DNA of 64,000 bases from [Phormidium] sp. LEGE 05292. GTDB taxonomy: Bacteria > Cyanobacteriota > Cyanobacteriia > Cyanobacteriales > Aerosakkonemataceae. Shown here in pieces: positions 1-64,000 of the stretch (the stretch's first letter is position 1; each line of letters starts with the position of its first letter). A program made the position numbers and the translations under genes. Under the pieces are notes generated by a model, which was given only the letters and a program-made list of their open reading frames with translations, was not told the DNA's origin and did not search any database. The stretch spans positions 1 to 64,000 of the forward strand of contig NZ_JADEWG010000007.1 in NCBI RefSeq assembly GCF_015207735.1, read 5' to 3'.

Positions 1-1038
1 CTGCTCCCCTGCTCCCCTGCTTACTTCTGGAGCGCGAGATTTTGCTAGTACAATGCCGAGAATAGATGCTGCGAGTATAGCTGCTGCGATCGCCACTTTC
101 GCCCCTGTTCCCCAACCAGAGGAAGTATTGGGCAATGGCACAGTTTGTTTAGATGCCCTGCCGGGGGAAACTGCTACAGTTGCTTGTTGGGAAAGATTGT
201 TGGGATTAACGGGGGTGGGGGAAGTTTGTAAGGCATCGAGCATTTGACGGGCGGTAGAATAGCGATCGCTGGGATGGGATTTGATCGATCGATCCAAAAC
301 TGCTGCTAAATTGGGATTAATATTTGCTGCATAGTGATGCCAAATAAGCTCATTTGTTTTGGGATCGATTGGTAATTCTTGCGGCAATTTTCCCGTCAGC
401 AAATAGATAATTGTTAGCCCTAAACTATACAAATCACTAGAATAAATTGGTTTACCAGCTGCTTGTTCAACAGACATAAATCCCGGCGTTCCAATTACCA
501 TTGAGTTAGTTGGATTGCCTTGAGAATTTATCGTTGTCATCATAGTTTCTTTGAGTGCGCCAAAATCAATTAATACAGGTTTGTTATCCCGTTGACGCAA
601 AATTATATTCTCTGGTTTAATATCTCGATGAATAATGCCTTGACTATGAATAAAATCGAGGACTGGCAGAAGATCGATGAGGATTTTTTGGACAGTGCGA
701 TCGCTTAATTTCCCGTCTTTTTGGATTTTTTCGGTTAAAGTTTCTCCCTCAATGAATTCTTGAACTAAATAAAACTCTTGATTTTCTTCAAAGTAAGCGT
801 ATAACTGCGGAATTCGATCGTGAGATGCGCCCAATTTCTCTAAAATAGTTGCTTCTCGCTGGAAACGCTGTTTAGTGAACTGATAGACTTGGGCGTTTTG
901 TGCGATCGGTTTAAGTTGCTTGATTACGCAGCGGCGGCGGGAAGGTAAATGAGTATCTTCTGCTAAAAAAGTATGACCAAATCCGCCAGTAGCCAGCGAT
1001 TGAATAATTTGATAACGATTGTTTAAAAACGTTGACAT
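1..1038 (-). CDS. Serine/threonine protein kinase, C-terminus cut by window edge
   Basis: The minus-strand frame is open from an ATG at 1038 to the left edge, so the C-terminus lies outside the window. The N-terminal ~265 residues form a Hanks-type kinase: glycine loop LATGGFGHTF, VIKQL lysine, catalytic HRDIKPENI, IDFGALK (DFG) and GTPGFMSVEQ activation/APE-like segment. A Pro/Ser/Thr linker follows, then a hydrophobic segment (VAIAAAILAASILGIVLA) that should be a single membrane span. The layout therefore predicts a cytosolic kinase tethered to the membrane. The last visible codons are built from a GGGAGCAG-type short repeat common between cyanobacterial genes, so the outer part may be low complexity. 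Substrates cannot be inferred. Confidence 0.9.
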   Translation of the reverse strand, partial: MSTFLNNRYQIIQSLATGGFGHTFLAEDTHLPSRRRCVIKQLKPIAQNAQVYQFTKQRFQREATILEKLGASHDRIPQLYAYFEENQEFYLVQEFIEGETLTEKIQKDGKLSDRTVQKILIDLLPVLDFIHSQGIIHRDIKPENIILRQRDNKPVLIDFGALKETMMTTINSQGNPTNSMVIGTPGFMSVEQAAGKPIYSSDLYSLGLTIIYLLTGKLPQELPIDPKTNELIWHHYAANINPNLAAVLDRSIKSHPSDRYSTARQMLDALQTSPTPVNPNNLSQQATVAVSPGRASKQTVPLPNTSSGWGTGAKVAIAAAILAASILGIVLAKSRAPEVSRGAGEQ

Positions 1039-1190
1039 AATTGTAATTTACTTACTTTAATTGATTTATTTTTAGCAATCTTCTGTGCTTCTTTACTCTA
1101 ACTTTAGATTTAAAACCCCAGATATAGTAAATCTCTAAAAAGGGAACAAGAAACTTTTTCTCTGTTTTTTAATCAAAGCAATAATATTGC

Positions 1191-1222
1191 CCAGTCCCTA
1201 GTCCCCAGTACCCAGCCCCCGC
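1191..1222. repeat. Short tandem C-rich repeat (CCCAGTCCC type)
   Basis: Imperfect head-to-tail copies of a 7-10 base C-rich word (cccagtccctagtccccagt) lie just downstream of the GIY-YIG gene stop. Similar words occur at 36312-36350, where the G-rich strand reads ggggactggggact. Such heptamer repeats are common between genes in filamentous cyanobacteria. Confidence 0.6.
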
Positions 1223-1225
1223 TCC

Positions 1226-1771
1226 CTACTTCAAATCAAGCAAACCGTTATCTTTTAACTTGGGATTAAAACGAATTTCCTCTTGACAACCGCGAGATTT
1301 GAGAGTTTCTAAAATTTCTGCTTCTACTCTGCGGGCGATATTCTTTAAAACTTTAGATTGTGCTAATTCTTCACCTGCGACTTTTTCATAATTCTGTTTT
1401 TCTTCTGCTGTCATTAATGGTTTAACATCAATAGCTTCTGTCCATTTTACTTTGTCTGCATCATTACCAACCGGAGTTGTAGCATTTTCCGCAATCCAAG
1501 AATTCATAGTATTTTCGAGGATGGTTCGATTAGGCTTTTCAATTGTTTGGACTTTTAACCAATAACAACTTTCTGGTTGACGAACAAGATGCTGTTTTAA
1601 ACTGAGATAAACATCGCGAGAGTAACCGACAAATTGGAGAGTTTTTGCTCGATCAAAAATTGCATAAACCCCTATTTTACCCGATAAACTTGTCGGTAAT
1701 TGGCCATTTTCATCGAGATAGCTAATTTCTGTTAAATTGGCGAGAGATGGCGAATCTGTTTGAGTAGACAT
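1226..1771 (-). CDS. GIY-YIG superfamily protein
   Basis: A 181-residue protein. Residues ~30-95 resemble a compact GIY-YIG fold: GKIGVYAIFDRAKTLQFVGY supplies the two strand motifs (GVY and FVGY), followed by SRDV and a later N/E pair (LENTMNSW). The C-terminal ~80 residues are charged and helical and match nothing I recognise. Cyanobacteria carry many small stand-alone proteins of this kind whose substrates are unknown. The gene is followed on the same strand by nothing obvious and is preceded 40 bases away by a Uma2 nuclease gene on the same strand, so the two may be co-transcribed. Nuclease activity is inferred from the fold only. Confidence 0.7.
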   Translation of the reverse strand: MSTQTDSPSLANLTEISYLDENGQLPTSLSGKIGVYAIFDRAKTLQFVGYSRDVYLSLKQHLVRQPESCYWLKVQTIEKPNRTILENTMNSWIAENATTPVGNDADKVKWTEAIDVKPLMTAEEKQNYEKVAGEELAQSKVLKNIARRVEAEILETLKSRGCQEEIRFNPKLKDNGLLDLK

Positions 1772-1811
1772 AGTTGTTTACAAAAGAGAAAAGCAGAATT
1801 TTCCCGTTTAA

Positions 1812-2549
1812 TTATAACTGTTCTGGGTCAATTCCTTGTTGGCGCAGTTTTTCGATTAAAGCTTGGTAACGCTGTTGTTCTTGTTCGAGTTGGGCGATCG
1901 CATTTTCCGCCCTTTGCCTTTCTTGTTCTGCTCTTTGCCTTTCTTGTTCCGCCCTTTGCCTTTCCACTTCTCGCAATCGATCCAACTCCACAGGAGTAAG
2001 AAACTTTTGTCCATCGGGGCGATAAATTAAGAGAGTATCTTCTTTTAGTTCAAATCGAATCCCTAAAAGAGGACTTACCCAACCGTTAATTTGTTCAATT
2101 GGTTCTAACAAATCGCCAGAACGGAGAAAGCCTGTTAATTCTATATCATCAGGATCATAAATGTAATATTCTTCTACTCCATAGCGTTGATAAAATATCG
2201 CTTTTTGTAACATTTTTCCAGTACGATTTCCTGGAGAAAGGATTTCAAAAACCACTTGGGGAGGAATGTTGTTTTCTGTCCATTGTTTGTAGGAACCTCT
2301 GTCACCTTTTGGTCTACCAAAGACTACCATTGCATCAGGCGCTTGACGAAGTTTATTATTTCCTTCGACGGGATACCAAAGCAGATCTCCAGCAACGAAT
2401 ACATCATCATTATTGGCAAACAAAATTTCGAGATTTTCTTTAATTACAACGATCCAGCGAAATTGTTTGGTATTGTCTGACATTGGTTGTCCGTCGCTGT
2501 CTGGGTAAATGATTTCTGGGGTAGTTTCGGTGGGGAGTTGTTGTACCAT
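1812..2549 (-). CDS. Uma2 family (DUF820) endonuclease with C-terminal coiled coil
   Basis: A 245-residue Uma2/DUF820 protein, a PD-(D/E)XK-fold family greatly expanded in cyanobacteria. Visible family motifs are APDAMVVFGRPKG, VVFEILSPGNRTG and FYQRYGVEEYYIYDPD, which supply the Asp, Glu and Lys-type positions. The tail (residues ~185-245) is a coiled coil with three copies of RQRAEQE, encoded by a 21-bp tandem repeat at about 1906-1968. It ends in LRQQGIDPEQL, a tail typical of these proteins. The biological role of Uma2 proteins is unknown; many are thought to derive from mobile elements. Confidence 0.88.
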   Translation of the reverse strand: MVQQLPTETTPEIIYPDSDGQPMSDNTKQFRWIVVIKENLEILFANNDDVFVAGDLLWYPVEGNNKLRQAPDAMVVFGRPKGDRGSYKQWTENNIPPQVVFEILSPGNRTGKMLQKAIFYQRYGVEEYYIYDPDDIELTGFLRSGDLLEPIEQINGWVSPLLGIRFELKEDTLLIYRPDGQKFLTPVELDRLREVERQRAEQERQRAEQERQRAENAIAQLEQEQQRYQALIEKLRQQGIDPEQL

Positions 2550-2663
2550 AGCCGTTTAATTTGTTGGGTTGGCTGGGTTTAATATCTTTTATTTTATCTG
2601 GCATTTATAGGTGATTATCATCTTAAAATTAATAGGTTAAGTTTAACTCAAATATTGTCCCAA

Positions 2664-2746
2664 GAGGCAGATCCTCTGTCTTTCGTTGCCAGGTTGAACC
2701 TGGCAACGAGATTTGGGAGCTTCTATCTCCCCTTCTGCAAGATTTG
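2664..2746 (+). repeat. Dispersed palindromic element, copy A
   Basis: The core at 2684-2708 is a perfect 25-bp palindrome with half-site CGTTGCCAGGTT around one central base. It is flanked by a left arm reading gaggcagatcctctgt and a right arm reading ttgggagcttcta. The same arrangement is found at 46010-46088 and, reversed and decayed, at 60942-61015 and 53302-53340. It sits between divergent Uma2 genes. Confidence 0.75.
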
Positions 2747-2789
2747 AGTTTAATAAGCTAAAACATAATAGGAGATAGTGTAGGCAAAA

Positions 2790-3464
2790 TTGGCAAAAAA
2801 TAATTTTACAAAGGCTCAAAATTATCTAAAAAAAATGACTCAATCTCAAGCTGAACTCAAATTATACAGCTTTGATGAATTTATAAGCTGGTATCCCGAA
2901 AACTCAGAAGTCCGGTACGAACTGCATGAGGGAGTAATTATTGAAATGCCCAAGCCAAAGGGAAAACATTCAAATCTAACAGGTTCCCTAATCGAGCAAC
3001 TATTAATAATTATCAGGCAGATGGGCAAAGGCGGCATTTGGACTATTCCTAGAGAATCGATTGTTAAACCAAAACGGGAACAATCCGGTTATGAGCCGGA
3101 TATTATTGTTTTAAACCAAGAAGTTCTGGAAGCTGAACCGCGATGGGAAAGCGAATCGATTATCCAAAATCCTGATTCAGTTAAATTAATTGTTGAAGTT
3201 GTTTCTACTAATTGGCGTGACGATTACTATAATAAACTTCGAGATTATGAGGAGATGGGTATTGAGGAATATTGGATTGTTGATTATGCAGCATTAGGGC
3301 CGAAAAAGTTCATCGGCAACCCGAAAAAACCTACATTTTTTGTTTGTAATTTGGAGGATGGGGAATATCAGATGAATCGATTTACGGGAAATACTGTGAT
3401 TAGTTCTCCAACTTTTCCTCAGTTCAATTTATCGCCACAGCAGATTTTTGCTCTCGTTCTATAG
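2790..3464 (+). CDS. Uma2 family (DUF820) endonuclease
   Basis: A second Uma2/DUF820 protein (up to 224 residues) with YEPDIIVLNQEV, LIVEVVSTNWRDDYY and NKLRDYEEMGIEEYWIVDY, the expected PD..V, E.V and K/Y positions of the fold. The start at 2790 is TTG, with ggag 15 bases upstream. An ATG at 2835 (MTQSQAEL) matches the usual family N-terminus better, so the true protein may be 209 residues. It is divergent from the Uma2 gene at 1812-2549, is not a close copy of it, and lacks the coiled-coil tail. Confidence 0.86.
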   Translation: MAKNNFTKAQNYLKKMTQSQAELKLYSFDEFISWYPENSEVRYELHEGVIIEMPKPKGKHSNLTGSLIEQLLIIIRQMGKGGIWTIPRESIVKPKREQSGYEPDIIVLNQEVLEAEPRWESESIIQNPDSVKLIVEVVSTNWRDDYYNKLRDYEEMGIEEYWIVDYAALGPKKFIGNPKKPTFFVCNLEDGEYQMNRFTGNTVISSPTFPQFNLSPQQIFALVL

Positions 3465-3750
3465 GAAAGCTTTAATATGTAATATTGCTATGACTGAATA
3501 CCTTAGATAATTATTGAAGTTTCGAGTGCCGCTGGTGAAGAAAATTTATTCGTTGACGAGGCTTTTTTCTTCATCGATGAGGTTAAAAGGCTCGTTTGAA
3601 AGTTTCAAAGACTCATCGATGAGATTCTGAGGTTGATGGTTGAGAGAAAACTTATTGAACTGGATTATTTTTGCTCCAAACATATTTTTTGCAGACTTCG
3701 CAGGCTGCTTTTTGTTCTTCGATTCGACTTCTGTGTAGATGAATAGTTAA

Positions 3751-6243
3751 TTAAACTTTTGATTTTGTTTCATCCACTGGCTCAACTAATAGGGTAATAC
3801 CTTTTCTTCCAACTACGAAAGCACTATCGCCAGGAAGCAAAGCAATTTCTTGTAAACACTGGGCATTCCAGTATGAATTCATAAAACGGACTCGTCCAAT
3901 TTTACCAGGTTCTATTACTTCTTCTATAATTACTCTCCTTCTCATAGTAAAAAATTCATCTGCCCTACCTTGTAGCTGATAGGAAGTATTTTCTGGCTGT
4001 CCTCCCCATTGCTCATTTATTATATTACTCACCCAAGATAAGATATCTTTATTTATTTGTTCTCTAGCATCCTCTGACTGATTAAATAACTTATCTATAA
4101 TTTTTGCCACTCGCTGTAAAACACTAACATCAGCTTTTTCTTTAGCATCGCTTTTCTTATAAAATTCTTTACTTAAAGAATCTAAATAGGGTTCAATTTC
4201 TGACCATCGCTTTCGTATATGAACTAAAAGTCCCCCCATTATCAAGAACTTTTCATCTTTCTGATTGTTCTTCCATTCACGATAAGCATCATCAATTTTG
4301 GTAACTAATCGACGTAGTTCTCGATTTTTTTCACGCCATTGTGTAAATTTTAACCATCCTTCTATTAAAGCTTCATGTGCTAAATCAATCCAAGCTTCTT
4401 CTTGCTGATTTTCTTTACCAGTGACTAACAATCGTCCGCAAATCAACTCATCTAAAACATCATTAATAACTTTCCCATCCGCTAAATTATCCTTAGCAAT
4501 ACCCAACAATTTAGCTTTCGGTTGCCTTTGCCTAGTATCCTTCTCCCCCTCACCCGTTCGCACCAACCTTAAAAATATCCGCTTTATCCATTCCTGTTCT
4601 TCCGCCGTTCTCTCCAACTGCGGCAAATCTTTCTGAAAATCCTTATATCTATAAACCTTTTCCGCGTGACGGTTCAGCGCCCCAGTTACTCCCCCCAGCA
4701 CTTGATACTGTTCTAAAGTTAGCTGATGCTTTTGGTTATCACGTTTTTCCCAAAGTTCCGTCAGCGCAAACTGCAACAAAGGTAAACAGTCTTTCTCCTT
4801 CCCCACTTCATCCAAAATCGCTCCCAGCAAACCAGTTTCCAGATGATAACCTTGAAGATTAGCAGGTTTTGCGATTGCCTCTTCTAATTCTGCCCCCAAC
4901 AAAGGCGGCATATACACCGCTTGATTTTGAATCAACCGAGTCAGCGACTCATAACTCAAACAATATTCCAGAAAATCCGCCCGCATTGTCGTCACAATTG
5001 CCAACCGCGAATCGGGAATTTCTGCTACCTTGGTGAGCAATTCAATAAATCGGCGTGTCTGTTCATCTTTATCCGAAGAACGAAGGGTAAACACCTCTTC
5101 AAATTGATCCACCACTAACAACAACCGCTTAGAACCGGGTAATCTTTCAATTACCGCAGGTAAACCAGCCGTTTCCATGAGAGAATAGATTTCTGGCAAT
5201 TGCGATCGATCAAACCAACCATTAAAAGCCCGCTTCAATTCCGCCAACGGTTCCACCCCAGGCAAAATCGGTTCCGCTAACAATTCCCAGCCATTTTCCT
5301 TTAATTTAGGAATCAAACCTGCGCGAACTACGGAAGATTTGCCACTCCCCGACGCGCCAATTATCGGCACAAAATTCGCTTGTCCCAGCTTTTGCCATAG
5401 CAGCTGGATGACTTTCTCCCGTCCAAAAAAGAATTCCTTCTGTTCTTCCCCAAAATACCTTAATCCTTGATAGGGACAATCTTCCTTAACAACTTTTTCC
5501 TTCTGTTTTGGCAGATATTGAACTAAAGTAATCGATCGTCCCCACCCCATGCGAATCGGTTCTTGACCGCTACCCTTGAGTTCTGATGCGATAAAATCGA
5601 AAAGGCGATCGCCACTAACTCGCCCATCCTCATCAGCATTATCATCCCCCAATCCCTGCAAAACTGCCCCCGTAAAAACCCCGTGTTCCTTAGCTTCCAA
5701 TGCCTTTTCAAACTCACGACAAGCAGTAATCAGGTAATAATCTTTTTGCCCAATAGCTTTCAAACTATCATTCAGAAGTTTTCGTTCTAGCGCATATCCA
5801 GCATGACAGCAATCTAACAAAATCACCAAATTGCTGAATTTTGACTTGCTAATCAACACATTCAAATCATCCAACAAAATCCCATTGCGTCCGTCGCTGC
5901 TACAATCTGAAGTTGCCAGAAATCCTTTCTTCTCATCCGTCCAACTGGCAACCTCTAAACCATGTCCGGCAAAATAAATTAGCGCCTCGTGGTTTTCCGC
6001 CTTCTTTAGCAAAAAGTCTTTCAGCGCCTCACCCAAATCTTTCCCCGTCAGTTTTTTATCCAGCGCCACTTCCCAACGGTTTTCCTCCTTTATCCACCGT
6101 CTTGGTAAGCGTTCCACATCCTGAAAATTGCCCTGTTTTTCGAGAATTTGGGCAATTGCCTCAGCATCAGTCGCAGCTTTGGGTAGATTTGGGCTAATCT
6201 TCTCATAGTTAGCAATACCAATCACCAGCGCATATCGAGCCAT
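3751..6243 (-). CDS. Caspase-like peptidase fused to nSTAND1 NTPase and NfeD-like OB domain
   Basis: An 830-residue three-part protein. Residues 1-245 form a C14 caspase/metacaspase domain: ALVIGIANY strand, His94 in YFAGHGLEV and Cys146 in LLDCCHAGYA form the dyad. Residues ~256-650 are an nSTAND1-type NTPase: CPYQGLRYFGEE linker, FFFGRE, Walker A GASGSGKSS (296-304), Walker B LLLVVDQFEEVF, and a sensor-like Arg in TTMRADFLEYC. A helical region follows. The last ~60 residues (GKIGRVRF, YWNAQC, GDSAFVV, TLLVEP) read like the C-terminal OB fold of NfeD. No WD40 or TPR sensor repeats are present, unlike many cyanobacterial caspase-STAND proteins. It is divergent from a Trypco1 gene 75 bases away. 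The expected behaviour is an NTP-gated protease that is activated on sensing a trigger; this is inferred from family knowledge. Confidence 0.88.
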   Translation of the reverse strand: MARYALVIGIANYEKISPNLPKAATDAEAIAQILEKQGNFQDVERLPRRWIKEENRWEVALDKKLTGKDLGEALKDFLLKKAENHEALIYFAGHGLEVASWTDEKKGFLATSDCSSDGRNGILLDDLNVLISKSKFSNLVILLDCCHAGYALERKLLNDSLKAIGQKDYYLITACREFEKALEAKEHGVFTGAVLQGLGDDNADEDGRVSGDRLFDFIASELKGSGQEPIRMGWGRSITLVQYLPKQKEKVVKEDCPYQGLRYFGEEQKEFFFGREKVIQLLWQKLGQANFVPIIGASGSGKSSVVRAGLIPKLKENGWELLAEPILPGVEPLAELKRAFNGWFDRSQLPEIYSLMETAGLPAVIERLPGSKRLLLVVDQFEEVFTLRSSDKDEQTRRFIELLTKVAEIPDSRLAIVTTMRADFLEYCLSYESLTRLIQNQAVYMPPLLGAELEEAIAKPANLQGYHLETGLLGAILDEVGKEKDCLPLLQFALTELWEKRDNQKHQLTLEQYQVLGGVTGALNRHAEKVYRYKDFQKDLPQLERTAEEQEWIKRIFLRLVRTGEGEKDTRQRQPKAKLLGIAKDNLADGKVINDVLDELICGRLLVTGKENQQEEAWIDLAHEALIEGWLKFTQWREKNRELRRLVTKIDDAYREWKNNQKDEKFLIMGGLLVHIRKRWSEIEPYLDSLSKEFYKKSDAKEKADVSVLQRVAKIIDKLFNQSEDAREQINKDILSWVSNIINEQWGGQPENTSYQLQGRADEFFTMRRRVIIEEVIEPGKIGRVRFMNSYWNAQCLQEIALLPGDSAFVVGRKGITLLVEPVDETKSKV

Positions 6244-6318
6244 GAAACCTGATCTGGGATACGGGGATTTTAGAGTATCCTATCCAACATAGCAGTTACC
6301 AAATTACCAAAATTACTC

Positions 6319-6687
6319 ATGTCAGAAGTAGAACGCCTGAGAATTAAAGATAATGGTCAAGAATACGACCTCTACATCCAGTCCAAAACTGATATCGATA
6401 TCCCAGAACGAGAAGACGATGAACCTGTAACTCGCGGTGTAATGCCTATAGCTACAGTCAACATCCAAGACGTTCACAATCAGATTCGCAGTTACACCAA
6501 ATTTGCGCTAGGAGCCTTCAAAAATTTTACTGAAGCGGAAATAGAAGAAGTCACAATTAAATTTGGCATCAAACTGGGTGGCAAAGCAGGCATACCTTTT
6601 GTAACAGAAGGTTCGGCAGAAAGCAACTTTGAAATAGAAGTTAAATGCAAATATCCTCAATCCCCACTAAATCAAAATCAACCTTAA
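6319..6687 (+). CDS. Trypco1 (CU044_2847-type) domain protein
   Basis: A 122-residue soluble protein. The C-terminal half carries the family pattern: a helix with VHNQIRSYTKFALGAF, then EEVTIKFGIKLGGKAGIPFV and a final strand ESNFEIEVKC. This matches the trypsin-co-occurring domain 1 (CU044_2847) family, which is found beside trypsin-like, caspase-like and STAND proteins in proposed NTP-dependent conflict systems. It is transcribed divergently from the caspase-nSTAND1 gene, with only 75 bases between the starts, so a shared control region is likely. I infer that it is a sensor, adaptor or substrate for the caspase protein. The assignment rests on pattern matching by eye. Confidence 0.72.
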   Translation: MSEVERLRIKDNGQEYDLYIQSKTDIDIPEREDDEPVTRGVMPIATVNIQDVHNQIRSYTKFALGAFKNFTEAEIEEVTIKFGIKLGGKAGIPFVTEGSAESNFEIEVKCKYPQSPLNQNQP

Positions 6688-7000
6688 GATAGATGTGTCA
6701 ATTTCTGATGACTTAATAGAGGAGTCAAGGGAGATAATTTTCTGGGTGAATAGCTTGCGCCACGAAAATAAGTTTAGTTTCTCTCAACTTATGCTCAGTT
6801 CTGCTATCTTATTGTGGGATACGGACAGCAAGTAGGTTAACAAAGGAGCAAAACTATACAGAGCTTAATAATTTGTAGCTGGAACTGACTACTACGATCG
6901 GGTAGTAAAACTAGGGTTAACAGAGCGATCGCTTTTCCTACATACCCAGTGAATACACGCCTATACTTGAAAAAAGTGTTACTTATAATTCTTTACATTT
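6688..7000 (+). promoter_or_regulatory. Noncoding leader upstream of the polysaccharide cluster
   Basis: 313 bases without a convincing gene precede wzm and must hold the promoter for at least the first genes of the plus-strand cluster. It includes a HIP1 octamer near 6926 and a weak inverted repeat around actactacgatcgggtagt (about 6888-6907). No clear sigma-70 box pair or Shine-Dalgarno was identified. Confidence 0.35.
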
Positions 7001-7831
7001 ATGGGTTCTCAAGCTAAAACAGAGTTGATCATCGAAGCAGGTCGTACCGAAAAGCAATATTGGAAAGACCTCTGGAGTTATCGGGAATTATTTTATTTCC
7101 TGGCATGGCGCGATATATTAGTCCGTTATAAGCAGACTACGATCGGTATTGCTTGGGCATTAATACAACCTTTTTTAACAATGATTGTATTTACCGTAGT
7201 ATTTGGACAATTAGCCAAATTACCTTCCCAAGGTGTACCCTATCCCATATTAGTTTTTGCGGCAATGTTACCTTGGCAATTTTTTGCTAACTCCCTTTCT
7301 GGATGTAGTAACAGTTTAATTAGCAATGCTAACTTGATTTCTAAAGTTTATTTTCCGCGCTTAATTGTCCCTGCTTCGGCTGTAATTGTTAGTTTTGTCG
7401 ATTTTATGATTGCTGGCATGATCTTGCTAGCATTGATGATTTGGTATAATTTTGTCCCTAGTTGGCGAATTCTGACGTTACCGATGTTTATTGCGATCGC
7501 ATTTGCCGCAGCAATGGGAGGAGGATTATGGTTAGCCGCCTTAAACGTAAAATACCGTGATTTCCGCTACGTAGTTCCATTCATCGTTCAATTTGGTTTA
7601 TATATCTCACCAGTTGGTTTCAGTAGTAGTATCGTTCCCCAACAATGGCGCTTACTCTATTCTTTAAATCCAATGGTAAGTGTAATTGATGGCTTTCGCT
7701 GGGCTATCTTGGGAAATACCAAACTTTACTTGCCGGGATTTACTCTTTCTCTAGCATTAGTTACGATATTAATCACTAGTGGGATCTGGTATTTTCGCAA
7801 AACAGAGCGCAATTTTGCTGATGTAATTTAG
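7001..7831 (+). CDS. wzm: ABC-2 type polysaccharide exporter permease (Wzm-like)
   Basis: A 276-residue integral membrane protein of the Wzm/TagG/RfbA family. Visible family features are the N-terminal amphipathic YWKDLWSYRELFYFLAWRDI, then RYKQTTIGIAWALIQPFLTM, about six hydrophobic spans, the LKVKYRDF-like loop (ALNVKYRDFRYVVPF) and SLNPMVSVIDGFRW near the end. With the Wzt ATPase at 8738 it should move a lipid-linked glycan across the inner membrane. It opens the cluster, and one glycosyltransferase gene separates it from its ATPase partner. Confidence 0.93.
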   Translation: MGSQAKTELIIEAGRTEKQYWKDLWSYRELFYFLAWRDILVRYKQTTIGIAWALIQPFLTMIVFTVVFGQLAKLPSQGVPYPILVFAAMLPWQFFANSLSGCSNSLISNANLISKVYFPRLIVPASAVIVSFVDFMIAGMILLALMIWYNFVPSWRILTLPMFIAIAFAAAMGGGLWLAALNVKYRDFRYVVPFIVQFGLYISPVGFSSSIVPQQWRLLYSLNPMVSVIDGFRWAILGNTKLYLPGFTLSLALVTILITSGIWYFRKTERNFADVI

Positions 7832-7852
7832 CCAGGATAGAAAGTTAAAAAA

Positions 7853-8731
7853 ATGAACAACTCAAGCTATGACTTAGCAATTGCCTATAGAATATATCCA
7901 AAAGTGTCAAAAACACCTATAGTTTTTACTGATAACAAATATAAATTAGCCGAATTATGTTTAAGTTCCTTTAGAAAATGCTTGGGCAATCTAAAATTTA
8001 AAATGTGGGTTTTGTTAGATGCTTGCCCACCAGAATATAAAGATTTATTTAGAAAATATTTCGCTTCTAAAGATTTAGAATTTATTGAATTGAACGGAAT
8101 TGGAGATGGAGGCACTCTTGGGTTACAATTAAAAATATTATCAGAACAAAATTTATCAGAAATAGTATACTTAGCTGAAGATGATTACTTTTATCTTGAT
8201 ACAGCATTTGAAAAAATGATTAATTTTTTACAAGAAAATGAAGATGTTGATTTTGTTTCTCCTTACGATCATTTAGATTATTATATAACAGATTTACACG
8301 CTCATAAATATAAAATAAAAATTTTTGGTAACAAGCATTGGAGAACAGCTAATTCTACTTGCCATACTTTTATTACTACTAGAAGTAATTTAATTGATAC
8401 TAAAAATATATTTAACAAATATGCTATGGGAAGTTTAGATTCTTCAAACTGGTTGAGCTTGACAAAAGCTAAAATATTCAATCCATTAGAAATATACAAA
8501 TTTTACTTAAAGAAAGATAATGAATGGTTATTTGAGTTTGTCAAAAGAGCGTGGATTTATAATTGGAATCAAATTTTATTTGGAAAGAAATGGAATTTGT
8601 GGGTTCCTATTCCATCTATAGCTACTCATCTAGAAAAAGTATGTTTAGCTCCTACGATCAACTGGGAAATTGTTATACAAAAAGAAATAGAAGAAATAGA
8701 AGCAAAACTAAGTAATTTGAATAGGAGCTAA
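7853..8731 (+). CDS. Putative GT-A glycosyltransferase between wzm and wzt
   Basis: A 292-residue protein. The N-terminal half looks like a nucleotide-sugar binding GT-A fold: KYKLAELCLSSFRKCLG, KMWVLLDACPPEYKDLF, then an acidic motif YLAEDDYFYLDTAFEKM that fits the DXD position, and DVDFVSPYDHLDYY. I cannot place it in a numbered family. It lies 21 bases after wzm and 6 bases before wzt, clearly in the same operon. It is notably AT-rich and Lys/Asn-rich compared with its neighbours, which suggests a later insertion into the exporter pair. Confidence 0.6.
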   Translation: MNNSSYDLAIAYRIYPKVSKTPIVFTDNKYKLAELCLSSFRKCLGNLKFKMWVLLDACPPEYKDLFRKYFASKDLEFIELNGIGDGGTLGLQLKILSEQNLSEIVYLAEDDYFYLDTAFEKMINFLQENEDVDFVSPYDHLDYYITDLHAHKYKIKIFGNKHWRTANSTCHTFITTRSNLIDTKNIFNKYAMGSLDSSNWLSLTKAKIFNPLEIYKFYLKKDNEWLFEFVKRAWIYNWNQILFGKKWNLWVPIPSIATHLEKVCLAPTINWEIVIQKEIEEIEAKLSNLNRS

Positions 8732-8737
8732 AGTTAA

Positions 8738-10024
8738 GTGTCAGATAGTATAATTCGTGCAGAAAATGTAGGAAAAAAATATATTTTAGGACAAAACAAA
8801 CAAGAGCGATATAAAGCTTTGCGCGATACCCTTGCCAATGGAGCTAAATCTTTAGGTCAATTACTATTTAAATCATTTGCTAAAAGGAATGTCAATTCAA
8901 TTAATGAAGAGTTTTGGGCTTTGAAAGATGTGTCCTTTGAAATTAAGCCAGGAGAAGTTATAGGGATAATCGGGCGCAATGGAGCTGGGAAATCAACTCT
9001 TCTGAAAGTCTTGAGTCGGATAACTGAACCTACTACAGGACGTATTACTCTCAAAGGGCGGGTAGCAAGCCTTTTAGAAGTGGGAACTGGTTTTCATCCA
9101 GAGTTGACAGGACGAGAAAATATATATCTCAATGGTGCAATTCTCGGCATGAGTAAGATAGAAATTAAAAATAAATTTGATGAGATTATTGCTTTTGCTG
9201 AAGTAGAGAAATTTTTAGATACTCCCGTAAAGTATTACTCTTCTGGTATGTATGTTCGCCTAGCTTTTGCTGTTGCTGCCAACTTAGAACCAGAAATTTT
9301 AGTAGTAGATGAAGTACTCGCTGTAGGAGATGCTGCATTTCAAAAAAAATGTTTAGGTAAAATGGAAAATGTAGCAGCCCAAGAAGGTAGAACAGTATTA
9401 TTTGTCAGTCATAATATGTCAACAATTAGTTTGTTATGTAATAAATGTATTTATTTATCTAATGGTCAAATACGCCAATTTGACATAACAGAAAAAGTTG
9501 TAAATACTTATTTGTCAGAAGTCTTGCAAAATGATAATCAAAACCTAAATCAAATCCGAAATTATGGGGTTGGTAAACATACCAGATTTACTGACATTAA
9601 AATTTTGTCCGATCGGGGAGAAAACACAATTATTTTTGGTCATTCGATTAAATATAAAATAATTATTGAATCAGACAAAAATGAAAATGATTTAACTATT
9701 GGAGCAACTATATTTAGCAGCCTAAACAATATTATTGGTACTTTAATTACCAGTCAAGTTTTCTCTATAAAAGCAAACCAAGAAATTACATTAGAATTAG
9801 TTATGAATCATCTAAATTTAGCCCCAGGGCTATATTATACTGGTCTAAGTATAGGAAGAGGTTTTGACCCTGCTAACAGACAGGATTTAGATAGTATTGT
9901 TGGTCAACCAAGTTTTCAAATTCTCCCGAATCCGGAGCAATATGAAACTATAACCAACTGGCACCATAGCTGGGGAAATATTGTTTTTAGAGATGTCAAT
10001 TTAGAAGTTGTAGAAATTAAATAA
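8738..10024 (+). CDS. wzt: ABC exporter ATPase with C-terminal glycan-binding domain (Wzt-like)
   Basis: A 428-residue protein with a GTG start and aggag 10 bases upstream. The N-terminal ~250 residues form an ABC ATPase: Walker A GRNGAGKST (about 79-87), LLEVGTGFHPELTGRENI typical of Wzt/TagH, signature YSSGMYVRLAFAV, Walker B ILVVDEVLAVGD and switch VSHNM. The C-terminal ~160 residues form a beta-rich Wzt_C-type domain that in O-antigen systems recognises the finished glycan end (TIGATIF, LAPGLYYTGLSIGRG). This implies a chain whose terminal structure is read before export, so the polymer is probably O-antigen-like or capsular. Confidence 0.93.
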   Translation: MSDSIIRAENVGKKYILGQNKQERYKALRDTLANGAKSLGQLLFKSFAKRNVNSINEEFWALKDVSFEIKPGEVIGIIGRNGAGKSTLLKVLSRITEPTTGRITLKGRVASLLEVGTGFHPELTGRENIYLNGAILGMSKIEIKNKFDEIIAFAEVEKFLDTPVKYYSSGMYVRLAFAVAANLEPEILVVDEVLAVGDAAFQKKCLGKMENVAAQEGRTVLFVSHNMSTISLLCNKCIYLSNGQIRQFDITEKVVNTYLSEVLQNDNQNLNQIRNYGVGKHTRFTDIKILSDRGENTIIFGHSIKYKIIIESDKNENDLTIGATIFSSLNNIIGTLITSQVFSIKANQEITLELVMNHLNLAPGLYYTGLSIGRGFDPANRQDLDSIVGQPSFQILPNPEQYETITNWHHSWGNIVFRDVNLEVVEIK

Positions 10025-10026
10025 CT

Positions 10027-10800
10027 ATGCAAGTAGCTATTCTCGCAGGTGGCTTGGGTACTCGTCTTCAGGAAGAAACAACTGTAAAACCTAAACCGTT
10101 AGTTGAAATTGGTGGTCGTCCAATTCTCTGGCATATTATGAAAATTTATGCTGCCAGCGGCTTTAAAGAATTTACTATTGCTTTGGGTTACAAGGGCGAA
10201 CTGGTAAAAGATTACTTCATTAATTATTACTATCGTGCCAACAGTCTGTCTGTTAAGTTGAAGACAGGGGAAGTAGCTGTTCGCAACAATAATTGTGAAG
10301 ATTGGACAGTAAACTTGCTTGACACAGGACTAGCTACTCAAACTGGTGGGCGAGTAAAACGATTAGCAGAGTCTATAGGTAATGAAACTTTTATGCTCAC
10401 CTATGGTGATGGAGTAGCAAATATAAACATTAACAAGCTGCTAGAGTTTCACTACAGTCACGGATGTGTGGCTACAGTAACAGCGGTACGCCCGCCTGCT
10501 CGCTTTGGTGGTATTAGTTTTAATGGCGATTTAGTAGACCGCTTTGAAGAAAAGCCTCAAATTGGGGAAGGCTGGATTAATGGCGGTTTTTTTGTCTTAG
10601 AACCGGAAATTGCTAACTACATTGATGGAGATGACATAATCTTTGAAAAAGAGCCTCTAGAGCGACTAGCCGAAAAAGGTCAGTTGGTAGCCTATCGGCA
10701 TGAAGATTTCTGGCAGTGCATGGACACTTTGAGGGATGTACGTCTATTAGAAAGTTTATGGCAGGAAGGGAAAGCACCTTGGAAAGTTTGGCAAGAATGA
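10027..10800 (+). CDS. rfbF: Glucose-1-phosphate cytidylyltransferase
   Basis: A 257-residue nucleotidyltransferase that makes CDP-glucose from CTP and glucose-1-phosphate, the first step of CDP-deoxyhexose synthesis. It begins with the signature AILAGGLGTRLQEETTVKPK and contains VEIGGRPILWHIMKIYA, TYGDGVANINI, a FEEKPQIGEGWINGGFFVL segment and the family end DFWQCMDTLRDVRLLE. These are distinctive of RfbF rather than of RmlA or GalU. Its stop overlaps the next start (ATGA at 10797-10800), which indicates translational coupling with rfbG. Confidence 0.95.
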   Translation: MQVAILAGGLGTRLQEETTVKPKPLVEIGGRPILWHIMKIYAASGFKEFTIALGYKGELVKDYFINYYYRANSLSVKLKTGEVAVRNNNCEDWTVNLLDTGLATQTGGRVKRLAESIGNETFMLTYGDGVANININKLLEFHYSHGCVATVTAVRPPARFGGISFNGDLVDRFEEKPQIGEGWINGGFFVLEPEIANYIDGDDIIFEKEPLERLAEKGQLVAYRHEDFWQCMDTLRDVRLLESLWQEGKAPWKVWQE

Positions 10801-11783
10801 AGTTTAAATCTTGGCAAGGTTGCCGAGTTTTTGTAACTGGGGCAACTGGGATTGTTGGTTCCTCGTTAGTTAAAGAACTATTAATAAAAGGTGCCTATGT
10901 GGTAGCGTTAATTCATGATGGCGATCCACAATCAGAACTTTATCGTAGCGGCACTATTCAACAAGTCTCTGTAGTCAACGGAAGTCTTGAGGATTTCAGT
11001 GTTCTGGAAAGAGCTATTAACGAACACGAAATAGATACGGTCTTTCACTTAGGGGCACAAACTATTGTTGGTGCAGCTTATCGGAGTCCCTTGCCTACTT
11101 TTGAAGCCAATATCCGAGGAACATACAACTTGCTGGAAGCTTGCCGCATACATCGAGACTTAGTAAAGCGGGTAGTAATTGCTTCAAGTGATAAAGCTTA
11201 CGGTGAGATTGATGTGTTACCCTATACCGAAGATCTGCCGCCCTTGGGAAGGCATCCTTATGATGTATCGAAATCTTGTACAGATTTAATTGCCCAGTCT
11301 TACTACTATACATTTGGCTTGCCAGTGGTAATTGCCCGTTGTGGTAACATCTATGGAGGTGGAGACTTAAACTGGAGCCGAATTATACCTGGCACGATCC
11401 GCAGCTTATTTTATGGCGATCGGCCCATCATTCGCAGTGATGGCACCTTTACCCGCGATTATGTTTATGTAAAGGATGCGGTAAATGCTTATATGGTTAT
11501 GGCTGAAGCATTAGAGGAAAAACAGATCCAAGGGGAAGCTTTCAACTTTGGCCCCAAACAGCCGCGTACCGTGCTAGAAATCGTAGATGCGCTAAGACAT
11601 CTGATGGGAAGAGAAGATATAGAACCCCTGATTCTCAACCAAGCAAAAGCGGAAATTCGGGATCAATACCTATCTTCTCAGAAAGCGGAACAAGTTCTGG
11701 GTTGGGTACCCCTCTATTCCTTGGAAAAGGGTTTGGGGGAAACGATCAAATGGTACAAACAGTTCTTAAAAAGGGAAAAATGA
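10797..11783 (+). CDS. rfbG: CDP-glucose 4,6-dehydratase
   Basis: A 328-residue short-chain dehydrogenase of the extended family. I place the start at 10797, overlapping the rfbF stop as ATGA, because the longer frame from 10716 lies inside rfbF. NAD binding is shown by [13 protein letters not shown], the Thr/Ser position by ASSDKAYG and the YxxxK pair by YDVSKSCTD. The segment [20 protein letters not shown] is typical of CDP-glucose dehydratase. It forms CDP-4-keto-6-deoxyglucose for RfbH. Its own stop overlaps the next start by ATGA. Confidence 0.94.
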
Positions 11784-13123
11784 AGCCAGAAGAGTTACGC
11801 CAGCAAATCCTGGAATTAACCCGTCAATATTACCAAATGCAATGGCCTGGTAAACCGTTTACTCCGGGTAAAGATCCGGTACCAGTCAGTGGTAAAGTTT
11901 TTGACGAAGAAGAACTGGTACACTTGGTTGATGCCTCTTTGGACTTTTGGCTGACTACCGGGAGATATGCAGAGCAGTTTGAGCGCGAATTTGCCCGCTT
12001 TATGGGAACTCGCTTTGCTTTGCTGGTAAATTCAGGCTCTAGTGCTAACCTGTTAGCTGTTTCTGCTTTGACATCACCTCTGTTAGGCGATCGCCGCCTC
12101 CAACCTGGAGACGAAGTACTCACAGTAGCGGCTGGTTTTCCAACCACAGTTAACCCGATTATCCAGAATGGTTTAGTACCTGTGTTTCTGGATGTAGACA
12201 TCCCCACCTACAATATTGATGTTACTCGTCTGGAAGAAGCTATTTCTCCCCGCACCAAAGCAATTATTTTAGCTCACACCCTTGGTAATCCTTTTAACTT
12301 GGATGCCATTAAAGCAGTTGTCCAACAACACAATCTTTGGCTAATCGAAGATAGCTGCGACGCGGTAGGCGCAGAATATCAAGGTCAAAAAGTAGGTACT
12401 TTTGGCGATCTGGCTACAGTAAGTTTTTACCCAGCCCACCATATCACAATGGGTGAAGGCGGTTGTGTATTAATCAACAGTCCACTATTGAAACGAATAG
12501 TAGAATCTTTGCGGGACTGGGGACGCGATTGCTGGTGTGCCCCTGGTGTGGATAATACTTGCGGTAAGCGTTTCAATTGGCAGTTAGGAGATTTGCCCCC
12601 TGGGTACGATCACAAGTATACCTACAGCCATATCGGTTATAACCTCAAGCTTACAGATATGCAAGCGGCAGTTGGTGTGGCACAACTGAAAAAATTGCCC
12701 AAATTTATTGAACAGCGACGGCAAAACTATGCTTATCTTTATACTGCCCTCAAGCCGCTAGAAGAATATTTGATTTTGCCGGAAGCTACAGCCAATAGCA
12801 CTCCCAGTTGGTTTGGATTTCCGATTACGGTGCGCGAAGAGGCACCAATTAGCCGCAACCAGCTGATTCGACATCTGGAAAGTCATAAAATTGCCACTCG
12901 TTTGTTATTCGGAGGTAACTTGCTCCGTCAACCTGCCTATGAGGAGATTAAATATAGAGTGGTAGGAGAAATGAAACAAACAGACAGAGTGATGAATCAA
13001 ACTTTTTGGGTGGGGACTTATCCTGGTTTAGATGAACCTAGACTAAATTATATAGTCGATCGCATTCACCAGGCTCTCACTGGCAGCATACAAGATTTTA
13101 TTTCTTCTGGGGCAGGAGCGTGA
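11780..13123 (+). CDS. rfbH: CDP-6-deoxy-4-keto-glucose-3-dehydrase (E1), PMP and [2Fe-2S] enzyme
   Basis: A 446-residue DegT/DnrJ/EryC1-fold enzyme that removes the C3 hydroxyl of CDP-4-keto-6-deoxyglucose. The start at 11780 overlaps the rfbG stop. The usual PLP lysine is replaced by His: [14 protein letters not shown] places His220 where E1 enzymes have theirs. Cysteines at 193, 251, 253 and 261 give C-X57-C-X1-C-X7-C, the [2Fe-2S] binding pattern of E1. These two features separate it from ordinary sugar aminotransferases. E1 normally needs an E3 flavo-iron-sulfur reductase; no such gene is in the window. Confidence 0.95.
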
Positions 13124-13686
13124 ACATCCAACCAACTTCTCTACCAGGTTGTTACGAAATTCAGCCTAATATTTTCGAGGACGATCGAGGAAAATTTGTC
13201 AAAATCTTTCATCAAGAAGTATTTGCTGAATATAAATTAGAAACACATTTTGCCGAGGAATATTATTCAGTTTCACACCAAAGAGTTTTGCGGGGATTGC
13301 ATTTTCAATTACCGCCTTATGAACATACAAAATTGGTGTATTGTGTGGTTGGTCAGGTAATGGATGCTGTAGTAGATTTGCGAGTCGGTTCGCCTACCTA
13401 CGGGAAATATGCCACCTTTGAACTAAGCGCCCAAAAAGCAAATTTGATTTACATCCCTCCTGGTTTTGCACACGGTTTTTATGTGTTGAGCGATCGGGCC
13501 GTATTAATATATAAAGTGACTACTGTATATTCCCGCGAACATGATGCTGGCATACTCTGGAACTCAGTCGGTATTCCTTGGTCAGATAAGCAGCCAATTA
13601 TTTCAGCACGGGATAGTAGTTTTGTAACTTTTGCTGATTTTTTAACTCCTTTTCGTTACTCAGAGGAAGCTACTGATGGTTGCTAA
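13120..13686 (+). CDS. RmlC-like nucleotide-sugar epimerase (AscE-like candidate)
   Basis: A 188-residue cupin of the dTDP-4-dehydrorhamnose 3,5-epimerase family. It starts with GTG at 13120, overlapping the rfbH stop. Motifs present are [12 protein letters not shown], the catalytic His region [38 protein letters not shown] and the late Asp in [12 protein letters not shown]. Within a CDP pathway after RfbF-G-H, the best-known analogue is the Yersinia AscE 5-epimerase used for CDP-ascarylose. The substrate cannot be proved from sequence; an ordinary dTDP substrate is less likely since no rmlA or rmlB gene is nearby. Confidence 0.85.
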
Positions 13687-14599
13687 CCAGTCATCCCTGA
13701 CTGCGCTCGTAACAGGTGCTACTGGCTTTGTGGGATCGCATTTAATAAGTCGATTGGTTTCTATTGGCTGGCAAGTACATATAATCATCCGTCCCAACTC
13801 TAAGCTACAACTGTTAGAGTCTGTCCGGGATAGAATTACTATTCACACTCATGACGGTACTACAGAAGACTTGTTTAGGATTATGGAATCCGCCAAGCCA
13901 ACAGTTGTCTTTCATTTAGCATCTATATTCCTGGCACAACATACTCCAGAGGATATAGCACCGATGCTGCAAAGCAACATTACCTTTGCTACTCAGTTAG
14001 TTGAAGCAATGGTAGCCCAGAAAATTTACTATTTGATCAACACAGGCACTTCATGGCAGCATTACGAAAACAAAGAGTATAGTCCTGTTTGTTTGTATGC
14101 TGCTACTAAACAAGCTTTTGAAGCAATTATTCAATTTTATATAGAAACAACACCCTTGCAAGTAATCACTCTCAAACTATTTGATACTTACGGGCAAAAT
14201 GACCCGCGCCAAAAATTATTCGCCTTGCTAGAAAAAACCGCTAACCAAAAAGAACTATTAGCAATGTCTCCTGGAGAACAGCTAATTGAACTTGTGTATA
14301 TTGATGATGTTATTGATGCTTACATTCTGGCACTTGAGCGTCTGTTATCTGGAAAAGTTCAGGGGCATGAAAAATATCAAGTATCAACTGGTTCTCCGAT
14401 AAAGTTAAAGGAGATAGTAGAGGTTTATGAGCAAGAAACTGGTACAAACTTGCCTATTCAATGGGGAGGTAGACCTTATCGGCCTCGCGAGGTAATGGTA
14501 CCTTGGAACCAAGGTAAACTATTACCGGGATGGAAAACAAAAATAAGCATAAGAGAAGGCATTAGAAAAGTAAAGGGTAGTGTAAAACCAGCTTCATAG
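13676..14599 (+). CDS. NAD(P)-dependent sugar reductase/epimerase (AscF-like candidate)
   Basis: A 307-residue extended SDR protein. It overlaps the preceding gene by 11 bases. Cofactor binding is shown by ALVTGATGFVGSHLISRL; the active site by LINTGTSWQHYE and YAATKQAFEAI (Tyr-x-x-x-Lys); later motifs are LKLFDTYGQNDPR and ELVYIDDVIDAYILAL. It most likely reduces the C4 ketone to finish a CDP-3,6-dideoxy or 6-deoxy hexose, as AscF, RfbJ or similar do. Which sugar results is unknown. Confidence 0.82.
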   Translation: MVANQSSLTALVTGATGFVGSHLISRLVSIGWQVHIIIRPNSKLQLLESVRDRITIHTHDGTTEDLFRIMESAKPTVVFHLASIFLAQHTPEDIAPMLQSNITFATQLVEAMVAQKIYYLINTGTSWQHYENKEYSPVCLYAATKQAFEAIIQFYIETTPLQVITLKLFDTYGQNDPRQKLFALLEKTANQKELLAMSPGEQLIELVYIDDVIDAYILALERLLSGKVQGHEKYQVSTGSPIKLKEIVEVYEQETGTNLPIQWGGRPYRPREVMVPWNQGKLLPGWKTKISIREGIRKVKGSVKPAS

Positions 14600-14639
14600 A
14601 GTAATTAGTAAAATAAATACTATTTGAGCGAGAAGTTTA

Positions 14640-15734
14640 ATGACATTAAAAAACACTAAGTTCCAACAAATAGAACATCAAAATTTTGCTCCTCCCTCAA
14701 TCAACTCTGTAGCAGAAAATTTTAACAGACCATTTTGGTCAGTGATGATTCCCACTTATAACCCAAAGAAATATCTTGAAGAAACTTTACGGAGCGTCAT
14801 AGAACAAGCTCCCAGCTACGATCAAATGCAGATTGAGGTAATAGACAATTGTTCTTCTGAAGTGGATACGGAAGCAATTGTTAAAGAGATAGGTAAAGGA
14901 AGAGTTGCCTTCTATCGACAATCCTATAATGTGGGCATGGCGGGGAACTGGAATACGTGCATAAATCGTGCTCGCGGTCATTGGATTCACATATTACACG
15001 ATGACGATCTAGTTCTCCCTGGATTTTATAGCTATTTAAGATCGGCTTTAGAAAAAGATGAATCGGCAGGAGCAGCTTTCTGTAGGCATATTTATATAGA
15101 TTATGATGGTCATTGGACAAACTTCTCGCCACTGGAAATGAAAACAGCAGGAATTTTTCTTAATAGCTTAGAGCGTTTTGCTGGAGGTGTTTCGGTTCAA
15201 TGTGCTTCTATAGTAGTCAAGCGTAGTGTATACGAAAAACTAGGCGGATTTGATGAAGAATTAAAATATATGCCTGATAATGAGATGTGGAAGAGAATAG
15301 CAGTACATTATCCAATTTGGTATGAGCCTCAACCCTTAGCCTGCTACCGTTCCAACCCTTACTCAGTTACGGCTTCGTTATTTAAAACTAGGCTGATTAT
15401 CGCTGATGGATTTAAGGTAATCGCCAAGTTTAATTCTTATCTTCCTGAGACAATAGCTCCCCAATTAATAGAAAAAACCAAAGAAGAAATGGCATCATTA
15501 TCTATTTCTCAAATCCGATGCACAATTGCCATGTGGGATCTTGGGGGGGCAATGGCTCAAATTCAAGAATTGCTCAGATCGAATCATTCTTGGAAAGCAA
15601 TTAAGCAAACAATTCCTCTGATTGTTTGGATTGGGATACGGTGGTTGCGTAGCTCAATTTTACCTAGTTGGCTAAAACAAAAGATTCGGCGAATAATTTC
15701 GCGGGCAAAAACTCAACTACATGATATAGCTTGA
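14640..15734 (+). CDS. GT2 family glycosyltransferase
   Basis: A 364-residue inverting GT-A transferase: WSVMIPTYNPKKYLEETLRS, VEVIDNCSS-type strand, NVGMAGNWNTCINRARGHWI and HILHDDDLVL (DXD), then a C-terminal catalytic region with PDNEMWKRIAVHYP. It is a paralogue of the next gene (15769-16812), sharing domain order and most motifs, so the pair arose by tandem duplication. It probably adds one sugar to the exported glycan; donor and acceptor are unknown. Confidence 0.9.
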   Translation: MTLKNTKFQQIEHQNFAPPSINSVAENFNRPFWSVMIPTYNPKKYLEETLRSVIEQAPSYDQMQIEVIDNCSSEVDTEAIVKEIGKGRVAFYRQSYNVGMAGNWNTCINRARGHWIHILHDDDLVLPGFYSYLRSALEKDESAGAAFCRHIYIDYDGHWTNFSPLEMKTAGIFLNSLERFAGGVSVQCASIVVKRSVYEKLGGFDEELKYMPDNEMWKRIAVHYPIWYEPQPLACYRSNPYSVTASLFKTRLIIADGFKVIAKFNSYLPETIAPQLIEKTKEEMASLSISQIRCTIAMWDLGGAMAQIQELLRSNHSWKAIKQTIPLIVWIGIRWLRSSILPSWLKQKIRRIISRAKTQLHDIA

Positions 15735-15768
15735 CTTTAGTTCGTATTTAAATAAAACTATTAAACCG

Positions 15769-16812
15769 ATGTCCAAAAGTTCAGCATCTTTGCCGATCGC
15801 ATATCCACAAATTCATCCAGTTACAGAAGGAACTACCAGGCCACTTTGGTCAGTGATGATTCCGACATACAACCGCACTCTGTATCTAGAACAAACAATT
15901 AAAAGTGTCCTAGCTCAAGGTTATAGTCCTGATGAAATGCAAATCGAGGTAGTAGACAACTGTTCCACAGAAAATGACATAGAAAGACTAGTAAAAGAAA
16001 TAGGCAATAATCGAGTTTATTTTTATAGGCAACCGCAAAATGTTGGGATGAATGCTAACTGGAACACTTGCCTAAACCACGCTCGTGGTCATTGGGTTCA
16101 TATTTTACATGATGATGATGTTGTGCTGGATGGTTTTTATAGATATTTGCAATCTGCTATTCTCCAAAAACCGACTATTGGATTAGCATTCAGTCGCTAC
16201 ATTTTCATGGATGAAGAAGGTCATTGGCAATCTTTATCACCTCTAGAAAGTAGAACACCTGGTATTCTTACTAACTTGCTAGAACGCCTTGCAGTGGAAA
16301 GTGTAATATATGCTCCTGCTGTGGTAGTTAGAAGGGATGTTTACGAGAAATTGGGTGGCTTTTGCTCAGAAGCACGTACTGCTACTGATTGGGAAATGTG
16401 GAAAAGAATATCGATACACTATCCTGTTTGGTATGAGCCTAAACCTTTGGTATGTTATCGCCAACATTCCTCTTCATATACTTCTGATAGCATGAAATCA
16501 GCAACTAACTTTGCTGACGCAAGGAGAGCTATAGAAATATCTCAATCTTATCTACCTGAAAATATTGCTGTTGAATTATCCAACAAAGCCAGAGAAAATT
16601 ATGCGATGTCTGCTCTTGATTTAGCATATTATAATCTTGCTGTGGGTGAGGTCAATGTGGCATCTGCTCAAATTAAAGAAGGGCTTTTGTGCAGTCGTTC
16701 GTTTAGAGTTATTAGAAGGGTAGCTTACATATTTATCTGGTTTATTATGCGATCGGTATGGCACAGCTTACGAAATGCTGTATCTATGGCAAGTAAAAAT
16801 GATAAAATCTAG
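15769..16812 (+). CDS. GT2 family glycosyltransferase, tandem paralogue
   Basis: A 347-residue GT-A transferase with WSVMIPTYNRTLYLEQTIKS, VDNCSTENDIERL, NVGMNANWNTCLNHARGHWV, HILHDDDVVLDG and a downstream TDWEMWKRISIHYPVWYEP. It is plainly homologous along its length to the gene just upstream; differences in the acceptor half suggest separate linkages. The spacer between the two is 34 bases, consistent with one transcript. Confidence 0.9.
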   Translation: MSKSSASLPIAYPQIHPVTEGTTRPLWSVMIPTYNRTLYLEQTIKSVLAQGYSPDEMQIEVVDNCSTENDIERLVKEIGNNRVYFYRQPQNVGMNANWNTCLNHARGHWVHILHDDDVVLDGFYRYLQSAILQKPTIGLAFSRYIFMDEEGHWQSLSPLESRTPGILTNLLERLAVESVIYAPAVVVRRDVYEKLGGFCSEARTATDWEMWKRISIHYPVWYEPKPLVCYRQHSSSYTSDSMKSATNFADARRAIEISQSYLPENIAVELSNKARENYAMSALDLAYYNLAVGEVNVASAQIKEGLLCSRSFRVIRRVAYIFIWFIMRSVWHSLRNAVSMASKNDKI

Positions 16813-16956
16813 AGATATTTTAGGAGAATTCACTGGTTATATTTGGCTGTGATAATAAACTTAAATGCTGAAGAAAGTTTAATTCAGAAACAGTGGTTTT
16901 TGATTTTTATTAAATAATTATCCAAACTGACTAAGTAAGATTTTGATTAATAATTT

Positions 16957-18063
16957 ATGCGAATTCTTTATGATGGACAAATATATACTTTCCAAGTAGC
17001 TGGTGGGATTAGTCGTTACTTTGCTAATCTAATTGAGGGGTTGCCAGAAAATTTTATGCCTTGCTTAACTACGTTAAGTAACTACCACAAGCATAAAATT
17101 ACTTATCCAGTTCATCCAAATCTAAGGATTTTCCAGTATAAAAGATTCGGATTTCGCCCAGGACGATTATCTTATTGGCTGGAGAAATATTACTTTGAAG
17201 CAATTAGTGTCTTGAATAAGTTTGATGTAGCCCATCCTACTTATTATTCATTACTAAGTAGACAAGAAATCGACAATTATCGTTGTCCGGTTGTCATTAC
17301 TGTTCATGATATGCTCCATGAACTTTTTCCTACTAAATTTGAATTACATGATAACTCAGCCGCAGCGAAAGAAAAAGCTATTTTGAAAGCACAGGCAATT
17401 ATTTGTGTGTCTCAAAATACCAAAAAAGATTTACTCCAAATGTATAGCATTCCTGAAGATAAAATAACTGTCATATATCATGGTTCGGATATTAATGCTA
17501 GTAAATCATACGGGGATGAACCAGTTCCTTCCTGTCCATATTATCTTTACGTAGGTAGCCGCTCTAGTTATAAAAATTTTGATGGTTTATTATCAGCATT
17601 TGCCAAAGCTGTCTCTGTTGTGCCAGAAATTGCCCTATGTGTTGCTGGGCTACCATTTAATGATGCAGAAACAAAATTGATTGAAGATTTAAATTTAACC
17701 AACCATATCATACAATACTCTTATGTTACAGATAGGCATCTAGCAAAGCTTTATCGTTGTAGTATCGCTCTGGTTTATCCTTCTCTATACGAAGGGTTTG
17801 GTATTCCTCCTTTGGAAGCCATGTCTTGTAGAACTGCTGTGATTGCTTCTAATACTTCCAGTATTCCAGAAGTGGTGGGTGATGCAGGATTGCTATTTAA
17901 TCCGTCATCAACAAATGATTTAGTAGATATGTTGCTATTACTACTCAATTGTCCTACAGAACGCGATCGCCTAATCGAAAAAGGATATCAGAGAGCTAAA
18001 CTATTTAGTTGGGAGAACACAGTAGCTCAGACTGTTGAACTTTATCGATCGCTATGTAATTAA
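16957..18063 (+). CDS. GT4 family glycosyltransferase
   Basis: A 368-residue GT-B retaining transferase. The N-terminal domain starts MRILYDGQIYTFQVAGGISR, an acceptor loop typical of mannosyl-type GT4 enzymes. The C-terminal domain has YLYVGSRSSYKNFDGLLSAF and the E-x7-E motif in PSLYEGFGIPPLEAMSC, followed by the end segment FSWENTVAQTVELY. A 144-base gap precedes it, longer than the others in the cluster, and may hold an internal promoter. Confidence 0.92.
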   Translation: MRILYDGQIYTFQVAGGISRYFANLIEGLPENFMPCLTTLSNYHKHKITYPVHPNLRIFQYKRFGFRPGRLSYWLEKYYFEAISVLNKFDVAHPTYYSLLSRQEIDNYRCPVVITVHDMLHELFPTKFELHDNSAAAKEKAILKAQAIICVSQNTKKDLLQMYSIPEDKITVIYHGSDINASKSYGDEPVPSCPYYLYVGSRSSYKNFDGLLSAFAKAVSVVPEIALCVAGLPFNDAETKLIEDLNLTNHIIQYSYVTDRHLAKLYRCSIALVYPSLYEGFGIPPLEAMSCRTAVIASNTSSIPEVVGDAGLLFNPSSTNDLVDMLLLLLNCPTERDRLIEKGYQRAKLFSWENTVAQTVELYRSLCN

Positions 18064-18101
18064 TACCATATTTTTTTGTTGATTATCTGGGGAAATTTGT
18101 A

Positions 18102-19010
18102 GTGAATAAAAACATACCTAAAATCTCAATTGTCACGCCTTCTTTTAATCAAAGTGAATTTATTGAAGCCACTATCGAAAGTGTTTTGGGGCAAAATTAC
18201 CCAAATCTTGAATACATTATTATTGACGGAGGCTCAACAGACAAAAGTATAGAAATTATTAAAAAGTATGAGAAATATCTGCACTATTGGTGCAGCGAAC
18301 CAGACCAAGGGCAATATGATGCTATTAACAAAGGTTTTGTCCATTCTACAGGTGAAATTATGGCATGGTTAAATAGCGATGATATGTATTATCCTTGGAC
18401 TTTTAAAACCGTATCTAGTATATTATCTCAACTTCACGAAGTAGAATGGTTAACTACTCTGCAACAGGGTGCCTGGGATTGGGATGGATTCTGTGTAGGA
18501 TTTAGTTTAGTTCCTGGGTATTCTAGAGAAGCATTTCTGGATGGTTGTTACCTTCCTTGGAATAGATGGGGCAAGGGAGGAATCAGCTGGATTTCCCAAG
18601 AGTCTACCTTTTGGCGGCGCAGTTTATGGGAAAAAGCGGGTAGTCATGTTCGCACTGAGTTTAAGATAGCAGGTGATTTCGATCTTTGGTCGCGCTTCTT
18701 TTTGTATGCTGATTTATACGGAACAGCCACGCCTTTAGGTGGATTTCGGATTCAACAAAATCAAAAAAGCCGTCAAATGGAAGAGTATGTCATGGAAGGA
18801 GAAAAGTCACTAGCTATAATGCGAGAAACATTAAAATGGTCGCCCAACCTTCTGAGAACTATGGTGTTGCAGTTAAAATTATATAGACTTCCCAAAGTAA
18901 GGGAGATGGTGCAATCAATATGCGGCTATGAGAGTAAATCAATCAGTAAAAATAAAATAGACTCACCCGATGGATGCTGGGAAGTCAAAAAATACAAGTT
19001 TTGTTGGTAA
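18102..19010 (+). CDS. GT2 family glycosyltransferase
   Basis: A 302-residue GT-A transferase starting with GTG at 18102. Motifs: ISIVTPSFNQSEFIEATIES, YPNLEYIIIDGGSTDKS, SEPDQGQYDAINKG, and WLNSDDMYYPW (DXD-like). The C-terminal part contains STFWRRSLWEKAG and AGDFDLWSRFF. It belongs to the WcaA-like subgroup and is related to the following gene over its first ~130 residues. Confidence 0.9.
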   Translation: MNKNIPKISIVTPSFNQSEFIEATIESVLGQNYPNLEYIIIDGGSTDKSIEIIKKYEKYLHYWCSEPDQGQYDAINKGFVHSTGEIMAWLNSDDMYYPWTFKTVSSILSQLHEVEWLTTLQQGAWDWDGFCVGFSLVPGYSREAFLDGCYLPWNRWGKGGISWISQESTFWRRSLWEKAGSHVRTEFKIAGDFDLWSRFFLYADLYGTATPLGGFRIQQNQKSRQMEEYVMEGEKSLAIMRETLKWSPNLLRTMVLQLKLYRLPKVREMVQSICGYESKSISKNKIDSPDGCWEVKKYKFCW

Positions 19011-19052
19011 TATAAACACCAATCAATAAGCTCCTATCTCTTATTTATTATT

Positions 19053-20069
19053 ATGTCGATCGCCTACCAATCTTTGACCATGAAAAACTTACCCTCTCCG
19101 CCACCAGACAAAACTGGATGGCCGTGGACAGAGGACAATCAGCCTCTACCGCAACGAATGACAGATGGTTCTGAATGGCCTAAAATTAGCATTGTTACAC
19201 CCAGCTACAACTACGGACGCTTTATTGAAGAAACCATTCGTTCTGTTCTATTACAAGGCTATCCTAATTTAGAATATATCATTATTGATGGTGGTTCTAC
19301 AGATGAAACAATTAACATCATTAAGAAATACGAAAAATATCTAAGTAACTGGGTAAGTGAACCAGACAAAGGTCAGACAGATGCTATTAATAAAGGGTAT
19401 GAACACTGCTCTGGTGATATCTTCGTTTGGTTAAATGCAGATGATGCTTATGCTATCTCAAATTGCTTACAAAGAGTAGCAGAATTTTATATGCAAGGCT
19501 ACCAGTTAATTTGTGGAGAGTTCTGTGCTTTAGATTTAAATGGCAACGAAATTATTGAATATAGAGATTTTGGCAAATCTTATCCAGTTAACTTTGATAA
19601 ATATTTAAAATTCTGGTCATGTAGGCACTTGCCGCAGCCAGCAGTATTTGTTGCCACTGAACTTGCTAATAAATGCTTTCCTCTAGATATAAAGTTGCAA
19701 GTAGTCATGGATTATCAATTTTTTTTAAGAGTTCTCAGCCAAAAACCAAAGGTAATTTCGGTAAATCAAAAATGGGTAAACTTTAAATATCATGGTCAAA
19801 ATAAATGTTTAGGCAATTTATCGGAAGATTTTAATGAATTATCTGAAATTAGTCATGTAGCTTTATTAGAGGCTTCCCAGCTGCCTTGGGTTTTCAGAAA
19901 AAACTTTGAAATTGATACAGGCGACTATAAAATAATCCACTCTTTAATTCGTAGCACTAAACCACTAACATTCTTTCAATTTTTCTTTCAGTTAATCTCT
20001 AGACCCACATTAGCTCGTTGGCCGCTCTTTTGGAAGACATTTGCCAAAAATTTGCTTGGAAAAAGATGA
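19053..20069 (+). CDS. GT2 family glycosyltransferase
   Basis: A GT-A transferase of up to 338 residues. Motifs: ISIVTPSYNYGRFIEETIRS, YPNLEYIIIDGGSTDET, SEPDKGQTDAINKGYEHCSG, VWLNADDAY. It is a paralogue of the previous gene. The start is uncertain: ATG at 19053 or ATG at 19080 (MKNLPSPPPDKTGWPWTE), neither with a clear ribosome binding site. The proline-rich N-terminal extension of ~40 residues is shared by many cyanobacterial members. Confidence 0.9.
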   Translation: MSIAYQSLTMKNLPSPPPDKTGWPWTEDNQPLPQRMTDGSEWPKISIVTPSYNYGRFIEETIRSVLLQGYPNLEYIIIDGGSTDETINIIKKYEKYLSNWVSEPDKGQTDAINKGYEHCSGDIFVWLNADDAYAISNCLQRVAEFYMQGYQLICGEFCALDLNGNEIIEYRDFGKSYPVNFDKYLKFWSCRHLPQPAVFVATELANKCFPLDIKLQVVMDYQFFLRVLSQKPKVISVNQKWVNFKYHGQNKCLGNLSEDFNELSEISHVALLEASQLPWVFRKNFEIDTGDYKIIHSLIRSTKPLTFFQFFFQLISRPTLARWPLFWKTFAKNLLGKR

Positions 20070-20105
20070 TGTTTTATAAAAGTATTTAATAGACTTGATA
20101 TAAAA

Positions 20106-20816
20106 ATGACAATTCCACTACACAAATTAAAACCAGATAATTTTCTTGTTGTTCCCAATACCCAATGGAATGCTATTTATTTTCAGAGAAAATTACTTCT
20201 AGAAGCATTATTAACTATACAACCTTTAGTTAAAGGCGATCTGATAGACATTGGCTGTGGCACTCAACCATACCGTTCCTTATTTACGCAAATAAAATCA
20301 TACAAAGGTGTAGATGTCTCCAATAGTTGTCACACCTTGCCTCCTGACACAGTGTTATATGATGGTGAGTCGATCCCTTTTCCTAATAATTCCTTTGATT
20401 GGGCTATGGCTACGGAGGTACTAGAACACGCCCGCCGTCCCGAAATACTACTTTCTAGCATTTATAATGTCTTGCGTCCGGGAGGTGGTTTTTTTCTAAG
20501 TGTGCCTTTCTTAGCAGGCTTACACGAAACACCGAATGATTTTCGCCGTTGGACTAATTTCGGTTTAATAGATGAGTTAGAAAAAGCAGGATTTGAAAGA
20601 ATCGAAGTTCTTCCCTTGGGAAATTGGCACACTGCTGCTGCTCATTTCTTGGGAGCTTACGTGGCACATTGTAAAATGCCTTGGTGGACTAAATACTGGT
20701 TGCCTCGTTTAGTATGGTTGGTGAAAAATTTAATTGCCCAATCAAATTTAGAAGTACCACCAACCATGTGTATTGGTTGGTTTGCTATTGCTTATAAGCC
20801 ACTGATAACTAACTAA
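20106..20816 (+). CDS. Class I SAM-dependent methyltransferase
   Basis: A 236-residue Rossmann-fold methyltransferase. Motif I is GDLIDIGCGTQPYRSLF, an acidic ribose-binding position follows in YKGVDVSNS, and motif II/III are FDWAMATEVLEHARRPEIL and NVLRPGGGFFLSVPF. It is UbiE/Methyltransf_11-like. In this cluster it probably methylates a sugar or caps the glycan; Wzt_C-type exporters often recognise a methylated end, so chain termination is a plausible job. Confidence 0.88.
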   Translation: MTIPLHKLKPDNFLVVPNTQWNAIYFQRKLLLEALLTIQPLVKGDLIDIGCGTQPYRSLFTQIKSYKGVDVSNSCHTLPPDTVLYDGESIPFPNNSFDWAMATEVLEHARRPEILLSSIYNVLRPGGGFFLSVPFLAGLHETPNDFRRWTNFGLIDELEKAGFERIEVLPLGNWHTAAAHFLGAYVAHCKMPWWTKYWLPRLVWLVKNLIAQSNLEVPPTMCIGWFAIAYKPLITN

Positions 20817-20831
20817 GTGGAATTTGGAATA

Positions 20832-21998
20832 ATGAATCGACCTTTAAAAATACTAATGGTTCTACACATGAATTGGAATCGCAATTTTGGCGGTTCGCGA
20901 GTGCAATTAGAATTAGCAGATGAATTTCGGGCAATGGGGCATGAAGTAGAAAAATTTGATTATGGTGATGCCTTTCCTAAAGCCAATACCTCTGTGTTAG
21001 AAAATTTCACTCGCCCCAGCTTTTCAGCCAAAGCAAAATCTTTTGTGCAAGCAAATGCCCATAGATTTGATATTATTGATGCTCATCAAGGTAACTTACC
21101 TTTTTCTAAACAAGAACTGGGAATTAAGGGTTTATTGGTTGCTCGTTCTGTAGGTTTATATGCCTTTTATAATGAATTTGCTCATTTGGAAAAGACTAAA
21201 TGGCCTCCGAAAAGAAAGAGAACTCGGATTAAAAATTGGTTGCAGTCTTGGCAATCCAAGAAAGGAAATTATGAATGTCTGCGTAGTTTGCAAACCTGTG
21301 ATTTAATCAATTTACCTAATCATGATGAACTCTCTTATGCCCGTGATGTTCTGGGTTTAGGTGAGAAAAGTTTTGTTTTTCCTTTTGGACTTTCTCCGGA
21401 ACGACAACAGGCATTTGCTGAAGTTATACAACCTGCTGCGGTGCGTTTAAATAACAAACAAGTAGTTTTTATTGGTACTTGGGGAACACGCAAAGGTTCT
21501 AGAGATTGGGCAGAAATTATTAAGAGTGTTAAAGCAAAAGTTCCTGATGTTCGTTTTTTGTTTCTAGGTACAGGTTTTAGTGCTAAATTTGTTTTAGAAG
21601 ATCTGAATTTAACAGCAAATGAAGATATCAAAGTAATACCGGAATTTACCAGTGATGAATTGCCTAAATTGTTAAGTGGTGCCACTGTAGGTGCATTTCC
21701 TAGCTATATCGAAGGTTTTGGTTTTGCTGTACTGGAAAAACTAGCTTGTGGTCTTCCTACTGTAGCTTATGATGTACCAGGGCCAAGAGAAATGCTGGGT
21801 AATTTTGAGGAAAAGTTTATGGTTGTACCTGGAGATAGGGCAGGTTTTAGTAATCAAATAGTTAAGCTACTGACTTTGGACGAAAGTAGATATTCTCAGC
21901 TTTCTCAACGCTGTGTGGAAGTGGCGCAAATGTTTTGTTGGCGAAAGATTGCTCAAGATACTTTAAAGGTTTACATTGATTTTTGGGAAAGGTTGTAG
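20832..21998 (+). CDS. GT4 family glycosyltransferase
   Basis: A 388-residue GT-B transferase. I place the start at the ATG at 20832 (MNRPLKILMVLHMNWNRNFG) because a GGAA lies just upstream; a GTG at 20817 directly abutting the previous stop is the alternative. Features: GGSRVQLELADEF acceptor loop, VVFIGTWGTRKGSRDW start of the donor domain, and the E-x7-E motif PSYIEGFGFAVLEKLAC followed by VAYDVPGPREML. Confidence 0.9.
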   Translation: MNRPLKILMVLHMNWNRNFGGSRVQLELADEFRAMGHEVEKFDYGDAFPKANTSVLENFTRPSFSAKAKSFVQANAHRFDIIDAHQGNLPFSKQELGIKGLLVARSVGLYAFYNEFAHLEKTKWPPKRKRTRIKNWLQSWQSKKGNYECLRSLQTCDLINLPNHDELSYARDVLGLGEKSFVFPFGLSPERQQAFAEVIQPAAVRLNNKQVVFIGTWGTRKGSRDWAEIIKSVKAKVPDVRFLFLGTGFSAKFVLEDLNLTANEDIKVIPEFTSDELPKLLSGATVGAFPSYIEGFGFAVLEKLACGLPTVAYDVPGPREMLGNFEEKFMVVPGDRAGFSNQIVKLLTLDESRYSQLSQRCVEVAQMFCWRKIAQDTLKVYIDFWERL

Positions 21999-22018
21999 TC
22001 ACAAAAAGGTGAAATAGT

Positions 22019-22858
22019 ATGAGAATAAAGCAAGAATTGATTAAAGGATTTATTAAATTAAATTATTATATTTTAGGTAAGAACAATACTCTTTTTGGAC
22101 TAAAGTATTTGCTGCATATTCTACCTATCAAATATGCTGCTCCAATTAATTGGTTAGCTTTGGCTGAAATTCCTTTAGATTCTGCAACAGAATTATTGTA
22201 CACTTACGGTTCTCCTCGTGAATTTCCTCAGACTAAAATTAAGGTTAACCCTCTTTGTTTACACGCTAGATTTTTTGTGATGAGTGGGTACTATGAAGAG
22301 TCTCTCACTCAAGAAATTTTATCGAAAGAACGGAAGGGGCTGCTAGTTGATATTGGGGCAAATTTTGGTTATTACTCAGTTTTGTGGTTGCAAAAAGAGG
22401 GAACTAGAGTTATTGCTGTTGAACCAGTTACAGAATATGTGGAATTATTGCATGAGAATTTAAAAGATTATCAGTCGAGATATGAGATTTTTCCGGGGTG
22501 TATTGGCGATCGCAACGGTACGGCATTATTAGATACCTTCGGCGATCCCACGATGTTAACTAAAGTAGTTACAGATGAACATCAAGAGGGTGTACGTCGA
22601 TCGGAAATGTTAACCCTAAACTCCCTTTTAGAAAAATATAATGAAACCAGAATCGATGTTTTAAAAATTGATGCCGAAGGATACGATTTAAAAATTCTAG
22701 AAAGTTGTAAATCTCTATTTGCTGCCAAAGCGATCGAAACAGTTTTTTGGGAAACAGCGAACTCTCCCGAAGAAACAGAAATGATGCAATTCTTAGAAAG
22801 TTTAGGCTATGTGAAAATATTATCTCAAGGCGCAACAGGTTATCAATTAATTAATTGA
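22019..22858 (+). CDS. FkbM family methyltransferase
   Basis: A 279-residue SAM-dependent methyltransferase of the FkbM type, common in polysaccharide clusters. The binding site is GLLVDIGANFGYYSVLWL, followed by VIAVEPVTEYVELLHENL and the family-typical DVLKIDAEGYDLKILESC. It is the last gene of the plus-strand cluster and faces a convergent phosphatase gene across a hairpin. O-methylation of a sugar hydroxyl is the likely activity. Confidence 0.9.
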   Translation: MRIKQELIKGFIKLNYYILGKNNTLFGLKYLLHILPIKYAAPINWLALAEIPLDSATELLYTYGSPREFPQTKIKVNPLCLHARFFVMSGYYEESLTQEILSKERKGLLVDIGANFGYYSVLWLQKEGTRVIAVEPVTEYVELLHENLKDYQSRYEIFPGCIGDRNGTALLDTFGDPTMLTKVVTDEHQEGVRRSEMLTLNSLLEKYNETRIDVLKIDAEGYDLKILESCKSLFAAKAIETVFWETANSPEETEMMQFLESLGYVKILSQGATGYQLIN

Positions 22859-22872
22859 GGTACTACGCACCC

Positions 22873-22905
22873 AGATCCTCGACTTTTTAGAGAAGTCGGG
22901 GATCT
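22873..22905. terminator. Hairpin between convergent genes (bidirectional terminator or repeat)
   Basis: A 13-bp stem (AGATCCTCGACTT with AAGTCGGGGATCT, one wobble pair) and a 7-base loop lie between the FkbM stop and the phosphatase stop. A shortened relative, aacttctctaagaagttggg, occurs at about 40105-40124, so this is probably also a dispersed repeat. No long T run follows. Confidence 0.6.
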
Positions 22906-22918
22906 AGAATCAGCGCAA

Positions 22919-24355
22919 CTATTTAAGCCAATGTATTGACAACATCGTAATATCATCAAATTGTGTTGCCTCTCCAATGTGTAGCCGCAAATTTTCTTCT
23001 ATGCGATTAAGTAAAGCATTAGCTGAAGGTGCTTGTTGTTCTACCAAAGCTAATAAGTTTTTTTCCTTAAAAAACTCTCCTGTGGGGCTATGGGCTTCTG
23101 GGACACCATCTGTGTAGGCTAAGAGAATATCACCTGGTTCTAGTTGTACTTGTTCAATTTTAAACTTCACATTTGGCATCATGCCTACGGCTGGCCCTGT
23201 TTTTGAAAGCCGTTTCTTAATTCCCTCTTTGCCAATAATTATGGGGAATTCATGACCGCCATTAATATATGTTAGTACCCCTGTAGTCGGATTTAATACT
23301 CCAAAAAACATGGTAGCAAACATACACAATTGACAGTGAATTTTGGCGATATAATTGTTAGTTAAAGATACCGCTTTTAAGGCATCAATTTCTGCTGAAT
23401 AATCAGCTCTGTGCGGGTTAATTGGACAATTTTCTAAGGCTTCAGAAGTTAGTACATCTGATTCTTGTAATTGAATTTGACCAGAAAAGATGCGAATTAA
23501 GCTGCGGAACAAGGCCATAAATAGTGCTGCACCTACGCCTTTATCGCAGACATCAGCGATTACTAAACCTACATATCCGCCCGGAAGTTCAAAGGCATCA
23601 TAGAAGTCACCAGCTACATCTCGTGCTGGGGAAAAGTAAGCTGCTATTTCCCAACCAGAAGGTTGAATTAATTTTTCAGGTAAAAAATCGTTTTGTATTT
23701 GTTTACCTTTTTCTAATTCATTTTCCAGTGCTTTTTTCGTAGTATCTAATTTGGTGTAAAGTTGAACATTTTCTAAAGCCAAAGCGATTTGATCTGCTGT
23801 TACTTCCATCAAATGCGCGTCTTTTTTGGTGAAGTGTTCGCTTTGTGAGTGCAGTAATGTGAGAACACCGAGTAACCTGTCGCCGCGAAGAATGGGTACA
23901 GCCAATGCGGAACCTACTTGATAAGGTTGGTTTGGTAGATCTACCCAGCGATCGTCTTTTTTCGTATCATAAATTAGTCCGACTTCCCGATGACGACTTA
24001 CCCAACCTGCTAGTCCATCTTTTAACACTAAACCAATCAGTTTAGTACTTTCTTCTGGGGTAGCGCCGTCGCGAGTCAAAATACTCGCAACCACAGCGCC
24101 ACTGCTGTTGTAGATGAACAAACTACCTCTTTGTGCGCCCGTGAGTCGAGTGGAGACAGCCATCGTATTTTTTAAGGTGGCTGTGAGTACTTCCTTTTCA
24201 GATGAAGACCGCGCCATTGCTACCAAGTTTTCCAACAGTTCGCTTTGTGCATGGTAAGCAGCTTGTGCAGTTTTAAGCTCGTTTACCTCTTGGCGCAAAG
24301 ATTCTAGTTCTTGGTGTAGTTGTTCTATAGATTGATGTTGCACGATCATACTCAC
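22919..24355 (-). CDS. icfG: GAF-containing PP2C/SpoIIE-type phosphatase (IcfG-like)
   Basis: A 478-residue RsbU/IcfG-type phosphatase. Residues 1-45 are a coiled coil, ~45-200 a GAF domain (LTGAQRGSLFIY, VGSALAVPILRGDRLLGVLTL), and ~230-478 the SpoIIE catalytic domain with metal ligands in VAGDFYDAFE, IADVCDKGVGAALF, AYTDGVPEA and DDITMLSI. Such enzymes dephosphorylate STAS anti-anti-sigma proteins. The gene is the last of the minus-strand block beside RsbW-like and STAS genes, as in the Synechocystis icfG locus (slr1856-slr1861), where IcfG links inorganic carbon and glucose use. The specific gene name is by synteny and similarity recalled from memory. Confidence 0.85.
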   Translation of the reverse strand: MSMIVQHQSIEQLHQELESLRQEVNELKTAQAAYHAQSELLENLVAMARSSSEKEVLTATLKNTMAVSTRLTGAQRGSLFIYNSSGAVVASILTRDGATPEESTKLIGLVLKDGLAGWVSRHREVGLIYDTKKDDRWVDLPNQPYQVGSALAVPILRGDRLLGVLTLLHSQSEHFTKKDAHLMEVTADQIALALENVQLYTKLDTTKKALENELEKGKQIQNDFLPEKLIQPSGWEIAAYFSPARDVAGDFYDAFELPGGYVGLVIADVCDKGVGAALFMALFRSLIRIFSGQIQLQESDVLTSEALENCPINPHRADYSAEIDALKAVSLTNNYIAKIHCQLCMFATMFFGVLNPTTGVLTYINGGHEFPIIIGKEGIKKRLSKTGPAVGMMPNVKFKIEQVQLEPGDILLAYTDGVPEAHSPTGEFFKEKNLLALVEQQAPSANALLNRIEENLRLHIGEATQFDDITMLSIHWLK

Positions 24356-24426
24356 TTGTGCCTCTAGTTCAACTTGTCTTTTGATTGATGATATAAATAT
24401 TAAGATCGCGATTTTTTACTCGTTGC

Positions 24427-24615
24427 TCAAGAAATCGATCGACTCCTTGTTATAACGAGATACACTCTCAGTCCACCTATTTCCTGTTCATCTAATGCTA
24501 AATCTAAATTATTTGCAGGTACTTTTTGAGTGCGATCGCAAAATGGAGCAGTATCGTCAATGATAATTGTTAGGATTTCCTCATCAATAGTTGTTGTCAA
24601 GTTATTGGTTCCATT
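24427..24615 (-). pseudogene. Decayed C-terminal fragment of an RsbW-like anti-sigma kinase
   Basis: The minus strand translates to a fragment containing TIDEEILTIIIDDTAPFCDR, then ALDEQEIGGLRVYLVI and a stop. It aligns with the intact RsbW-like protein at 24768-25187 (SLTILMEDNAGAFDPTT, MEQRAIGGLGVYLAI). Going upstream in frame there is a TAG at 24616-24618 and further stops beyond, and the N-terminal helix is missing. It lies between the phosphatase and the intact RsbW gene, so this is probably an old tandem copy now lost. HIP1 occurs inside it. Confidence 0.75.
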
Positions 24616-24767
24616 CTAAGGGATTATTGATTCGCTTTGGCGTAATTTTGGATTTTCAACTTAATTTTGTTGTAGTAATGTGTGGGTTTTATTTAATACT
24701 TATCTCTTTGTAGAAGAGGTAGTAGAATAATATCCCACTACCCTGCACCCTAACTTACTACCAATAG

Positions 24768-25187
24768 CTAATGAAGATGGACAACAAAGATGTTGCGATT
24801 GCGATCGCCACTTCTCTCATACATAAACCGATCGACACCTTGAATCGCTAGATAAACTCCTAATCCTCCAATCGCTCTTTGTTCCATTGGTAGATTAATT
24901 GACTCTTCTTCTAGCATAAATTTTGTTGTGGGATCGAAAGCACCAGCATTATCTTCCATCAGGATAGTCAAACTAGAGTCATCAATTTTAGCTTGTAGAT
25001 CCAAATTTCCTTGAATTTTAGCATCTTCATAACCGTAGATTATTACATTTGTCGCAATTTCATCTACTGCTAGACGCAATCTATAAGTTGCCTTTTTATC
25101 CAATCTAGCAGCGGAAGCAGCGGACAAGACATATTTAGAAATTTCACTCAAAGAGTCTAAAGTTCCGGGTACCGTTATTTGTTCCAT
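24768..25187 (-). CDS. RsbW-like anti-sigma factor serine kinase
   Basis: A 139-residue GHKL ATPase. N box: YRLRLAVDEIATNVIIYGYE; D box: LTILMEDNAGAFDPTT; G box: IGGLGVYLAIQGVD. It corresponds in type and position to slr1861 of Synechocystis. It should phosphorylate the STAS protein encoded just upstream (25262-25594) and be counteracted by the PP2C enzymes. No sigma factor gene is in the window, so the final target is open. Confidence 0.9.
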   Translation of the reverse strand: MEQITVPGTLDSLSEISKYVLSAASAARLDKKATYRLRLAVDEIATNVIIYGYEDAKIQGNLDLQAKIDDSSLTILMEDNAGAFDPTTKFMLEEESINLPMEQRAIGGLGVYLAIQGVDRFMYERSGDRNRNIFVVHLH

Positions 25188-25261
25188 AGCATAAGTTTTG
25201 GGTGTGATAATTAGTGGTTAGTTATAGTTTTCCCCCTCACTAACCACTAACAACTAGTGAT

Positions 25262-25594
25262 TTATACCTTTTCAATTTTTGGTGGATTGTCAACTACTAT
25301 TACACTTTGGTCAAACCCAGTTTTTACCAACGTTTCCAGCACCATTTCCTGTGGTTTAACCACATAGATATCTGTATGTGCACCCATTTTTTGTTTAGTG
25401 TAAATTAGTACCCGCAACCCAGCACTCGCCATATACTCCAAGTCTTCCATCATCAAAACTAGAGTTTTCACTTTTCCCGTAGGAACTTTCTCAATTTCTT
25501 CCTTAAACTTTGGTGCAGTACTAGCATCCAATGCACCATTTAAAGTGATGGTAGCAGTGGTATTTTCCATTTCTAAAGTTACATCAAAAGCCAT
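25262..25594 (-). CDS. STAS domain anti-anti-sigma factor
   Basis: A 110-residue single-domain STAS protein: ATITLNGALDASTAPKFKEE, TLVLMMEDLEYMASAGLRVL with the expected phospho-Ser in ASAG, and VLETLKTGF-type end. It is the likely substrate pair of the RsbW-like kinase 74 bases downstream. Corresponds to slr1859 in the Synechocystis icfG locus. Confidence 0.92.
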   Translation of the reverse strand: MAFDVTLEMENTTATITLNGALDASTAPKFKEEIEKVPTGKVKTLVLMMEDLEYMASAGLRVLIYTKQKMGAHTDIYVVKPQEMVLETLVKTGFDQSVIVVDNPPKIEKV

Positions 25595-25679
25595 AATTTT
25601 CTCCTGTTATCTAGATAATTTTCCCGCAATTGAACGAGGCAAAAAATTCATATTTTTGCTTTTTACTTGTGGCAAATTA

Positions 25680-27803
25680 TTACTTACCGACAAGGATAAC
25701 GACCGATCGATCGCGCACCAACAAACCCGACTGATCTTCCAACAACCCTTCCTTACCAGGTTCACAAATATCCAAGGGAGAAGCAACGCCAGTATTAGCA
25801 AAAACGTGCCACTTCATGCCATCTTTCAAACCAGGAACTTCAAACCAAAGCGTTTCCCAGTGCATATTCATGGCAACGTAAACATAGTTATCCTCCACCA
25901 TTCCCGACTTCGCGTGTTTCCCACACAGCATAAAAGCCAGAACCCGGCTAGAATCAGACCAATCAGCATTCCAAGCTTGTGTACCATGCCAGGTAATATC
26001 GGCATAGCCACTATTCTTGTAATCTCGATTGCTAAAGTGATACTTACTCCTCAGTACTGGGTGGGCATTGCGAAAACCAATGCAATGCTTGAAAAAGCGG
26101 AATAACTCAGCATTTTTCTCTAAAAGCGTCCAATCCAGCCAGTTTAATTCATTGTCGTGGCAATAAGTGTTATTGTTCCCATTCTGAGAACGTCCCACTT
26201 CATCGCCCATCAAAATCATTGGCACACCAGTAGACACCATCAGCATCACCACAGCATTCTTCATTTGCCGTTGCCGCAAAGCATTAATGCCCGGATCGTC
26301 CGTCCAACCTTCCGCGCCACAGTTCCAACTATCGTTATCGTTGGAACCGTCATTATTGTTCTCTCCGTTAGCTTCATTGTGCTTGCCGTTATAGGAAACC
26401 AAATCAGCTAAAGTAAAACCATCGTGGGCTGTAATAAAATTAATCGAAGTTGCAGGGCCGCGACCTTCCCAAGCATAAAGGTCTGGAGAACCTTGCAGAC
26501 GTTGTGCCATATCGCCCACTCGCCCCGCATCGCCTTTGAGGAACTTGCGAATCCCATCGCGGTATTTGCCGTTCCATTCTGCCCAACGTCCGTAAGCGGG
26601 GAAAGAACCAACTTGGTACAGTCCGCCAGCATCCCAAGCTTCGGCAATTAATTTGCATTTCGCCAAAATTGGGTCAAATGCGAGTGTTTCCAACAATGGG
26701 GGATTTGCCAAAGGAGCACCCCAAGGATCGCGCCCTAAAATAGATGCAAGGTCAAAGCGGAAACCGTCAATGTGATATTCACTTGCCCAATAGCGCAAAC
26801 AATCTAATACAATATTCCGCACGATCGGATTATTGCAATTTAAAGTATTGCCGCAACCACTGAAATTGAAGTAATAACCCTCCGGTGTCAGCATATAGTA
26901 GGTTCTATTATCAATTCCCCGGAAAGAAATTGTTGGCCCGTGTTCATTGCCTTCTGCCGTGTGGTTAAATACCACATCAAGAATTACTTCAATGCCATTT
27001 TTATGCAGGTCTTTAACTAATGCTTTTAATTCATCTACCTGCATTCCTAATTTGCCAGTTGCCGCATAGCCCGCTTTCGGCGCGAAGAAACCGACTGTAC
27101 TATAACCCCAATAATTTACAAGTAATTCATCAGGATTGTTGGGATTAGGACGAGAATTTTCAAACTCATCAAACTCATAAATTGGCATCAACTCGATCGC
27201 ATTAACACCCAACTCTTTGAGATAGGGAATTTTTTCTCGAATTGCCGCAAACGTTCCCGGATGTTTCACCTTTGATGAAGCATGGCGAGTAAAACTACGA
27301 ACGTGCATTTCGTAGACGATTAAATCTTCCGGGGGAATTTCTAAAAGTCGGTCATTTTCCCAGTCAAAATCATCAGGAGCAATTCTGGCACGATGATGAT
27401 AAATATCTTCCCAATCTGGTGTTACTCCCCAAACATCCCGCCCGCCAATAATTTTGGCATAAGGGTCCATGAGAATTTTACTCTTGTCAAACCAATGACC
27501 TTCTTGAGGATTAAAAGGCCCTTCCATGCGATAACCATATTCGATATTTTCGTAATCTACATCGAATACAATCATGCAAAAAACATTACCAATCCTGAAT
27601 TCATCAGGAAAGGGAATTTCCGCCATTGGTTTTTTAGCGTGCTTTTCAAATAGCACCAGAGTACAGGATTTGGCGTGGGAGGAAAAAATCGAGAAGTTGA
27701 CTCCACCAGGAACTACAGTTGCCCCAAAAGGGAAAGGCCGCCCAGTGCGAAGTTTAAATTTGCCGTAAGTGTGAGTAGGATGACTATCAATTCTTAAGTC
27801 CAT
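25680..27803 (-). CDS. glgX: Glycogen debranching enzyme (isoamylase type)
   Basis: A 707-residue GH13 debranching enzyme that hydrolyses alpha-1,6 branches in glycogen. The N-terminal CBM48 domain has GRPFPFGATVVPGGVNFSIF. The catalytic barrel carries DVVFNHTAEGNE, the nucleophile Asp in IDGFRFDLASILGRD, the acid Glu in LIAEAWDAGG and the third acid in FITAHDGFTL. Its location inside a partner-switching operon matches slr1857 in Synechocystis and ties the regulatory system to glycogen use. Length is normal for the family. Confidence 0.95.
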   Translation of the reverse strand: MDLRIDSHPTHTYGKFKLRTGRPFPFGATVVPGGVNFSIFSSHAKSCTLVLFEKHAKKPMAEIPFPDEFRIGNVFCMIVFDVDYENIEYGYRMEGPFNPQEGHWFDKSKILMDPYAKIIGGRDVWGVTPDWEDIYHHRARIAPDDFDWENDRLLEIPPEDLIVYEMHVRSFTRHASSKVKHPGTFAAIREKIPYLKELGVNAIELMPIYEFDEFENSRPNPNNPDELLVNYWGYSTVGFFAPKAGYAATGKLGMQVDELKALVKDLHKNGIEVILDVVFNHTAEGNEHGPTISFRGIDNRTYYMLTPEGYYFNFSGCGNTLNCNNPIVRNIVLDCLRYWASEYHIDGFRFDLASILGRDPWGAPLANPPLLETLAFDPILAKCKLIAEAWDAGGLYQVGSFPAYGRWAEWNGKYRDGIRKFLKGDAGRVGDMAQRLQGSPDLYAWEGRGPATSINFITAHDGFTLADLVSYNGKHNEANGENNNDGSNDNDSWNCGAEGWTDDPGINALRQRQMKNAVVMLMVSTGVPMILMGDEVGRSQNGNNNTYCHDNELNWLDWTLLEKNAELFRFFKHCIGFRNAHPVLRSKYHFSNRDYKNSGYADITWHGTQAWNADWSDSSRVLAFMLCGKHAKSGMVEDNYVYVAMNMHWETLWFEVPGLKDGMKWHVFANTGVASPLDICEPGKEGLLEDQSGLLVRDRSVVILVGK

Positions 27804-27835
27804 AAAGTTTGAGCATTAGGTTGGTTAATTAAACA

Positions 27836-29332
27836 TTAAAGAAGAATAGACGATCGCTGTAAATCAGAAATTTTGCTCCTTTCATTTGTTGATAATGGCA
27901 AATTTTGTCGCACAGCCAGCATAGTAATATCATCAAAAGGATCTGCTTCCGCAATATGAGATTTGATCTCAGTTTTAATGCGTTCTACCAAAGAAACGGC
28001 AGAGGAGGCAGGTTCTTCTAATAGTGAGAGCAATCGGTTTTCAGTAAAGGGAACATCTTCTAAAGAACGGGCATCGGGGACACCATCTGAGAAACTCAGC
28101 ACAATATCTCCAGGTTCTAGCTGTACTCGTTTGACTTCGTAATCAATGTTATAGATGGTGCCGACGGCTGGGCCTGTAGGTTTGAGACGTTCTACAGTTC
28201 CAGAAGCACGGACAATAATTGGCGGTACGTGCCCACCATTAATGTAAGTAAGTACCCCAGTTGTAGGATTGAGAACCCCAAAAAAGATGGTGGCGAACAT
28301 ACACAAGCGTTCGTGATTTTGGGCAATGTAATTGTTAGTTAGTACGATCGCCTTCAGCGCATCAATAATTTTAACCGTATTCGGTGGAACTTCCGCTAAT
28401 TCACTATCTGTTGTTAGCGGTAGTACTACATCAGCAATTTTTTCGTTAGTTCCGTTGGGTAATTCAAAGGAGTAATAACCGGAAAAAATGCGTAATAAAC
28501 TGCGAAACAAGCCCATAAATAAAGCTGCTCCCACACCTTTATCACATACATCTCCGACTACTAAACCAATAGAACCATCAGGAAAGCGGAAAGTATCGTA
28601 GAAATCGCCAGCCACTTGCCGCGCTGGATAAAAACAAGCCACAAATTCCCATCCTGGTACACTTAGCAGTGGATTAGGCAGAAAATCTCGCTGAATTTCC
28701 CTAGCTCTTTCTAGTTCTTGTTTGAGTTGATTCGAGTAACTGTCTAGTTCGTCATAGCAGCGAGCGTATTCTGTAGCTAGGGCGATTTGCCTAGACATCG
28801 ACTGCATAAAGTTAGCAATCACAGCACCGAAATATCCCGGCTGAGAGTGCATCAAGGTGAGGACAGCGAGTAATTTGCCTTTTCTCAGGATGGGTACACT
28901 GAGCAGTGAGCGCATGAATGGGGGTTGATTAAAGAGCAATCGCAAATGTTCAATTTCCAAAACATCTGCTGTTGGCACAACTTGGCGATGGTTATCAGCC
29001 CAATTAATGTAAGCAGGACTAGTGAGAATCAACTGCACAGAAGTTAAATCTTCCTCTTGGGGGATGCTCTTTTGCACAGCACTATTTGAACCTAAAAATA
29101 CCAAACAACCACTTTCCGCACCTGTGAGTTTGCAGGAAATTTCATAAGCTTGTTGGAGAATAGTTTCTAATATGTCTCCCGGCTTAGGACTTTCTGCCAT
29201 ATTTAGCAGATTTTCCAGCATCCGATTTTGGGCTTCAAGGGCGATTCTGGCAATTTTCAGTTCAGCTACTTCTTGTTGCAGTGCTGCCATTTGTTCTAAT
29301 AAATTTTCCGTCGCTTGATTTTGAGCATCCAT
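27836..29332 (-). CDS. GAF-containing PP2C/SpoIIE-type phosphatase, second copy
   Basis: A 498-residue paralogue of the phosphatase at 22919-24355: coiled coil, GAF (LTGAESGCLVFL, LLSVPILRKGKLLAVLTL) and SpoIIE domain with VAGDFYDTFR, VGDVCDKGVGAALF, SFSDGVPDA and DDITMLAV, all metal positions kept. It lies between glgX and the second STAS gene. A second PP2C here is an expansion of the Synechocystis-like order and suggests two partner-switching inputs converging on shared partners. Confidence 0.9.
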   Translation of the reverse strand: MDAQNQATENLLEQMAALQQEVAELKIARIALEAQNRMLENLLNMAESPKPGDILETILQQAYEISCKLTGAESGCLVFLGSNSAVQKSIPQEEDLTSVQLILTSPAYINWADNHRQVVPTADVLEIEHLRLLFNQPPFMRSLLSVPILRKGKLLAVLTLMHSQPGYFGAVIANFMQSMSRQIALATEYARCYDELDSYSNQLKQELERAREIQRDFLPNPLLSVPGWEFVACFYPARQVAGDFYDTFRFPDGSIGLVVGDVCDKGVGAALFMGLFRSLLRIFSGYYSFELPNGTNEKIADVVLPLTTDSELAEVPPNTVKIIDALKAIVLTNNYIAQNHERLCMFATIFFGVLNPTTGVLTYINGGHVPPIIVRASGTVERLKPTGPAVGTIYNIDYEVKRVQLEPGDIVLSFSDGVPDARSLEDVPFTENRLLSLLEEPASSAVSLVERIKTEIKSHIAEADPFDDITMLAVRQNLPLSTNERSKISDLQRSSILL

Positions 29333-29410
29333 AACTACTTCAGTTGTTAATATTTGTACCTTAGATCTGTATTATTCCTGAAGCAGAAGCTATTGTGCCT
29401 GTAACTTTTG

Positions 29411-29449
29411 AAATAGGTGCTAAAGCTAAGATTGCTGTAGCACCTATTT
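29411..29449. terminator. Hairpin between the STAS gene and the second phosphatase gene
   Basis: A perfect 12-bp inverted repeat (AAATAGGTGCTA and TAGCACCTATTT) with a 15-base spacer lies in the 160-base gap downstream of the STAS gene and upstream of the phosphatase gene. It may terminate or attenuate minus-strand transcription, or protect an mRNA end. No strong T run follows on the minus strand. Confidence 0.5.
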
Positions 29450-29492
29450 TGCCTTGGAGTATTCTCACCTATACAGCTATTGAACTTATCTC

Positions 29493-29885
29493 TTATAGCT
29501 CTGCTTTAGAGCCTTTGTCTTTCTCCTGGTGAGAAGCGTCTGGTGTTTGTTTGCTAGAGAGTACCTTTAATGCTTCTTCCTGGTTATCTGATGTGGTAAA
29601 AAAGTCCAGAAATCCAGTAATTGACATAGTATCCTTAATTTCCTCGGAAAGCCCCACCAGAACCAGCCGACCATCCTTAGCACTTACCTGCCGATAAAGA
29701 GAGAGTAACATTCGTAAACCAGCACTAGAAGTGTATGGAACTTCAGTCATATCCAGCAAAATTTTACTTTCTGGCTTTGCCAAGGGTAAAACTTCATCCT
29801 GAACTTCGGGCGCTGTATTTGCATCGATGTCGCCTTCTAATTTGACGACAGTTACATCTTCCTCATTCTCAATCTTAATGTCCAT
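29493..29885 (-). CDS. STAS domain anti-anti-sigma factor, second copy
   Basis: A STAS protein of 130 residues from the ATG at 29885 (MDIKIENEEDVTVVKLEGDI); the longer frame to 29945 would need a TTG start and adds no domain sequence. Phospho-acceptor region: LLDMTEVPYTSSAGLRMLLS. A charged tail of ~25 residues (SKQTPDASHQEKDKGSKAEL) follows the domain. Corresponds by position to slr1856, upstream of glgX in Synechocystis, and is a likely substrate of the phosphatase encoded next. Confidence 0.9.
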   Translation of the reverse strand: MDIKIENEEDVTVVKLEGDIDANTAPEVQDEVLPLAKPESKILLDMTEVPYTSSAGLRMLLSLYRQVSAKDGRLVLVGLSEEIKDTMSITGFLDFFTTSDNQEEALKVLSSKQTPDASHQEKDKGSKAEL

Positions 29886-29966
29886 CTTGTTTTTTGATGA
29901 ATCGTCAACAGCTGATTGTAGATGGCAAATTAAAGATTTTTTCAACTTGCCATCTCAAACCTCTTT

Positions 29967-31790
29967 CTAGCGAGGAACAATTTGCACCTTCACTTTGACC
30001 TGTTCCTGAGTATCTGGTAATTTCACGGTCAAAGCCTCAGCATCAAAATTGCTGTATTCTTCTTCATTTATCCAAACTTTGCCAATGCTGATACTTCCCG
30101 GAGGTAAAATATCGGGTGAAACCCGCAAGATATTATCTTTAAATGCTCCTGGCATTGGCTTAAAGTAAAAGTCCGTTGGGTATTTGAAGATCAGCAAGTT
30201 TTGGTAGACTGCTGACAAATAGCAGAGTTCTGTTGAGTGATAAGCACTCATGGAGTGACTACCTTTAAAGCGTTCTGTACCCATTAAGAAAGGCAAGCCA
30301 CTTGCCAAAGTATTGAAGTATACACCACCGTCATCATGATCGAGGAAGTGAGCATTATAGAAAGCAGAAGCTTCACGGGCATGGCGCAAGTATTCAGGAT
30401 TTTGGAGAGTACCATTCAGAATTAAGTAAGCTAAGATTGCTTGTTCTTGTTGCCACCACGCTTTGCGATCGTGCCACACAAAACGGTGATGTTCTTCACC
30501 TTCTGCTAACACCCTTTCTACCACATCGTACCAACCACCGCGTTGTTTATCGCTACCCACATCTGGCATTAATTGAGCAATCTTTTGGGCCAAAGCAACA
30601 TATTGATCCTTGGGTTTTAAGCTTTGCATCCGCATTAAATTCCAGGCAATTTTCAAGTTATGCCCCACAACGGCGCGGTTTTGTTGCCATCCCCATTCCT
30701 GATCTTTGCTCCAATCTTCGTGGAACTTTTCTTGCACAAATGGGCTATTTTCGTAGTCGGGGAAATATTTCTCGATCGTGTCAAAAGTATACTCCAACAT
30801 ATCAGCATACTTTTGTTCACCAGTTGCCAACCACAGGTTAATTAAATAAGCTGGAGCATGATCGCCCACAGAGTTCCAATTTTTCCGGGCGCGGTTACGT
30901 CCCAAAGACTCAGCACGAGGATTTAAAGTAATTGGATCGATGTGTGAAAAATAGCCGCCTTGCTCTTTATCTAAATAGAATCTGTCAAACAAATCTACCG
31001 TCATTTCCGCATCTTTTAAAATGCGAGGATCGCCAGTAATTCTGTAAGTTTGAATTGGCCCAGCTAAAGCATAAATTTGTTCATAAGCGGGGATACAATC
31101 GATGTCATCACTAAACTCAGAAACTAACAGTTTTTGTTCCCGTTTACCCTGAACTTTAATTGCGTGATACCAGTAAATCAAATTTTCATCAGTATCATAA
31201 AACCTCATGTGTTCCCGCAGGTAATTAGTACCTTTTTCCGCAGCTTCTAAAAAGCGGTCTTCGCCTGTTAATAAATAAGCAGAAGCTAACCCATAAACTA
31301 AGCGGGAAATCGTATCAGTTTCTTGTAGATAATCATCAGGTTTTTTCTCACCAGCTAAATTCAGCATGGTGCGATAGTTATGATAATCGATTTCTTTGTC
31401 GGGATAACCAAATTGCCATTTTAGATAACAATCAGCGATCGATCGAATTTGTTTCACCCACCAATCAGGTTCTTCGTGGCGATATTTGTCAGGTGCTTCC
31501 CCAGGAAACACAAAAGATTTCACTTCAAATTTGTGTCCATCTCCTTGAGGATAAAAAACACCGTAAGCAAATACGTGCTGTCCAGGTGATAGTAATTCAG
31601 CCAATCTTTGGGTAGCATCAATGTAAGATTCACCCAAATTTTGGGCAATTCTTCCCCAAGCAGTCGGTGTTAAATATGCTGTATATTCTCGCCCATCTGA
31701 TGTTTTGATGCCAAAGGATTTACTTTGGCGATCGAAGTGAGTAACATACCCACCAATAGTATCAGAAAAGGTAAAATTCATCCGTTCCAT
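29967..31790 (-). CDS. AGE-family (N-acylglucosamine 2-epimerase-like) protein
   Basis: About 607 residues from the ATG at 31790, which has GAGAGG nine bases upstream; the frame extends to a TTG at 31820. After an N-terminal beta-rich extension (~120 residues), an (alpha/alpha)6 barrel is visible through repeated Trp-rich helices: YGLASAYLLTGEDRFLEAA, AYEQIYALAGPIQTYRITGD, EWGWQQNRAVVGHNLKIAWN and YNAHFLDHDDGGVYFN. Position matches slr1855. The usual family reaction is 2-epimerisation or isomerisation of a sugar, but the N-terminal extension and length differ from characterised enzymes, so the substrate is open. Confidence 0.8.
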   Translation of the reverse strand: MERMNFTFSDTIGGYVTHFDRQSKSFGIKTSDGREYTAYLTPTAWGRIAQNLGESYIDATQRLAELLSPGQHVFAYGVFYPQGDGHKFEVKSFVFPGEAPDKYRHEEPDWWVKQIRSIADCYLKWQFGYPDKEIDYHNYRTMLNLAGEKKPDDYLQETDTISRLVYGLASAYLLTGEDRFLEAAEKGTNYLREHMRFYDTDENLIYWYHAIKVQGKREQKLLVSEFSDDIDCIPAYEQIYALAGPIQTYRITGDPRILKDAEMTVDLFDRFYLDKEQGGYFSHIDPITLNPRAESLGRNRARKNWNSVGDHAPAYLINLWLATGEQKYADMLEYTFDTIEKYFPDYENSPFVQEKFHEDWSKDQEWGWQQNRAVVGHNLKIAWNLMRMQSLKPKDQYVALAQKIAQLMPDVGSDKQRGGWYDVVERVLAEGEEHHRFVWHDRKAWWQQEQAILAYLILNGTLQNPEYLRHAREASAFYNAHFLDHDDGGVYFNTLASGLPFLMGTERFKGSHSMSAYHSTELCYLSAVYQNLLIFKYPTDFYFKPMPGAFKDNILRVSPDILPPGSISIGKVWINEEEYSNFDAEALTVKLPDTQEQVKVKVQIVPR

Positions 31791-31855
31791 TTGGAATTGC
31801 CTCTCAAGATAGTTGAACAAAGTTGCTAAAGCTAATAGCCAACAAAATTGGAATT

Positions 31856-32482
31856 TTAAACCGCTACTTTTTGGGCTTTTTCCGTTTTTTCAATCTCCAC
31901 AACGAAAGCTTCCATAAATTCATCAACTACTCCCGGATGCTTCCCGGTAATCAAATTGTCATCAATAACTAAATCTACGGTTACATCACCGTCAAAAACT
32001 ACATCCGCCCCCGCATTTTCCACATCACAAACAATATTGTGGGCGCAAGTAACTTGACGACCTGTGAGCAAATCGCGATCGGCACATAATAGCCATAAAC
32101 TATGACAAATAGTGCCTATTTTCACATTTCCCGCATCCATAGCTTTTCGGATAAATGCCACCGCTGGCGCTTGATTTTTCTGCCCTTTCTTAACATTTAC
32201 TTGATATCTTAAACGATCCATTGCATAAGCACCGATGCAAATTATCCCTTTATAATCTGCCGGGTCAATGTCGTTAACTTCTGTAGTCACGGTGACATGA
32301 AATTCAATTTGGTCATTTTCAGGATTAGAACCAAAAGTTAATGAAGAATTACCCCACAAATGAGAGATATATTCTACTTCATAACCTTGTTGTGGAAAGT
32401 ATTCATTGAACTTTTTATACTCAGTTGGGTCAAAATGTTCTTCAATGAGTACGCCGATTTTACCTTTAGTTTGAGTTGCCAT
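31856..32482 (-). CDS. DJ-1/PfpI superfamily protein
   Basis: A 208-residue class I glutamine-amidotransferase-like protein. It begins GKIGVLIEEHFDPTEYKKF; the nucleophile elbow is IGTICHSLWLLCAD with Cys followed by His, as in PfpI and DJ-1. A later segment has GADVVFDGDVTVDLVIDDNL and TGKHPGVVDEFMEAF. It resembles slr1854 in both type and position. Activity could be deglycase-, chaperone- or hydratase-like; the sequence does not decide. Confidence 0.88.
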   Translation of the reverse strand: MATQTKGKIGVLIEEHFDPTEYKKFNEYFPQQGYEVEYISHLWGNSSLTFGSNPENDQIEFHVTVTTEVNDIDPADYKGIICIGAYAMDRLRYQVNVKKGQKNQAPAVAFIRKAMDAGNVKIGTICHSLWLLCADRDLLTGRQVTCAHNIVCDVENAGADVVFDGDVTVDLVIDDNLITGKHPGVVDEFMEAFVVEIEKTEKAQKVAV

Positions 32483-32519
32483 TTTTCCAAACCCCTTATT
32501 AATAAATTACTGGTTGATT

Positions 32520-32933
32520 TTACGCAGCAAACACCGGAGAAATATCCATGTAAACTCGCAAATCGCTAAATAATTCGCCTTTCATCCGAATAATATCTGT
32601 ACAGGGAAGCGTCACAACTTTGCTATCATGACGAGTATAAGTAACTTCCATTTCGCAGACAACTACATCTCCCATTTCCCACATTGATTTAATATCGTGG
32701 GAGACAGATTTAAGTTTTTGGCGAAAGGCAACTGAAGACTCATGAATAGCTTTACGTCCGGTAACTGTTGGAGCATTAGCAAATCGGAAAGATGCGTCTT
32801 CAGTAAAGTAAGAGGCAAATTCATCAGCGGTTCTGGTAGTAGTTAAAAAACGCTGAACAATATTTGCTCTATCTCCGGGAAAAATCACTGCTGTCGAATT
32901 TTTTACGCTTAGTTTATCTTGCTGTTCAGCCAT
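32520..32933 (-). CDS. SnoaL/NTF2-like protein
   Basis: A 137-residue NTF2-fold protein: FLTTTRTADEFASYFTEDAS, PTVTGRKAIHESSVAF, SHDIKSMWEMGDVVVCEMEV, TYTRHDSKVVTLPCTDIIRM and LRVYMDISPVF. The LPC(T/A)D word and the final MD-x-(S/T)P-x-F are shared with three further domains encoded just upstream (two in 33025-33786 and the tail of 33845-36268). The fold often holds small hydrophobic ligands and can serve as an isomerase, cyclase or hydratase; no catalytic assignment is possible. Confidence 0.85.
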   Translation of the reverse strand: MAEQQDKLSVKNSTAVIFPGDRANIVQRFLTTTRTADEFASYFTEDASFRFANAPTVTGRKAIHESSVAFRQKLKSVSHDIKSMWEMGDVVVCEMEVTYTRHDSKVVTLPCTDIIRMKGELFSDLRVYMDISPVFAA

Positions 32934-33024
32934 TCTCTTTAATCTCTCAAGACTGGGGAATAAAAACTCGGTTTCTGATTAACCAGTTGTCTGAGTAAGA
33001 AGCTTTACAGAAACCGGATTTTAT

Positions 33025-33786
33025 TTATGAAAATGCGGGATTAGCATCAAGGAAAGCTTGATATTCCTTAACTTTGTTACCTTGGAATTTGATGATATTC
33101 AAGCAGGGGAATTTAAACACTTTTCCGTCTTTGCGGAAGTAAGTAACATCTAATTCAACTGTTACTGTGTTTTCATCAACTTGCCACATATTATGTACAT
33201 CATGGGAAACTTTGCTGAACATTCCCATAATTGGTAGAGCGAAGTCTTTGATTGCTTGTGGGCCGATTATTGGGGGATTATTGGCAATTTTGTAAGCGCC
33301 ATCGGGAGCGAAATAAGTAATGTATTCTTCGACATTATTTGCTTCCACAGTTGCGATCAAATGTTTGGCAATATCCAAAATTGTTTCTTGCTTAGTTTCC
33401 GGTGCCACAAATAGGGGAGATGGGTCCATATAAACCAGCATTTCCTTCACTTTGTCGCCTTCCATGCGGAAAATATCTGTGCAAGGAAGTGTTAACACAC
33501 TACCATCATTACGAATGTAATTAATTTCTAATTCACAAATTACAGAATCGGCATTTTCCCACATAGATTTAATATCGAAAGAAATGCCTTTGATATAGTC
33601 AAGATGACTTGCCATTGTTGCTTCCCGAATGGCTTTTTTACCAATAGCAGGTGGATAATTGCCAAAACGATAATGTGCGTCTTCAGTAAAGTTATTCAGG
33701 GCTGTATCTACATCCATTCTTTCAAACAACCCAATCAAATTTTTGATGATGGATGCTCTAGTTCCGGGAAACATTGTAGTAGTCAT
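33025..33786 (-). CDS. Tandem SnoaL/NTF2-like two-domain protein
   Basis: A 253-residue protein made of two NTF2-like domains. Domain 1 (~1-125) has FDIKSMWENADSVICELEIN, VLTLPCTDIFRMEGDK and MLVYMDPSPLF. Domain 2 (~130-253) has AKHLIATVEANNVEEYITYF, HDVHNMWQVDENTVTVELDV, VFKFPCLNIIKFQGNK and AFLDANPAF. The repeat of the same order shows internal duplication. It lies 92 bases from the single-domain paralogue at 32520-32933 and 59 bases from the large fusion upstream. Confidence 0.85.
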   Translation of the reverse strand: MTTTMFPGTRASIIKNLIGLFERMDVDTALNNFTEDAHYRFGNYPPAIGKKAIREATMASHLDYIKGISFDIKSMWENADSVICELEINYIRNDGSVLTLPCTDIFRMEGDKVKEMLVYMDPSPLFVAPETKQETILDIAKHLIATVEANNVEEYITYFAPDGAYKIANNPPIIGPQAIKDFALPIMGMFSKVSHDVHNMWQVDENTVTVELDVTYFRKDGKVFKFPCLNIIKFQGNKVKEYQAFLDANPAFS

Positions 33787-33844
33787 AATTCCTCCGCGAC
33801 GTAGTGTTTATCTTTTAAGTTGGCAAATTAATTTAAATGCGGGA

Positions 33845-36268
33845 TTATGGAGTAGTGAACATTGGAGTAACGTCCATAAAAATTCGCAATTCGCTGATTT
33901 TATCGCCTTGAAAACGCACGGTATCGGCGCAAGGAAGAGTAAACACTTTGCCGTCATGACGGACATAAGTGACATCCATTTCCACAATTACTAAATCTTC
34001 AGATAGCTGCCACATATTTTTCATGTGGTGATGCAGACCTTCACATTTTTCCAGGAAACCTACGGAAGAGTCTTTAATACCTTGATGTCCGTAAACTACT
34101 GGGAAATTACCAAATTGGTACAAAGCATCTTCAGTAAAGAAGTTGACGAAATTATTGATATTCATTGCTTCGCCAGCAAGGAATAATTGCTTGAGAATAT
34201 CAATTTTAGAGCCGGAATATTTAGGCCATTTTTTAGTATGAGGCCATTCCCATTTGGTTGCTGTTGCTGTCATCATAGTTCCATTCTCCCTAATTGCGTC
34301 TGATGCCCAAGGAAAGTTTCTTCCAGTTTGTTGGTTATATTCTTGTTGCGCCCGTTTAAAGTTTTTCAGGGCGGTTCTTCTGACTTGGTTAAATTCTAAT
34401 TGTTCGCCATTTGGCCCTTTGCAATAAAATAATGCCCAGCCGTCAAAGTCGCCGGGAAATTCAGTTTTAGCAAAGGAATGTCCGGCTTTTCTTCTTTCGG
34501 CTTCGGAGTTAATATGAATAGTTTTGTTAACTACAACGTTGGTCATTCCCCGCTTTTGACATTCGTCTTCTAGCATTTGGGCGAAATCGTTTAAATCAAC
34601 ATCATCTTTGACGTGAAAAGAGATGTGGGGTACGTTTGCAAAACCAACGGAAGAAGGGACTTTGCTAAAAACGTTGGGGGCTTTTGGTGATAGTTTGGCA
34701 TCCCGGAAGTGAATCACTTCTACACAAGTGTTGCCGAAGGAAATAAACCTAACATCTAGGGATTCTTGGGTATTATCTCTAATGTTGGGAACGCCAACAC
34801 TGCGGGGGTTGATCCCTTTTTGCAGGGCTTCTATTTCATCTTTTTGGAAGAGGAGATTATGCAAATCTTCGCCATAAAATCCGTCGCCTCCGATCGCAAT
34901 TTTTCCCCCCAACACCTCAGTGTAAAACTCTATAGCTTTGTCCATATCGTCTACAGTTATCCCGAAGTGTTGTACACCTTGGAGGTATTGCGCTAAACTG
35001 GATTTTCCATTGGAATTGCCGTTGCTTAAAGGTGATTCTGAACTGTAATTATTAGTACCGACATTTGCGATCATTTCTGTTACCTTGGAACTACCTTTTC
35101 CTATTTGTGTAATTTGTCCTGCGTCAACAAAAGTGTAAGTAGCTCGCTCTGGTAGAGCGTTGATTTCTTTGATATAATTTCCCTGGTCTTTAGTAGCAGC
35201 TAAATAGTCTTTTGATGTAAAAAACTGCTGCATTTGATGATAGTTGGCAAAAGCAATTTCAAAAGCTGCTTGATATTGCTTTTCTGGTGGTTCATAATGT
35301 GGATCGCTAGGAGCATGAGGACGAGGGTCAAATAAATGCAGCCTAAATTTTAAAATTTCTTGATTTTTGCTAATAGCTGGAGCAAAGGTGTCGCTCATGT
35401 ATTGGCGAAATTCTGCTAAACTTGCGCCATCTGTTTTTTTAATTAAAACATGGAGTTTAATTGCGTCTATTGCTCCATTTGTATCGGCTTTTTCTAGGCG
35501 ATCGACATAACTAACCGAATTTCCCGGACTAGTTGTATAACCAACTGCTTTACTAAACAAATTCTTGCCATCATTTTCCAGAAGATAAGCTGATTGAAAA
35601 TAACTTTGTCGATCGCTCTCACTAGCAAAAGTTATTTCGGAAATTCCATCACAACGTTCTATTTCTGTAGCAGTTGATTTTATCCCATTTAAAGTAGGCC
35701 AAATATCAATAGGTTGCGGATCTAGATGATGTTGCCAATTTTGATATTGACCTGGTAATTTTGCTCCTAATGAGCCATTAACATTTCTCCAATAATCGCT
35801 GAAAAGTGCTGTATTTAGATCCTGCTTTTTCCACAGGAGAGCGTAAAAGGCGACTGTTTGTTGGCGATCGCGTATTGCATAATCAGGTATCATTATTGCC
35901 GTCCCCTGTCCGCCGATTTTACCAAAAATTTCCTTAAGTGCGCCGAAGCAACCTGCAACTTTATTAAACCCCGCGTACACGCACATAAATAATAGTAATT
36001 CTTCGATTTCTTCGCGAGTTGCTCCCTGTTTGAGAGCCATATCTATGTGTGCAGGAAAGGGGTTGCCGGGACCATTATGGCTTTGATTAACTATGTCGAT
36101 CGCGATCGTAATTAACGCTTTAGTTTTTTGGTCAATTAAGGGCAAACCCCAGACTTCACCAGCTACGCGAGTAACAAAGTCACCAAACTTCGGATTAATT
36201 TTTTTTAAACCCTCTTGCAGTTCTTTATCATCTAAAACCGCATTTTTATAAGATTGGTTATTTGTCAT
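33845..36268 (-). CDS. CMD-EthD-VOC-SnoaL fusion protein
   Basis: An 807-residue fusion. Residues ~1-115: carboxymuconolactone-decarboxylase/AhpD-like domain (GLPLIDQKTKALITIAIDIV, FMCVYAGFNKVAGCFGALKE) without the AhpD C-x-x-C pair. Residues ~125-410: two EthD-type ferredoxin folds (FYALLWKKQDLNTALFSDYW, LHVLIKKTDGASLAEFRQYM). Residues ~435-645: a VOC/glyoxalase-type domain (VQHFGITVDDMDKAIEFYTE, VPHISFHVKDDVDLNDFAQM, GPNGEQLEFNQV). Residues ~680-807: SnoaL/NTF2-like (VTYVRHDGKVFTLPCADTVR). The first two modules repeat, in the same order, the separate products of 37990-38346 and 36370-37944. I know no characterised protein with this architecture. All modules suit small oxygenated organic substrates; chemistry unknown. 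Confidence 0.82.
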   Translation of the reverse strand: MTNNQSYKNAVLDDKELQEGLKKINPKFGDFVTRVAGEVWGLPLIDQKTKALITIAIDIVNQSHNGPGNPFPAHIDMALKQGATREEIEELLLFMCVYAGFNKVAGCFGALKEIFGKIGGQGTAIMIPDYAIRDRQQTVAFYALLWKKQDLNTALFSDYWRNVNGSLGAKLPGQYQNWQHHLDPQPIDIWPTLNGIKSTATEIERCDGISEITFASESDRQSYFQSAYLLENDGKNLFSKAVGYTTSPGNSVSYVDRLEKADTNGAIDAIKLHVLIKKTDGASLAEFRQYMSDTFAPAISKNQEILKFRLHLFDPRPHAPSDPHYEPPEKQYQAAFEIAFANYHQMQQFFTSKDYLAATKDQGNYIKEINALPERATYTFVDAGQITQIGKGSSKVTEMIANVGTNNYSSESPLSNGNSNGKSSLAQYLQGVQHFGITVDDMDKAIEFYTEVLGGKIAIGGDGFYGEDLHNLLFQKDEIEALQKGINPRSVGVPNIRDNTQESLDVRFISFGNTCVEVIHFRDAKLSPKAPNVFSKVPSSVGFANVPHISFHVKDDVDLNDFAQMLEDECQKRGMTNVVVNKTIHINSEAERRKAGHSFAKTEFPGDFDGWALFYCKGPNGEQLEFNQVRRTALKNFKRAQQEYNQQTGRNFPWASDAIRENGTMMTATATKWEWPHTKKWPKYSGSKIDILKQLFLAGEAMNINNFVNFFTEDALYQFGNFPVVYGHQGIKDSSVGFLEKCEGLHHHMKNMWQLSEDLVIVEMDVTYVRHDGKVFTLPCADTVRFQGDKISELRIFMDVTPMFTTP

Positions 36269-36311
36269 CTTAAGTGCTGATTAAAAAAGTAGTGAATTTT
36301 GAGTTTTTATT

Positions 36312-36350
36312 GGGGACTGGGGACTAGGAAAGTTTTGAGTTTTGAATTCT
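36312..36350. repeat. Short tandem G-rich repeat (GGGGACT type)
   Basis: The gap between the EthD gene and the large fusion contains ggggactggggactagg followed by an AT-rich stretch and a C-rich tail. It is the same class of heptamer repeat as at 1191-1222. Confidence 0.55.
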
Positions 36351-36369
36351 CCCCATCCCCCCATCTCTT

Positions 36370-37944
36370 CTATGTGGTGATTAATTGAATTAACTCATTA
36401 GGTGCGTAAACATCACGATAGAAAGTCAATTGTTCGGTTTTCAAATAACAACCTCCGCGATGTCCGCGACGTACCCAAGTTACATTTCCTTTGGCGAGTG
36501 TTTCGTTAGTTTCGTCGTCTACACACTTCCATTCAAAGTAGGTAACTTCGCCGTGAAACATCACAATAGGCCAACACATTGTTACCCCTGGTTGTGCAAT
36601 TAAAGCCCACCAATGTTTTTCCCGTTCTTTTTGTTCACCTAAGCCAAAATAAGGCCCGTCTTGACACAAATAAACTAGGTCATCGCGATATTCACCTGTT
36701 AAGATATCGCCTCTGCCTTGTCGCAAAGCTTCGCAGTGAGTCGGCCACCATTCGCGGTTTTCTCTCTCAATTTGTTCTAAGGTGTAATTGGAGCTAATTT
36801 CGGGCATAATTCGCTCTTTCATTGCCACATATTTTTCGGCATCTTCAATCAATTTTTTGGCAACGTAAGAGCTAACAAGTCCGGGGCGAGAATAGTCTGC
36901 GGAGAGGTCTTTGTAATAATTTTGGCGCTTTCTGACAGCTGTTTGTCCATTTTGAGAAGTTTGGTGTCCGTTGGTAGAACCATTGCCATTTGTAGAGGTG
37001 GAATTTAATTGTTGGTACAGCATAAGCGATTCGATATCCTGTTGTAATTGGTTGGTTGCACCGATGTTGGAAATTAATTCTGCGACTGAAGAACTGCGTT
37101 GTCCTGCTAAGGTCATTTCGTCGTTATAGACGAATGCGTAAGCTGTTCTTTCGGGAAATGGTCTAACAGCTTTCACATATTTGGGCAGGTCTTTGACTAT
37201 GGTTTGACATTCTGGAGAATTTAAAACTATTTCCAGATCCAAGCGATTTCCAAAAGCAATTTCAAAAGCAGCGTCATAAGATTTTTCTCTGGGTTCAGAG
37301 TGAGCTACTCCGGCTGCATCTGGGCGGGAAAGATCGACTTCATCAAATAGATGAAGGCGGAATTTTATGACTCTGGGATGTTTAGCAATGGCGGGAGCAA
37401 AAGTTTCTTTTAAGTATTTCCGAAATTCTTCTACGCTTGCGCCATCAGCTTTTCTCACCATGACGTGGAATTTTTCTGCATCAACTTTGCCGTTGGGAAC
37501 GCCGTTATCAATGCGATCGACATAAGTGATAGAATTACCTGGACTGCTGTTATATCCGATCGCTTTACTAAAGATATTGTGTTCGTCATCCATCAAAATG
37601 GCAGCAGATGTAAACCAAGTTTGACGGTCTTGTTCGCTTCTAAAAGTTAACTCGGCTATTCCATGAAATTGTTCATCTTCAGAGGAAGCTTGCACCAGAC
37701 CACCTAAACTAGGCCACAGACCGCCTTCATTTGGGGCAACGTGAAATTGCCAATATTGATGTTGTCCAGGTAAGCGGGCGCAAACTGGGCCGTGAACGTT
37801 TCGCCAATAGTCGTCGAAAAGTTCTAAGCTAATGCCTTTTCTTTTCCACAACAGCACGTAAAAGGCAACTTTTCCTTCGCGATCGCGTGCTGAATAATCA
37901 GCCTTAGTAATTGTTGATTCTAGTGATTGTTTCGCCAACAGCAT
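36370..37944 (-). CDS. EthD-type tandem domain protein with C-terminal SnoaL-like domain
   Basis: A 524-residue protein. Residues ~15-300 are two EthD-like folds: VAFYVLLWKRKGISLELFDD, YWRNVHGPVCARLPGQ, FHVMVRKADGASVEEFRKYL and FAPAIAKHPRVIKFRLHLFD. These match the EthD part of the 33845-36268 fusion closely. A linker rich in Asn/Ser/Gln follows, and residues ~345-524 form a more divergent NTF2/SnoaL-like domain (WWPTHCEALRQGRGDILTGE, WVRRGHRGGCYLKTEQLTFY). Its upstream neighbour encodes the stand-alone CMD-like domain. Confidence 0.8.
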   Translation of the reverse strand: MLLAKQSLESTITKADYSARDREGKVAFYVLLWKRKGISLELFDDYWRNVHGPVCARLPGQHQYWQFHVAPNEGGLWPSLGGLVQASSEDEQFHGIAELTFRSEQDRQTWFTSAAILMDDEHNIFSKAIGYNSSPGNSITYVDRIDNGVPNGKVDAEKFHVMVRKADGASVEEFRKYLKETFAPAIAKHPRVIKFRLHLFDEVDLSRPDAAGVAHSEPREKSYDAAFEIAFGNRLDLEIVLNSPECQTIVKDLPKYVKAVRPFPERTAYAFVYNDEMTLAGQRSSSVAELISNIGATNQLQQDIESLMLYQQLNSTSTNGNGSTNGHQTSQNGQTAVRKRQNYYKDLSADYSRPGLVSSYVAKKLIEDAEKYVAMKERIMPEISSNYTLEQIERENREWWPTHCEALRQGRGDILTGEYRDDLVYLCQDGPYFGLGEQKEREKHWWALIAQPGVTMCWPIVMFHGEVTYFEWKCVDDETNETLAKGNVTWVRRGHRGGCYLKTEQLTFYRDVYAPNELIQLITT

Positions 37945-37989
37945 AAGCGTAATTTTGGGAATTTACAAGAAAATAAATTTGATTTCTGC

Positions 37990-38346
37990 TTAGGATTGTG
38001 AACCTAAAATTTCATTCAATGCCCCAAAGCAACCTGCCACTTTATTGAAGCCTGCATAGACGCACATAAATAACAGTAATTCTTCTATTTCGGCGCGAGT
38101 TGCTCCTTGCTTCATCGCCATATTAACGTGCGCTCCAAAAGGACTTCCAGGCCCTACTTGGTCTTGAATTACTACATCAACAGCAACAGTAATTAAAGCT
38201 TTGGTTTTTTGATCGATTAATGGTAAACCCCAAGCTTCTCCGGCTACGCGAGTTACGAAATCCCCAAATTTTGGGTTAATTTGACTCAATGCTGCTTGTA
38301 GTTCTTTGTCGTCTAATACGGCATTTTTGTAAGGCGTTGTCATCAT
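37990..38346 (-). CDS. Carboxymuconolactone decarboxylase-like protein
   Basis: A 118-residue AhpD/CMD-fold protein: FVTRVAGEAWGLPLIDQKTK, ALITVAVDVVIQDQVGPGSP, FGAHVNMAMKQGATRAEIEE and LLLFMCVYAGFNKVAGCFGA. No C-x-x-C pair is present, so an AhpD-like thiol peroxidase role is unlikely; gamma-carboxymuconolactone decarboxylase-like chemistry or binding is more plausible. It is almost the same sequence as the N-terminal module of the 33845-36268 fusion and resembles slr1853 of the Synechocystis icfG locus. Confidence 0.88.
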   Translation of the reverse strand: MMTTPYKNAVLDDKELQAALSQINPKFGDFVTRVAGEAWGLPLIDQKTKALITVAVDVVIQDQVGPGSPFGAHVNMAMKQGATRAEIEELLLFMCVYAGFNKVAGCFGALNEILGSQS

Positions 38347-38432
38347 AGTTTCACGCTTGTTGCTAATAGTTTTTATTTGTTCTTTTGCACATTATTTTGG
38401 CAAATAACGAGGTGTGAAAAACTTAAAATTTC

Positions 38433-39137
38433 CTAAATTTTGAAGGGTTCACCGTAGCTTTCGCTGTAACAAACCTGCTCAATTTTAAAGCGTCCTCCGT
38501 ATAATTTAAATGGTTCGGTTGCATAACCAAGGGGTAACAAACAGCACACATCTAAATGTTCTGGAATGTTGAAGGCTTCTTTAACTTGGGCGGTGATAAA
38601 TCCTTCCATTGGGCAACTATCTACCCCAAAACTTTTAGCCACAATCATAATATGTGCAACTGCTAGCATTGTGTGGCGATTTGTCCAAGCTTCTACTGAT
38701 TCAAAGCAGGGGTGATATTGAAACAAAACTGGGATTTGCTCTCGCATATAATTGGCGAAAGCTTCATTCATTGCTTGAGCTTCTATGCCTAGTTTAATAA
38801 TACTTTCAATGTATTCTGGTTGGGAAACTAGGCGATCGCCACAACAAATCAAAACTACAGGGGCTTCACTGATTTGACGTTGATTAAAAGCACAGGCTTT
38901 TAGCTTCTCCTTGTTTTCTTGTTGCTTGACTACAATAAAGCGCCAAGGTTGCAAATTATATCCTGAAGGTGCTCTTACTCCTAAACGTAAGATTTCTGAA
39001 AGTACTCCTTCAGGAATCGGATCGGGGCGAAAACTCCGGGCTGCACGTCGTTCTTCAACAGCTTCTTTCAAGCCTACGATCGGTTGTGCTTCCATGCTAC
39101 TCCTGATTGCTAGCTGCTCTTTACTTGAAGTATTCAA
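38433..39137 (-). CDS. Nitroreductase family FMN oxidoreductase
   Basis: A 234-residue nitroreductase-fold protein. FMN-binding motifs are VEERRAARSFRPDPIPEGVL, LRLGVRAPSGYNLQPWRFIV and a late LLPLGYATEPFK. It is the first gene of the minus-strand block (22919-39137), 86 bases upstream of the CMD-like gene, so a promoter probably lies in 39138-39350. NAD(P)H-dependent reduction of a quinone, enone or nitro compound is expected; placed before EthD/CMD/SnoaL genes, it may supply a redox step for the same substrate. Confidence 0.87.
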   Translation of the reverse strand: MNTSSKEQLAIRSSMEAQPIVGLKEAVEERRAARSFRPDPIPEGVLSEILRLGVRAPSGYNLQPWRFIVVKQQENKEKLKACAFNQRQISEAPVVLICCGDRLVSQPEYIESIIKLGIEAQAMNEAFANYMREQIPVLFQYHPCFESVEAWTNRHTMLAVAHIMIVAKSFGVDSCPMEGFITAQVKEAFNIPEHLDVCCLLPLGYATEPFKLYGGRFKIEQVCYSESYGEPFKI

Positions 39138-40160
39138 AGGAATCGGGAAGTTTTGGGGAAATCGAGAATTTGTTTTGCTAAGTTTCTATAGGTTGTCAAA
39201 ATGGGAAAATCGGTTTCCGGTGCAATTTCCTCTGCTTTATCTGTCTATAGTTATATATGTATTCCAACTAACAAAAATTCTGTATGGAATAAAAACTGGG
39301 ATACTTGTTTGTAAGACAGAAAGCGGAAATTGGCTGGAAATTGGGTGATGATTGTCTGCTTTTAATTTCTAGAAACTGATTCAAAATTACGCCGATCTTA
39401 TTAAGATAAGCATGGCTGGTGAACCCACAAATTCTTAAATTAATCTGAAGAATTTACTCACAGCATTATTACTCCCTATCTCTACAACAGGCAACAAACT
39501 ACACTACTCACACCATCAATTCAGGAAATTTTTTGGAAAAGTCTATTATCTGCATTTGAATTTTATTGTTTGCTTAGAGGTAACTTTCTCACTGGTTCTA
39601 GCTTCTAGGATTATTGAACCGAACACAGTGATTACCATCACTTATGTATAAGTTTTTGCGATCGCCTTTTTAGGTTCAGCATTAAAAAATTTGTTAGGGT
39701 AATATCCTAGTCCACAGTCAGACAAAATGCAAGAGCAACAAGTCTTACTAGGTATTAATTACTGTTGCTTGGATTGCAGAAGTTACAGGAAAACTAGAAA
39801 AACTTTGTTGCAGAATTACACTTCAATTTTTCATCCTTACCTATTACCTGTTACCCAAGTGACAACTTATACATACTTTGGTTCTAAATAAAAGTTTATG
39901 CAGGTTGTTTTCCTCAAAGTTATTGATTATTGTTAAAGATTTACCATAAGAGTTAGATTCGTTTCTAATAATTTTCTTTAAGCTACTCTCTTCTTTAACT
40001 AAACTTAATCTTAATTACACTTAATTATTCGGAATAGATATTAACAAAACAATTAACAACCATAAAGTTACATGGTTATTAAGCAATTTTACATAGTTCT
40101 CTAACTTCTCTAAGAAGTTGGGGGTCTCGCTTAAATTACAAAGTTTTGGGATAAGTATCG
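39138..40160. other. Long AT-rich noncoding stretch
   Basis: About 1 kb between divergent transcription units with no convincing gene on either strand. It should contain the promoter of the nitroreductase block. A short inverted word (aacttctctaagaagttggg, about 40105-40124) resembles the hairpin at 22873-22905. The composition and adjacent TPR remnant suggest eroded former genes. Confidence 0.5.
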
Positions 40161-40382
40161 GTGCAGACAAATAGTAAAAAGAAAACTGAAGCCGATCGAC
40201 TTTTACAGCAATTTCGGGGGATGCTGACAATTCTGTGGGAGACTAAGGCAAGGCGATCGAATATCATCAACAAAGTTTAGTTATTGCACGAGAAATGGGT
40301 AATCACCAAGTTGAAGGAAATTCACGAGGAAGCCTCGGCAATGCTTACTATTCCAAATGGGGGATAGAAAACAGGGAACAAT
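40161..40382 (+). pseudogene. Remnant of a TPR protein gene
   Basis: Frame 1 from a GTG at 40161 reads KKKTEADRLLQQFRGML, like the start of cyanobacterial TPR/CHAT proteins. In another frame from 40250 a single TPR reads KAIEYHQQSLVIAREMGNHQ and then GNSRGSLGNAYYSKWG before a stop at 40380-40382. The two parts are joined by an out-of-frame deletion, and everything downstream is lost. Confidence 0.72.
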
Positions 40383-40745
40383 AACAGTGATAATTGTTCT
40401 TGTTTTGGTTAATTATAATCACTAGGTATAAAAGAGCTTATTTTGGATCTATCTTTAGAAATATTTTGTCTTTTGTAAATTAAATAACAGTGATGATGTA
40501 TTAGCAAAAAAAAGTGTTAAATAAGGGAAATTACGGTTACAAAAAATGTTCAATTGTATAAAAATAAAGGTAACTGAAGTGGTTGATTTTGTAAGGATAA
40601 AATATAGGGGATAAATTTTGGATAAGTCGTTAGTTTTTACTATTTATGAGAACTCTTGATTGTAAGGGAGCAATTTGAGCAGTTTGTCTTAGTATTTCTG
40701 ATTGAACTATATTCTCGAAATTATTAATGATATGTAGGAAAAAGC

Positions 40746-43700
40746 ATGAGCAAGAACTTCCAATCTGGAAATTCGCCAGCGCCAGAGCAACAGGAAATAG
40801 TGAATGAAACGCTAGAACGGTTAGTTGCAGAGCGAACTGCTGCACTGGAAGAGGAATTATTCCAACTTCAGGCAGAACTTAGGGTGCGTAAAGAACGGTT
40901 TGAAGCGTTTTTCTCTGCTATGTCTCAGTTGGTTTGGGTGGCGGATGTGAAAGGAAGAGTACATGATACAGTGAGTTGGAGGGCTTTCACTGGACAGACG
41001 GAAGCAGAAGCTAGAGGTTTGGGTTGGTTAGATGCCATTCATCTTGACGATCGCCAAATAGTTGTGAAACTTTGGCAGCAAGCGGTGGCAACACAAAGTT
41101 TTTACAATGCAGAATACAGACTCCGCTCTAAAGATGGAACCTACCGCTATTTTATGGCGCAAGGTGTTCCGGTTTTAAATGAGGATGGTAGCATTCGGGA
41201 GATCGTGGGAATTTCTACAGATGTTCACGAACGGCTTGCCACGCTTCGGGAACGCAAAGCCGCAGAAGATGCTCTCAAACAAAGCGAAGAACGTTTCCGA
41301 TCTTTAATGGAAGCTACTGCTCAAGTTATTTGGAACACGAATGCTGAAGGCGAACTAATTAACGAACAACCGACTTGGAGCAAATTCAGCGGACAGACTT
41401 TTGCCGAGTATCAAAGCTGGGGTTGGCTCGATATAATTCATCCAGACGATCGCAAATATGTTGCCAATCGTTGGGCGAAAGCTGTTAATGAGCGATCGTT
41501 ATATGAAGTTGAATTTCGGATGCGCCGCCATGATGGTGAATATCGCTACATGAGTTGTCGTGCTGTACCAATTTTAAATCCCGATCGGACGATTCGCGAA
41601 TGGATAGGTGCAAATACAGATATTACTGAACGTCAGCAAGCTGAAGCAGCATTAAGGCAAAAAGAATCGCAATATCGGAGTATTTTTGAATCTGTTAAAG
41701 ATGGGATTGGGATTTATGAATTAGAAAGTGGAAACATAATTGCTGCCAACCCTGCACAGGCAAAAATACACGGCTATACAGTAGAAGAATTTCTGAAATT
41801 AGCACCCGGAACTTTTATTCATCCTGACTATTACTTTCTGTTTCCAGAGTTTATTAAAACTGTAAGGGCGGGTAAACAATTTTCCTGCCAAGCTATTGAT
41901 TTATGTAAAGATGGTACTCCTATTGATGTTGAAGTTACAGCAGTTCCTTATTGGCAAGATGGTAAGCTTTATGCACTGTCGGTAGTGCGGGATATTACCG
42001 AGTCCAAACAAGCAGAAATCGCCCTGCAACAAAGCGAACAGAGATTTCGATCGCTAATTGAAGCCACCGCTCAAATCATTTGGAACACAAATGCTCAAGG
42101 CGAACTATTCCCCAATCAATCTGCTTGGACTAACTTCACAGGACAGAGTTTTGCCGAATACAAAGGCTGGGGTTGGTTAGATGCGATTCATCCAGAGGAT
42201 CGAGCGCACACAGCTAAAGCTTGGTCAACCGCAGTAGCTAACCGCACCCCTTACCAAGTTGAGCATCGTTTGCGTCGTTATGATGGCGAGTATTGCTACA
42301 TGAGCGTCAGAGCAGTGCCGATTTTAGAAGCTAATGGTAGCATTCGTGAGTGGATTGGGGTACATACTGATATTAAAGAACGTCGGCAAGCTGAAATTGC
42401 CCTGCAACAAACCGAACAGAGATTTCGATCGCTAATTGAAGCCACCGCCCAAATCATTTGGAACACAAATGCTCAAGGTGAACTATTCCCCAATCAATCT
42501 AGTTGGAGCAACTTCACAGGACAGACTTTTGCCGACTACAAAGACGGGGGTTGGGCCAAGGTAATTCATCCAGAAGACCTATCCCGCGTTGCTAAAGCTT
42601 GGTCAACCGCTGTTGCTAACGGCACACTTTTCCAAGACGAGTTTCGTATACGTCGTCATGATGGCGAGTATCGCTACATGAGCGTCAGAGGAATACCAAT
42701 TTTAGATGCTGATGGTAGCGTTTGCGAGTGGATTGGTGCAAGTACCGATATTACAGAACGTCGGCAAGCTGAAATCGCCTTGCAACAAAGTGAACAGAGA
42801 TTTCGATCGCTAATTGAAGCCACCACCGATATCATTTGGAACACTAATGCTCAAGGCGAACTATTCCCCAATCAATTTAGTTGGAGCAACTTCACAGGAC
42901 AGACTTTTGCCGACTACAAAGGCTGGGGTTGGCTTAAAGCCATTCATCCAGACGATCATCCCTATACTAGTAAAATTTGGTTAGCCGCAGTTGCTAACAG
43001 CACACCTTACGAAGTTGAGTATCGCGTGCGCCGTCATGATGGCGAGTATCGCTACATGAATACCAGAGCGGTGCCGATTTTGGAAGCTGATGGCAGCGTT
43101 CGCGAATGGATTGGTATATGTGCTGATATTACAGAACGCAAGAAAGCAGAAATCGCCCTTACTAAAGCTAAAGAAGCAGCGGAAACAGCTAATCGGGCAA
43201 AAAGTGAATTTCTCGCCAATATGAGTCATGAGTTACGGACTCCACTTAATGGGATTATTGGTTATGCTCAAATTCTGTTGCGGGGTAGAACTTTAATTGA
43301 AGAAGATCGATCGCGCATAGAAGTAATGTACCAATGCGGTTCCCATTTACTCACCTTAATTAATGACATTTTAGATTTGTCGAAAATCGAAGCGCAAAAA
43401 ATGGAATTATTGCCAACTGATTTTCACTTTCCCGCATTTCTCCAAGGGGTTGCTGAAATGTGCCGCATTCGCGCCGAACTTAAGGGAATCCAATTTTATT
43501 ATCAATCTGCTACTGAATTGCCGATCGGGATTCACGCCGATGAAAAACGGTTGCGCCAAGTATTAATTAACCTGCTGACAAATGCGATCAAATTTACCGA
43601 TACAGGTAGCGTCACCTTCACCGTTAGCTTCGCAGCACCAGGAAAAATTCGCTTTCAAGTCCGCGATACAGGTATTGGCATCGCCTCGGAAAAATTGGAA

Positions 43701-44555
43701 GCAATTTTCTTACCATTTGAACAAGTAAGTGATGCAAGAAGACAGTCGGAAGGAACAGGATTAGGATTAGCAATTAGCCGAGAACTTGTCGGATTAATGG
43801 GTAGTCAAATTCAGGTGCAAAGCGAAGTTAATGTTGGTAGTATTTTCTGGTTTGATGTTGATTTGCCAGAAGCAACTGAATGGATTAAAACCTCTCAAAC
43901 TGATGAGCAAGGACAAATTATTGGAATTAAAGGCGCTCAACCTATAATTTTAGTCGTTGATGATAAGTGGGAAAATCGATCGGTAATTAATAACTTACTT
44001 AGTCCGATCGGTTTTAAAGTCTTTGAAGCCACAAGTGGACAGGAAGCTTGGCAAAAAATCCTCGCACATCAACCAAATTTAATCCTCACTGACTTATTGA
44101 TGCCCAAAGGAGATGGATTTGAACTAATTAAACGCATTCGCCACTCAGAAACATTCCAAGATTTAAAGATTATCGTTTCCTCTGCCAGTGTCTTTGAATC
44201 AGATCAATACAGAAGCATAGAAGCTGGAGGGAACGATTTTCTCCCAAAACCAGTCATGGCAAAAGAATTACTCGAAAAACTTCAAAAATATCTCCAACTC
44301 CAATGGATTTACGAAGAAAAAATAGCTTTACCTGCAACCACTCTGGAACATCAGGAATTAATTTCCCCGCCAGCAGAAGAACTGGCAATTCTGTATGAAT
44401 TAGCTATGAAAGGCAATTTCAAGCGAATTATTAAACAAGCACACTTGCTGGAAGAAATCGATCGGAAATACACACTTTTTGCCAAAAAGTTGTGTCAACT
44501 AGCAAAAGGATTTCAAGACCGAGAAATTTTGGCTTTAATTCAGTCCTTCAAGTAA
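40746..44555 (+). CDS. Six-PAS hybrid histidine kinase with receiver domain
   Basis: A 1269-residue cytosolic sensor kinase. Order: short coiled coil; PAS domains beginning near residues 50, 180, 310, 430, 555 and 680; HisKA with the H box FLANMSHELRTPLNGIIGYA; HATPase (NLLTNAIKFTD, VRDTGIGI, EGTGLGLAIS); receiver (ILVVDDKWENRS, phospho-Asp in LILTDLLMPKGDG); and a ~70-residue helical tail (PPAEELAILYELAMKG) common in cyanobacterial hybrids. PAS 4-6 are recent in-frame copies. No membrane segment is seen. It is followed five bases later by a REC-kinase gene, so the two likely form a phosphorelay. Confidence 0.93.
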   Translation: MSKNFQSGNSPAPEQQEIVNETLERLVAERTAALEEELFQLQAELRVRKERFEAFFSAMSQLVWVADVKGRVHDTVSWRAFTGQTEAEARGLGWLDAIHLDDRQIVVKLWQQAVATQSFYNAEYRLRSKDGTYRYFMAQGVPVLNEDGSIREIVGISTDVHERLATLRERKAAEDALKQSEERFRSLMEATAQVIWNTNAEGELINEQPTWSKFSGQTFAEYQSWGWLDIIHPDDRKYVANRWAKAVNERSLYEVEFRMRRHDGEYRYMSCRAVPILNPDRTIREWIGANTDITERQQAEAALRQKESQYRSIFESVKDGIGIYELESGNIIAANPAQAKIHGYTVEEFLKLAPGTFIHPDYYFLFPEFIKTVRAGKQFSCQAIDLCKDGTPIDVEVTAVPYWQDGKLYALSVVRDITESKQAEIALQQSEQRFRSLIEATAQIIWNTNAQGELFPNQSAWTNFTGQSFAEYKGWGWLDAIHPEDRAHTAKAWSTAVANRTPYQVEHRLRRYDGEYCYMSVRAVPILEANGSIREWIGVHTDIKERRQAEIALQQTEQRFRSLIEATAQIIWNTNAQGELFPNQSSWSNFTGQTFADYKDGGWAKVIHPEDLSRVAKAWSTAVANGTLFQDEFRIRRHDGEYRYMSVRGIPILDADGSVCEWIGASTDITERRQAEIALQQSEQRFRSLIEATTDIIWNTNAQGELFPNQFSWSNFTGQTFADYKGWGWLKAIHPDDHPYTSKIWLAAVANSTPYEVEYRVRRHDGEYRYMNTRAVPILEADGSVREWIGICADITERKKAEIALTKAKEAAETANRAKSEFLANMSHELRTPLNGIIGYAQILLRGRTLIEEDRSRIEVMYQCGSHLLTLINDILDLSKIEAQKMELLPTDFHFPAFLQGVAEMCRIRAELKGIQFYYQSATELPIGIHADEKRLRQVLINLLTNAIKFTDTGSVTFTVSFAAPGKIRFQVRDTGIGIASEKLEAIFLPFEQVSDARRQSEGTGLGLAISRELVGLMGSQIQVQSEVNVGSIFWFDVDLPEATEWIKTSQTDEQGQIIGIKGAQPIILVVDDKWENRSVINNLLSPIGFKVFEATSGQEAWQKILAHQPNLILTDLLMPKGDGFELIKRIRHSETFQDLKIIVSSASVFESDQYRSIEAGGNDFLPKPVMAKELLEKLQKYLQLQWIYEEKIALPATTLEHQELISPPAEELAILYELAMKGNFKRIIKQAHLLEEIDRKYTLFAKKLCQLAKGFQDREILALIQSFK
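42039..43140 (+). repeat. Three tandem 378-bp in-frame PAS repeats
   Basis: The word cagagatttcgatcgctaat starts at 42039, 42417 and 42795, giving a constant spacing of 378 bases (126 codons). Each unit encodes one PAS domain beginning QRFRSLIEATAQIIWNTNAQ or a near variant (TTDIIWNTN in the third). High similarity at the DNA level points to recent duplication inside the kinase gene. Confidence 0.85.
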
Positions 44556-44559
44556 AAAT

Positions 44560-45906
44560 ATGAGGTTAGCTAATATGCAAAATGCTACTGTTCTGATTGT
44601 TGATGATAACCTAGCCAATTTAGGAGTATTATCTGATACCTTGGATCAGGCTGGACTAGAAGTTTGGGTAGCACAATCAGGCAAAGTAGCTCTAGAAAGA
44701 GTTCAATATGCCTTACCCAATCTGATTTTATTAGATGTAATGATGCCAGAAATTAATGGCTTTGAAACCTGTCGTCAATTAAAGGCAAATCCCCTAACTC
44801 AAGATATTCCCATTATCTTTATGACAGCACTTTCTGATATTGCCAATAAAGTTGAAGGGTTTCAACTTGGAGCCGTTGATTATATTACCAAACCATTTCA
44901 GCAAGAAGAAGTCTTAGCTCGTGTCAAATTACATCTCAAGCTCTATGAATTAAACACCAACCTAGAAGAAAAGAATGCTTTGTTAGAGCAGAAAGTTGCT
45001 GAAATAACTCAAGCTTACAGTGAATTACAACAAATGCAAGTGCAACTTATTCAAAGTGAAAAAATGTCTGGTTTAGGACAAATGGTAGCAGGTATTGCCC
45101 ATGAAATTAATAACCCAATAAATTTTATTTATGGCAATCTCACTTATGCAAAAGATTATATTCAGGATATTTTGGGACTTATAGAAATGTATCAAGAAGA
45201 TTACCCAGAACCAACACCTCGGATTCAAGCTGAACTCGAAAACATTGAGTTAGATTTCATTAAAGATGATTTATTAAAACTTCTAAATTCAGCAAATACT
45301 GGAACACAACGAATTCACGAAATTGTCAAATCAATGCGAATTTTCTCTCGCGTAGATGAAGCAGCAGTTAAAGCAGTGAATATTCACGAAGGAATTGACA
45401 GCACCCTGACAATTTTACATCACCGCTTAAAGGCTAGACCAGAGCATCCTGGAATTAAAGTTATTAAAGAATATGGTCAATTACCTGCAATTGAATGCTA
45501 TGCAGGACAACTGAATCAAGTATTTATGAATATTCTGTCTAATGCTATTGATGCCTTAGATGAATATTATCAACAATGCTGTTCTATAGGTAACATTCAT
45601 CAACCTGGGACGATTCACATTTCTACCCAGATTATCAAAGATAACTGGATGAGAATTTGCATCAAGGATAATGGCCCAGGAATAAAAGAAGAAGTAAAAT
45701 CCAAACTTTTTGAACCTTTCTTTACTACTAAATCTGTGGGTAAAGGCACTGGTTTGGGATTATCAATTAGCTACCAAATTGTAGTCGAAAAACATGGTGG
45801 TAAATTGCACTGCCAATCTGTATCGGGCGGGGGTACAGAATTTATTATTGAAATTCCCATTCAACAACGGGTTGAGCAAGCTATGCCAGCGCACTGTGTT
45901 GCTTAG
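44560..45906 (+). CDS. Receiver-histidine kinase (REC-HisKA-HATPase)
   Basis: A 448-residue protein with the domains in reversed hybrid order. Receiver at ~6-120: TVLIVDDNLANLGVLSDTLD, phospho-Asp in LILLDVMMPEINGFE, Lys in DYITKPFQ. A coiled coil at ~125-165. HisKA-like H box MVAGIAHEINNPINFIYGNL, then HATPase (NILSNAIDALDEYY, CIKDNGPGIKEE, KGTGLGLSISY). The start may be 44560 or the ATG at 44575. It should receive phosphate from the upstream hybrid kinase. No output regulator is adjacent. Confidence 0.92.
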   Translation: MRLANMQNATVLIVDDNLANLGVLSDTLDQAGLEVWVAQSGKVALERVQYALPNLILLDVMMPEINGFETCRQLKANPLTQDIPIIFMTALSDIANKVEGFQLGAVDYITKPFQQEEVLARVKLHLKLYELNTNLEEKNALLEQKVAEITQAYSELQQMQVQLIQSEKMSGLGQMVAGIAHEINNPINFIYGNLTYAKDYIQDILGLIEMYQEDYPEPTPRIQAELENIELDFIKDDLLKLLNSANTGTQRIHEIVKSMRIFSRVDEAAVKAVNIHEGIDSTLTILHHRLKARPEHPGIKVIKEYGQLPAIECYAGQLNQVFMNILSNAIDALDEYYQQCCSIGNIHQPGTIHISTQIIKDNWMRICIKDNGPGIKEEVKSKLFEPFFTTKSVGKGTGLGLSISYQIVVEKHGGKLHCQSVSGGGTEFIIEIPIQQRVEQAMPAHCVA

Positions 45907-46009
45907 TGTAGAGAAGATTGGGGATGAAGGAAGTGATGGGCAACCAGTAATAGAAGTGCTTTTCTCTCAAAATGCCCCCTATTTCCCTATCTCTGAGAGC
46001 TTGCACCAC

Positions 46010-46088
46010 GAGGCGGAGCCTCTATTTCTCGTTCCCAGGTTCAACCTGGGAACGAGGTCTTGGGAGGTTCTACCTCGGCTGCTGCAAG
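46010..46088 (+). repeat. Dispersed palindromic element, copy B
   Basis: The core at 46030-46054 is a perfect 25-bp palindrome with half-site CGTTCCCAGGTT around one base. It is flanked by gaggcggagcctctattt on the left and ttgggaggttctacctcgg on the right, matching copy A at 2664-2746 in order and spacing. It lies in the 357-base gap between the REC kinase and the CyRepA1 gene, which otherwise shows no gene. Confidence 0.8.
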
Positions 46089-46212
46089 CCCTATCTCCCC
46101 ACCTTCCCATCTCTTCTTCCCTTGAGTTAGACAGACTCTACCTATAGCGTGTTATCATACAAACCCCACCCGCAGCACTCTATAATTAGTGTTGACGGGT
46201 TGACTTTCTTAT

Positions 46213-46235
46213 GTTCTGAAACTGAAGTTCAGAAC
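46213..46235. promoter_or_regulatory. Inverted repeat upstream of the CyRepA1 gene
   Basis: A perfect 8-bp inverted repeat GTTCTGAA/TTCAGAAC with a 7-base spacer lies 28 bases before the CyRepA1 start. The position fits an operator or an mRNA hairpin near the ribosome binding site. No iteron-like direct repeats were seen nearby. Confidence 0.5.
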
Positions 46236-46263
46236 CGATAACTCGCGTCCTTAAATAGCCTCC

Positions 46264-49200
46264 ATGAAGTGCAAACCTGACTACATCGAACAAAACCATT
46301 GGAATGATTGGGTTGCTAGCGGTGTAGACCCTGACTTAATTTCCCTTTGCGTCACCAGTCTCAAAGGTGAAACCATCTACAACTACCTCTGCTACTCAAC
46401 CGAACTCCCGCGTAACAGTGCGGTTAGACTATCTCTTGGTTTGATCAAACGCTACGAGCACGCTACAAATGGCGGTTGGTGGTGCAATGGCGTTGATCCC
46501 GAAACTGGGGAAGCGATCGAATGGGGATGTTTTAAACCTAATCAACCGCGTTTGGGTGCAAAAAATAAGTTGATTAAATATGAACATCCACCGAAAATTG
46601 CTACTAGGGCTTTTTTCTTACCTGTAACTTTGCAGATTTGGCTCAAAATTGCGGAAAGATTTAATTTAGTAATTCCGCAAGATATTGAGATTACAAAAAC
46701 AGGTGAAGCGTTAGGTTTTTGGAATTGGGTAATTACACAATCTCGGCTACCTATTATTATTACTGAAGGCGCAAAAAAAGCTGCTGCACTTTTAAGTGTC
46801 GGTTTTGTTGCTATTGCTTTACCAGGAATTTGGAACGGTAGAAGAGTAGACAAATTTAGTAAAACTGCTACTTTAATTCCTGATTTACAATCCTTTGTCA
46901 AAGATGGGAGACAATTTGCTTTTTGTTTCGATCGAGATACTAAAGAACAATCTGCTAACGCAGTTAATTTAGCGATTAAAAAAACAGCCCAGCTTTTAAT
47001 TAATGAAGGTAAATGTCCAGTTAAAGTAATTACCTGGAACACTCCCCAAAAAGGTGTAGATGATTTAATTGTTGCTGAAGGTGAAGCAGCATTTGAGCAA
47101 GCTTATAATAATGCTTTGTCATTAGGACAATGGAATTGGTTAATTAAAAAACAAGCTAGTTTAACAATTCCTGCGACTGTAAAACTTAATGTTGCTGATT
47201 TATCTACTATTGGTTTAGAGTTACCGCAAACGGGAATTATTGCGATCGCTTCTGGTAAAGGTACGGGGAAAACTAAATTAATTGCTCAAGTTACTGCGGA
47301 AAATGAACGGTTATTATCTTTAACTCATCGTATATTTTTAGGTCGTTCGCTTGCAGAAAGATTGGGTTACACTTGGCGCACTGATGCAGATAAAGGTAAT
47401 GGTTATTATATTGATGAAAATGGTTATCCGACTTGGCGGTTGGGTTTATGTGTTGAATCTTTGTTAGGAATTCGTCCGTTTCAATTTATGGGGGCGACGG
47501 TGGTAATTGATGAAGTTTGCCAGGTTTTCCGGGCTTTACTTACTAGCAGTACTTGTAATAAAGAAGGTAGAAGACCTGCAATATTATCTAGGTTTGAAGA
47601 GATTATTAAAGTGGCGGCGCGAGTAATTATTGCTGATGCTGATTTGGACAATTTTGCGATCGATTATGTTAAAGCTTTACGTGGTGAAGATGAGGTTTTT
47701 CTGATTCAAAATCAATACCAAACTGCGGGATATTGTTGCACTATTTATAATTCTTTAGATGATAGTGCGATGATTGCTGATACTGTAGAAATGGCGACAG
47801 GTGGGAAAAGGTTATTTATTGCTACTGATTCGTTGAAAAGTTCCAATGTTTTGGTTAATTTGTTGGAGGCGGGAATTAGTCGCGATCGCATCCTAGTCAT
47901 CAACTCCGAAACCGTAAATCTTAATGAACAACGAGAATATGTCCGACAAATTAATGAGAAATTACCGCTTTATGATATCGTCATTGCTACCCCTAGTATG
48001 TCCACTGGGGTAAGTATTGAAGCAGAATGGTTTGATGCAGTAATTGGCATTTTTTATGGCGTAGTTAATGACGCAGATATTGCCCAATCTTTAGCCAGGG
48101 TTAGACATCCTGTACCCCGCTATATTTGGGTGGCTAATTGTGGAAAAAACTTCTGTTCGGTTTCTAAATCTGAATCTCCGTTCGTAGTTTTGCGGGAACT
48201 AAAATCTCGTTGGGATTTGGAAGTGGGATTAATTAGAATGAGTTTATCCCCGGAAATGTTGGCGGTTGTAAATACACCGATCGATTGGGAAAAGTGTTGT
48301 CATAAAAAACTATGGGCGCAAATAGAAGCTAATAGTAATGCAGCAATGTGGAACTTAAGAGAGGCGGTAATTGCTAGGTTAAAATATGAAGGAAATTACC
48401 TGAAAATTATTACTGTTAATTCTAGTCCAGTTTTCCAAAATTTGACTAAAAAGGTGAGAAACAAAATTCAAGTTGCACATTACCAAGCTGTTGCTAATTC
48501 TCGTCTTTTATCTTCTCATGAAAAACAACAATTAGAATCTCAAGAAGTCATCACCGCAGAGGAGAGATTAAACTTAGAAAAAACCCAAGTAGCGGAATGG
48601 GCGGCGGTACAAAAAGAAGTAGAAATAACCCCGGAATTAGTAAAAGTTTATTCTCAGTTATCTGGGGCTATTTCCCGTTATGAAGACTTGCGTTATGGAC
48701 TAGCTGTTGAAAGAGACGAAAAAACGATCGCACTTCAAGCAAAATGGAAACTCGGTTTATTTATTCCCAATATTTACACTAAAGAACAAGAACGGATTGT
48801 GCGAGAACGTTTGGGACTTTTGCAATGGATCGATCGCCTATTAAGCGGCGAAACTTTAACTAATGAAGACTTAGAACCCTTAGCTAAATTAGTATGGAAA
48901 CATTACAAACAAGTTAACCTAATCTTAGGTTTGAATTTAAATCCCAATTCCCCTAAACACTCCAATATTTACATTTTTAATCAACTAATTAAACAACTGG
49001 GAATTCCTCTGGAAACTATCCGTTATCGTCAAAATAAAGCAGCGACAGTCAGCTTGCAAAAAAAACGTTGGGCACTCATAGAAAGTATTTTCCAACGCCG
49101 TAAATTCAGGAGAAATAATCAAGTTATCCCCGAAGCAGAATTGGCAAAATCATCCAATTCTAACAACTCATTTTTTATTCCTTGCTTGACCAACTTTTCT

Positions 49201-49290
49201 TTGTTCTCTAGCTTAGAAAATCAGCTAAACTTAGAAAAACTGTTAAAACCGCAACTACACAAACAAAGTCAGCCGACAAAGACTCATTAG
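46264..49290 (+). CDS. CyRepA1-type replication protein (DUF3854/TOPRIM and NTPase)
   Basis: A 1008-residue protein. Residues ~60-280 match the DUF3854 TOPRIM-like region: PIIITEGAKKAAALLSVGFV, ALPGIWNGRR, FAFCFDRDTKEQSANAVNLA. Residues ~320-620 form a P-loop helicase-like NTPase: Walker A IASGKGTGKTKL, Walker B GATVVIDEVCQVFRALL, and VIATPSMSTGVSIEAEWFDA with QSLARVRHP resembling helicase motifs V and VI. The C-terminal ~350 residues are charged and helical. Proteins of this type are annotated as plasmid replication proteins in cyanobacteria; chromosomal copies also exist. Downstream is a DUF29 gene. Whether it still starts replication is unknown. Confidence 0.85.
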   Translation: MKCKPDYIEQNHWNDWVASGVDPDLISLCVTSLKGETIYNYLCYSTELPRNSAVRLSLGLIKRYEHATNGGWWCNGVDPETGEAIEWGCFKPNQPRLGAKNKLIKYEHPPKIATRAFFLPVTLQIWLKIAERFNLVIPQDIEITKTGEALGFWNWVITQSRLPIIITEGAKKAAALLSVGFVAIALPGIWNGRRVDKFSKTATLIPDLQSFVKDGRQFAFCFDRDTKEQSANAVNLAIKKTAQLLINEGKCPVKVITWNTPQKGVDDLIVAEGEAAFEQAYNNALSLGQWNWLIKKQASLTIPATVKLNVADLSTIGLELPQTGIIAIASGKGTGKTKLIAQVTAENERLLSLTHRIFLGRSLAERLGYTWRTDADKGNGYYIDENGYPTWRLGLCVESLLGIRPFQFMGATVVIDEVCQVFRALLTSSTCNKEGRRPAILSRFEEIIKVAARVIIADADLDNFAIDYVKALRGEDEVFLIQNQYQTAGYCCTIYNSLDDSAMIADTVEMATGGKRLFIATDSLKSSNVLVNLLEAGISRDRILVINSETVNLNEQREYVRQINEKLPLYDIVIATPSMSTGVSIEAEWFDAVIGIFYGVVNDADIAQSLARVRHPVPRYIWVANCGKNFCSVSKSESPFVVLRELKSRWDLEVGLIRMSLSPEMLAVVNTPIDWEKCCHKKLWAQIEANSNAAMWNLREAVIARLKYEGNYLKIITVNSSPVFQNLTKKVRNKIQVAHYQAVANSRLLSSHEKQQLESQEVITAEERLNLEKTQVAEWAAVQKEVEITPELVKVYSQLSGAISRYEDLRYGLAVERDEKTIALQAKWKLGLFIPNIYTKEQERIVRERLGLLQWIDRLLSGETLTNEDLEPLAKLVWKHYKQVNLILGLNLNPNSPKHSNIYIFNQLIKQLGIPLETIRYRQNKAATVSLQKKRWALIESIFQRRKFRRNNQVIPEAELAKSSNSNNSFFIPCLTNFSLFSSLENQLNLEKLLKPQLHKQSQPTKTH

Positions 49291-49321
49291 AATGGGTATA
49301 AAGCCATCTGAGGAAGAAACT

Positions 49322-49822
49322 ATGAACCTTCCACTCATCGACCTATACGAAACGGATTTTTACGCTTGGACTCAAAAACAAGTAGAGTTATTGCGTCAGC
49401 GTGACCTAAATAATCTTGATATTGAGAATTTGATTGAGGAAATAAATTTTTTGGGTAAACAGGAAAAACAAGAAATAGTAAATCGTCTGTCCGTTCTACT
49501 TGGACATTTACTGAAGTGGGAATATCAACCTGATAAAAGAACTAAAAGCTGGATCAGAACAATTCGTGAACAGCGCAAAAAAATTAAAAAACTAATCAAG
49601 GAAAACCCTAGTTTAAAACCTTTCCTAGATGAAGCTATAGAAGAGGCTTATTCAGACGGGGTAGACTTGGCTGTTGATGAAACAGATATGGAAATACAAG
49701 TTTTTCCTTCTCAAATTCCCTATTCTTGGGAACTAATAGACAACCCAAATTTTTTCCCCGGTCGTTGCATAGATTCAGACAGAGATTTACTTGCAAGTTA
49801 CGGGATCTCACCAATGCTTTAA
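49322..49822 (+). CDS. DUF29 family protein
   Basis: A 166-residue protein of the DUF29 family, abundant in cyanobacteria and of unknown function. It begins LYETDFYAWTQKQVELLRQR and contains LDIENLIEEINFLGKQEKQE, LLGHLLKWEYQPDKR and SWIRTIREQRKKIKKL. I take the ATG at 49322 because tgaggaagaaact precedes it; a longer frame starts at 49292, two bases after the CyRepA1 stop. Likely co-transcribed with that gene. Confidence 0.92.
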   Translation: MNLPLIDLYETDFYAWTQKQVELLRQRDLNNLDIENLIEEINFLGKQEKQEIVNRLSVLLGHLLKWEYQPDKRTKSWIRTIREQRKKIKKLIKENPSLKPFLDEAIEEAYSDGVDLAVDETDMEIQVFPSQIPYSWELIDNPNFFPGRCIDSDRDLLASYGISPML

Positions 49823-49839
49823 TAGACAACTCCAAAAAA

Positions 49840-49867
49840 GTAGAGACGTTGTATACAACGTCTCTAC
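49840..49867. terminator. 28-bp perfect palindrome between convergent genes
   Basis: Half-site GTAGAGACGTTGTA is followed immediately by its exact reverse complement. It lies between the DUF29 stop and the hydrolase stop, so it could end transcription from both sides. A decayed relative is at 62673-62700, so it is a mobile or dispersed palindrome rather than a one-off terminator. Confidence 0.75.
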
Positions 49868-49881
49868 AGGGTTTTCACTTT

Positions 49882-50829
49882 TCAAACCTTCTTTAAAAAC
49901 TGCAAAACTGCTGCGTTAACCGCATCTGGAGAACCCGAAGAAGCATCATGATTGCAATTGGGAAGAATTTTTAACTGCGAACCGGGTAAAAGTTTAGATA
50001 ACTTTTCGCCATGTTTATAGGGAAACCAACTATCTTGTTGACCCCATAAAATTAATGTGGGACATTTAATAACAGTCAAATTTTTTTGAATTTTACTGAT
50101 TAAATTTGGCTGTTTATTTTGGTTTCGCTGAATCTCTTTTACCGCAATTTGAATGTCTTCTGCTGCTTTTGTCAAAGTTCCGGGAAACTGAATATAAGGA
50201 TAACTCATCCAATAAGCATCTGTTTCTGTAAATTTTGTCGGATCGAATAACACCGATCGCCTTTCGATCGCCAAAATTTCTTTTACCAAAGGTGCAAATA
50301 AAGTAGTGATGCGACCTAAATCAGCTGCTTGTAATAATTCCAAGGGAATTTGTGATAGTAACGACATCCCCCAATGAGGTAAATTATCGGCAAAAATGGG
50401 AACATTTACTACAATCAAATCGGAGATTAATTCGGGATAATCCTGTGCAACTGCAAGACTGATTAATCCTCCTAGCGATTCTGCTACTACGATCGCAGGT
50501 CGATCGCAAAGCGCACTAATAATCCTTTTGAATTCAATAATTTGATGATTGTTTTTTTCGCGATATAAAGGTTTGTCTGAAAATCCATAACCTTTAGCAT
50601 CAAAACAAATTACCCGGAAATACTTGGCAAGAGTTTCTATATTATAACGCCAATTATAACTCCAGCCGCCAATACCATGAATTAAAAATAACGGTTTACC
50701 CTCTCCCTTTTCACCATAAGCGATAGAAACAGGATATCCACTAGCATCGGTAATTTTTATAATTTCCCGACCTTTAGGAAATGTGCTTTTCCACCAGTCT
50801 TGCATAGATGTTTTACTGTAATATTTCAT
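49882..50829 (-). CDS. Alpha/beta hydrolase
   Basis: A 315-residue alpha/beta-fold hydrolase. Oxyanion region: LFLIHGIGGWSYNWRYNIET; nucleophile Ser in VVAESLGGLISLAV, where the usual first Gly of GxSxG is Ala; acid Asp in LILWGQQDSWFPYKHG; His in NCNHDASSGSPDAV. This resembles esterases, epoxide hydrolases and haloperoxidase-like proteins. Soluble, without a visible signal peptide. Substrate unknown. Confidence 0.9.
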   Translation of the reverse strand: MKYYSKTSMQDWWKSTFPKGREIIKITDASGYPVSIAYGEKGEGKPLFLIHGIGGWSYNWRYNIETLAKYFRVICFDAKGYGFSDKPLYREKNNHQIIEFKRIISALCDRPAIVVAESLGGLISLAVAQDYPELISDLIVVNVPIFADNLPHWGMSLLSQIPLELLQAADLGRITTLFAPLVKEILAIERRSVLFDPTKFTETDAYWMSYPYIQFPGTLTKAAEDIQIAVKEIQRNQNKQPNLISKIQKNLTVIKCPTLILWGQQDSWFPYKHGEKLSKLLPGSQLKILPNCNHDASSGSPDAVNAAVLQFLKKV

Positions 50830-50856
50830 AATTATACCAAATCGCTGCCTATACTT

Positions 50857-50892
50857 AGAAAGCCTCTAGCATAATTTATGCTGAGGCTTTCT
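50857..50892. terminator. Long hairpin downstream of the small coiled-coil gene
   Basis: Stem AGAAAGCCTC/GAGGCTTTCT with an inner AGCATAA/TTATGCT stem gives an almost fully paired 36-base hairpin. On the plus strand it is followed by gtatttttt; on the minus strand it follows the small gene at 50944-51123. It probably terminates that gene's transcript or shields the hydrolase gene. Confidence 0.65.
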
Positions 50893-50943
50893 GTATTTTT
50901 TAAAAGCTAACTTGGCTGATTAATAGTGAATAATATTCAAGGA

Positions 50944-51123
50944 TTAAGCTGCGTCTTCTTGACCTAGTTGCTGTTCAACTTTGTCGATCGCAGCATTAAT
51001 ACCAGCCAATCTAGTTTCCAAATCATCGCGCATCCATTTCAAGAATCTTAGCTTTTGTTCTAAGCGACCTCTGCGAGAAACACCTTCATTACCGTAACAG
51101 TTATAACCCCAAAAAGGAAACAT
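50944..51123 (-). CDS. Small coiled-coil protein of unknown function
   Basis: A 59-residue protein from the ATG at 51123, chosen because AGAGG lies six bases upstream; a longer frame to 51201 exists. It opens MFPFWGYNCYGNEGVSRRGR and continues into a single amphipathic helix (LEQKLRFLKWMRDDLETRLA, GINAAIDKVEQQLGQ). The Gly/aromatic head plus coiled coil recalls small DUF5320-like proteins, but this is weak. Function not recognised. Confidence 0.6.
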   Translation of the reverse strand: MFPFWGYNCYGNEGVSRRGRLEQKLRFLKWMRDDLETRLAGINAAIDKVEQQLGQEDAA

Positions 51124-51717
51124 AATTAACCTCTGTTTATTTAATTCTTTTCTTATTATGTCTAAATATTTTTTAACATAGCTGTCAGCAATTAGTAGCA
51201 AAAACCGACCTGAGTTGTAGGGTTTTTACCCTGCGATTGAGTTGCTGTAAAATCGGTAATACTTTTAAAAGAATAATATTATTTATATTAAGTATACAAA
51301 AAATTACAGCGTTAAGCTGTTCCGCAATTAAATTAGATTGTTTGGAAACAGAAGAAAATTGGTCTAATTCTCTCCTCAGCGCCCCTGCTCCGAGATCCCC
51401 CCTGCGATCTCAATAAGTGATTTAAATGCGTGACAGCTTAACTAACTCCATTGCCCAGTTTGCTTGACATAGCCAGACGAGAGTATTAAAGGCGAATAAT
51501 TATTTTTAAGTAGCGTTAGTCTGAGTGATTCACCAAAAAATACCTCCTAAAAATTTGGTTGTTGTAGTTAATTGTGATTCATACTTTTGATAGACCAGTA
51601 AATAAAATATCACCACCATTAGTCAGAGGAAACTAACTTTTTCTCTTTTTACTATTGAGTCAATAACGCCAATGTGAAATAAAACTTTTAATCAAAAGTA
51701 TTTGCCGAACTCAGCCT
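51124..51717. other. Noncoding region upstream of the hibernation-factor gene
   Basis: About 590 bases without a convincing gene. It contains a C-rich short repeat near 51375-51410 and otherwise AT-rich sequence. It should carry the promoter and a long leader for the 51718 gene, which would suit a light- or stress-controlled hibernation factor, but I could not identify specific motifs. Confidence 0.4.
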
Positions 51718-52350
51718 ATGAAAATCGCACCAGAAATTACCTACAGGAACGTAGAAAAAACCGTTGCTATTGACTCATTAGTTCAAGAGAAAATAGACAA
51801 ACTGGAGAGAGTTTGTAATTACATCAGTAGTTGTCATATTGCTATTGAAAAAATTCACGACCGCCCCAGTGGAGGTTCCCCCTATCGAGTGCGAATTGAT
51901 ATCACTATACCGCCAGATCAAGAAATTGTTGCTGAAAGTAATCCAGGGGAAACTAATCAATACGTTGATGTTGATACTGTAATCCGAGATGCTTTTAAAA
52001 TGGCACAACGTCAAGTTAGAGAGCTTGCTAGGCAACAAAGAGAAAGCGATAAAGCCAAGGATAATAATCAAGCAGATGACACTATGGGACTAGTGACTAA
52101 GCTGTTCCGGGAACAAGGATATGGGTTTATTAAAACCATAGATGATGGACAAGACATTTATTTCCATCGCAACAGTGTTTTGCATGATGATTTCGATCGC
52201 ATAGAAATCGGTACAGGTGTTCGCTTTTTTGCTACAGAAGGCGATCGAGGAATGCAAGCAAGTACAGTACAAATTGTCAATAAACCAGGTCATAGTGTTG
52301 GTCAAGCAGAAGAAACTTTAATTGCACCACCATTGGGTTGGCAAGAATAA
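51718..52350 (+). CDS. Ribosome hibernation factor/cold-shock domain fusion
   Basis: A 210-residue two-domain protein. Residues ~1-110 are an HPF/RaiA-type domain (VQEKIDKLERVCNYISSCHI, GSPYRVRIDITIPPDQEIVA, DTVIRDAFKMAQRQVRELAR). Residues ~124-190 form a cold-shock domain (GLVTKLFREQGYGFIKTIDD, DIYFHRNSVL, GTGVRFFATEGDRGMQA) with the RNP1-like GYGFI and RNP2-like IYFH. The combination should bind both the ribosome's decoding region and single-stranded RNA. HPF-CSD fusions are found in other bacteria. Soluble. Confidence 0.88.
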   Translation: MKIAPEITYRNVEKTVAIDSLVQEKIDKLERVCNYISSCHIAIEKIHDRPSGGSPYRVRIDITIPPDQEIVAESNPGETNQYVDVDTVIRDAFKMAQRQVRELARQQRESDKAKDNNQADDTMGLVTKLFREQGYGFIKTIDDGQDIYFHRNSVLHDDFDRIEIGTGVRFFATEGDRGMQASTVQIVNKPGHSVGQAEETLIAPPLGWQE

Positions 52351-52412
52351 TCAATCTACTTTTCATTCGGTTTTAGCTAACAAAAGTTCCACCAAAAATA
52401 CAGGAAAAAACA

Positions 52413-53297
52413 ATGAGCAAATCACAGCAGAAAAAGTCAGCTAATAAATTACTTAGCTTTACAGGAATTATCAGTGCTACTGTTTTAATGAGTTTTCCCG
52501 TATTAGCATTAAATAATTCTAACTCCAATCTTTCAACGACAGGAAACACACAATTACTAGCTCAAAGTACTGGTACTGGCGCTGGAACTGGTACTGGAGG
52601 CGGAACTACTGGAACTACCGGAACTACCGGAACTACCGGAACTAATGGCACTGGAAGTGGCGTAAATGGAACTACTGGAACTGGTACTGGCGTAAATGGA
52701 ACTACTGGAACTGGTGTCAATGGAACTAATGGAACTACCGGAACTACCGGAACTAATGGTACTGGTGTCAATGGAACTAATGGTACTGGTACTGGTGTCA
52801 ATGGAACTACTGGTACTGGTGTCAATGGAACTAATGGTACTGGTACTGGCGTGAATGGAACTAATGGAACTGGTACTGGCGTGAATGGAACTAATGGAAC
52901 TGGTACTGGTGTCAATGGAACTACTGGTACTGGCGTGAATGGAACTAATGGTACTGGTACTGGCGTGAATGGAACTAATGGTACTGGTACTGGCGTGAAT
53001 GGAACTAATGGTACTGGTACTGGCGTGAATGGAACTAATGGTACTGGTGTCAATGGAACTAATGGAAACAGAAGTAATAGCGGAACTAATTCCACTGGTA
53101 ATGTGCAATCTGGCAACTACACCCGCTACATGAGAATTGGGTACGCAGCAACTCAACAGAGAGATTATCAAACTGCGTTGATAAACTTTAGAAGAGCGTT
53201 GGAAGAACGTCCGGGAGATAATTATGCTTCCAGAGCAATACAGAATGTAGAGGGGTACATTCGTCGCACTAACACTGCTAATCAGGCTAATCAGTAG
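52413..53297 (+). CDS. Secreted TPR protein with long Gly/Thr/Asn/Val repeat
   Basis: A 294-residue protein with agga before the ATG. Residues 1-35 look like a signal peptide (KLLSFTGIISATVLMSFPVL ending near ALA). Residues ~50-225 are low complexity, built from words such as GTGTGVNGTNG and GTTGTTG. The C-terminal ~65 residues carry a TPR-like pair (YMRIGYAATQQRDYQTALIN, FRRALEERPGDNYASRAIQN). The TPR tail recurs in many small periplasmic cyanobacterial proteins. The repeat probably acts as a flexible linker or wall-facing spacer; it is not collagen-like. Export and role are inferred. Confidence 0.8.
   Translation: MSKSQQKKSANKLLSFTGIISATVLMSFPVLALNNSNSNLSTTGNTQLLAQSTGTGAGTGTGGGTTGTTGTTGTTGTNGTGSGVNGTTGTGTGVNGTTGTGVNGTNGTTGTTGTNGTGVNGTNGTGTGVNGTTGTGVNGTNGTGTGVNGTNGTGTGVNGTNGTGTGVNGTTGTGVNGTNGTGTGVNGTNGTGTGVNGTNGTGTGVNGTNGTGVNGTNGNRSNSGTNSTGNVQSGNYTRYMRIGYAATQQRDYQTALINFRRALEERPGDNYASRAIQNVEGYIRRTNTANQANQ
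52561..53080 (+). repeat. Imperfect tandem repeat within the secreted TPR gene
   Basis: Units of 12-30 bases built on ggtactggcgtgaatggaac and ggaactaccggaact run head to tail; a 30-base unit repeats almost exactly at least four times between about 52930 and 53050. The length should be unstable by slippage, and the array creates artificial open frames on the opposite strand. Confidence 0.9.
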
Positions 53298-53301
53298 ACT
53301 C

Positions 53302-53340
53302 AGATCTTGCAGCAGGGGAACCTGGGAACGAGTAACAGAA
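53302..53340 (-). repeat. Dispersed palindromic element, half copy D
   Basis: Reads cagatcttgcagcaggggaacctgggaacgag, which in reverse gives the right half of the element: CGTTCCCAGGTT followed by the gctgcaag tail seen in copy B. The left half of the palindrome is missing. C-rich and GGAGCTCTT short repeats follow at 53360-53400. Confidence 0.6.
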
Positions 53341-53416
53341 ATTATTTTCTCCCCATCTCCAGGAGCTCTTGGAGCTCTTGGAGCTCCCCTGCATCCCTGC
53401 AACCTCAATAAGGAAT

Positions 53417-55129
53417 TTAGATGTGTGAGAGCTGACGAATCCAATTAACAATTTCTTTTGGAGGGAGTGGTTTAGAAAAAAAGTATCCTTGCCCATATTC
53501 GCAGTGAAGCGATCGCAAAATGTCCCTTTGTGCTTGCGTTTCCACACCCTCAGCGATTACATCTAAATCCAAACGATGCGCCAAAGTAATAATTGTTTCC
53601 ATAATATCTAAATTTCTACTATCTTCAGTCATTTGATTGACAAAAGATCGATCGATCTTTACAGTATCAATTGGTAAAATATGTAAATATGCCAGGGATG
53701 AATACCCAGTTCCAAAATCATCAATACAAATTTGGATACCATTGGCTCTCAATTTTGCCAGAGTTTCGATCGCTACTTCGCCATTTTTCATTAATACGCT
53801 TTCTGTAACTTCTAACTTAAAATAAATTTTTTTAGAAGAATATTTTTGATATAGCTGTTCAACAACGCTAACTAAATTAGTTTGAGTAAGTTGTACTCCT
53901 GAAAGATTAACAGCAATGCTCAAAGGCAAAGCTCTTGCTAATTCTTTTTCCCACAAATTCATTTGCCGACAAACTTCGGTTAACACCCATTCACCCAGAG
54001 GAATAATCAGTCCAGTCTGTTCTGCTAAAGGAATAAATTCTCCCGGCGAAACCCATCCCCGTTCTCCATGATGCCATCTTACCAATGCCTCAAAACCTAC
54101 AAGGTTGTTATTATTTAAACAAATAATTGGTTGATAATTTAAATGCAATTGTTGCTGTTGAATTGCTTGTTGTAAATCAGCTTCTAGTCGCAGCCGCTCT
54201 AGCTCTTCCGTCTGCATTTGAGAATTAAAAATAAGAGTATTTCCCACTTGTTTTTTAGCATTATAAGTAGCAGTATCGGCTGCCCGGAAAAATTCTTCTG
54301 CCTGATGGTAAGCCATTGTACTATCGACAACGCCAATGCTAACTGATGAATAAATTAATGATTTGTCTACTTGAAAAGGGAGTTGAAGAATTTGATGAAC
54401 TTGAGCGACTTTTTCGCTTAGTTCATCCAAATTGTACAAATTTTTCAATAATAAACCAAAGGCATCTTCCCCAATACGAGCTAGTCGATCGCTTGGTTGA
54501 ATCCAAGCTGCTAATCGTTGCGCGACTTTAACTATAAATTGATTACTTTTCAGATGTCCAAACCCATATTTGACACTTTTGTAGCGATCGATATCTAGGT
54601 AAATCACACCAAATAAATTTGGCTGTTGTTTAAACTCATCAATGCACTCTTGTAAATCTTGGAGAAAAAGTGTGCGATTTGGTAATCCGGTTAGCTCATC
54701 ATAAAATGCCAGCATTTGAATATCTTGGAGAGCTTGTCTCCGTTCCCGTCGCACCTGTGCTTCTCGCAATTCTCGTTCAGCAGCTGGGACTAATCGAGAT
54801 AAACTATTCTTAAGCAAATAGTCGTGAGCACCTGCACGCATTGCGGCTACAGCAATTTCTTCTCCAATTGAACCAGAAACTATAATAAATGGCAAATCTA
54901 AATTCTTTTCCTGCATTAAAGAAAGTGCAGCTAGAGCATTAAATTGAGGTAAAGAGTAATCAGCCAAAATCATATCCCAAGTTTGGCGATCGAGGGCTGC
55001 ACTCATTTGATTCGTGTTTTCTATTCTTTCCCAGATGACTATATAGTTACTCATTTCTAGTTCGAGTATCATCAATTCTGCATCATCTGGATTGTCTTCA
55101 ACTATTAGCACCCTAATTTCGTTACTCAT
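53417..55129 (-). CDS. Response regulator with degenerate GGDEF and intact EAL domain
   Basis: A 570-residue protein: receiver (VLIVEDNPDDAELMILELEM, Asp in MILADYSLPQF), GGDEF domain at ~140-300 and EAL domain at ~315-565. The GGDEF signature reads RIGEDAFGLLL, so the active-site loop is degenerate. The EAL domain keeps FEALVRW, AVNLSGVQL, KLEVTES, CIDDFGTGYSSL and VIAEGVET, so cyclic-di-GMP hydrolysis is the likely output. Its start overlaps the stop of the upstream receiver gene by eight bases, showing translational coupling within the kinase operon. Confidence 0.9.
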   Translation of the reverse strand: MSNEIRVLIVEDNPDDAELMILELEMSNYIVIWERIENTNQMSAALDRQTWDMILADYSLPQFNALAALSLMQEKNLDLPFIIVSGSIGEEIAVAAMRAGAHDYLLKNSLSRLVPAAERELREAQVRRERRQALQDIQMLAFYDELTGLPNRTLFLQDLQECIDEFKQQPNLFGVIYLDIDRYKSVKYGFGHLKSNQFIVKVAQRLAAWIQPSDRLARIGEDAFGLLLKNLYNLDELSEKVAQVHQILQLPFQVDKSLIYSSVSIGVVDSTMAYHQAEEFFRAADTATYNAKKQVGNTLIFNSQMQTEELERLRLEADLQQAIQQQQLHLNYQPIICLNNNNLVGFEALVRWHHGERGWVSPGEFIPLAEQTGLIIPLGEWVLTEVCRQMNLWEKELARALPLSIAVNLSGVQLTQTNLVSVVEQLYQKYSSKKIYFKLEVTESVLMKNGEVAIETLAKLRANGIQICIDDFGTGYSSLAYLHILPIDTVKIDRSFVNQMTEDSRNLDIMETIITLAHRLDLDVIAEGVETQAQRDILRSLHCEYGQGYFFSKPLPPKEIVNWIRQLSHI

Positions 55130-55589
55130 AAGCAGCAGATAAAGGCGGAGGAGAATTTATAACCAACCAATACATACCTAATTGCTGAATAACATTGAGA
55201 AACTGATCGTAGTCTACTGGTTTCTGAATGTAACTATTGCAACCCAGGCTATAGCTTTCTACTAAATCTTGTTGTTCGTTTGATGTAGTCAAAATTACAA
55301 CTGGAATCAGCTGAGTTTGAGGATTGTGCCTAATCCTTTGTAGCACTTCTAACCCATTAATTCTAGGGAGTTGTAAATCTAACAAAATTAAAGCTGGCAA
55401 GTTCTCTGCTGGTCGATCGCGATAAATTCCTGTTCCAAACAAATAATCTAATGCTTCTACGCCATCTCGCGCTACAACCACTGGATTAGTGATTCCACCT
55501 TGCTCAAATGCCATCAGCGTTAGTTCTTCATCATCAGCATTATCTTCGACTAACAGCAGTAAACCTGGTGTATTTATAGAATATGGCAT
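55122..55589 (-). CDS. Rcp1-like single-domain response regulator
   Basis: A 155-residue receiver of the phytochrome-partner type: LLLLVEDNADDEELTLMAFE, long loop with YLFGTGIYRDRPAENLPALI, phospho-Asp in LILLDLQLPRINGLEVL, Thr/Ser in VVILTTSNEQQDL and Lys in YIQKPVDYDQF. It lies 59 bases after the 1704-residue kinase and overlaps the REC-GGDEF-EAL gene, so it is probably the direct receiver of that kinase and may branch the signal. Confidence 0.93.
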   Translation of the reverse strand: MPYSINTPGLLLLVEDNADDEELTLMAFEQGGITNPVVVARDGVEALDYLFGTGIYRDRPAENLPALILLDLQLPRINGLEVLQRIRHNPQTQLIPVVILTTSNEQQDLVESYSLGCNSYIQKPVDYDQFLNVIQQLGMYWLVINSPPPLSAAYE

Positions 55590-55648
55590 GGCAATAAATC
55601 CTAATCAAAGATTAATAATATTTCATCATTGGTGTAAAACTTTTTGTT

Positions 55649-58600
55649 TCACTCCAAAGAAAAATAAAATATTGCGCCCTGATTGATAATTCCCTCTGCC
55701 CAAACTTTCCCACCATGTCGATGAATAATTCTTTGGACGATCGCTAATCCCACACCCGTACCGGGAAAGTCATTAGTGGAATGTAAGCGTTGAAAAGCAA
55801 TGAATAGTTTATGAACATAAGTCATGTCAAAACCGACACCATTATCTCTAATAAAGTAAGCTGGTGTATTGTCCGAAATTAGGGTAGTACCAAATTCAAT
55901 TTGTGTTTGTGTACAATTTGAAGTAAATTTCCAAGCATTACTCAATAGATTTTCTAATACAATTCTTAACAGTGCTGCATCACCCAAAACTGTAATTTCG
56001 GGAGCTATATTCCATTGTACAGAACGTTGTGGTTGAGATTCGCTTAAATTTTCACTAATTTCTTGCGCTAACGCACTTAAATTTACCGGAACTCGCTTCA
56101 TATCGGCGCGAGTTACCCGTGAGAGCATCAGCATATCCTCTATCAACTCGCCCATGCGTTGCGTACCTGCGCGAATGCGATCGAGGTAATGTTTACCCTG
56201 CTCATCCAATTGATTAGCATAACGTTCTAGAAGAACTTTGCTAAATCCATCAATCCCGCGTAAAGGTGCGCGTAAATCATGAGAAACTGAATAAGAAAAA
56301 GCTTCTAATTCTTGATTTGCCGCTGCGAGTTCTGCCGTTCGTTCTTTGACTCGCTGTTCCAATGTTTGGTTAAGTTGGATAATCTTTATTTCAGCTTTTT
56401 TCCGCTCACTAATATCAATACCCACGCCCCAAGCTGTCCAACCAGGAACCGGAAAAAATTCAGAAATGTTTGACCAAGCAATAGTTTTAATTTCGCCATT
56501 TTTGCTAAGTAAATTCCATTCCCAATTGCGATAATTATGACCTATAGTTAGCCATTGAGTTAACATTTTTTCACGATAAATTGGCTCAGGATAAAGTTTT
56601 TCCCAGGCTTGGGGATTGTGCATAATTTCCTCAGCCGAATAACCTGTAACTCTTTCGCATTCTTGATTCCAAACAATAATGTTACCATCAGCATCAACGG
56701 CATCTAACATTACGGGCATATTTTCCAAGATGGAACGTAGCTGTTTTTCACTGGCAAGTAATGCTGCTTCAGTTTGTTTGCGATCGCTAATATCTGTATG
56801 TGTACCAAGGATTCGTATTGGTTTGCCAGACTTATCCCACTCTACAACTTTACCTACAGACAGAATCCACTTCCATTCACCTGTCTTAGTTTTTTGTCTA
56901 CATTCCACTCGGTATTCATCGCGTTTCCCAGCAATATAATCAGCATAAACTTGATAAACAGTTTCTCTTTCTTCTGGGTGCAAACGTTCTCTCCATTTAG
57001 CATTTGTTTCCTGCAATTCCTCCAGTTCATAACCCAATATTCGGGTATATTCTGCACTGACGATCGCATCTCCAGTTTGGACATTCAAATCATAAAATCC
57101 CTGATTGGTAGCCTGCAAAGCTAACCGCAAACGTTCTTCACTTTCTCTAAGATCAATTTCTGCTTGTTTGCGATCGTTAATATCAATAATCACACCCAGC
57201 ATTCTGACAGGTTGCCCGGATCGATCGTAAATGGCTCGTCCTTTAGCCATTCTCCAATGAATACTGCCATTGGGATAAACCACCCGATATTCTGTGTCAT
57301 AGTCGATGCGGGTTAAGAGAGCGTGACGAATAGTAGCTTCCACTCCCTCAATATCATCGGGGTGAATGCAATCGCGCCAAATTTCATAATTTACTTCCGC
57401 AGTCTTTGGATCTAAACCCAACAACCGGAAATGGTTGTGATTCCAGATAATTAGATTCTCCTGAATATGCCAATCCCAACTACCAATTTGAGTAAATTCT
57501 AGAGTCAGACGCAGTTGTTCTTCGCTCGCTTGCAAGGCTTCTTCAGCTTGTTTGCGATCGTTAATATCAATAATCACACCCAGCATTCTGACAGGTTGCC
57601 CGGATCGATCGTAAATGGCTCGTCCTTTAGCCATTCTCCAATGAATACTGCCATTGGGATAAACCACCCGATATTCTGTGTCATAGTCGATGCGGGTTAA
57701 GAGAGCGTGACGAATAGTAGCTTCCACTCCCTCAATATCGTCTGGGTGAATGCGATCGCGCCAAATTTCATAATTTACTTCCGCAGTCTTTGGATCTAAA
57801 CCCAACAACTGGAAATGGTTGTGATTCCAGATAATTCGATTCTCCTGAATATGCCAATCCCAACTACCAATTTGAGTAAATTCTAGAGTCAGACGCAGTT
57901 GTTCTTCACTCGCTTGCAAGGCGGCTTCAGCTTGTTGGCGTTGGTGAAGCGCGGCTTGCCGTTCGGTAATATCAATAATCACACCCAGCATTCTTACAGG
58001 TTGCCCAGTGCGATCGTAAATTCCGCGCCCTTTGCCCATTAACCAATGAATACTGCCATCAGGATAAATCACCCGATATTCTGCCTCATAGTCTGTATGG
58101 TTTAAGAGTGCCTGATAAATAGCCGCTTCCACTTGCTCTAGATCGTCGGGGTGAATGCGATCGCGCCAAGCGTTATGGCTAGCTTCCACAGTATTGGGAT
58201 CTAAACCGAGTAATTGGAAAATTTTGCTGTTCCAAGTAACTCGATTTTCCAAAATATACCAAGCCCAATTACCAATCTGAGCAAATTCTAGTGTGAGACG
58301 CAGTTGTTCTTCACTCGCTTGCAAGGCGGCTTCGGCTTGTTGGCGATCGTGAAGCGCGGCTTGCCGTTCGGTAATATCACGATAGTAAATGCCTAGTCCT
58401 TCCGTTGAGGGATAAGCATGAACTTCGTACCATCGCTGCCGAGGTTCGCAGAAATACTCAAAGTGAACCGGAGTCAGGTTAGCCATTGCTTGGCGGAGAT
58501 TTTCTTCACAGATCGTGCCGATGGTGGCAAACCATCCCTGCCAAAGGTTTTTGCCGATCAGTTCTTCTGGTGGCATCTGGTTAATCTGCGCCGTCATTTG

Positions 58601-60763
58601 GTTAACGTAGGTGATTTGCCAATCGCGATCGACTGCAACGAAGGCATCACTCATGCTTTCCAAAATGTTAACCACACGCTGTTTTGCTTCTTGCAGGTCT
58701 TGTTCTATGCGTTTGCGTTCCGTAATATCTGTCACAGTGCCTATGTAACCAATAATTTCACCATTGGCGGCTCGCTCTGCTACAGCTTGACCATAAACCC
58801 AGCTAATTGCACCATCGGGACGCTGATATCGGTATTCTGTACAAAAAATGCTCTGATTGTGGACAGATTCCTCCCAAGCGGTATTAATGCGATCGCGATC
58901 TTCTGGGTGTACAACGTTCTCCCAGCCTTTTCCCATTGCTTGCTCTGCACTTAATCCAGACAGTTCACACCAGCGCCGATTCACATAGTTAATGTAACCT
59001 TGAGTATCGCTGCGATAAACACCCACAGGAATCACAGAAGCCAAATTAGCATAGCGCTGTTCACTTTGCTTTAAGGCAAATTCAGCTTCTTTGCGTGCGG
59101 TAATCACCTCTGTGAACATAATGATCCCACCGATCGCCCCCGTCTCGTCATACCAAGGGCGTACTTCCCATCTCAACCAATCAACTGTGCCATCAGCACG
59201 AGGAAAAGGATCTTCTTCACAACTTTCTACTGCACCCGCTAAACATCTTTGATGAACTTCTTTCCAGCACTGAGGAATTTCGGGAAACACCTCATAGTGA
59301 GAACGTCCAATAATATCTTGTTCTCCTAATCGGTAATCATTTAACCAGCGTTGGCTAACTATGAGATATCGCATTTCATTATCAAATACGGCAGCTGGCA
59401 TGGAAGTATGTTCTATAAAAAATCGCGCCAACCATTCTCGATATTTTAATGCGGCTTCAGTTTGTTTGCGTTCTGTAATATCCTTAATTACTCCGATTAC
59501 ACCAATTACATTACGATCGCTATCTAGCCAAGGGCTTTTTGTCGAAAGAAAAGTTTTCTGCTGATTATGTTCTAATATTTCCTCCTCAATTACCTGAGTT
59601 TCACTCTGTTTCATAATGCGACAATCTGTTTCTATAAACTTTTGGGCTGTTTCTGGAGCAAACAAATCATCATCATTGAACCCTAAAATTTCCGCTTTAG
59701 ATTTACCAAGTTTTTGGCTCATTGCCGAATTAACCAGAACATAGCGCCCGGAACTATCTTTGACAAATACCGCATCGGAAATACCTTCAATTACGGACTC
59801 TAATAATTGATAGCTCGTAAGCAAGCAATTATTAGCATTAGTCAATTCAGCTGTGCGTTCTGCCACGCGGTTTTCTAATTGTTCATGAGATTGACGTAAT
59901 TCCAGTTCAGTTTGTCGTTGTTTCAAATCCAGTTTGTTCAAAAATCTAGCATTCCACCAGGTAACAACACCCAAAATCACAATGTTGATCGTGCTGCGGG
60001 ATATAATGCTAACTTCAATTGGCATCAACTTATAGCGGTAAGATAATATCAAAGAGCTTCCCATCAGTAAGGGTAAACCAATCACAAATGGCAACAAGCT
60101 ACGGGCAGTAATTCCACCTGCATAAGGACTAGTAATAACTTTTAACCAACCTTGTTCAGGATGGGCAAACAAAATTCCCAAAGATAAGATACAAAAAGCG
60201 ATAATTGAGTTTAGTGCAGTGCTACTACCGGAAACAAAATCGTAAAAATCTTGAACTTGATAAATATACCCAGTCAGTCCTAAAAGGGAAATTAAGAAAC
60301 TGCCAAATGCAAATCCCTGAGCCAGACTGTAATTGCCTAAATTTAATAAGATTAAAGCTAAACTTACCAAGAGGAAATTTAATGCTGTTGTCGCTGCCAT
60401 CCGCCCCGGATGTATGTAACCAATCCTGGCAGTATAATCTTTGATTAGTAGTTCATCAATTCCCAGGTTGATGTTGAATAAAAACTGAATTAAGGTCAAC
60501 AAAGCTATGCCAGCAACTACAATAGCAAGTCCACAAGAAAGTGAACGCTTAAACTTTTGATAACTATTTTCTTGGCAAAACCATAAAGAAATCCCACTCA
60601 AAATCAATCCCAAAGCTGCATTTACTCTCATTGGCGGTAGTCCGGGAAATCCACTGCTGAAGAATTCGATGTGAAATATCCAACCGATAAGCGCGATGCT
60701 GCCAATGAGTGCAGTTACTAAACTGGAATATTTTGAGAGCAAGCGAATTTTCTGCAATTTCAT
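55649..60763 (-). CDS. Membrane-bound nine-PAS histidine kinase
   Basis: A 1704-residue kinase. Residues 1-280 contain about eight hydrophobic spans (for example LVTALIGSIALIGWIF and LLPFVIGLPLLMGSSLIL). A coiled coil with QLENRVAERTAELTNAN follows, then nine PAS/PAC domains, a second coiled coil (LNQTLEQRVKERTAELAAAN), and a phytochrome-type HisKA (SYSVSHDLRAPLRGIDGFSK) with HATPase (NLLSNAWKFTS, IRDNGVGFDM, GTGVGLAIVQRI). PAS 6 and PAS 7 are nearly identical. It ends without a receiver and is followed by one, so it heads a three-gene signalling operon ending in cyclic-di-GMP turnover. Confidence 0.93.
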   Translation of the reverse strand: MKLQKIRLLSKYSSLVTALIGSIALIGWIFHIEFFSSGFPGLPPMRVNAALGLILSGISLWFCQENSYQKFKRSLSCGLAIVVAGIALLTLIQFLFNINLGIDELLIKDYTARIGYIHPGRMAATTALNFLLVSLALILLNLGNYSLAQGFAFGSFLISLLGLTGYIYQVQDFYDFVSGSSTALNSIIAFCILSLGILFAHPEQGWLKVITSPYAGGITARSLLPFVIGLPLLMGSSLILSYRYKLMPIEVSIISRSTINIVILGVVTWWNARFLNKLDLKQRQTELELRQSHEQLENRVAERTAELTNANNCLLTSYQLLESVIEGISDAVFVKDSSGRYVLVNSAMSQKLGKSKAEILGFNDDDLFAPETAQKFIETDCRIMKQSETQVIEEEILEHNQQKTFLSTKSPWLDSDRNVIGVIGVIKDITERKQTEAALKYREWLARFFIEHTSMPAAVFDNEMRYLIVSQRWLNDYRLGEQDIIGRSHYEVFPEIPQCWKEVHQRCLAGAVESCEEDPFPRADGTVDWLRWEVRPWYDETGAIGGIIMFTEVITARKEAEFALKQSEQRYANLASVIPVGVYRSDTQGYINYVNRRWCELSGLSAEQAMGKGWENVVHPEDRDRINTAWEESVHNQSIFCTEYRYQRPDGAISWVYGQAVAERAANGEIIGYIGTVTDITERKRIEQDLQEAKQRVVNILESMSDAFVAVDRDWQITYVNQMTAQINQMPPEELIGKNLWQGWFATIGTICEENLRQAMANLTPVHFEYFCEPRQRWYEVHAYPSTEGLGIYYRDITERQAALHDRQQAEAALQASEEQLRLTLEFAQIGNWAWYILENRVTWNSKIFQLLGLDPNTVEASHNAWRDRIHPDDLEQVEAAIYQALLNHTDYEAEYRVIYPDGSIHWLMGKGRGIYDRTGQPVRMLGVIIDITERQAALHQRQQAEAALQASEEQLRLTLEFTQIGSWDWHIQENRIIWNHNHFQLLGLDPKTAEVNYEIWRDRIHPDDIEGVEATIRHALLTRIDYDTEYRVVYPNGSIHWRMAKGRAIYDRSGQPVRMLGVIIDINDRKQAEEALQASEEQLRLTLEFTQIGSWDWHIQENLIIWNHNHFRLLGLDPKTAEVNYEIWRDCIHPDDIEGVEATIRHALLTRIDYDTEYRVVYPNGSIHWRMAKGRAIYDRSGQPVRMLGVIIDINDRKQAEIDLRESEERLRLALQATNQGFYDLNVQTGDAIVSAEYTRILGYELEELQETNAKWRERLHPEERETVYQVYADYIAGKRDEYRVECRQKTKTGEWKWILSVGKVVEWDKSGKPIRILGTHTDISDRKQTEAALLASEKQLRSILENMPVMLDAVDADGNIIVWNQECERVTGYSAEEIMHNPQAWEKLYPEPIYREKMLTQWLTIGHNYRNWEWNLLSKNGEIKTIAWSNISEFFPVPGWTAWGVGIDISERKKAEIKIIQLNQTLEQRVKERTAELAAANQELEAFSYSVSHDLRAPLRGIDGFSKVLLERYANQLDEQGKHYLDRIRAGTQRMGELIEDMLMLSRVTRADMKRVPVNLSALAQEISENLSESQPQRSVQWNIAPEITVLGDAALLRIVLENLLSNAWKFTSNCTQTQIEFGTTLISDNTPAYFIRDNGVGFDMTYVHKLFIAFQRLHSTNDFPGTGVGLAIVQRIIHRHGGKVWAEGIINQGAIFYFSLE
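57181..57948 (-). repeat. Near-identical 384-bp tandem PAS duplication
   Basis: The text beginning tatcaataatcacacccagc occurs at 57181 and again at 57565, 384 bases (128 codons) apart, and the copies differ at only a few bases. The encoded PAS domains (both with EEQLRLTLEFTQIGSWDWHI) differ by about three residues in 120. A third, more diverged unit lies next at about 57970. Confidence 0.88.
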
Positions 60764-61079
60764 AAGCCGAAAAGGGATCGAGAATAGGAAAAAACGACTT
60801 ATTTACACTGAGTTATATTGTCACGGGTTTCCTTAGCTTTCAAATGAGCTATTACTACTGTAGCAAAGAGATTCCTAGAAACTTGTAAGATTGACAATTA
60901 TTCTTGATAATCTAGCAATTTCACTACTGAAAATCAAATCTGACAGCAGCGGGGGTTGAACCTACCAGATTTTCCAGGTTGAACCTAGAACGAAAAATAC
61001 AAGCTCTGCTTCTTGATGCCAGATCTCAGTTGAAGTATTTCTTTCCCAGGATTATCAAATTCTGTCTGAGGATTGTCAT
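60764..61079. other. Intergenic region holding palindromic element copy C
   Basis: 316 bases between the kinase start and the FGGY kinase stop, without a gene. At 60942-61015 it carries a reversed and decayed copy of the dispersed element: TTCCAGGTTGAACCTAGAACG at 60972-60992, preceded by an extra ggttgaacctacc half and followed by aagctctgcttc. The kinase promoter should lie in 60764-60900. Confidence 0.6.
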
Positions 61080-62609
61080 TTAAACCTCCTTTTGCAATTG
61101 AGAAATTTGAGCATATTCCTCCTGAAATTTTGTTAAAATTCGGGAATAAATCGGAATAATTTGTTGATAAATGTCTACATTTTTCAAGATTGGTTCGTGA
61201 TGGAATGTGAAAGTAATTTCTTGAGAAAATTGCTCTAAATTGGTGATTTTTTTCAGAGCATAAAGTCCGAGTATTGCAGCACCAAAACTGGAACTTTCGT
61301 AAATTTCGGGAATGCTGACTGGTTGATTAAAAACATCGGCTAATATCTGTCTCCATAAATAGGAATTAGCAAAACCACCAGAGGCGCGAATGCTGTTAAT
61401 TTCGCCTGCAAAATCTTCTAAAGCTTGTAAAACCAAGTATAAGTTATAGACAACTCCTTCTAACATGGAGCGCACTAAATGTGCTTTGGTATGACGCAGA
61501 GAAAGTCCAAAAAAACTACCTCTAGCATTAGCATCCCAAATTGGCGATCGCTCTCCGGTTAAATAAGGATGAAAGATTAATCCTTCGGCTCCGGCTGGTG
61601 CTGTTTGTGCGATCGCAGTTAACATATTGTATGGGTCTTGTTTGAGAGTTTTTGCCGTTAATACTTCGGCATCTGCTAAATGATCCCGTATCCAACGTAA
61701 AATAATCCCACCGTTATTAACTGCGCCACCAATTACCCAATAGTTTTCGGTTAAAGCATAGCAAAACAATCGCTGTTGGGGATCGCAAATTGGTCGATCT
61801 ACCACAACTCGAATTGCCCCACTGGTACCGATTGTGACGGCAGCTATTCCCGGTGCGATCGCGCCAACTCCTAAATTAGAAAGCACCCCATCAGCAGCAC
61901 CAATTACTGTGGGAATATATGACGGAATTCCCATTAATAAAGCGTATTCTTCCCGCAAAGATGGGAAAATATAAGTTGTCGGTACTAACCTTGATAAATG
62001 CCTTTCTGTAATATTGGCAAGTTCCAGTGCTTCTCGATCCCAGTTTAACTGTTTTAAATTCATTAACCCCGTAGTAGAAGCAATAGAATAATCAACCACA
62101 TACTCGCCAAACAATTGATAAAAAATATACTCTTTAATCGAAATAAACTTAGCCGTTTTACCAAAAATTTCCGGTTGTTCTTCCCGCAACCAAATAATTT
62201 TAATCAAAGGCGACATCGGATGAATCGGAGTTCCTGTGCGGAGATAAATTTCTTTTCCCTGTTTTTCTTTTTGAACTATTTCCGCCCATTTAGCACTACG
62301 ATTATCCGCCCAAGTAATACTTTTAGTCAACAATTTTCCTTCACTATCAACAGCAATTAAACTGTGCATTGCCGCACTAAAAGACAGGCATAAAATTTCC
62401 GTAGTGTTAATTTTACTACTTTCAACAACTTGTTGTACTGTAGTAATTACTGCCGAAAATATTGCTTCTGGTTCTTGTTCTGCTGCTCCTGGAACTGGTG
62501 TCAATAAAGGATAATCAACAGCGGTTCTCTGCACCATTTTACCAGTTTCGGTAAATAAAACTGATTTAGTGCTTGTAGTACCAATATCAACAGCAATTAG
62601 ATAAGCCAT
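61080..62609 (-). CDS. FGGY-family sugar kinase, gluconokinase-like
   Basis: A 509-residue FGGY kinase. ATP-binding: LIAVDIGTTSTKSVLF; AMHSLIAVDSEGKLLTKSIT and WADNRSA with TGTPIHPMSPLIKIIWL, a pattern typical of gluconate kinases; VIGAADGVLSNLGVGAI and GTSGAIRVV in the second domain; IRASGGFANSYLWRQILADV near the end. It probably phosphorylates gluconate to 6-phosphogluconate, feeding the oxidative pentose phosphate pathway. Related xylulose or other sugar specificity cannot be excluded. Confidence 0.82.
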   Translation of the reverse strand: MAYLIAVDIGTTSTKSVLFTETGKMVQRTAVDYPLLTPVPGAAEQEPEAIFSAVITTVQQVVESSKINTTEILCLSFSAAMHSLIAVDSEGKLLTKSITWADNRSAKWAEIVQKEKQGKEIYLRTGTPIHPMSPLIKIIWLREEQPEIFGKTAKFISIKEYIFYQLFGEYVVDYSIASTTGLMNLKQLNWDREALELANITERHLSRLVPTTYIFPSLREEYALLMGIPSYIPTVIGAADGVLSNLGVGAIAPGIAAVTIGTSGAIRVVVDRPICDPQQRLFCYALTENYWVIGGAVNNGGIILRWIRDHLADAEVLTAKTLKQDPYNMLTAIAQTAPAGAEGLIFHPYLTGERSPIWDANARGSFFGLSLRHTKAHLVRSMLEGVVYNLYLVLQALEDFAGEINSIRASGGFANSYLWRQILADVFNQPVSIPEIYESSSFGAAILGLYALKKITNLEQFSQEITFTFHHEPILKNVDIYQQIIPIYSRILTKFQEEYAQISQLQKEV

Positions 62610-62622
62610 AGAGTTTTTTTGA

Positions 62623-62652
62623 ACCGCAGAGGACGCAGAGAACGCAGAGGAA
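62623..62652. repeat. Short tandem repeat (CGCAGAGGA type)
   Basis: Three imperfect copies of a ~9-10 base word (ccgcagagga, cgcagagaa, cgcagagga) lie just upstream of the FGGY kinase start. This is a familiar cyanobacterial intergenic repeat class. Confidence 0.65.
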
Positions 62653-62672
62653 ATAGAAGGAGGATAACCCTT

Positions 62673-62700
62673 GTAGAAACGTTGTATATAACGTATTTAC
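62673..62700. repeat. Decayed copy of the 28-bp palindrome
   Basis: Reads gtagaaacgttgtatataac followed by gtatttac, the same 28-base frame as the perfect palindrome at 49840-49867 with several substitutions that break the outer pairs. It lies between thiM and the FGGY kinase gene. Confidence 0.65.
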
Positions 62701-62722
62701 AATCTTTTTTGGAGATGTCTAA

Positions 62723-63529
62723 TTAATTTGTAGTTAATTTTAACCTATTTGCGATATCTTCTGCTTTTAAATTATATAAAATATCTAAAAAATTCACTTG
62801 CAAACTACCAGGGCCAGCAGATTTTTCAGCAGCTATTTCCCCGGCAATTCCCATGATTGCCATAGCATGAGTAGCCGCAATAGTAGCATCAGAATTAACT
62901 GCTAAAAAAGCACCAATTAAGGCAGTAGCAGTACAACCCATTCCAGTAACTTTTGACATCAATGGATGCCCATTTTTTAGCTGAAAAGTTCGCTCTTGAC
63001 TAACAATAAAATCAACTGCGCCACTAATAACAATCGTGCATTGATAAAGGTTAGCCAGAGTTTGGGCAACTGTCACAACTGTTTGTGAATCTTGAGTGCT
63101 GTCTACTCCTTTAGTCATGATGTGTTGATTAGAAATAGCAGCAATTTCACTAGCATTACCACGAATTACAGTTGGTGTAGCTATACTTAACAATTTCTTT
63201 GTGGTTTCTGTGCGATAACTTGTAGCACCTGCACCCACCGGATCAAATATTATGGGTTTGTTCAGTTTTTTGGCACATAGCATTGCTTTCTCCATTGCCG
63301 CAATCCAATCATCATTCAAAGTGCCAATATTGATGACTAACGCTGCTGCTAAGTTCACCATTTCTTCTACTTCATTGAAGGCGTGCGCCATTACCGGAGA
63401 AGCACCTAAAGCTAATAGAGCGTTAGCAGTATTATTCATCACTACGTAATTGGTAATGTTATGAATCAGAGGGGCTGTTTCCCGGATGGAAATTAAATCT
63501 TGCCAGAGACTTTGTGCTGAAGGAGTCAT
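62723..63529 (-). CDS. thiM: Hydroxyethylthiazole kinase
   Basis: A 268-residue ribokinase-like kinase that phosphorylates 4-methyl-5-(2-hydroxyethyl)thiazole for thiamine salvage. Motifs: LIHNITNYVVMNNTANALLA, LGASPVMAHAFNEVEEMV, PIIFDPVGAGATSYRTE, VIRGNASEIAAIS and the catalytic region KVTGMGCTATALIGAF. The length is typical. I looked for a TPP riboswitch in the bases before its start and found none. It lies 113 bases upstream of the FGGY kinase gene on the same strand, but repeats separate them, so an operon is uncertain. Confidence 0.94.
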   Translation of the reverse strand: MTPSAQSLWQDLISIRETAPLIHNITNYVVMNNTANALLALGASPVMAHAFNEVEEMVNLAAALVINIGTLNDDWIAAMEKAMLCAKKLNKPIIFDPVGAGATSYRTETTKKLLSIATPTVIRGNASEIAAISNQHIMTKGVDSTQDSQTVVTVAQTLANLYQCTIVISGAVDFIVSQERTFQLKNGHPLMSKVTGMGCTATALIGAFLAVNSDATIAATHAMAIMGIAGEIAAEKSAGPGSLQVNFLDILYNLKAEDIANRLKLTTN

Positions 63530-63874
63530 TCGATTTTAGATTCAGATCACTGATAAATTTGACAACTTGAACAAGTATAAAAAGTTTTTTACTCTGCATA
63601 ATTATAATCAATCGTTGTAATTTTAGATTTACTTTGCCGCAACTGCCTCATATTGACAGTTCTTCCCTAGTTTTTCCCGATTTACATATAAATTTACAAG
63701 TGTTCAGTTTCAGCCGCAGTGCAGATCTCAAAGAATTTGTTTGTTCCAGAGTTAATCAACCTAATCAGTCCTCCAACTATGTTTCTCAAAAAATTGCTTC
63801 CTAGAAACTAGTTTAATACCTGATACACCAGACAAATAAAAAAACAAAATATTAAATTGTGGAGGAGTTAAATT
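63530..63874. other. Divergent intergenic region between thiM and the right-edge gene
   Basis: 345 bases with no convincing gene; promoters for both divergent genes should be here. It is AT-rich. No TPP-box pattern (CTGAGA with ACC..TGAACCTGATC) was seen on the minus strand ahead of thiM. Confidence 0.5.
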
Positions 63875-64000
63875 ATGCAATCTAAATATTCTGAAACTTT
63901 CCCTCAGTTTACTAACACAATTAATTCCCATAGCCAAAAAATTGTGGGATTCGCTCAACAAAATTCTTTAAATTTACCTGAAGGAAACACAATTTCTATT
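63875..64000 (+). CDS. Unidentified gene, C-terminus cut by window edge
   Basis: Forty-two codons from an ATG at 63875 to the edge, with no stop. A strong ribosome binding site, ggaggag, lies seven bases upstream. The visible start MQSKYSETFPQFTNTINSHS is hydrophilic, with no signal peptide or known motif (followed by KIVGFAQQNSLNLPEGN). Not recognised. Confidence 0.6.
   Translation, partial: MQSKYSETFPQFTNTINSHSQKIVGFAQQNSLNLPEGNTISI

What the first reader, a model, noticed from the sequence alone, without database searches (positions are those of the whole stretch)
3751..6687. Divergent caspase-nSTAND1 and Trypco1 pair: candidate conflict or programmed-death system
Seen: a His94/Cys146 caspase domain, an nSTAND1 P-loop NTPase, and 75 bases away in the opposite direction a small protein with the Trypco1 pattern. 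Known: Trypco domains are found beside trypsin-like or caspase-like proteases and STAND NTPases in NTP-dependent biological conflict systems proposed from comparative genomics. Inferred: the small protein is a sensor, adaptor or substrate that gates the protease. The flanking Uma2 and GIY-YIG genes fit a defence or accessory setting.
Basis: partly seen in the sequence, partly recalled or inferred. Interest (0 to 1): 0.72.

Follow-up and report, generated by a model that had tools for sequence, protein, structure and literature searches.

The report
Caspase-ATPase gene pair with swappable tail
In cyanobacteria, one type of caspase-ATPase protein is encoded back to back with one small constant partner protein, while its tail is exchanged for unrelated domains; in this genome the exchange left the end of the old tail behind as a scar, which suggests a cell-death or immune switch whose trigger is replaceable.

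Summary
Window 3751-6243(-) encodes a caspase (His94/Cys146) plus nSTAND1 ATPase. 75 bp away, divergent, 6319-6687(+) encodes a genuine Trypco1 protein (62.2 bits, cut-off 24.6).

The pairing is not local. Of 121 Trypco1 ORFs examined in cyanobacteria, 40 have a caspase neighbour, all 40 divergent; 52 have a trypsin neighbour, 51 on the same strand. All 40 caspase-paired Trypco1 lie in one 54-row branch of the tree.

(1) The caspase-nSTAND1 core is constant, but the part after it (residue ~711 here) is swapped: WD40 in 70 of 88, otherwise FGE, pentapeptide, histidine kinase, cyclase, SpoIIE or CHASE2. In the window it is an NfeD-like OB domain, on a core 89% identical to a WD40 version at the same chromosomal site. 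A 22-codon remnant of the old WD40 protein's end lies beyond the new stop codon. (2) Over 88 loci Trypco1 tracks the core, not the tail.

Best reading: an NLR/apoptosome-like protease switch with an exchangeable sensor, and Trypco1 as constant regulator or substrate. Immunity is untested. GIY-YIG/Uma2 as defence context is weakly supported at best. New variant of a known kind.

The parts
3751..6243 (-). caspase-nSTAND1-OB protein, 830 aa
   Evidence: ORF; Pfam; structure model, mean pLDDT 81.6
5629..6237 (-). caspase domain (residues 3-205; His94, Cys146, Asp144)
   Evidence: PF00656 73.1 bits; MALT1/metacaspase fold, Z 20.7
4252..5475 (-). nSTAND1 ATPase domain (residues 257-664), P-loop 296-304, Walker B 379-383
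   Evidence: PF20703 365.6 bits; 368.1 bits at these coordinates in the genome search; Foldseek also lists plant NLRs and EfAvs5, low TM-scores
3754..4107 (-). exchanged C-terminal part (residues ~713-830) with NfeD-like OB domain (774-822)
   Evidence: protein similarity to L082 ends at residue 711-720; PF01957 32.2 bits; none of the other 87 complete relatives was classed so
3652..3720 (-). stranded remnant: last 22 codons and stop of the ancestral WD40 protein, downstream of the present stop codon
   Evidence: 92.5% DNA identity over window 3601-3720 with L082 10911-10792, the end of its WD40 gene; translations of window, L082 and L079
6244..6318 (.). 75-bp divergent intergenic region, presumably two promoters back to back
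   Evidence: read directly; recognisably conserved among short-spacer relatives by eye; no promoter tested
6319..6687 (+). Trypco1 protein, 122 aa; conserved core 56-112, acidic variable linker 22-47 with [RK][GD] at 39-40
   Evidence: PF19493 62.2 bits, NF041216 79.3 bits, column statistics, low-confidence model

Best explanation
The pair is a cytosolic, NLR/apoptosome-like proteolytic switch. The exchangeable C-terminal domain perceives a cue, the nSTAND1 ATPase uses NTP to change state or oligomerise, and this activates the N-terminal arginine/lysine-type orthocaspase, which kills or arrests the cell. The divergently transcribed Trypco1 protein is the constant second component: it works with the caspase-nSTAND1 core (inhibitor, scaffold or first substrate), not with the sensor. 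Shown: domain content, conserved catalytic and NTP-binding residues, recurrent divergent pairing, separation from trypsin-type Trypco1 in the tree, tail exchange on a constant core, and Trypco1 following the core over 88 loci. Inferred: sensing by the tail, oligomerisation, basic P1 specificity, physical contact of Trypco1 with the core, cell death and defence.
For: Pairing: caspase neighbour in 40 of 121 Trypco1 ORFs, all 40 divergent. In a second set, fetched with a caspase-type query and so biased, 71 of 80 named loci have it. All 40 caspase-paired Trypco1 lie in one 54-row branch, SH-aLRT 95. From the caspase side, in the 386-genome set 20 of 20 core hits (window included) at 42% identity or more that start at residue 1 have a Trypco1 place at the divergent position (one search compared; one of these Trypco1 genes, G235, has an internal stop). 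Tail exchange. Trypco1 follows the core: Spearman 0.84 between core and Trypco1 identity over 3828 pairs, 0 of 500 matrix shuffles as high; at 85-95% core identity mean Trypco1 identity is 0.90 with same-class tails (116 pairs) and 0.88 with different-class tails (11 pairs). Both genes under purifying selection between window and L082: dN/dS 0.23 (core) and 0.20 (Trypco1). Likeness to MALT1/metacaspase and, for the ATPase, plant NLRs and EfAvs5.
Against: No functional data. Some tails are output enzymes rather than obvious sensors: histidine kinase in 4 of 88, one SpoIIE, one cyclase. Two family-set relatives lack a detected Trypco1: G394:C163 (L191), 59% core identity, none in the held upstream stretch, and G386:C77, 42%, no Trypco1 place on that contig (one search compared). 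More distant caspase-nSTAND1 proteins often lack it. 14 rows of the caspase branch of Trypco1 have no caspase neighbour. The window's own pair departs from the rule: its core is 90% but its Trypco1 only 70% identical to L082's, synonymous distances 0.22 and 0.92, so cores can be exchanged without their Trypco1. The G+C of the pair is ordinary (0.415 against 0.393 for the window). The Trypco1 model is poor (mean pLDDT 57).
Confidence: 0.5

Rival explanations
1. EACC1-like logic: the C-terminal domains are outputs. The caspase, gated by Trypco1 and nSTAND1, cleaves its own polypeptide and releases the histidine kinase, cyclase, phosphatase or adaptor.
For: Published proposal for EACC1 systems (PMC7159879, section 33 read); enzyme tails exist here.
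Against: 70 of 88 tails are classed WD40 and 5 FGE/C-lectin-like, typical binding modules. NF047832 (EACC1-type caspase) scores 89.1, below its cut-off of 140. Neither window protein has a TM-like stretch by hydropathy.
Confidence: 0.2
2. Trypco1 is an antitoxin-like inhibitor of the caspase and the pair is a guarded toxin system.
For: Small constant partner that tracks the core; in L083 both genes survive only as fragments.
Against: Caspase-nSTAND1 homologues without Trypco1 exist, one of them at 59% core identity, and solitary Trypco1 exists. In L079 the caspase gene is broken while the Trypco1 ORF is full length. Strict divergence is unlike usual co-transcribed toxin-antitoxin pairs (recalled).
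Confidence: 0.2
3. An ordinary stress or developmental signalling protease of cyanobacteria, unrelated to phage defence.
For: Roles of orthocaspases in homeostasis, differentiation and ageing are proposed (PMC7517822 passages). Around the window pair no defence genes were recognised except the PADLOC candidate match of the Uma2 gene.
Against: Replacement of whole tails, and a broken caspase gene at the same site in 2 of the 4 family genomes compared, window included, suggest a fast-changing trigger rather than a fixed pathway.
Confidence: 0.25
4. The pairing is only shared neighbourhood: two unrelated genes inherited together around one divergent promoter.
For: Related genomes share the site by descent; the window core and Trypco1 differ in synonymous divergence.
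Against: 40 of 40 divergent in genomes of several families, with a branch-specific Trypco1 sequence. Sizes of the further neighbours vary between genomes (listing; their identity was mostly not examined).
Confidence: 0.1

Closest known systems
Trypco1-trypsin pairs of VMAP/MoxR-vWA ternary systems (Kaur et al. 2020, PMC7159879, passages)
   Same: Same small domain family; adjacent protease gene; proposed NTP-dependent conflict systems of multicellular bacteria.
   Different: Protease is a caspase fused to nSTAND1, not trypsin; the gene is divergent, not co-directional; no MoxR, vWA or VMAP among the near neighbours scanned; the Trypco1 is in its own branch.
EACC1 and EACC2 caspase two-gene systems (PMC7159879 section 33; PMC8195603 passages)
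   Same: Constant small component plus constant caspase followed by a variable C-terminus; STAND NTPases occur among the variable parts.
   Different: Small component is Trypco1 without a TM helix by hydropathy; divergent; nSTAND1 is part of the constant core in most pairs here; NF047832 below cut-off.
Cyanobacterial orthocaspases/metacaspases with NACHT/AAA and WD40, FGE, pentapeptide, HisKA or CHASE2 (PMC3501461, PMC8283722, passages)
   Same: These accessory domains on caspase homologues have been listed; a wild-type orthocaspase was modelled as Arg-P1 (PMC8283722, abstract and passages).
   Different: The passages read do not mention Trypco1 or a divergent partner; neighbour analysis restricted to operons (PMC3501461) would by my inference not see a divergent gene. 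NfeD is not among the domains shown in the passages.
STAND/NLR-like antiphage proteins (Avs; EfAvs5 structure 9jap)
   Same: Effector - STAND ATPase - variable C-terminal part; Foldseek match with low TM-score.
   Different: Caspase effector and a constant second gene; no phage ligand or activity known.

Membership tests
Trypco1 (PF19493 / NF041216) | profile score above curated cut-off over most of the domain | tested here: met
   62.2 vs 24.6 bits, profile 10-97 of 98; 79.3 vs 23
Trypco1 system as first described | neighbouring trypsin-like peptidase | tested here: not met
   neighbour is a caspase; trypsin in 52, caspase in 40 of 121 ORFs
VMAP / MoxR-vWA ternary system | MoxR ATPase, vWA and VMAP genes adjacent | tested here: not met
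   the neighbours scanned in window 1-13.1 kb are a kinase, sub-threshold GIY-YIG, Uma2 twice, ABC-2 transporter, Wzt, sugar genes and one protein without a family; the rest of the genome was not searched for them
Peptidase C14 / orthocaspase | caspase fold with His-Cys dyad | tested here: met
Peptidase C14 / orthocaspase | cleavage after Arg/Lys | not testable with these tools
   Asp144 two residues before Cys146 is invariant in the 34-row alignment; its meaning for specificity is recalled
nSTAND1 STAND NTPase | profile score, Walker A and B | tested here: met
   365.6 bits; conserved columns
EACC1 two-gene system | EACC1-type caspase and 5' TM-containing EACC1 gene | tested here: not met
   NF047832 89.1 vs 140; Trypco1 maximum 19-residue hydropathy 0.88
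NLR-like antiphage STAND system | N-terminal effector, STAND, variable C-terminal module | tested here: met
NLR-like antiphage STAND system | phage-protein-triggered cell death or protection | not testable with these tools
   needs experiment

The most novel reading that the evidence does not exclude
Trypco1 is the first substrate of the activated caspase. Caspase-branch Trypco1 carries, at the end of an acidic, variable, poorly modelled linker, a basic residue followed by Gly or Asp (R/K39-G/D40 in 76 of 105 sequences, close relatives included; Y or M before Gly in 25 of the other 29), a feature not seen in trypsin-branch Trypco1. Cleavage there would free the highly conserved helix and beta-hairpin part as the real effector or second signal, making this a bacterial protease-plus-activated-partner pathway with a field-swappable sensor.
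Probability: 0.18. Interest if true: 0.85.

Novelty: new variant of a known kind. Interest (0 to 1): 0.6.

Why it matters
If right, many cyanobacteria use a caspase and an NLR-like ATPase in one polypeptide with a constant small partner and a replaceable trigger, the layout of animal apoptosome or plant NLR pathways compressed into two genes. It gives Trypco1, a family without known function in the papers seen, a second and separable protease partner. It also offers natural tail-swap pairs (cores 87-90% identical, unrelated tails) that make the question 'does the tail set the trigger?' directly testable. The scar in this genome shows one such exchange at one chromosomal site.

Tried and rejected
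Sequence search of PDB with Trypco1 gave nothing meaningful (best E 0.81). The AlphaFold model of Trypco1 (39 sequences) was poor, mean pLDDT 57, so I did not search folds with it. The C-terminal OB domain was not modelled (residues 746-830 below pLDDT 50), since the alignment held cores only. The VIA list is filled by the caspase domain; the likeness of the ATPase to plant NLRs and EfAvs5 rests on Foldseek rows with TM-scores of 0.26 or less. PADLOC gave the caspase model, PDC-S03 for both Uma2 proteins and weak hits, no system for the pair. I considered a retroelement near FGE-tailed members: a script found no ORF over 200 aa with a YxDD-like motif in L116, L117 or L135; only those three held stretches were looked at. 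I considered a pore-forming role for the Trypco1 hairpin: only an alternation pattern by eye, not claimed. I looked for a DNA source of the new tail in the 10 family genomes: none at E 0.001 besides itself. The 28 Trypco1 ORFs without a protease neighbour were checked only in part: 10 neighbour proteins from 8 loci gave no shared partner by Pfam.

Counts and rows dropped: of the places the 12 weakest (E from 7.5e-11) were not fetched; 120 loci plus the window were analysed. L124 was dropped because its Trypco1 has an internal stop; its caspase-nSTAND1 neighbour is intact. Three short Trypco1 ORFs were left out of the tree, which is a quick tree with few columns. The named-genome set is the best 80 of 203 loci, found with a caspase-type query; the 9 of 80 without a divergent caspase are 5 with none, 1 with only an nSTAND1 piece, 1 with a trypsin-profile hit, 1 with a convergent caspase and 1 without a Trypco1 ORF. 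The two sets overlap in organisms; 88 complete cores reduce to 82 below 98% identity. Tail classes over the 88 come from searches with single seed tails, checked by Pfam only for the 29 of the first set and 7 others. One search scored at most two candidates a genome, so it undercounts. Mean Trypco1 identities by core-identity bin, same-class against different-class tails, from 45-55% to 85-95%: 0.51/0.46, 0.59/0.57, 0.69/0.82, 0.82/0.83, 0.90/0.88.
Full report
What is there. The window holds an 830-aa protein on the minus strand (3751-6243) and, 75 bp away and divergent, a 122-aa protein (6319-6687). Pfam gives caspase (73.1 bits), nSTAND1 (365.6 bits) and Trypco1 (62.2 bits), all above cut-off; NCBIfam NF041216 agrees for the small protein (79.3 vs 23). 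His94, Asp144 and Cys146 are present and, with the Walker-B residues 379-383 and most P-loop positions, invariant in an alignment of 34 proteins chosen from the complete ones. The model of the large protein is confident to about residue 740. Its caspase part resembles MALT1 and metacaspase 4 (Z 20.7 and 19.7). Foldseek also lists plant NLRs and the SIR2-STAND protein EfAvs5, with low TM-scores. The own genome has one Trypco1 and four nSTAND1 matches above 350 bits.

Is the pairing real elsewhere? I searched 386 cyanobacterial genomes and the 10 genomes of the window's family with the Trypco1 model: 63 of 386 and 9 of 10 have a match at E 0.001. Of 121 Trypco1 ORFs, 40 have a caspase neighbour (32 of them with nSTAND1 in the same ORF), 52 a trypsin neighbour, 1 a broken nSTAND1 piece and 28 none. 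All 40 caspase genes are divergent from Trypco1; 51 of 52 trypsin genes are on the same strand. A tree of 118 Trypco1 proteins puts all 40 caspase-paired rows in one 54-row branch (SH-aLRT 95; the other 14 have no protease neighbour), while 49 of 51 trypsin-paired rows are on the far side. A second set, the best 80 of 203 named loci found with a caspase-type query, shows a divergent caspase in 71 of 80; by my reading of the 80 titles all are cyanobacteria, mostly genera such as Nostoc, Anabaena, Oscillatoria, Microcoleus and Pseudanabaena (filamentous, recalled), and one is titled 'Unicellular cyanobacterium'.

Seen from the caspase side, in the 386-genome set 20 of 20 core hits (window included) at 42% identity or more that start at residue 1 have a Trypco1 place at the divergent position (one search compared; in one, G235, it carries a stop). 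Below about 40% they are mixed. The family set holds two counter-examples: G394:C163 (L191), 59% identical and without a detected Trypco1 in the held upstream stretch, and G386:C77, 42%, with no Trypco1 place on its contig (one search compared). Of 13 caspase-nSTAND1 loci without Trypco1 that I looked at, five (L303, L313, L316, L195, L202) have a different divergent pair at that position.

The tail is exchanged. After the nSTAND1 domain the 29 complete proteins of the first set carry WD40 (21), FGE-sulfatase (3), pentapeptide (1), HisKA-HATPase (1), NfeD (1, the window) or no family (2). Over both sets, 88 complete proteins (82 below 98% core identity) were classed by seed searches as WD40 70, FGE 5, histidine kinase 4, pentapeptide 1, NfeD 1, other 7. 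Among the other are SpoIIE, guanylate cyclase and CHASE2, two have no family, and two short tails were not scanned. Near-identical cores carry unrelated tails: window (NfeD) vs L082 (WD40) 89% core identity, L230 (WD40) vs L267 (kinase) 90%, L145 (WD40) vs L146 (kinase) 87%.

A scar of the exchange. L082, L079 and L083 are the same chromosomal site in other genomes of the family: Uma2 homologues (a fragment in L083) on one side and the ABC-2 transporter on the other. L082 has an intact WD40 version. In L079 and L083 the caspase gene is in pieces; I describe this and mended nothing. In the window, the stretch 3601-3720, downstream of the present stop codon at 3751, is 92.5% identical to L082 10792-10911, which spans the end of the L082 WD40 gene. 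Translated in that frame, window 3652-3720 reads as the last 22 codons plus stop of the WD40 protein, 18 of the 22 residues being the same by my count from the printed translations. The simplest reading is that the WD40-coding DNA was replaced in this lineage and the tip of the old gene was left behind. Identity along the site is uneven: mostly 90-98% in the ATPase part, 74-80% in the transporter, and 84-95% in most of the Uma2 side. The synonymous distance of the core to L082 (0.22) is far below that of Trypco1 (0.92). So the stretch from the Uma2 side through the core has probably been exchanged between lineages more recently than Trypco1 and the transporter. Both genes remain under purifying selection (dN/dS 0.23 and 0.20).

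What Trypco1 goes with. Over 3828 pairs of loci, Trypco1 identity follows core identity (Spearman 0.84; 0 of 500 matrix shuffles as high, maximum 0.17) more than tail similarity (0.49). At 85-95% core identity it is 0.90 with same-class and 0.88 with different-class tails; over the five bins the differences go both ways (all bins under Tried and rejected). Relatedness contributes to all of these correlations; the same-class/different-class comparison is the informative one. The window's own pair is an outlier: core 90%, Trypco1 70% identical to L082. On the whole Trypco1 behaves as a partner of the constant part, not as a ligand-specific sensor. Branch-specific columns: caspase branch Tyr59 95%, Phe67 100%, Gly88 98%, Pro93 97%, Cys110 77%; trypsin branch Trp110 96%. 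In the acidic variable linker, position 39 is Arg/Lys in 73% and position 40 Gly or Asp in 103 of 105. In PMC8283722 (abstract and passages) a wild-type orthocaspase was modelled as Arg-P1, hence the substrate hypothesis, which stays a hypothesis.

Known or new. Trypco1 occurs in two papers of the library searched. One defines it as trypsin-co-occurring and pairs caspases with an alpha/beta hydrolase (passages; section 33 read). The other mentions Trypco and caspase-like genes near some retroelements (passages). Caspase homologues with NACHT-WD40, FGE, pentapeptide, HisKA and CHASE2 are listed in PMC3501461 and PMC8283722 (passages). I found no description of the divergent Trypco1-caspase-nSTAND1 pair, of its separate Trypco1 branch, or of the tail exchange; the searches were made, in open-licence papers only, and most listed papers were not opened. 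I therefore file it as a new variant of a known kind: it fails the defining features of the Trypco1-trypsin, VMAP and EACC1 systems that I could test, while its layout is that of NLR-like STAND systems.

Limits. No function was tested. The neighbour classes rest on profiles built here, seeded from window proteins and from one trypsin-like ORF chosen by motif. The Trypco1 fold is not resolved.

Noticed in passing
L303:3680-5043, L313:2805-4241, L316:2-1347, L195:3582-5026, L202:3-1444: Five of 13 caspase-nSTAND1 loci without Trypco1 have a different divergent two-gene partner: a ~153-161 aa protein followed by a ~296-321 aa protein. The L195 and L303 pairs and the small protein of L316 have no Pfam family. 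Possibly a sister system with another constant component.
   Followed up: partly
L354:4366-6424, L355:3966-5974, L359:4318-4987, L360:4298-5407, L361:4918-6030: The NfeD-like OB domain of the window's tail occurs elsewhere as tiny stand-alone ORFs, here in arrays of 2-6 copies.
   Followed up: partly
L352:1773-5208, L353:1208-4290, L356:2975-7016, L358:2295-5539: Stand-alone OB ORFs lie near other nSTAND1 genes, divergent in L352, L353 and L358 (with one gene between in L358), hinting that OB and nSTAND1 are recurrent partners, fused in the window.
   Followed up: no
L160:7018-9166 (similar lengths in L159, L161, L162): Variant with Trypco1 divergent from a caspase; in L160 the caspase is fused to iSTAND (PF19995) instead of nSTAND1 (the other three not scanned).
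   Followed up: no
L179, L144, L157, L163, L149, L134, L158: A seven-row Trypco1 clade without protease neighbour; in 5 of 7 loci two codirectional upstream genes of ~280 and ~1080 aa. The smaller one in L179 has a SWIM zinc-finger match.
   Followed up: partly
window 4391-5590 vs L082 and L079: nSTAND1-coding DNA is mostly 90-98% identical between genomes whose transporter gene on one flank is 74-80% identical (Uma2 side mostly 84-95%), suggesting exchange or gene conversion.
   Followed up: partly
L079:4259-6993 and L083:6491-7018: The caspase-nSTAND1 gene at the same site is broken in two of the four family genomes compared (window included), so the system may be dispensable or costly.
   Followed up: partly
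window 2790-3464: Uma2 protein matches the PADLOC candidate-defence model PDC-S03 with 291.5 bits; its role is unknown and it is a resident of this site in relatives.
   Followed up: no
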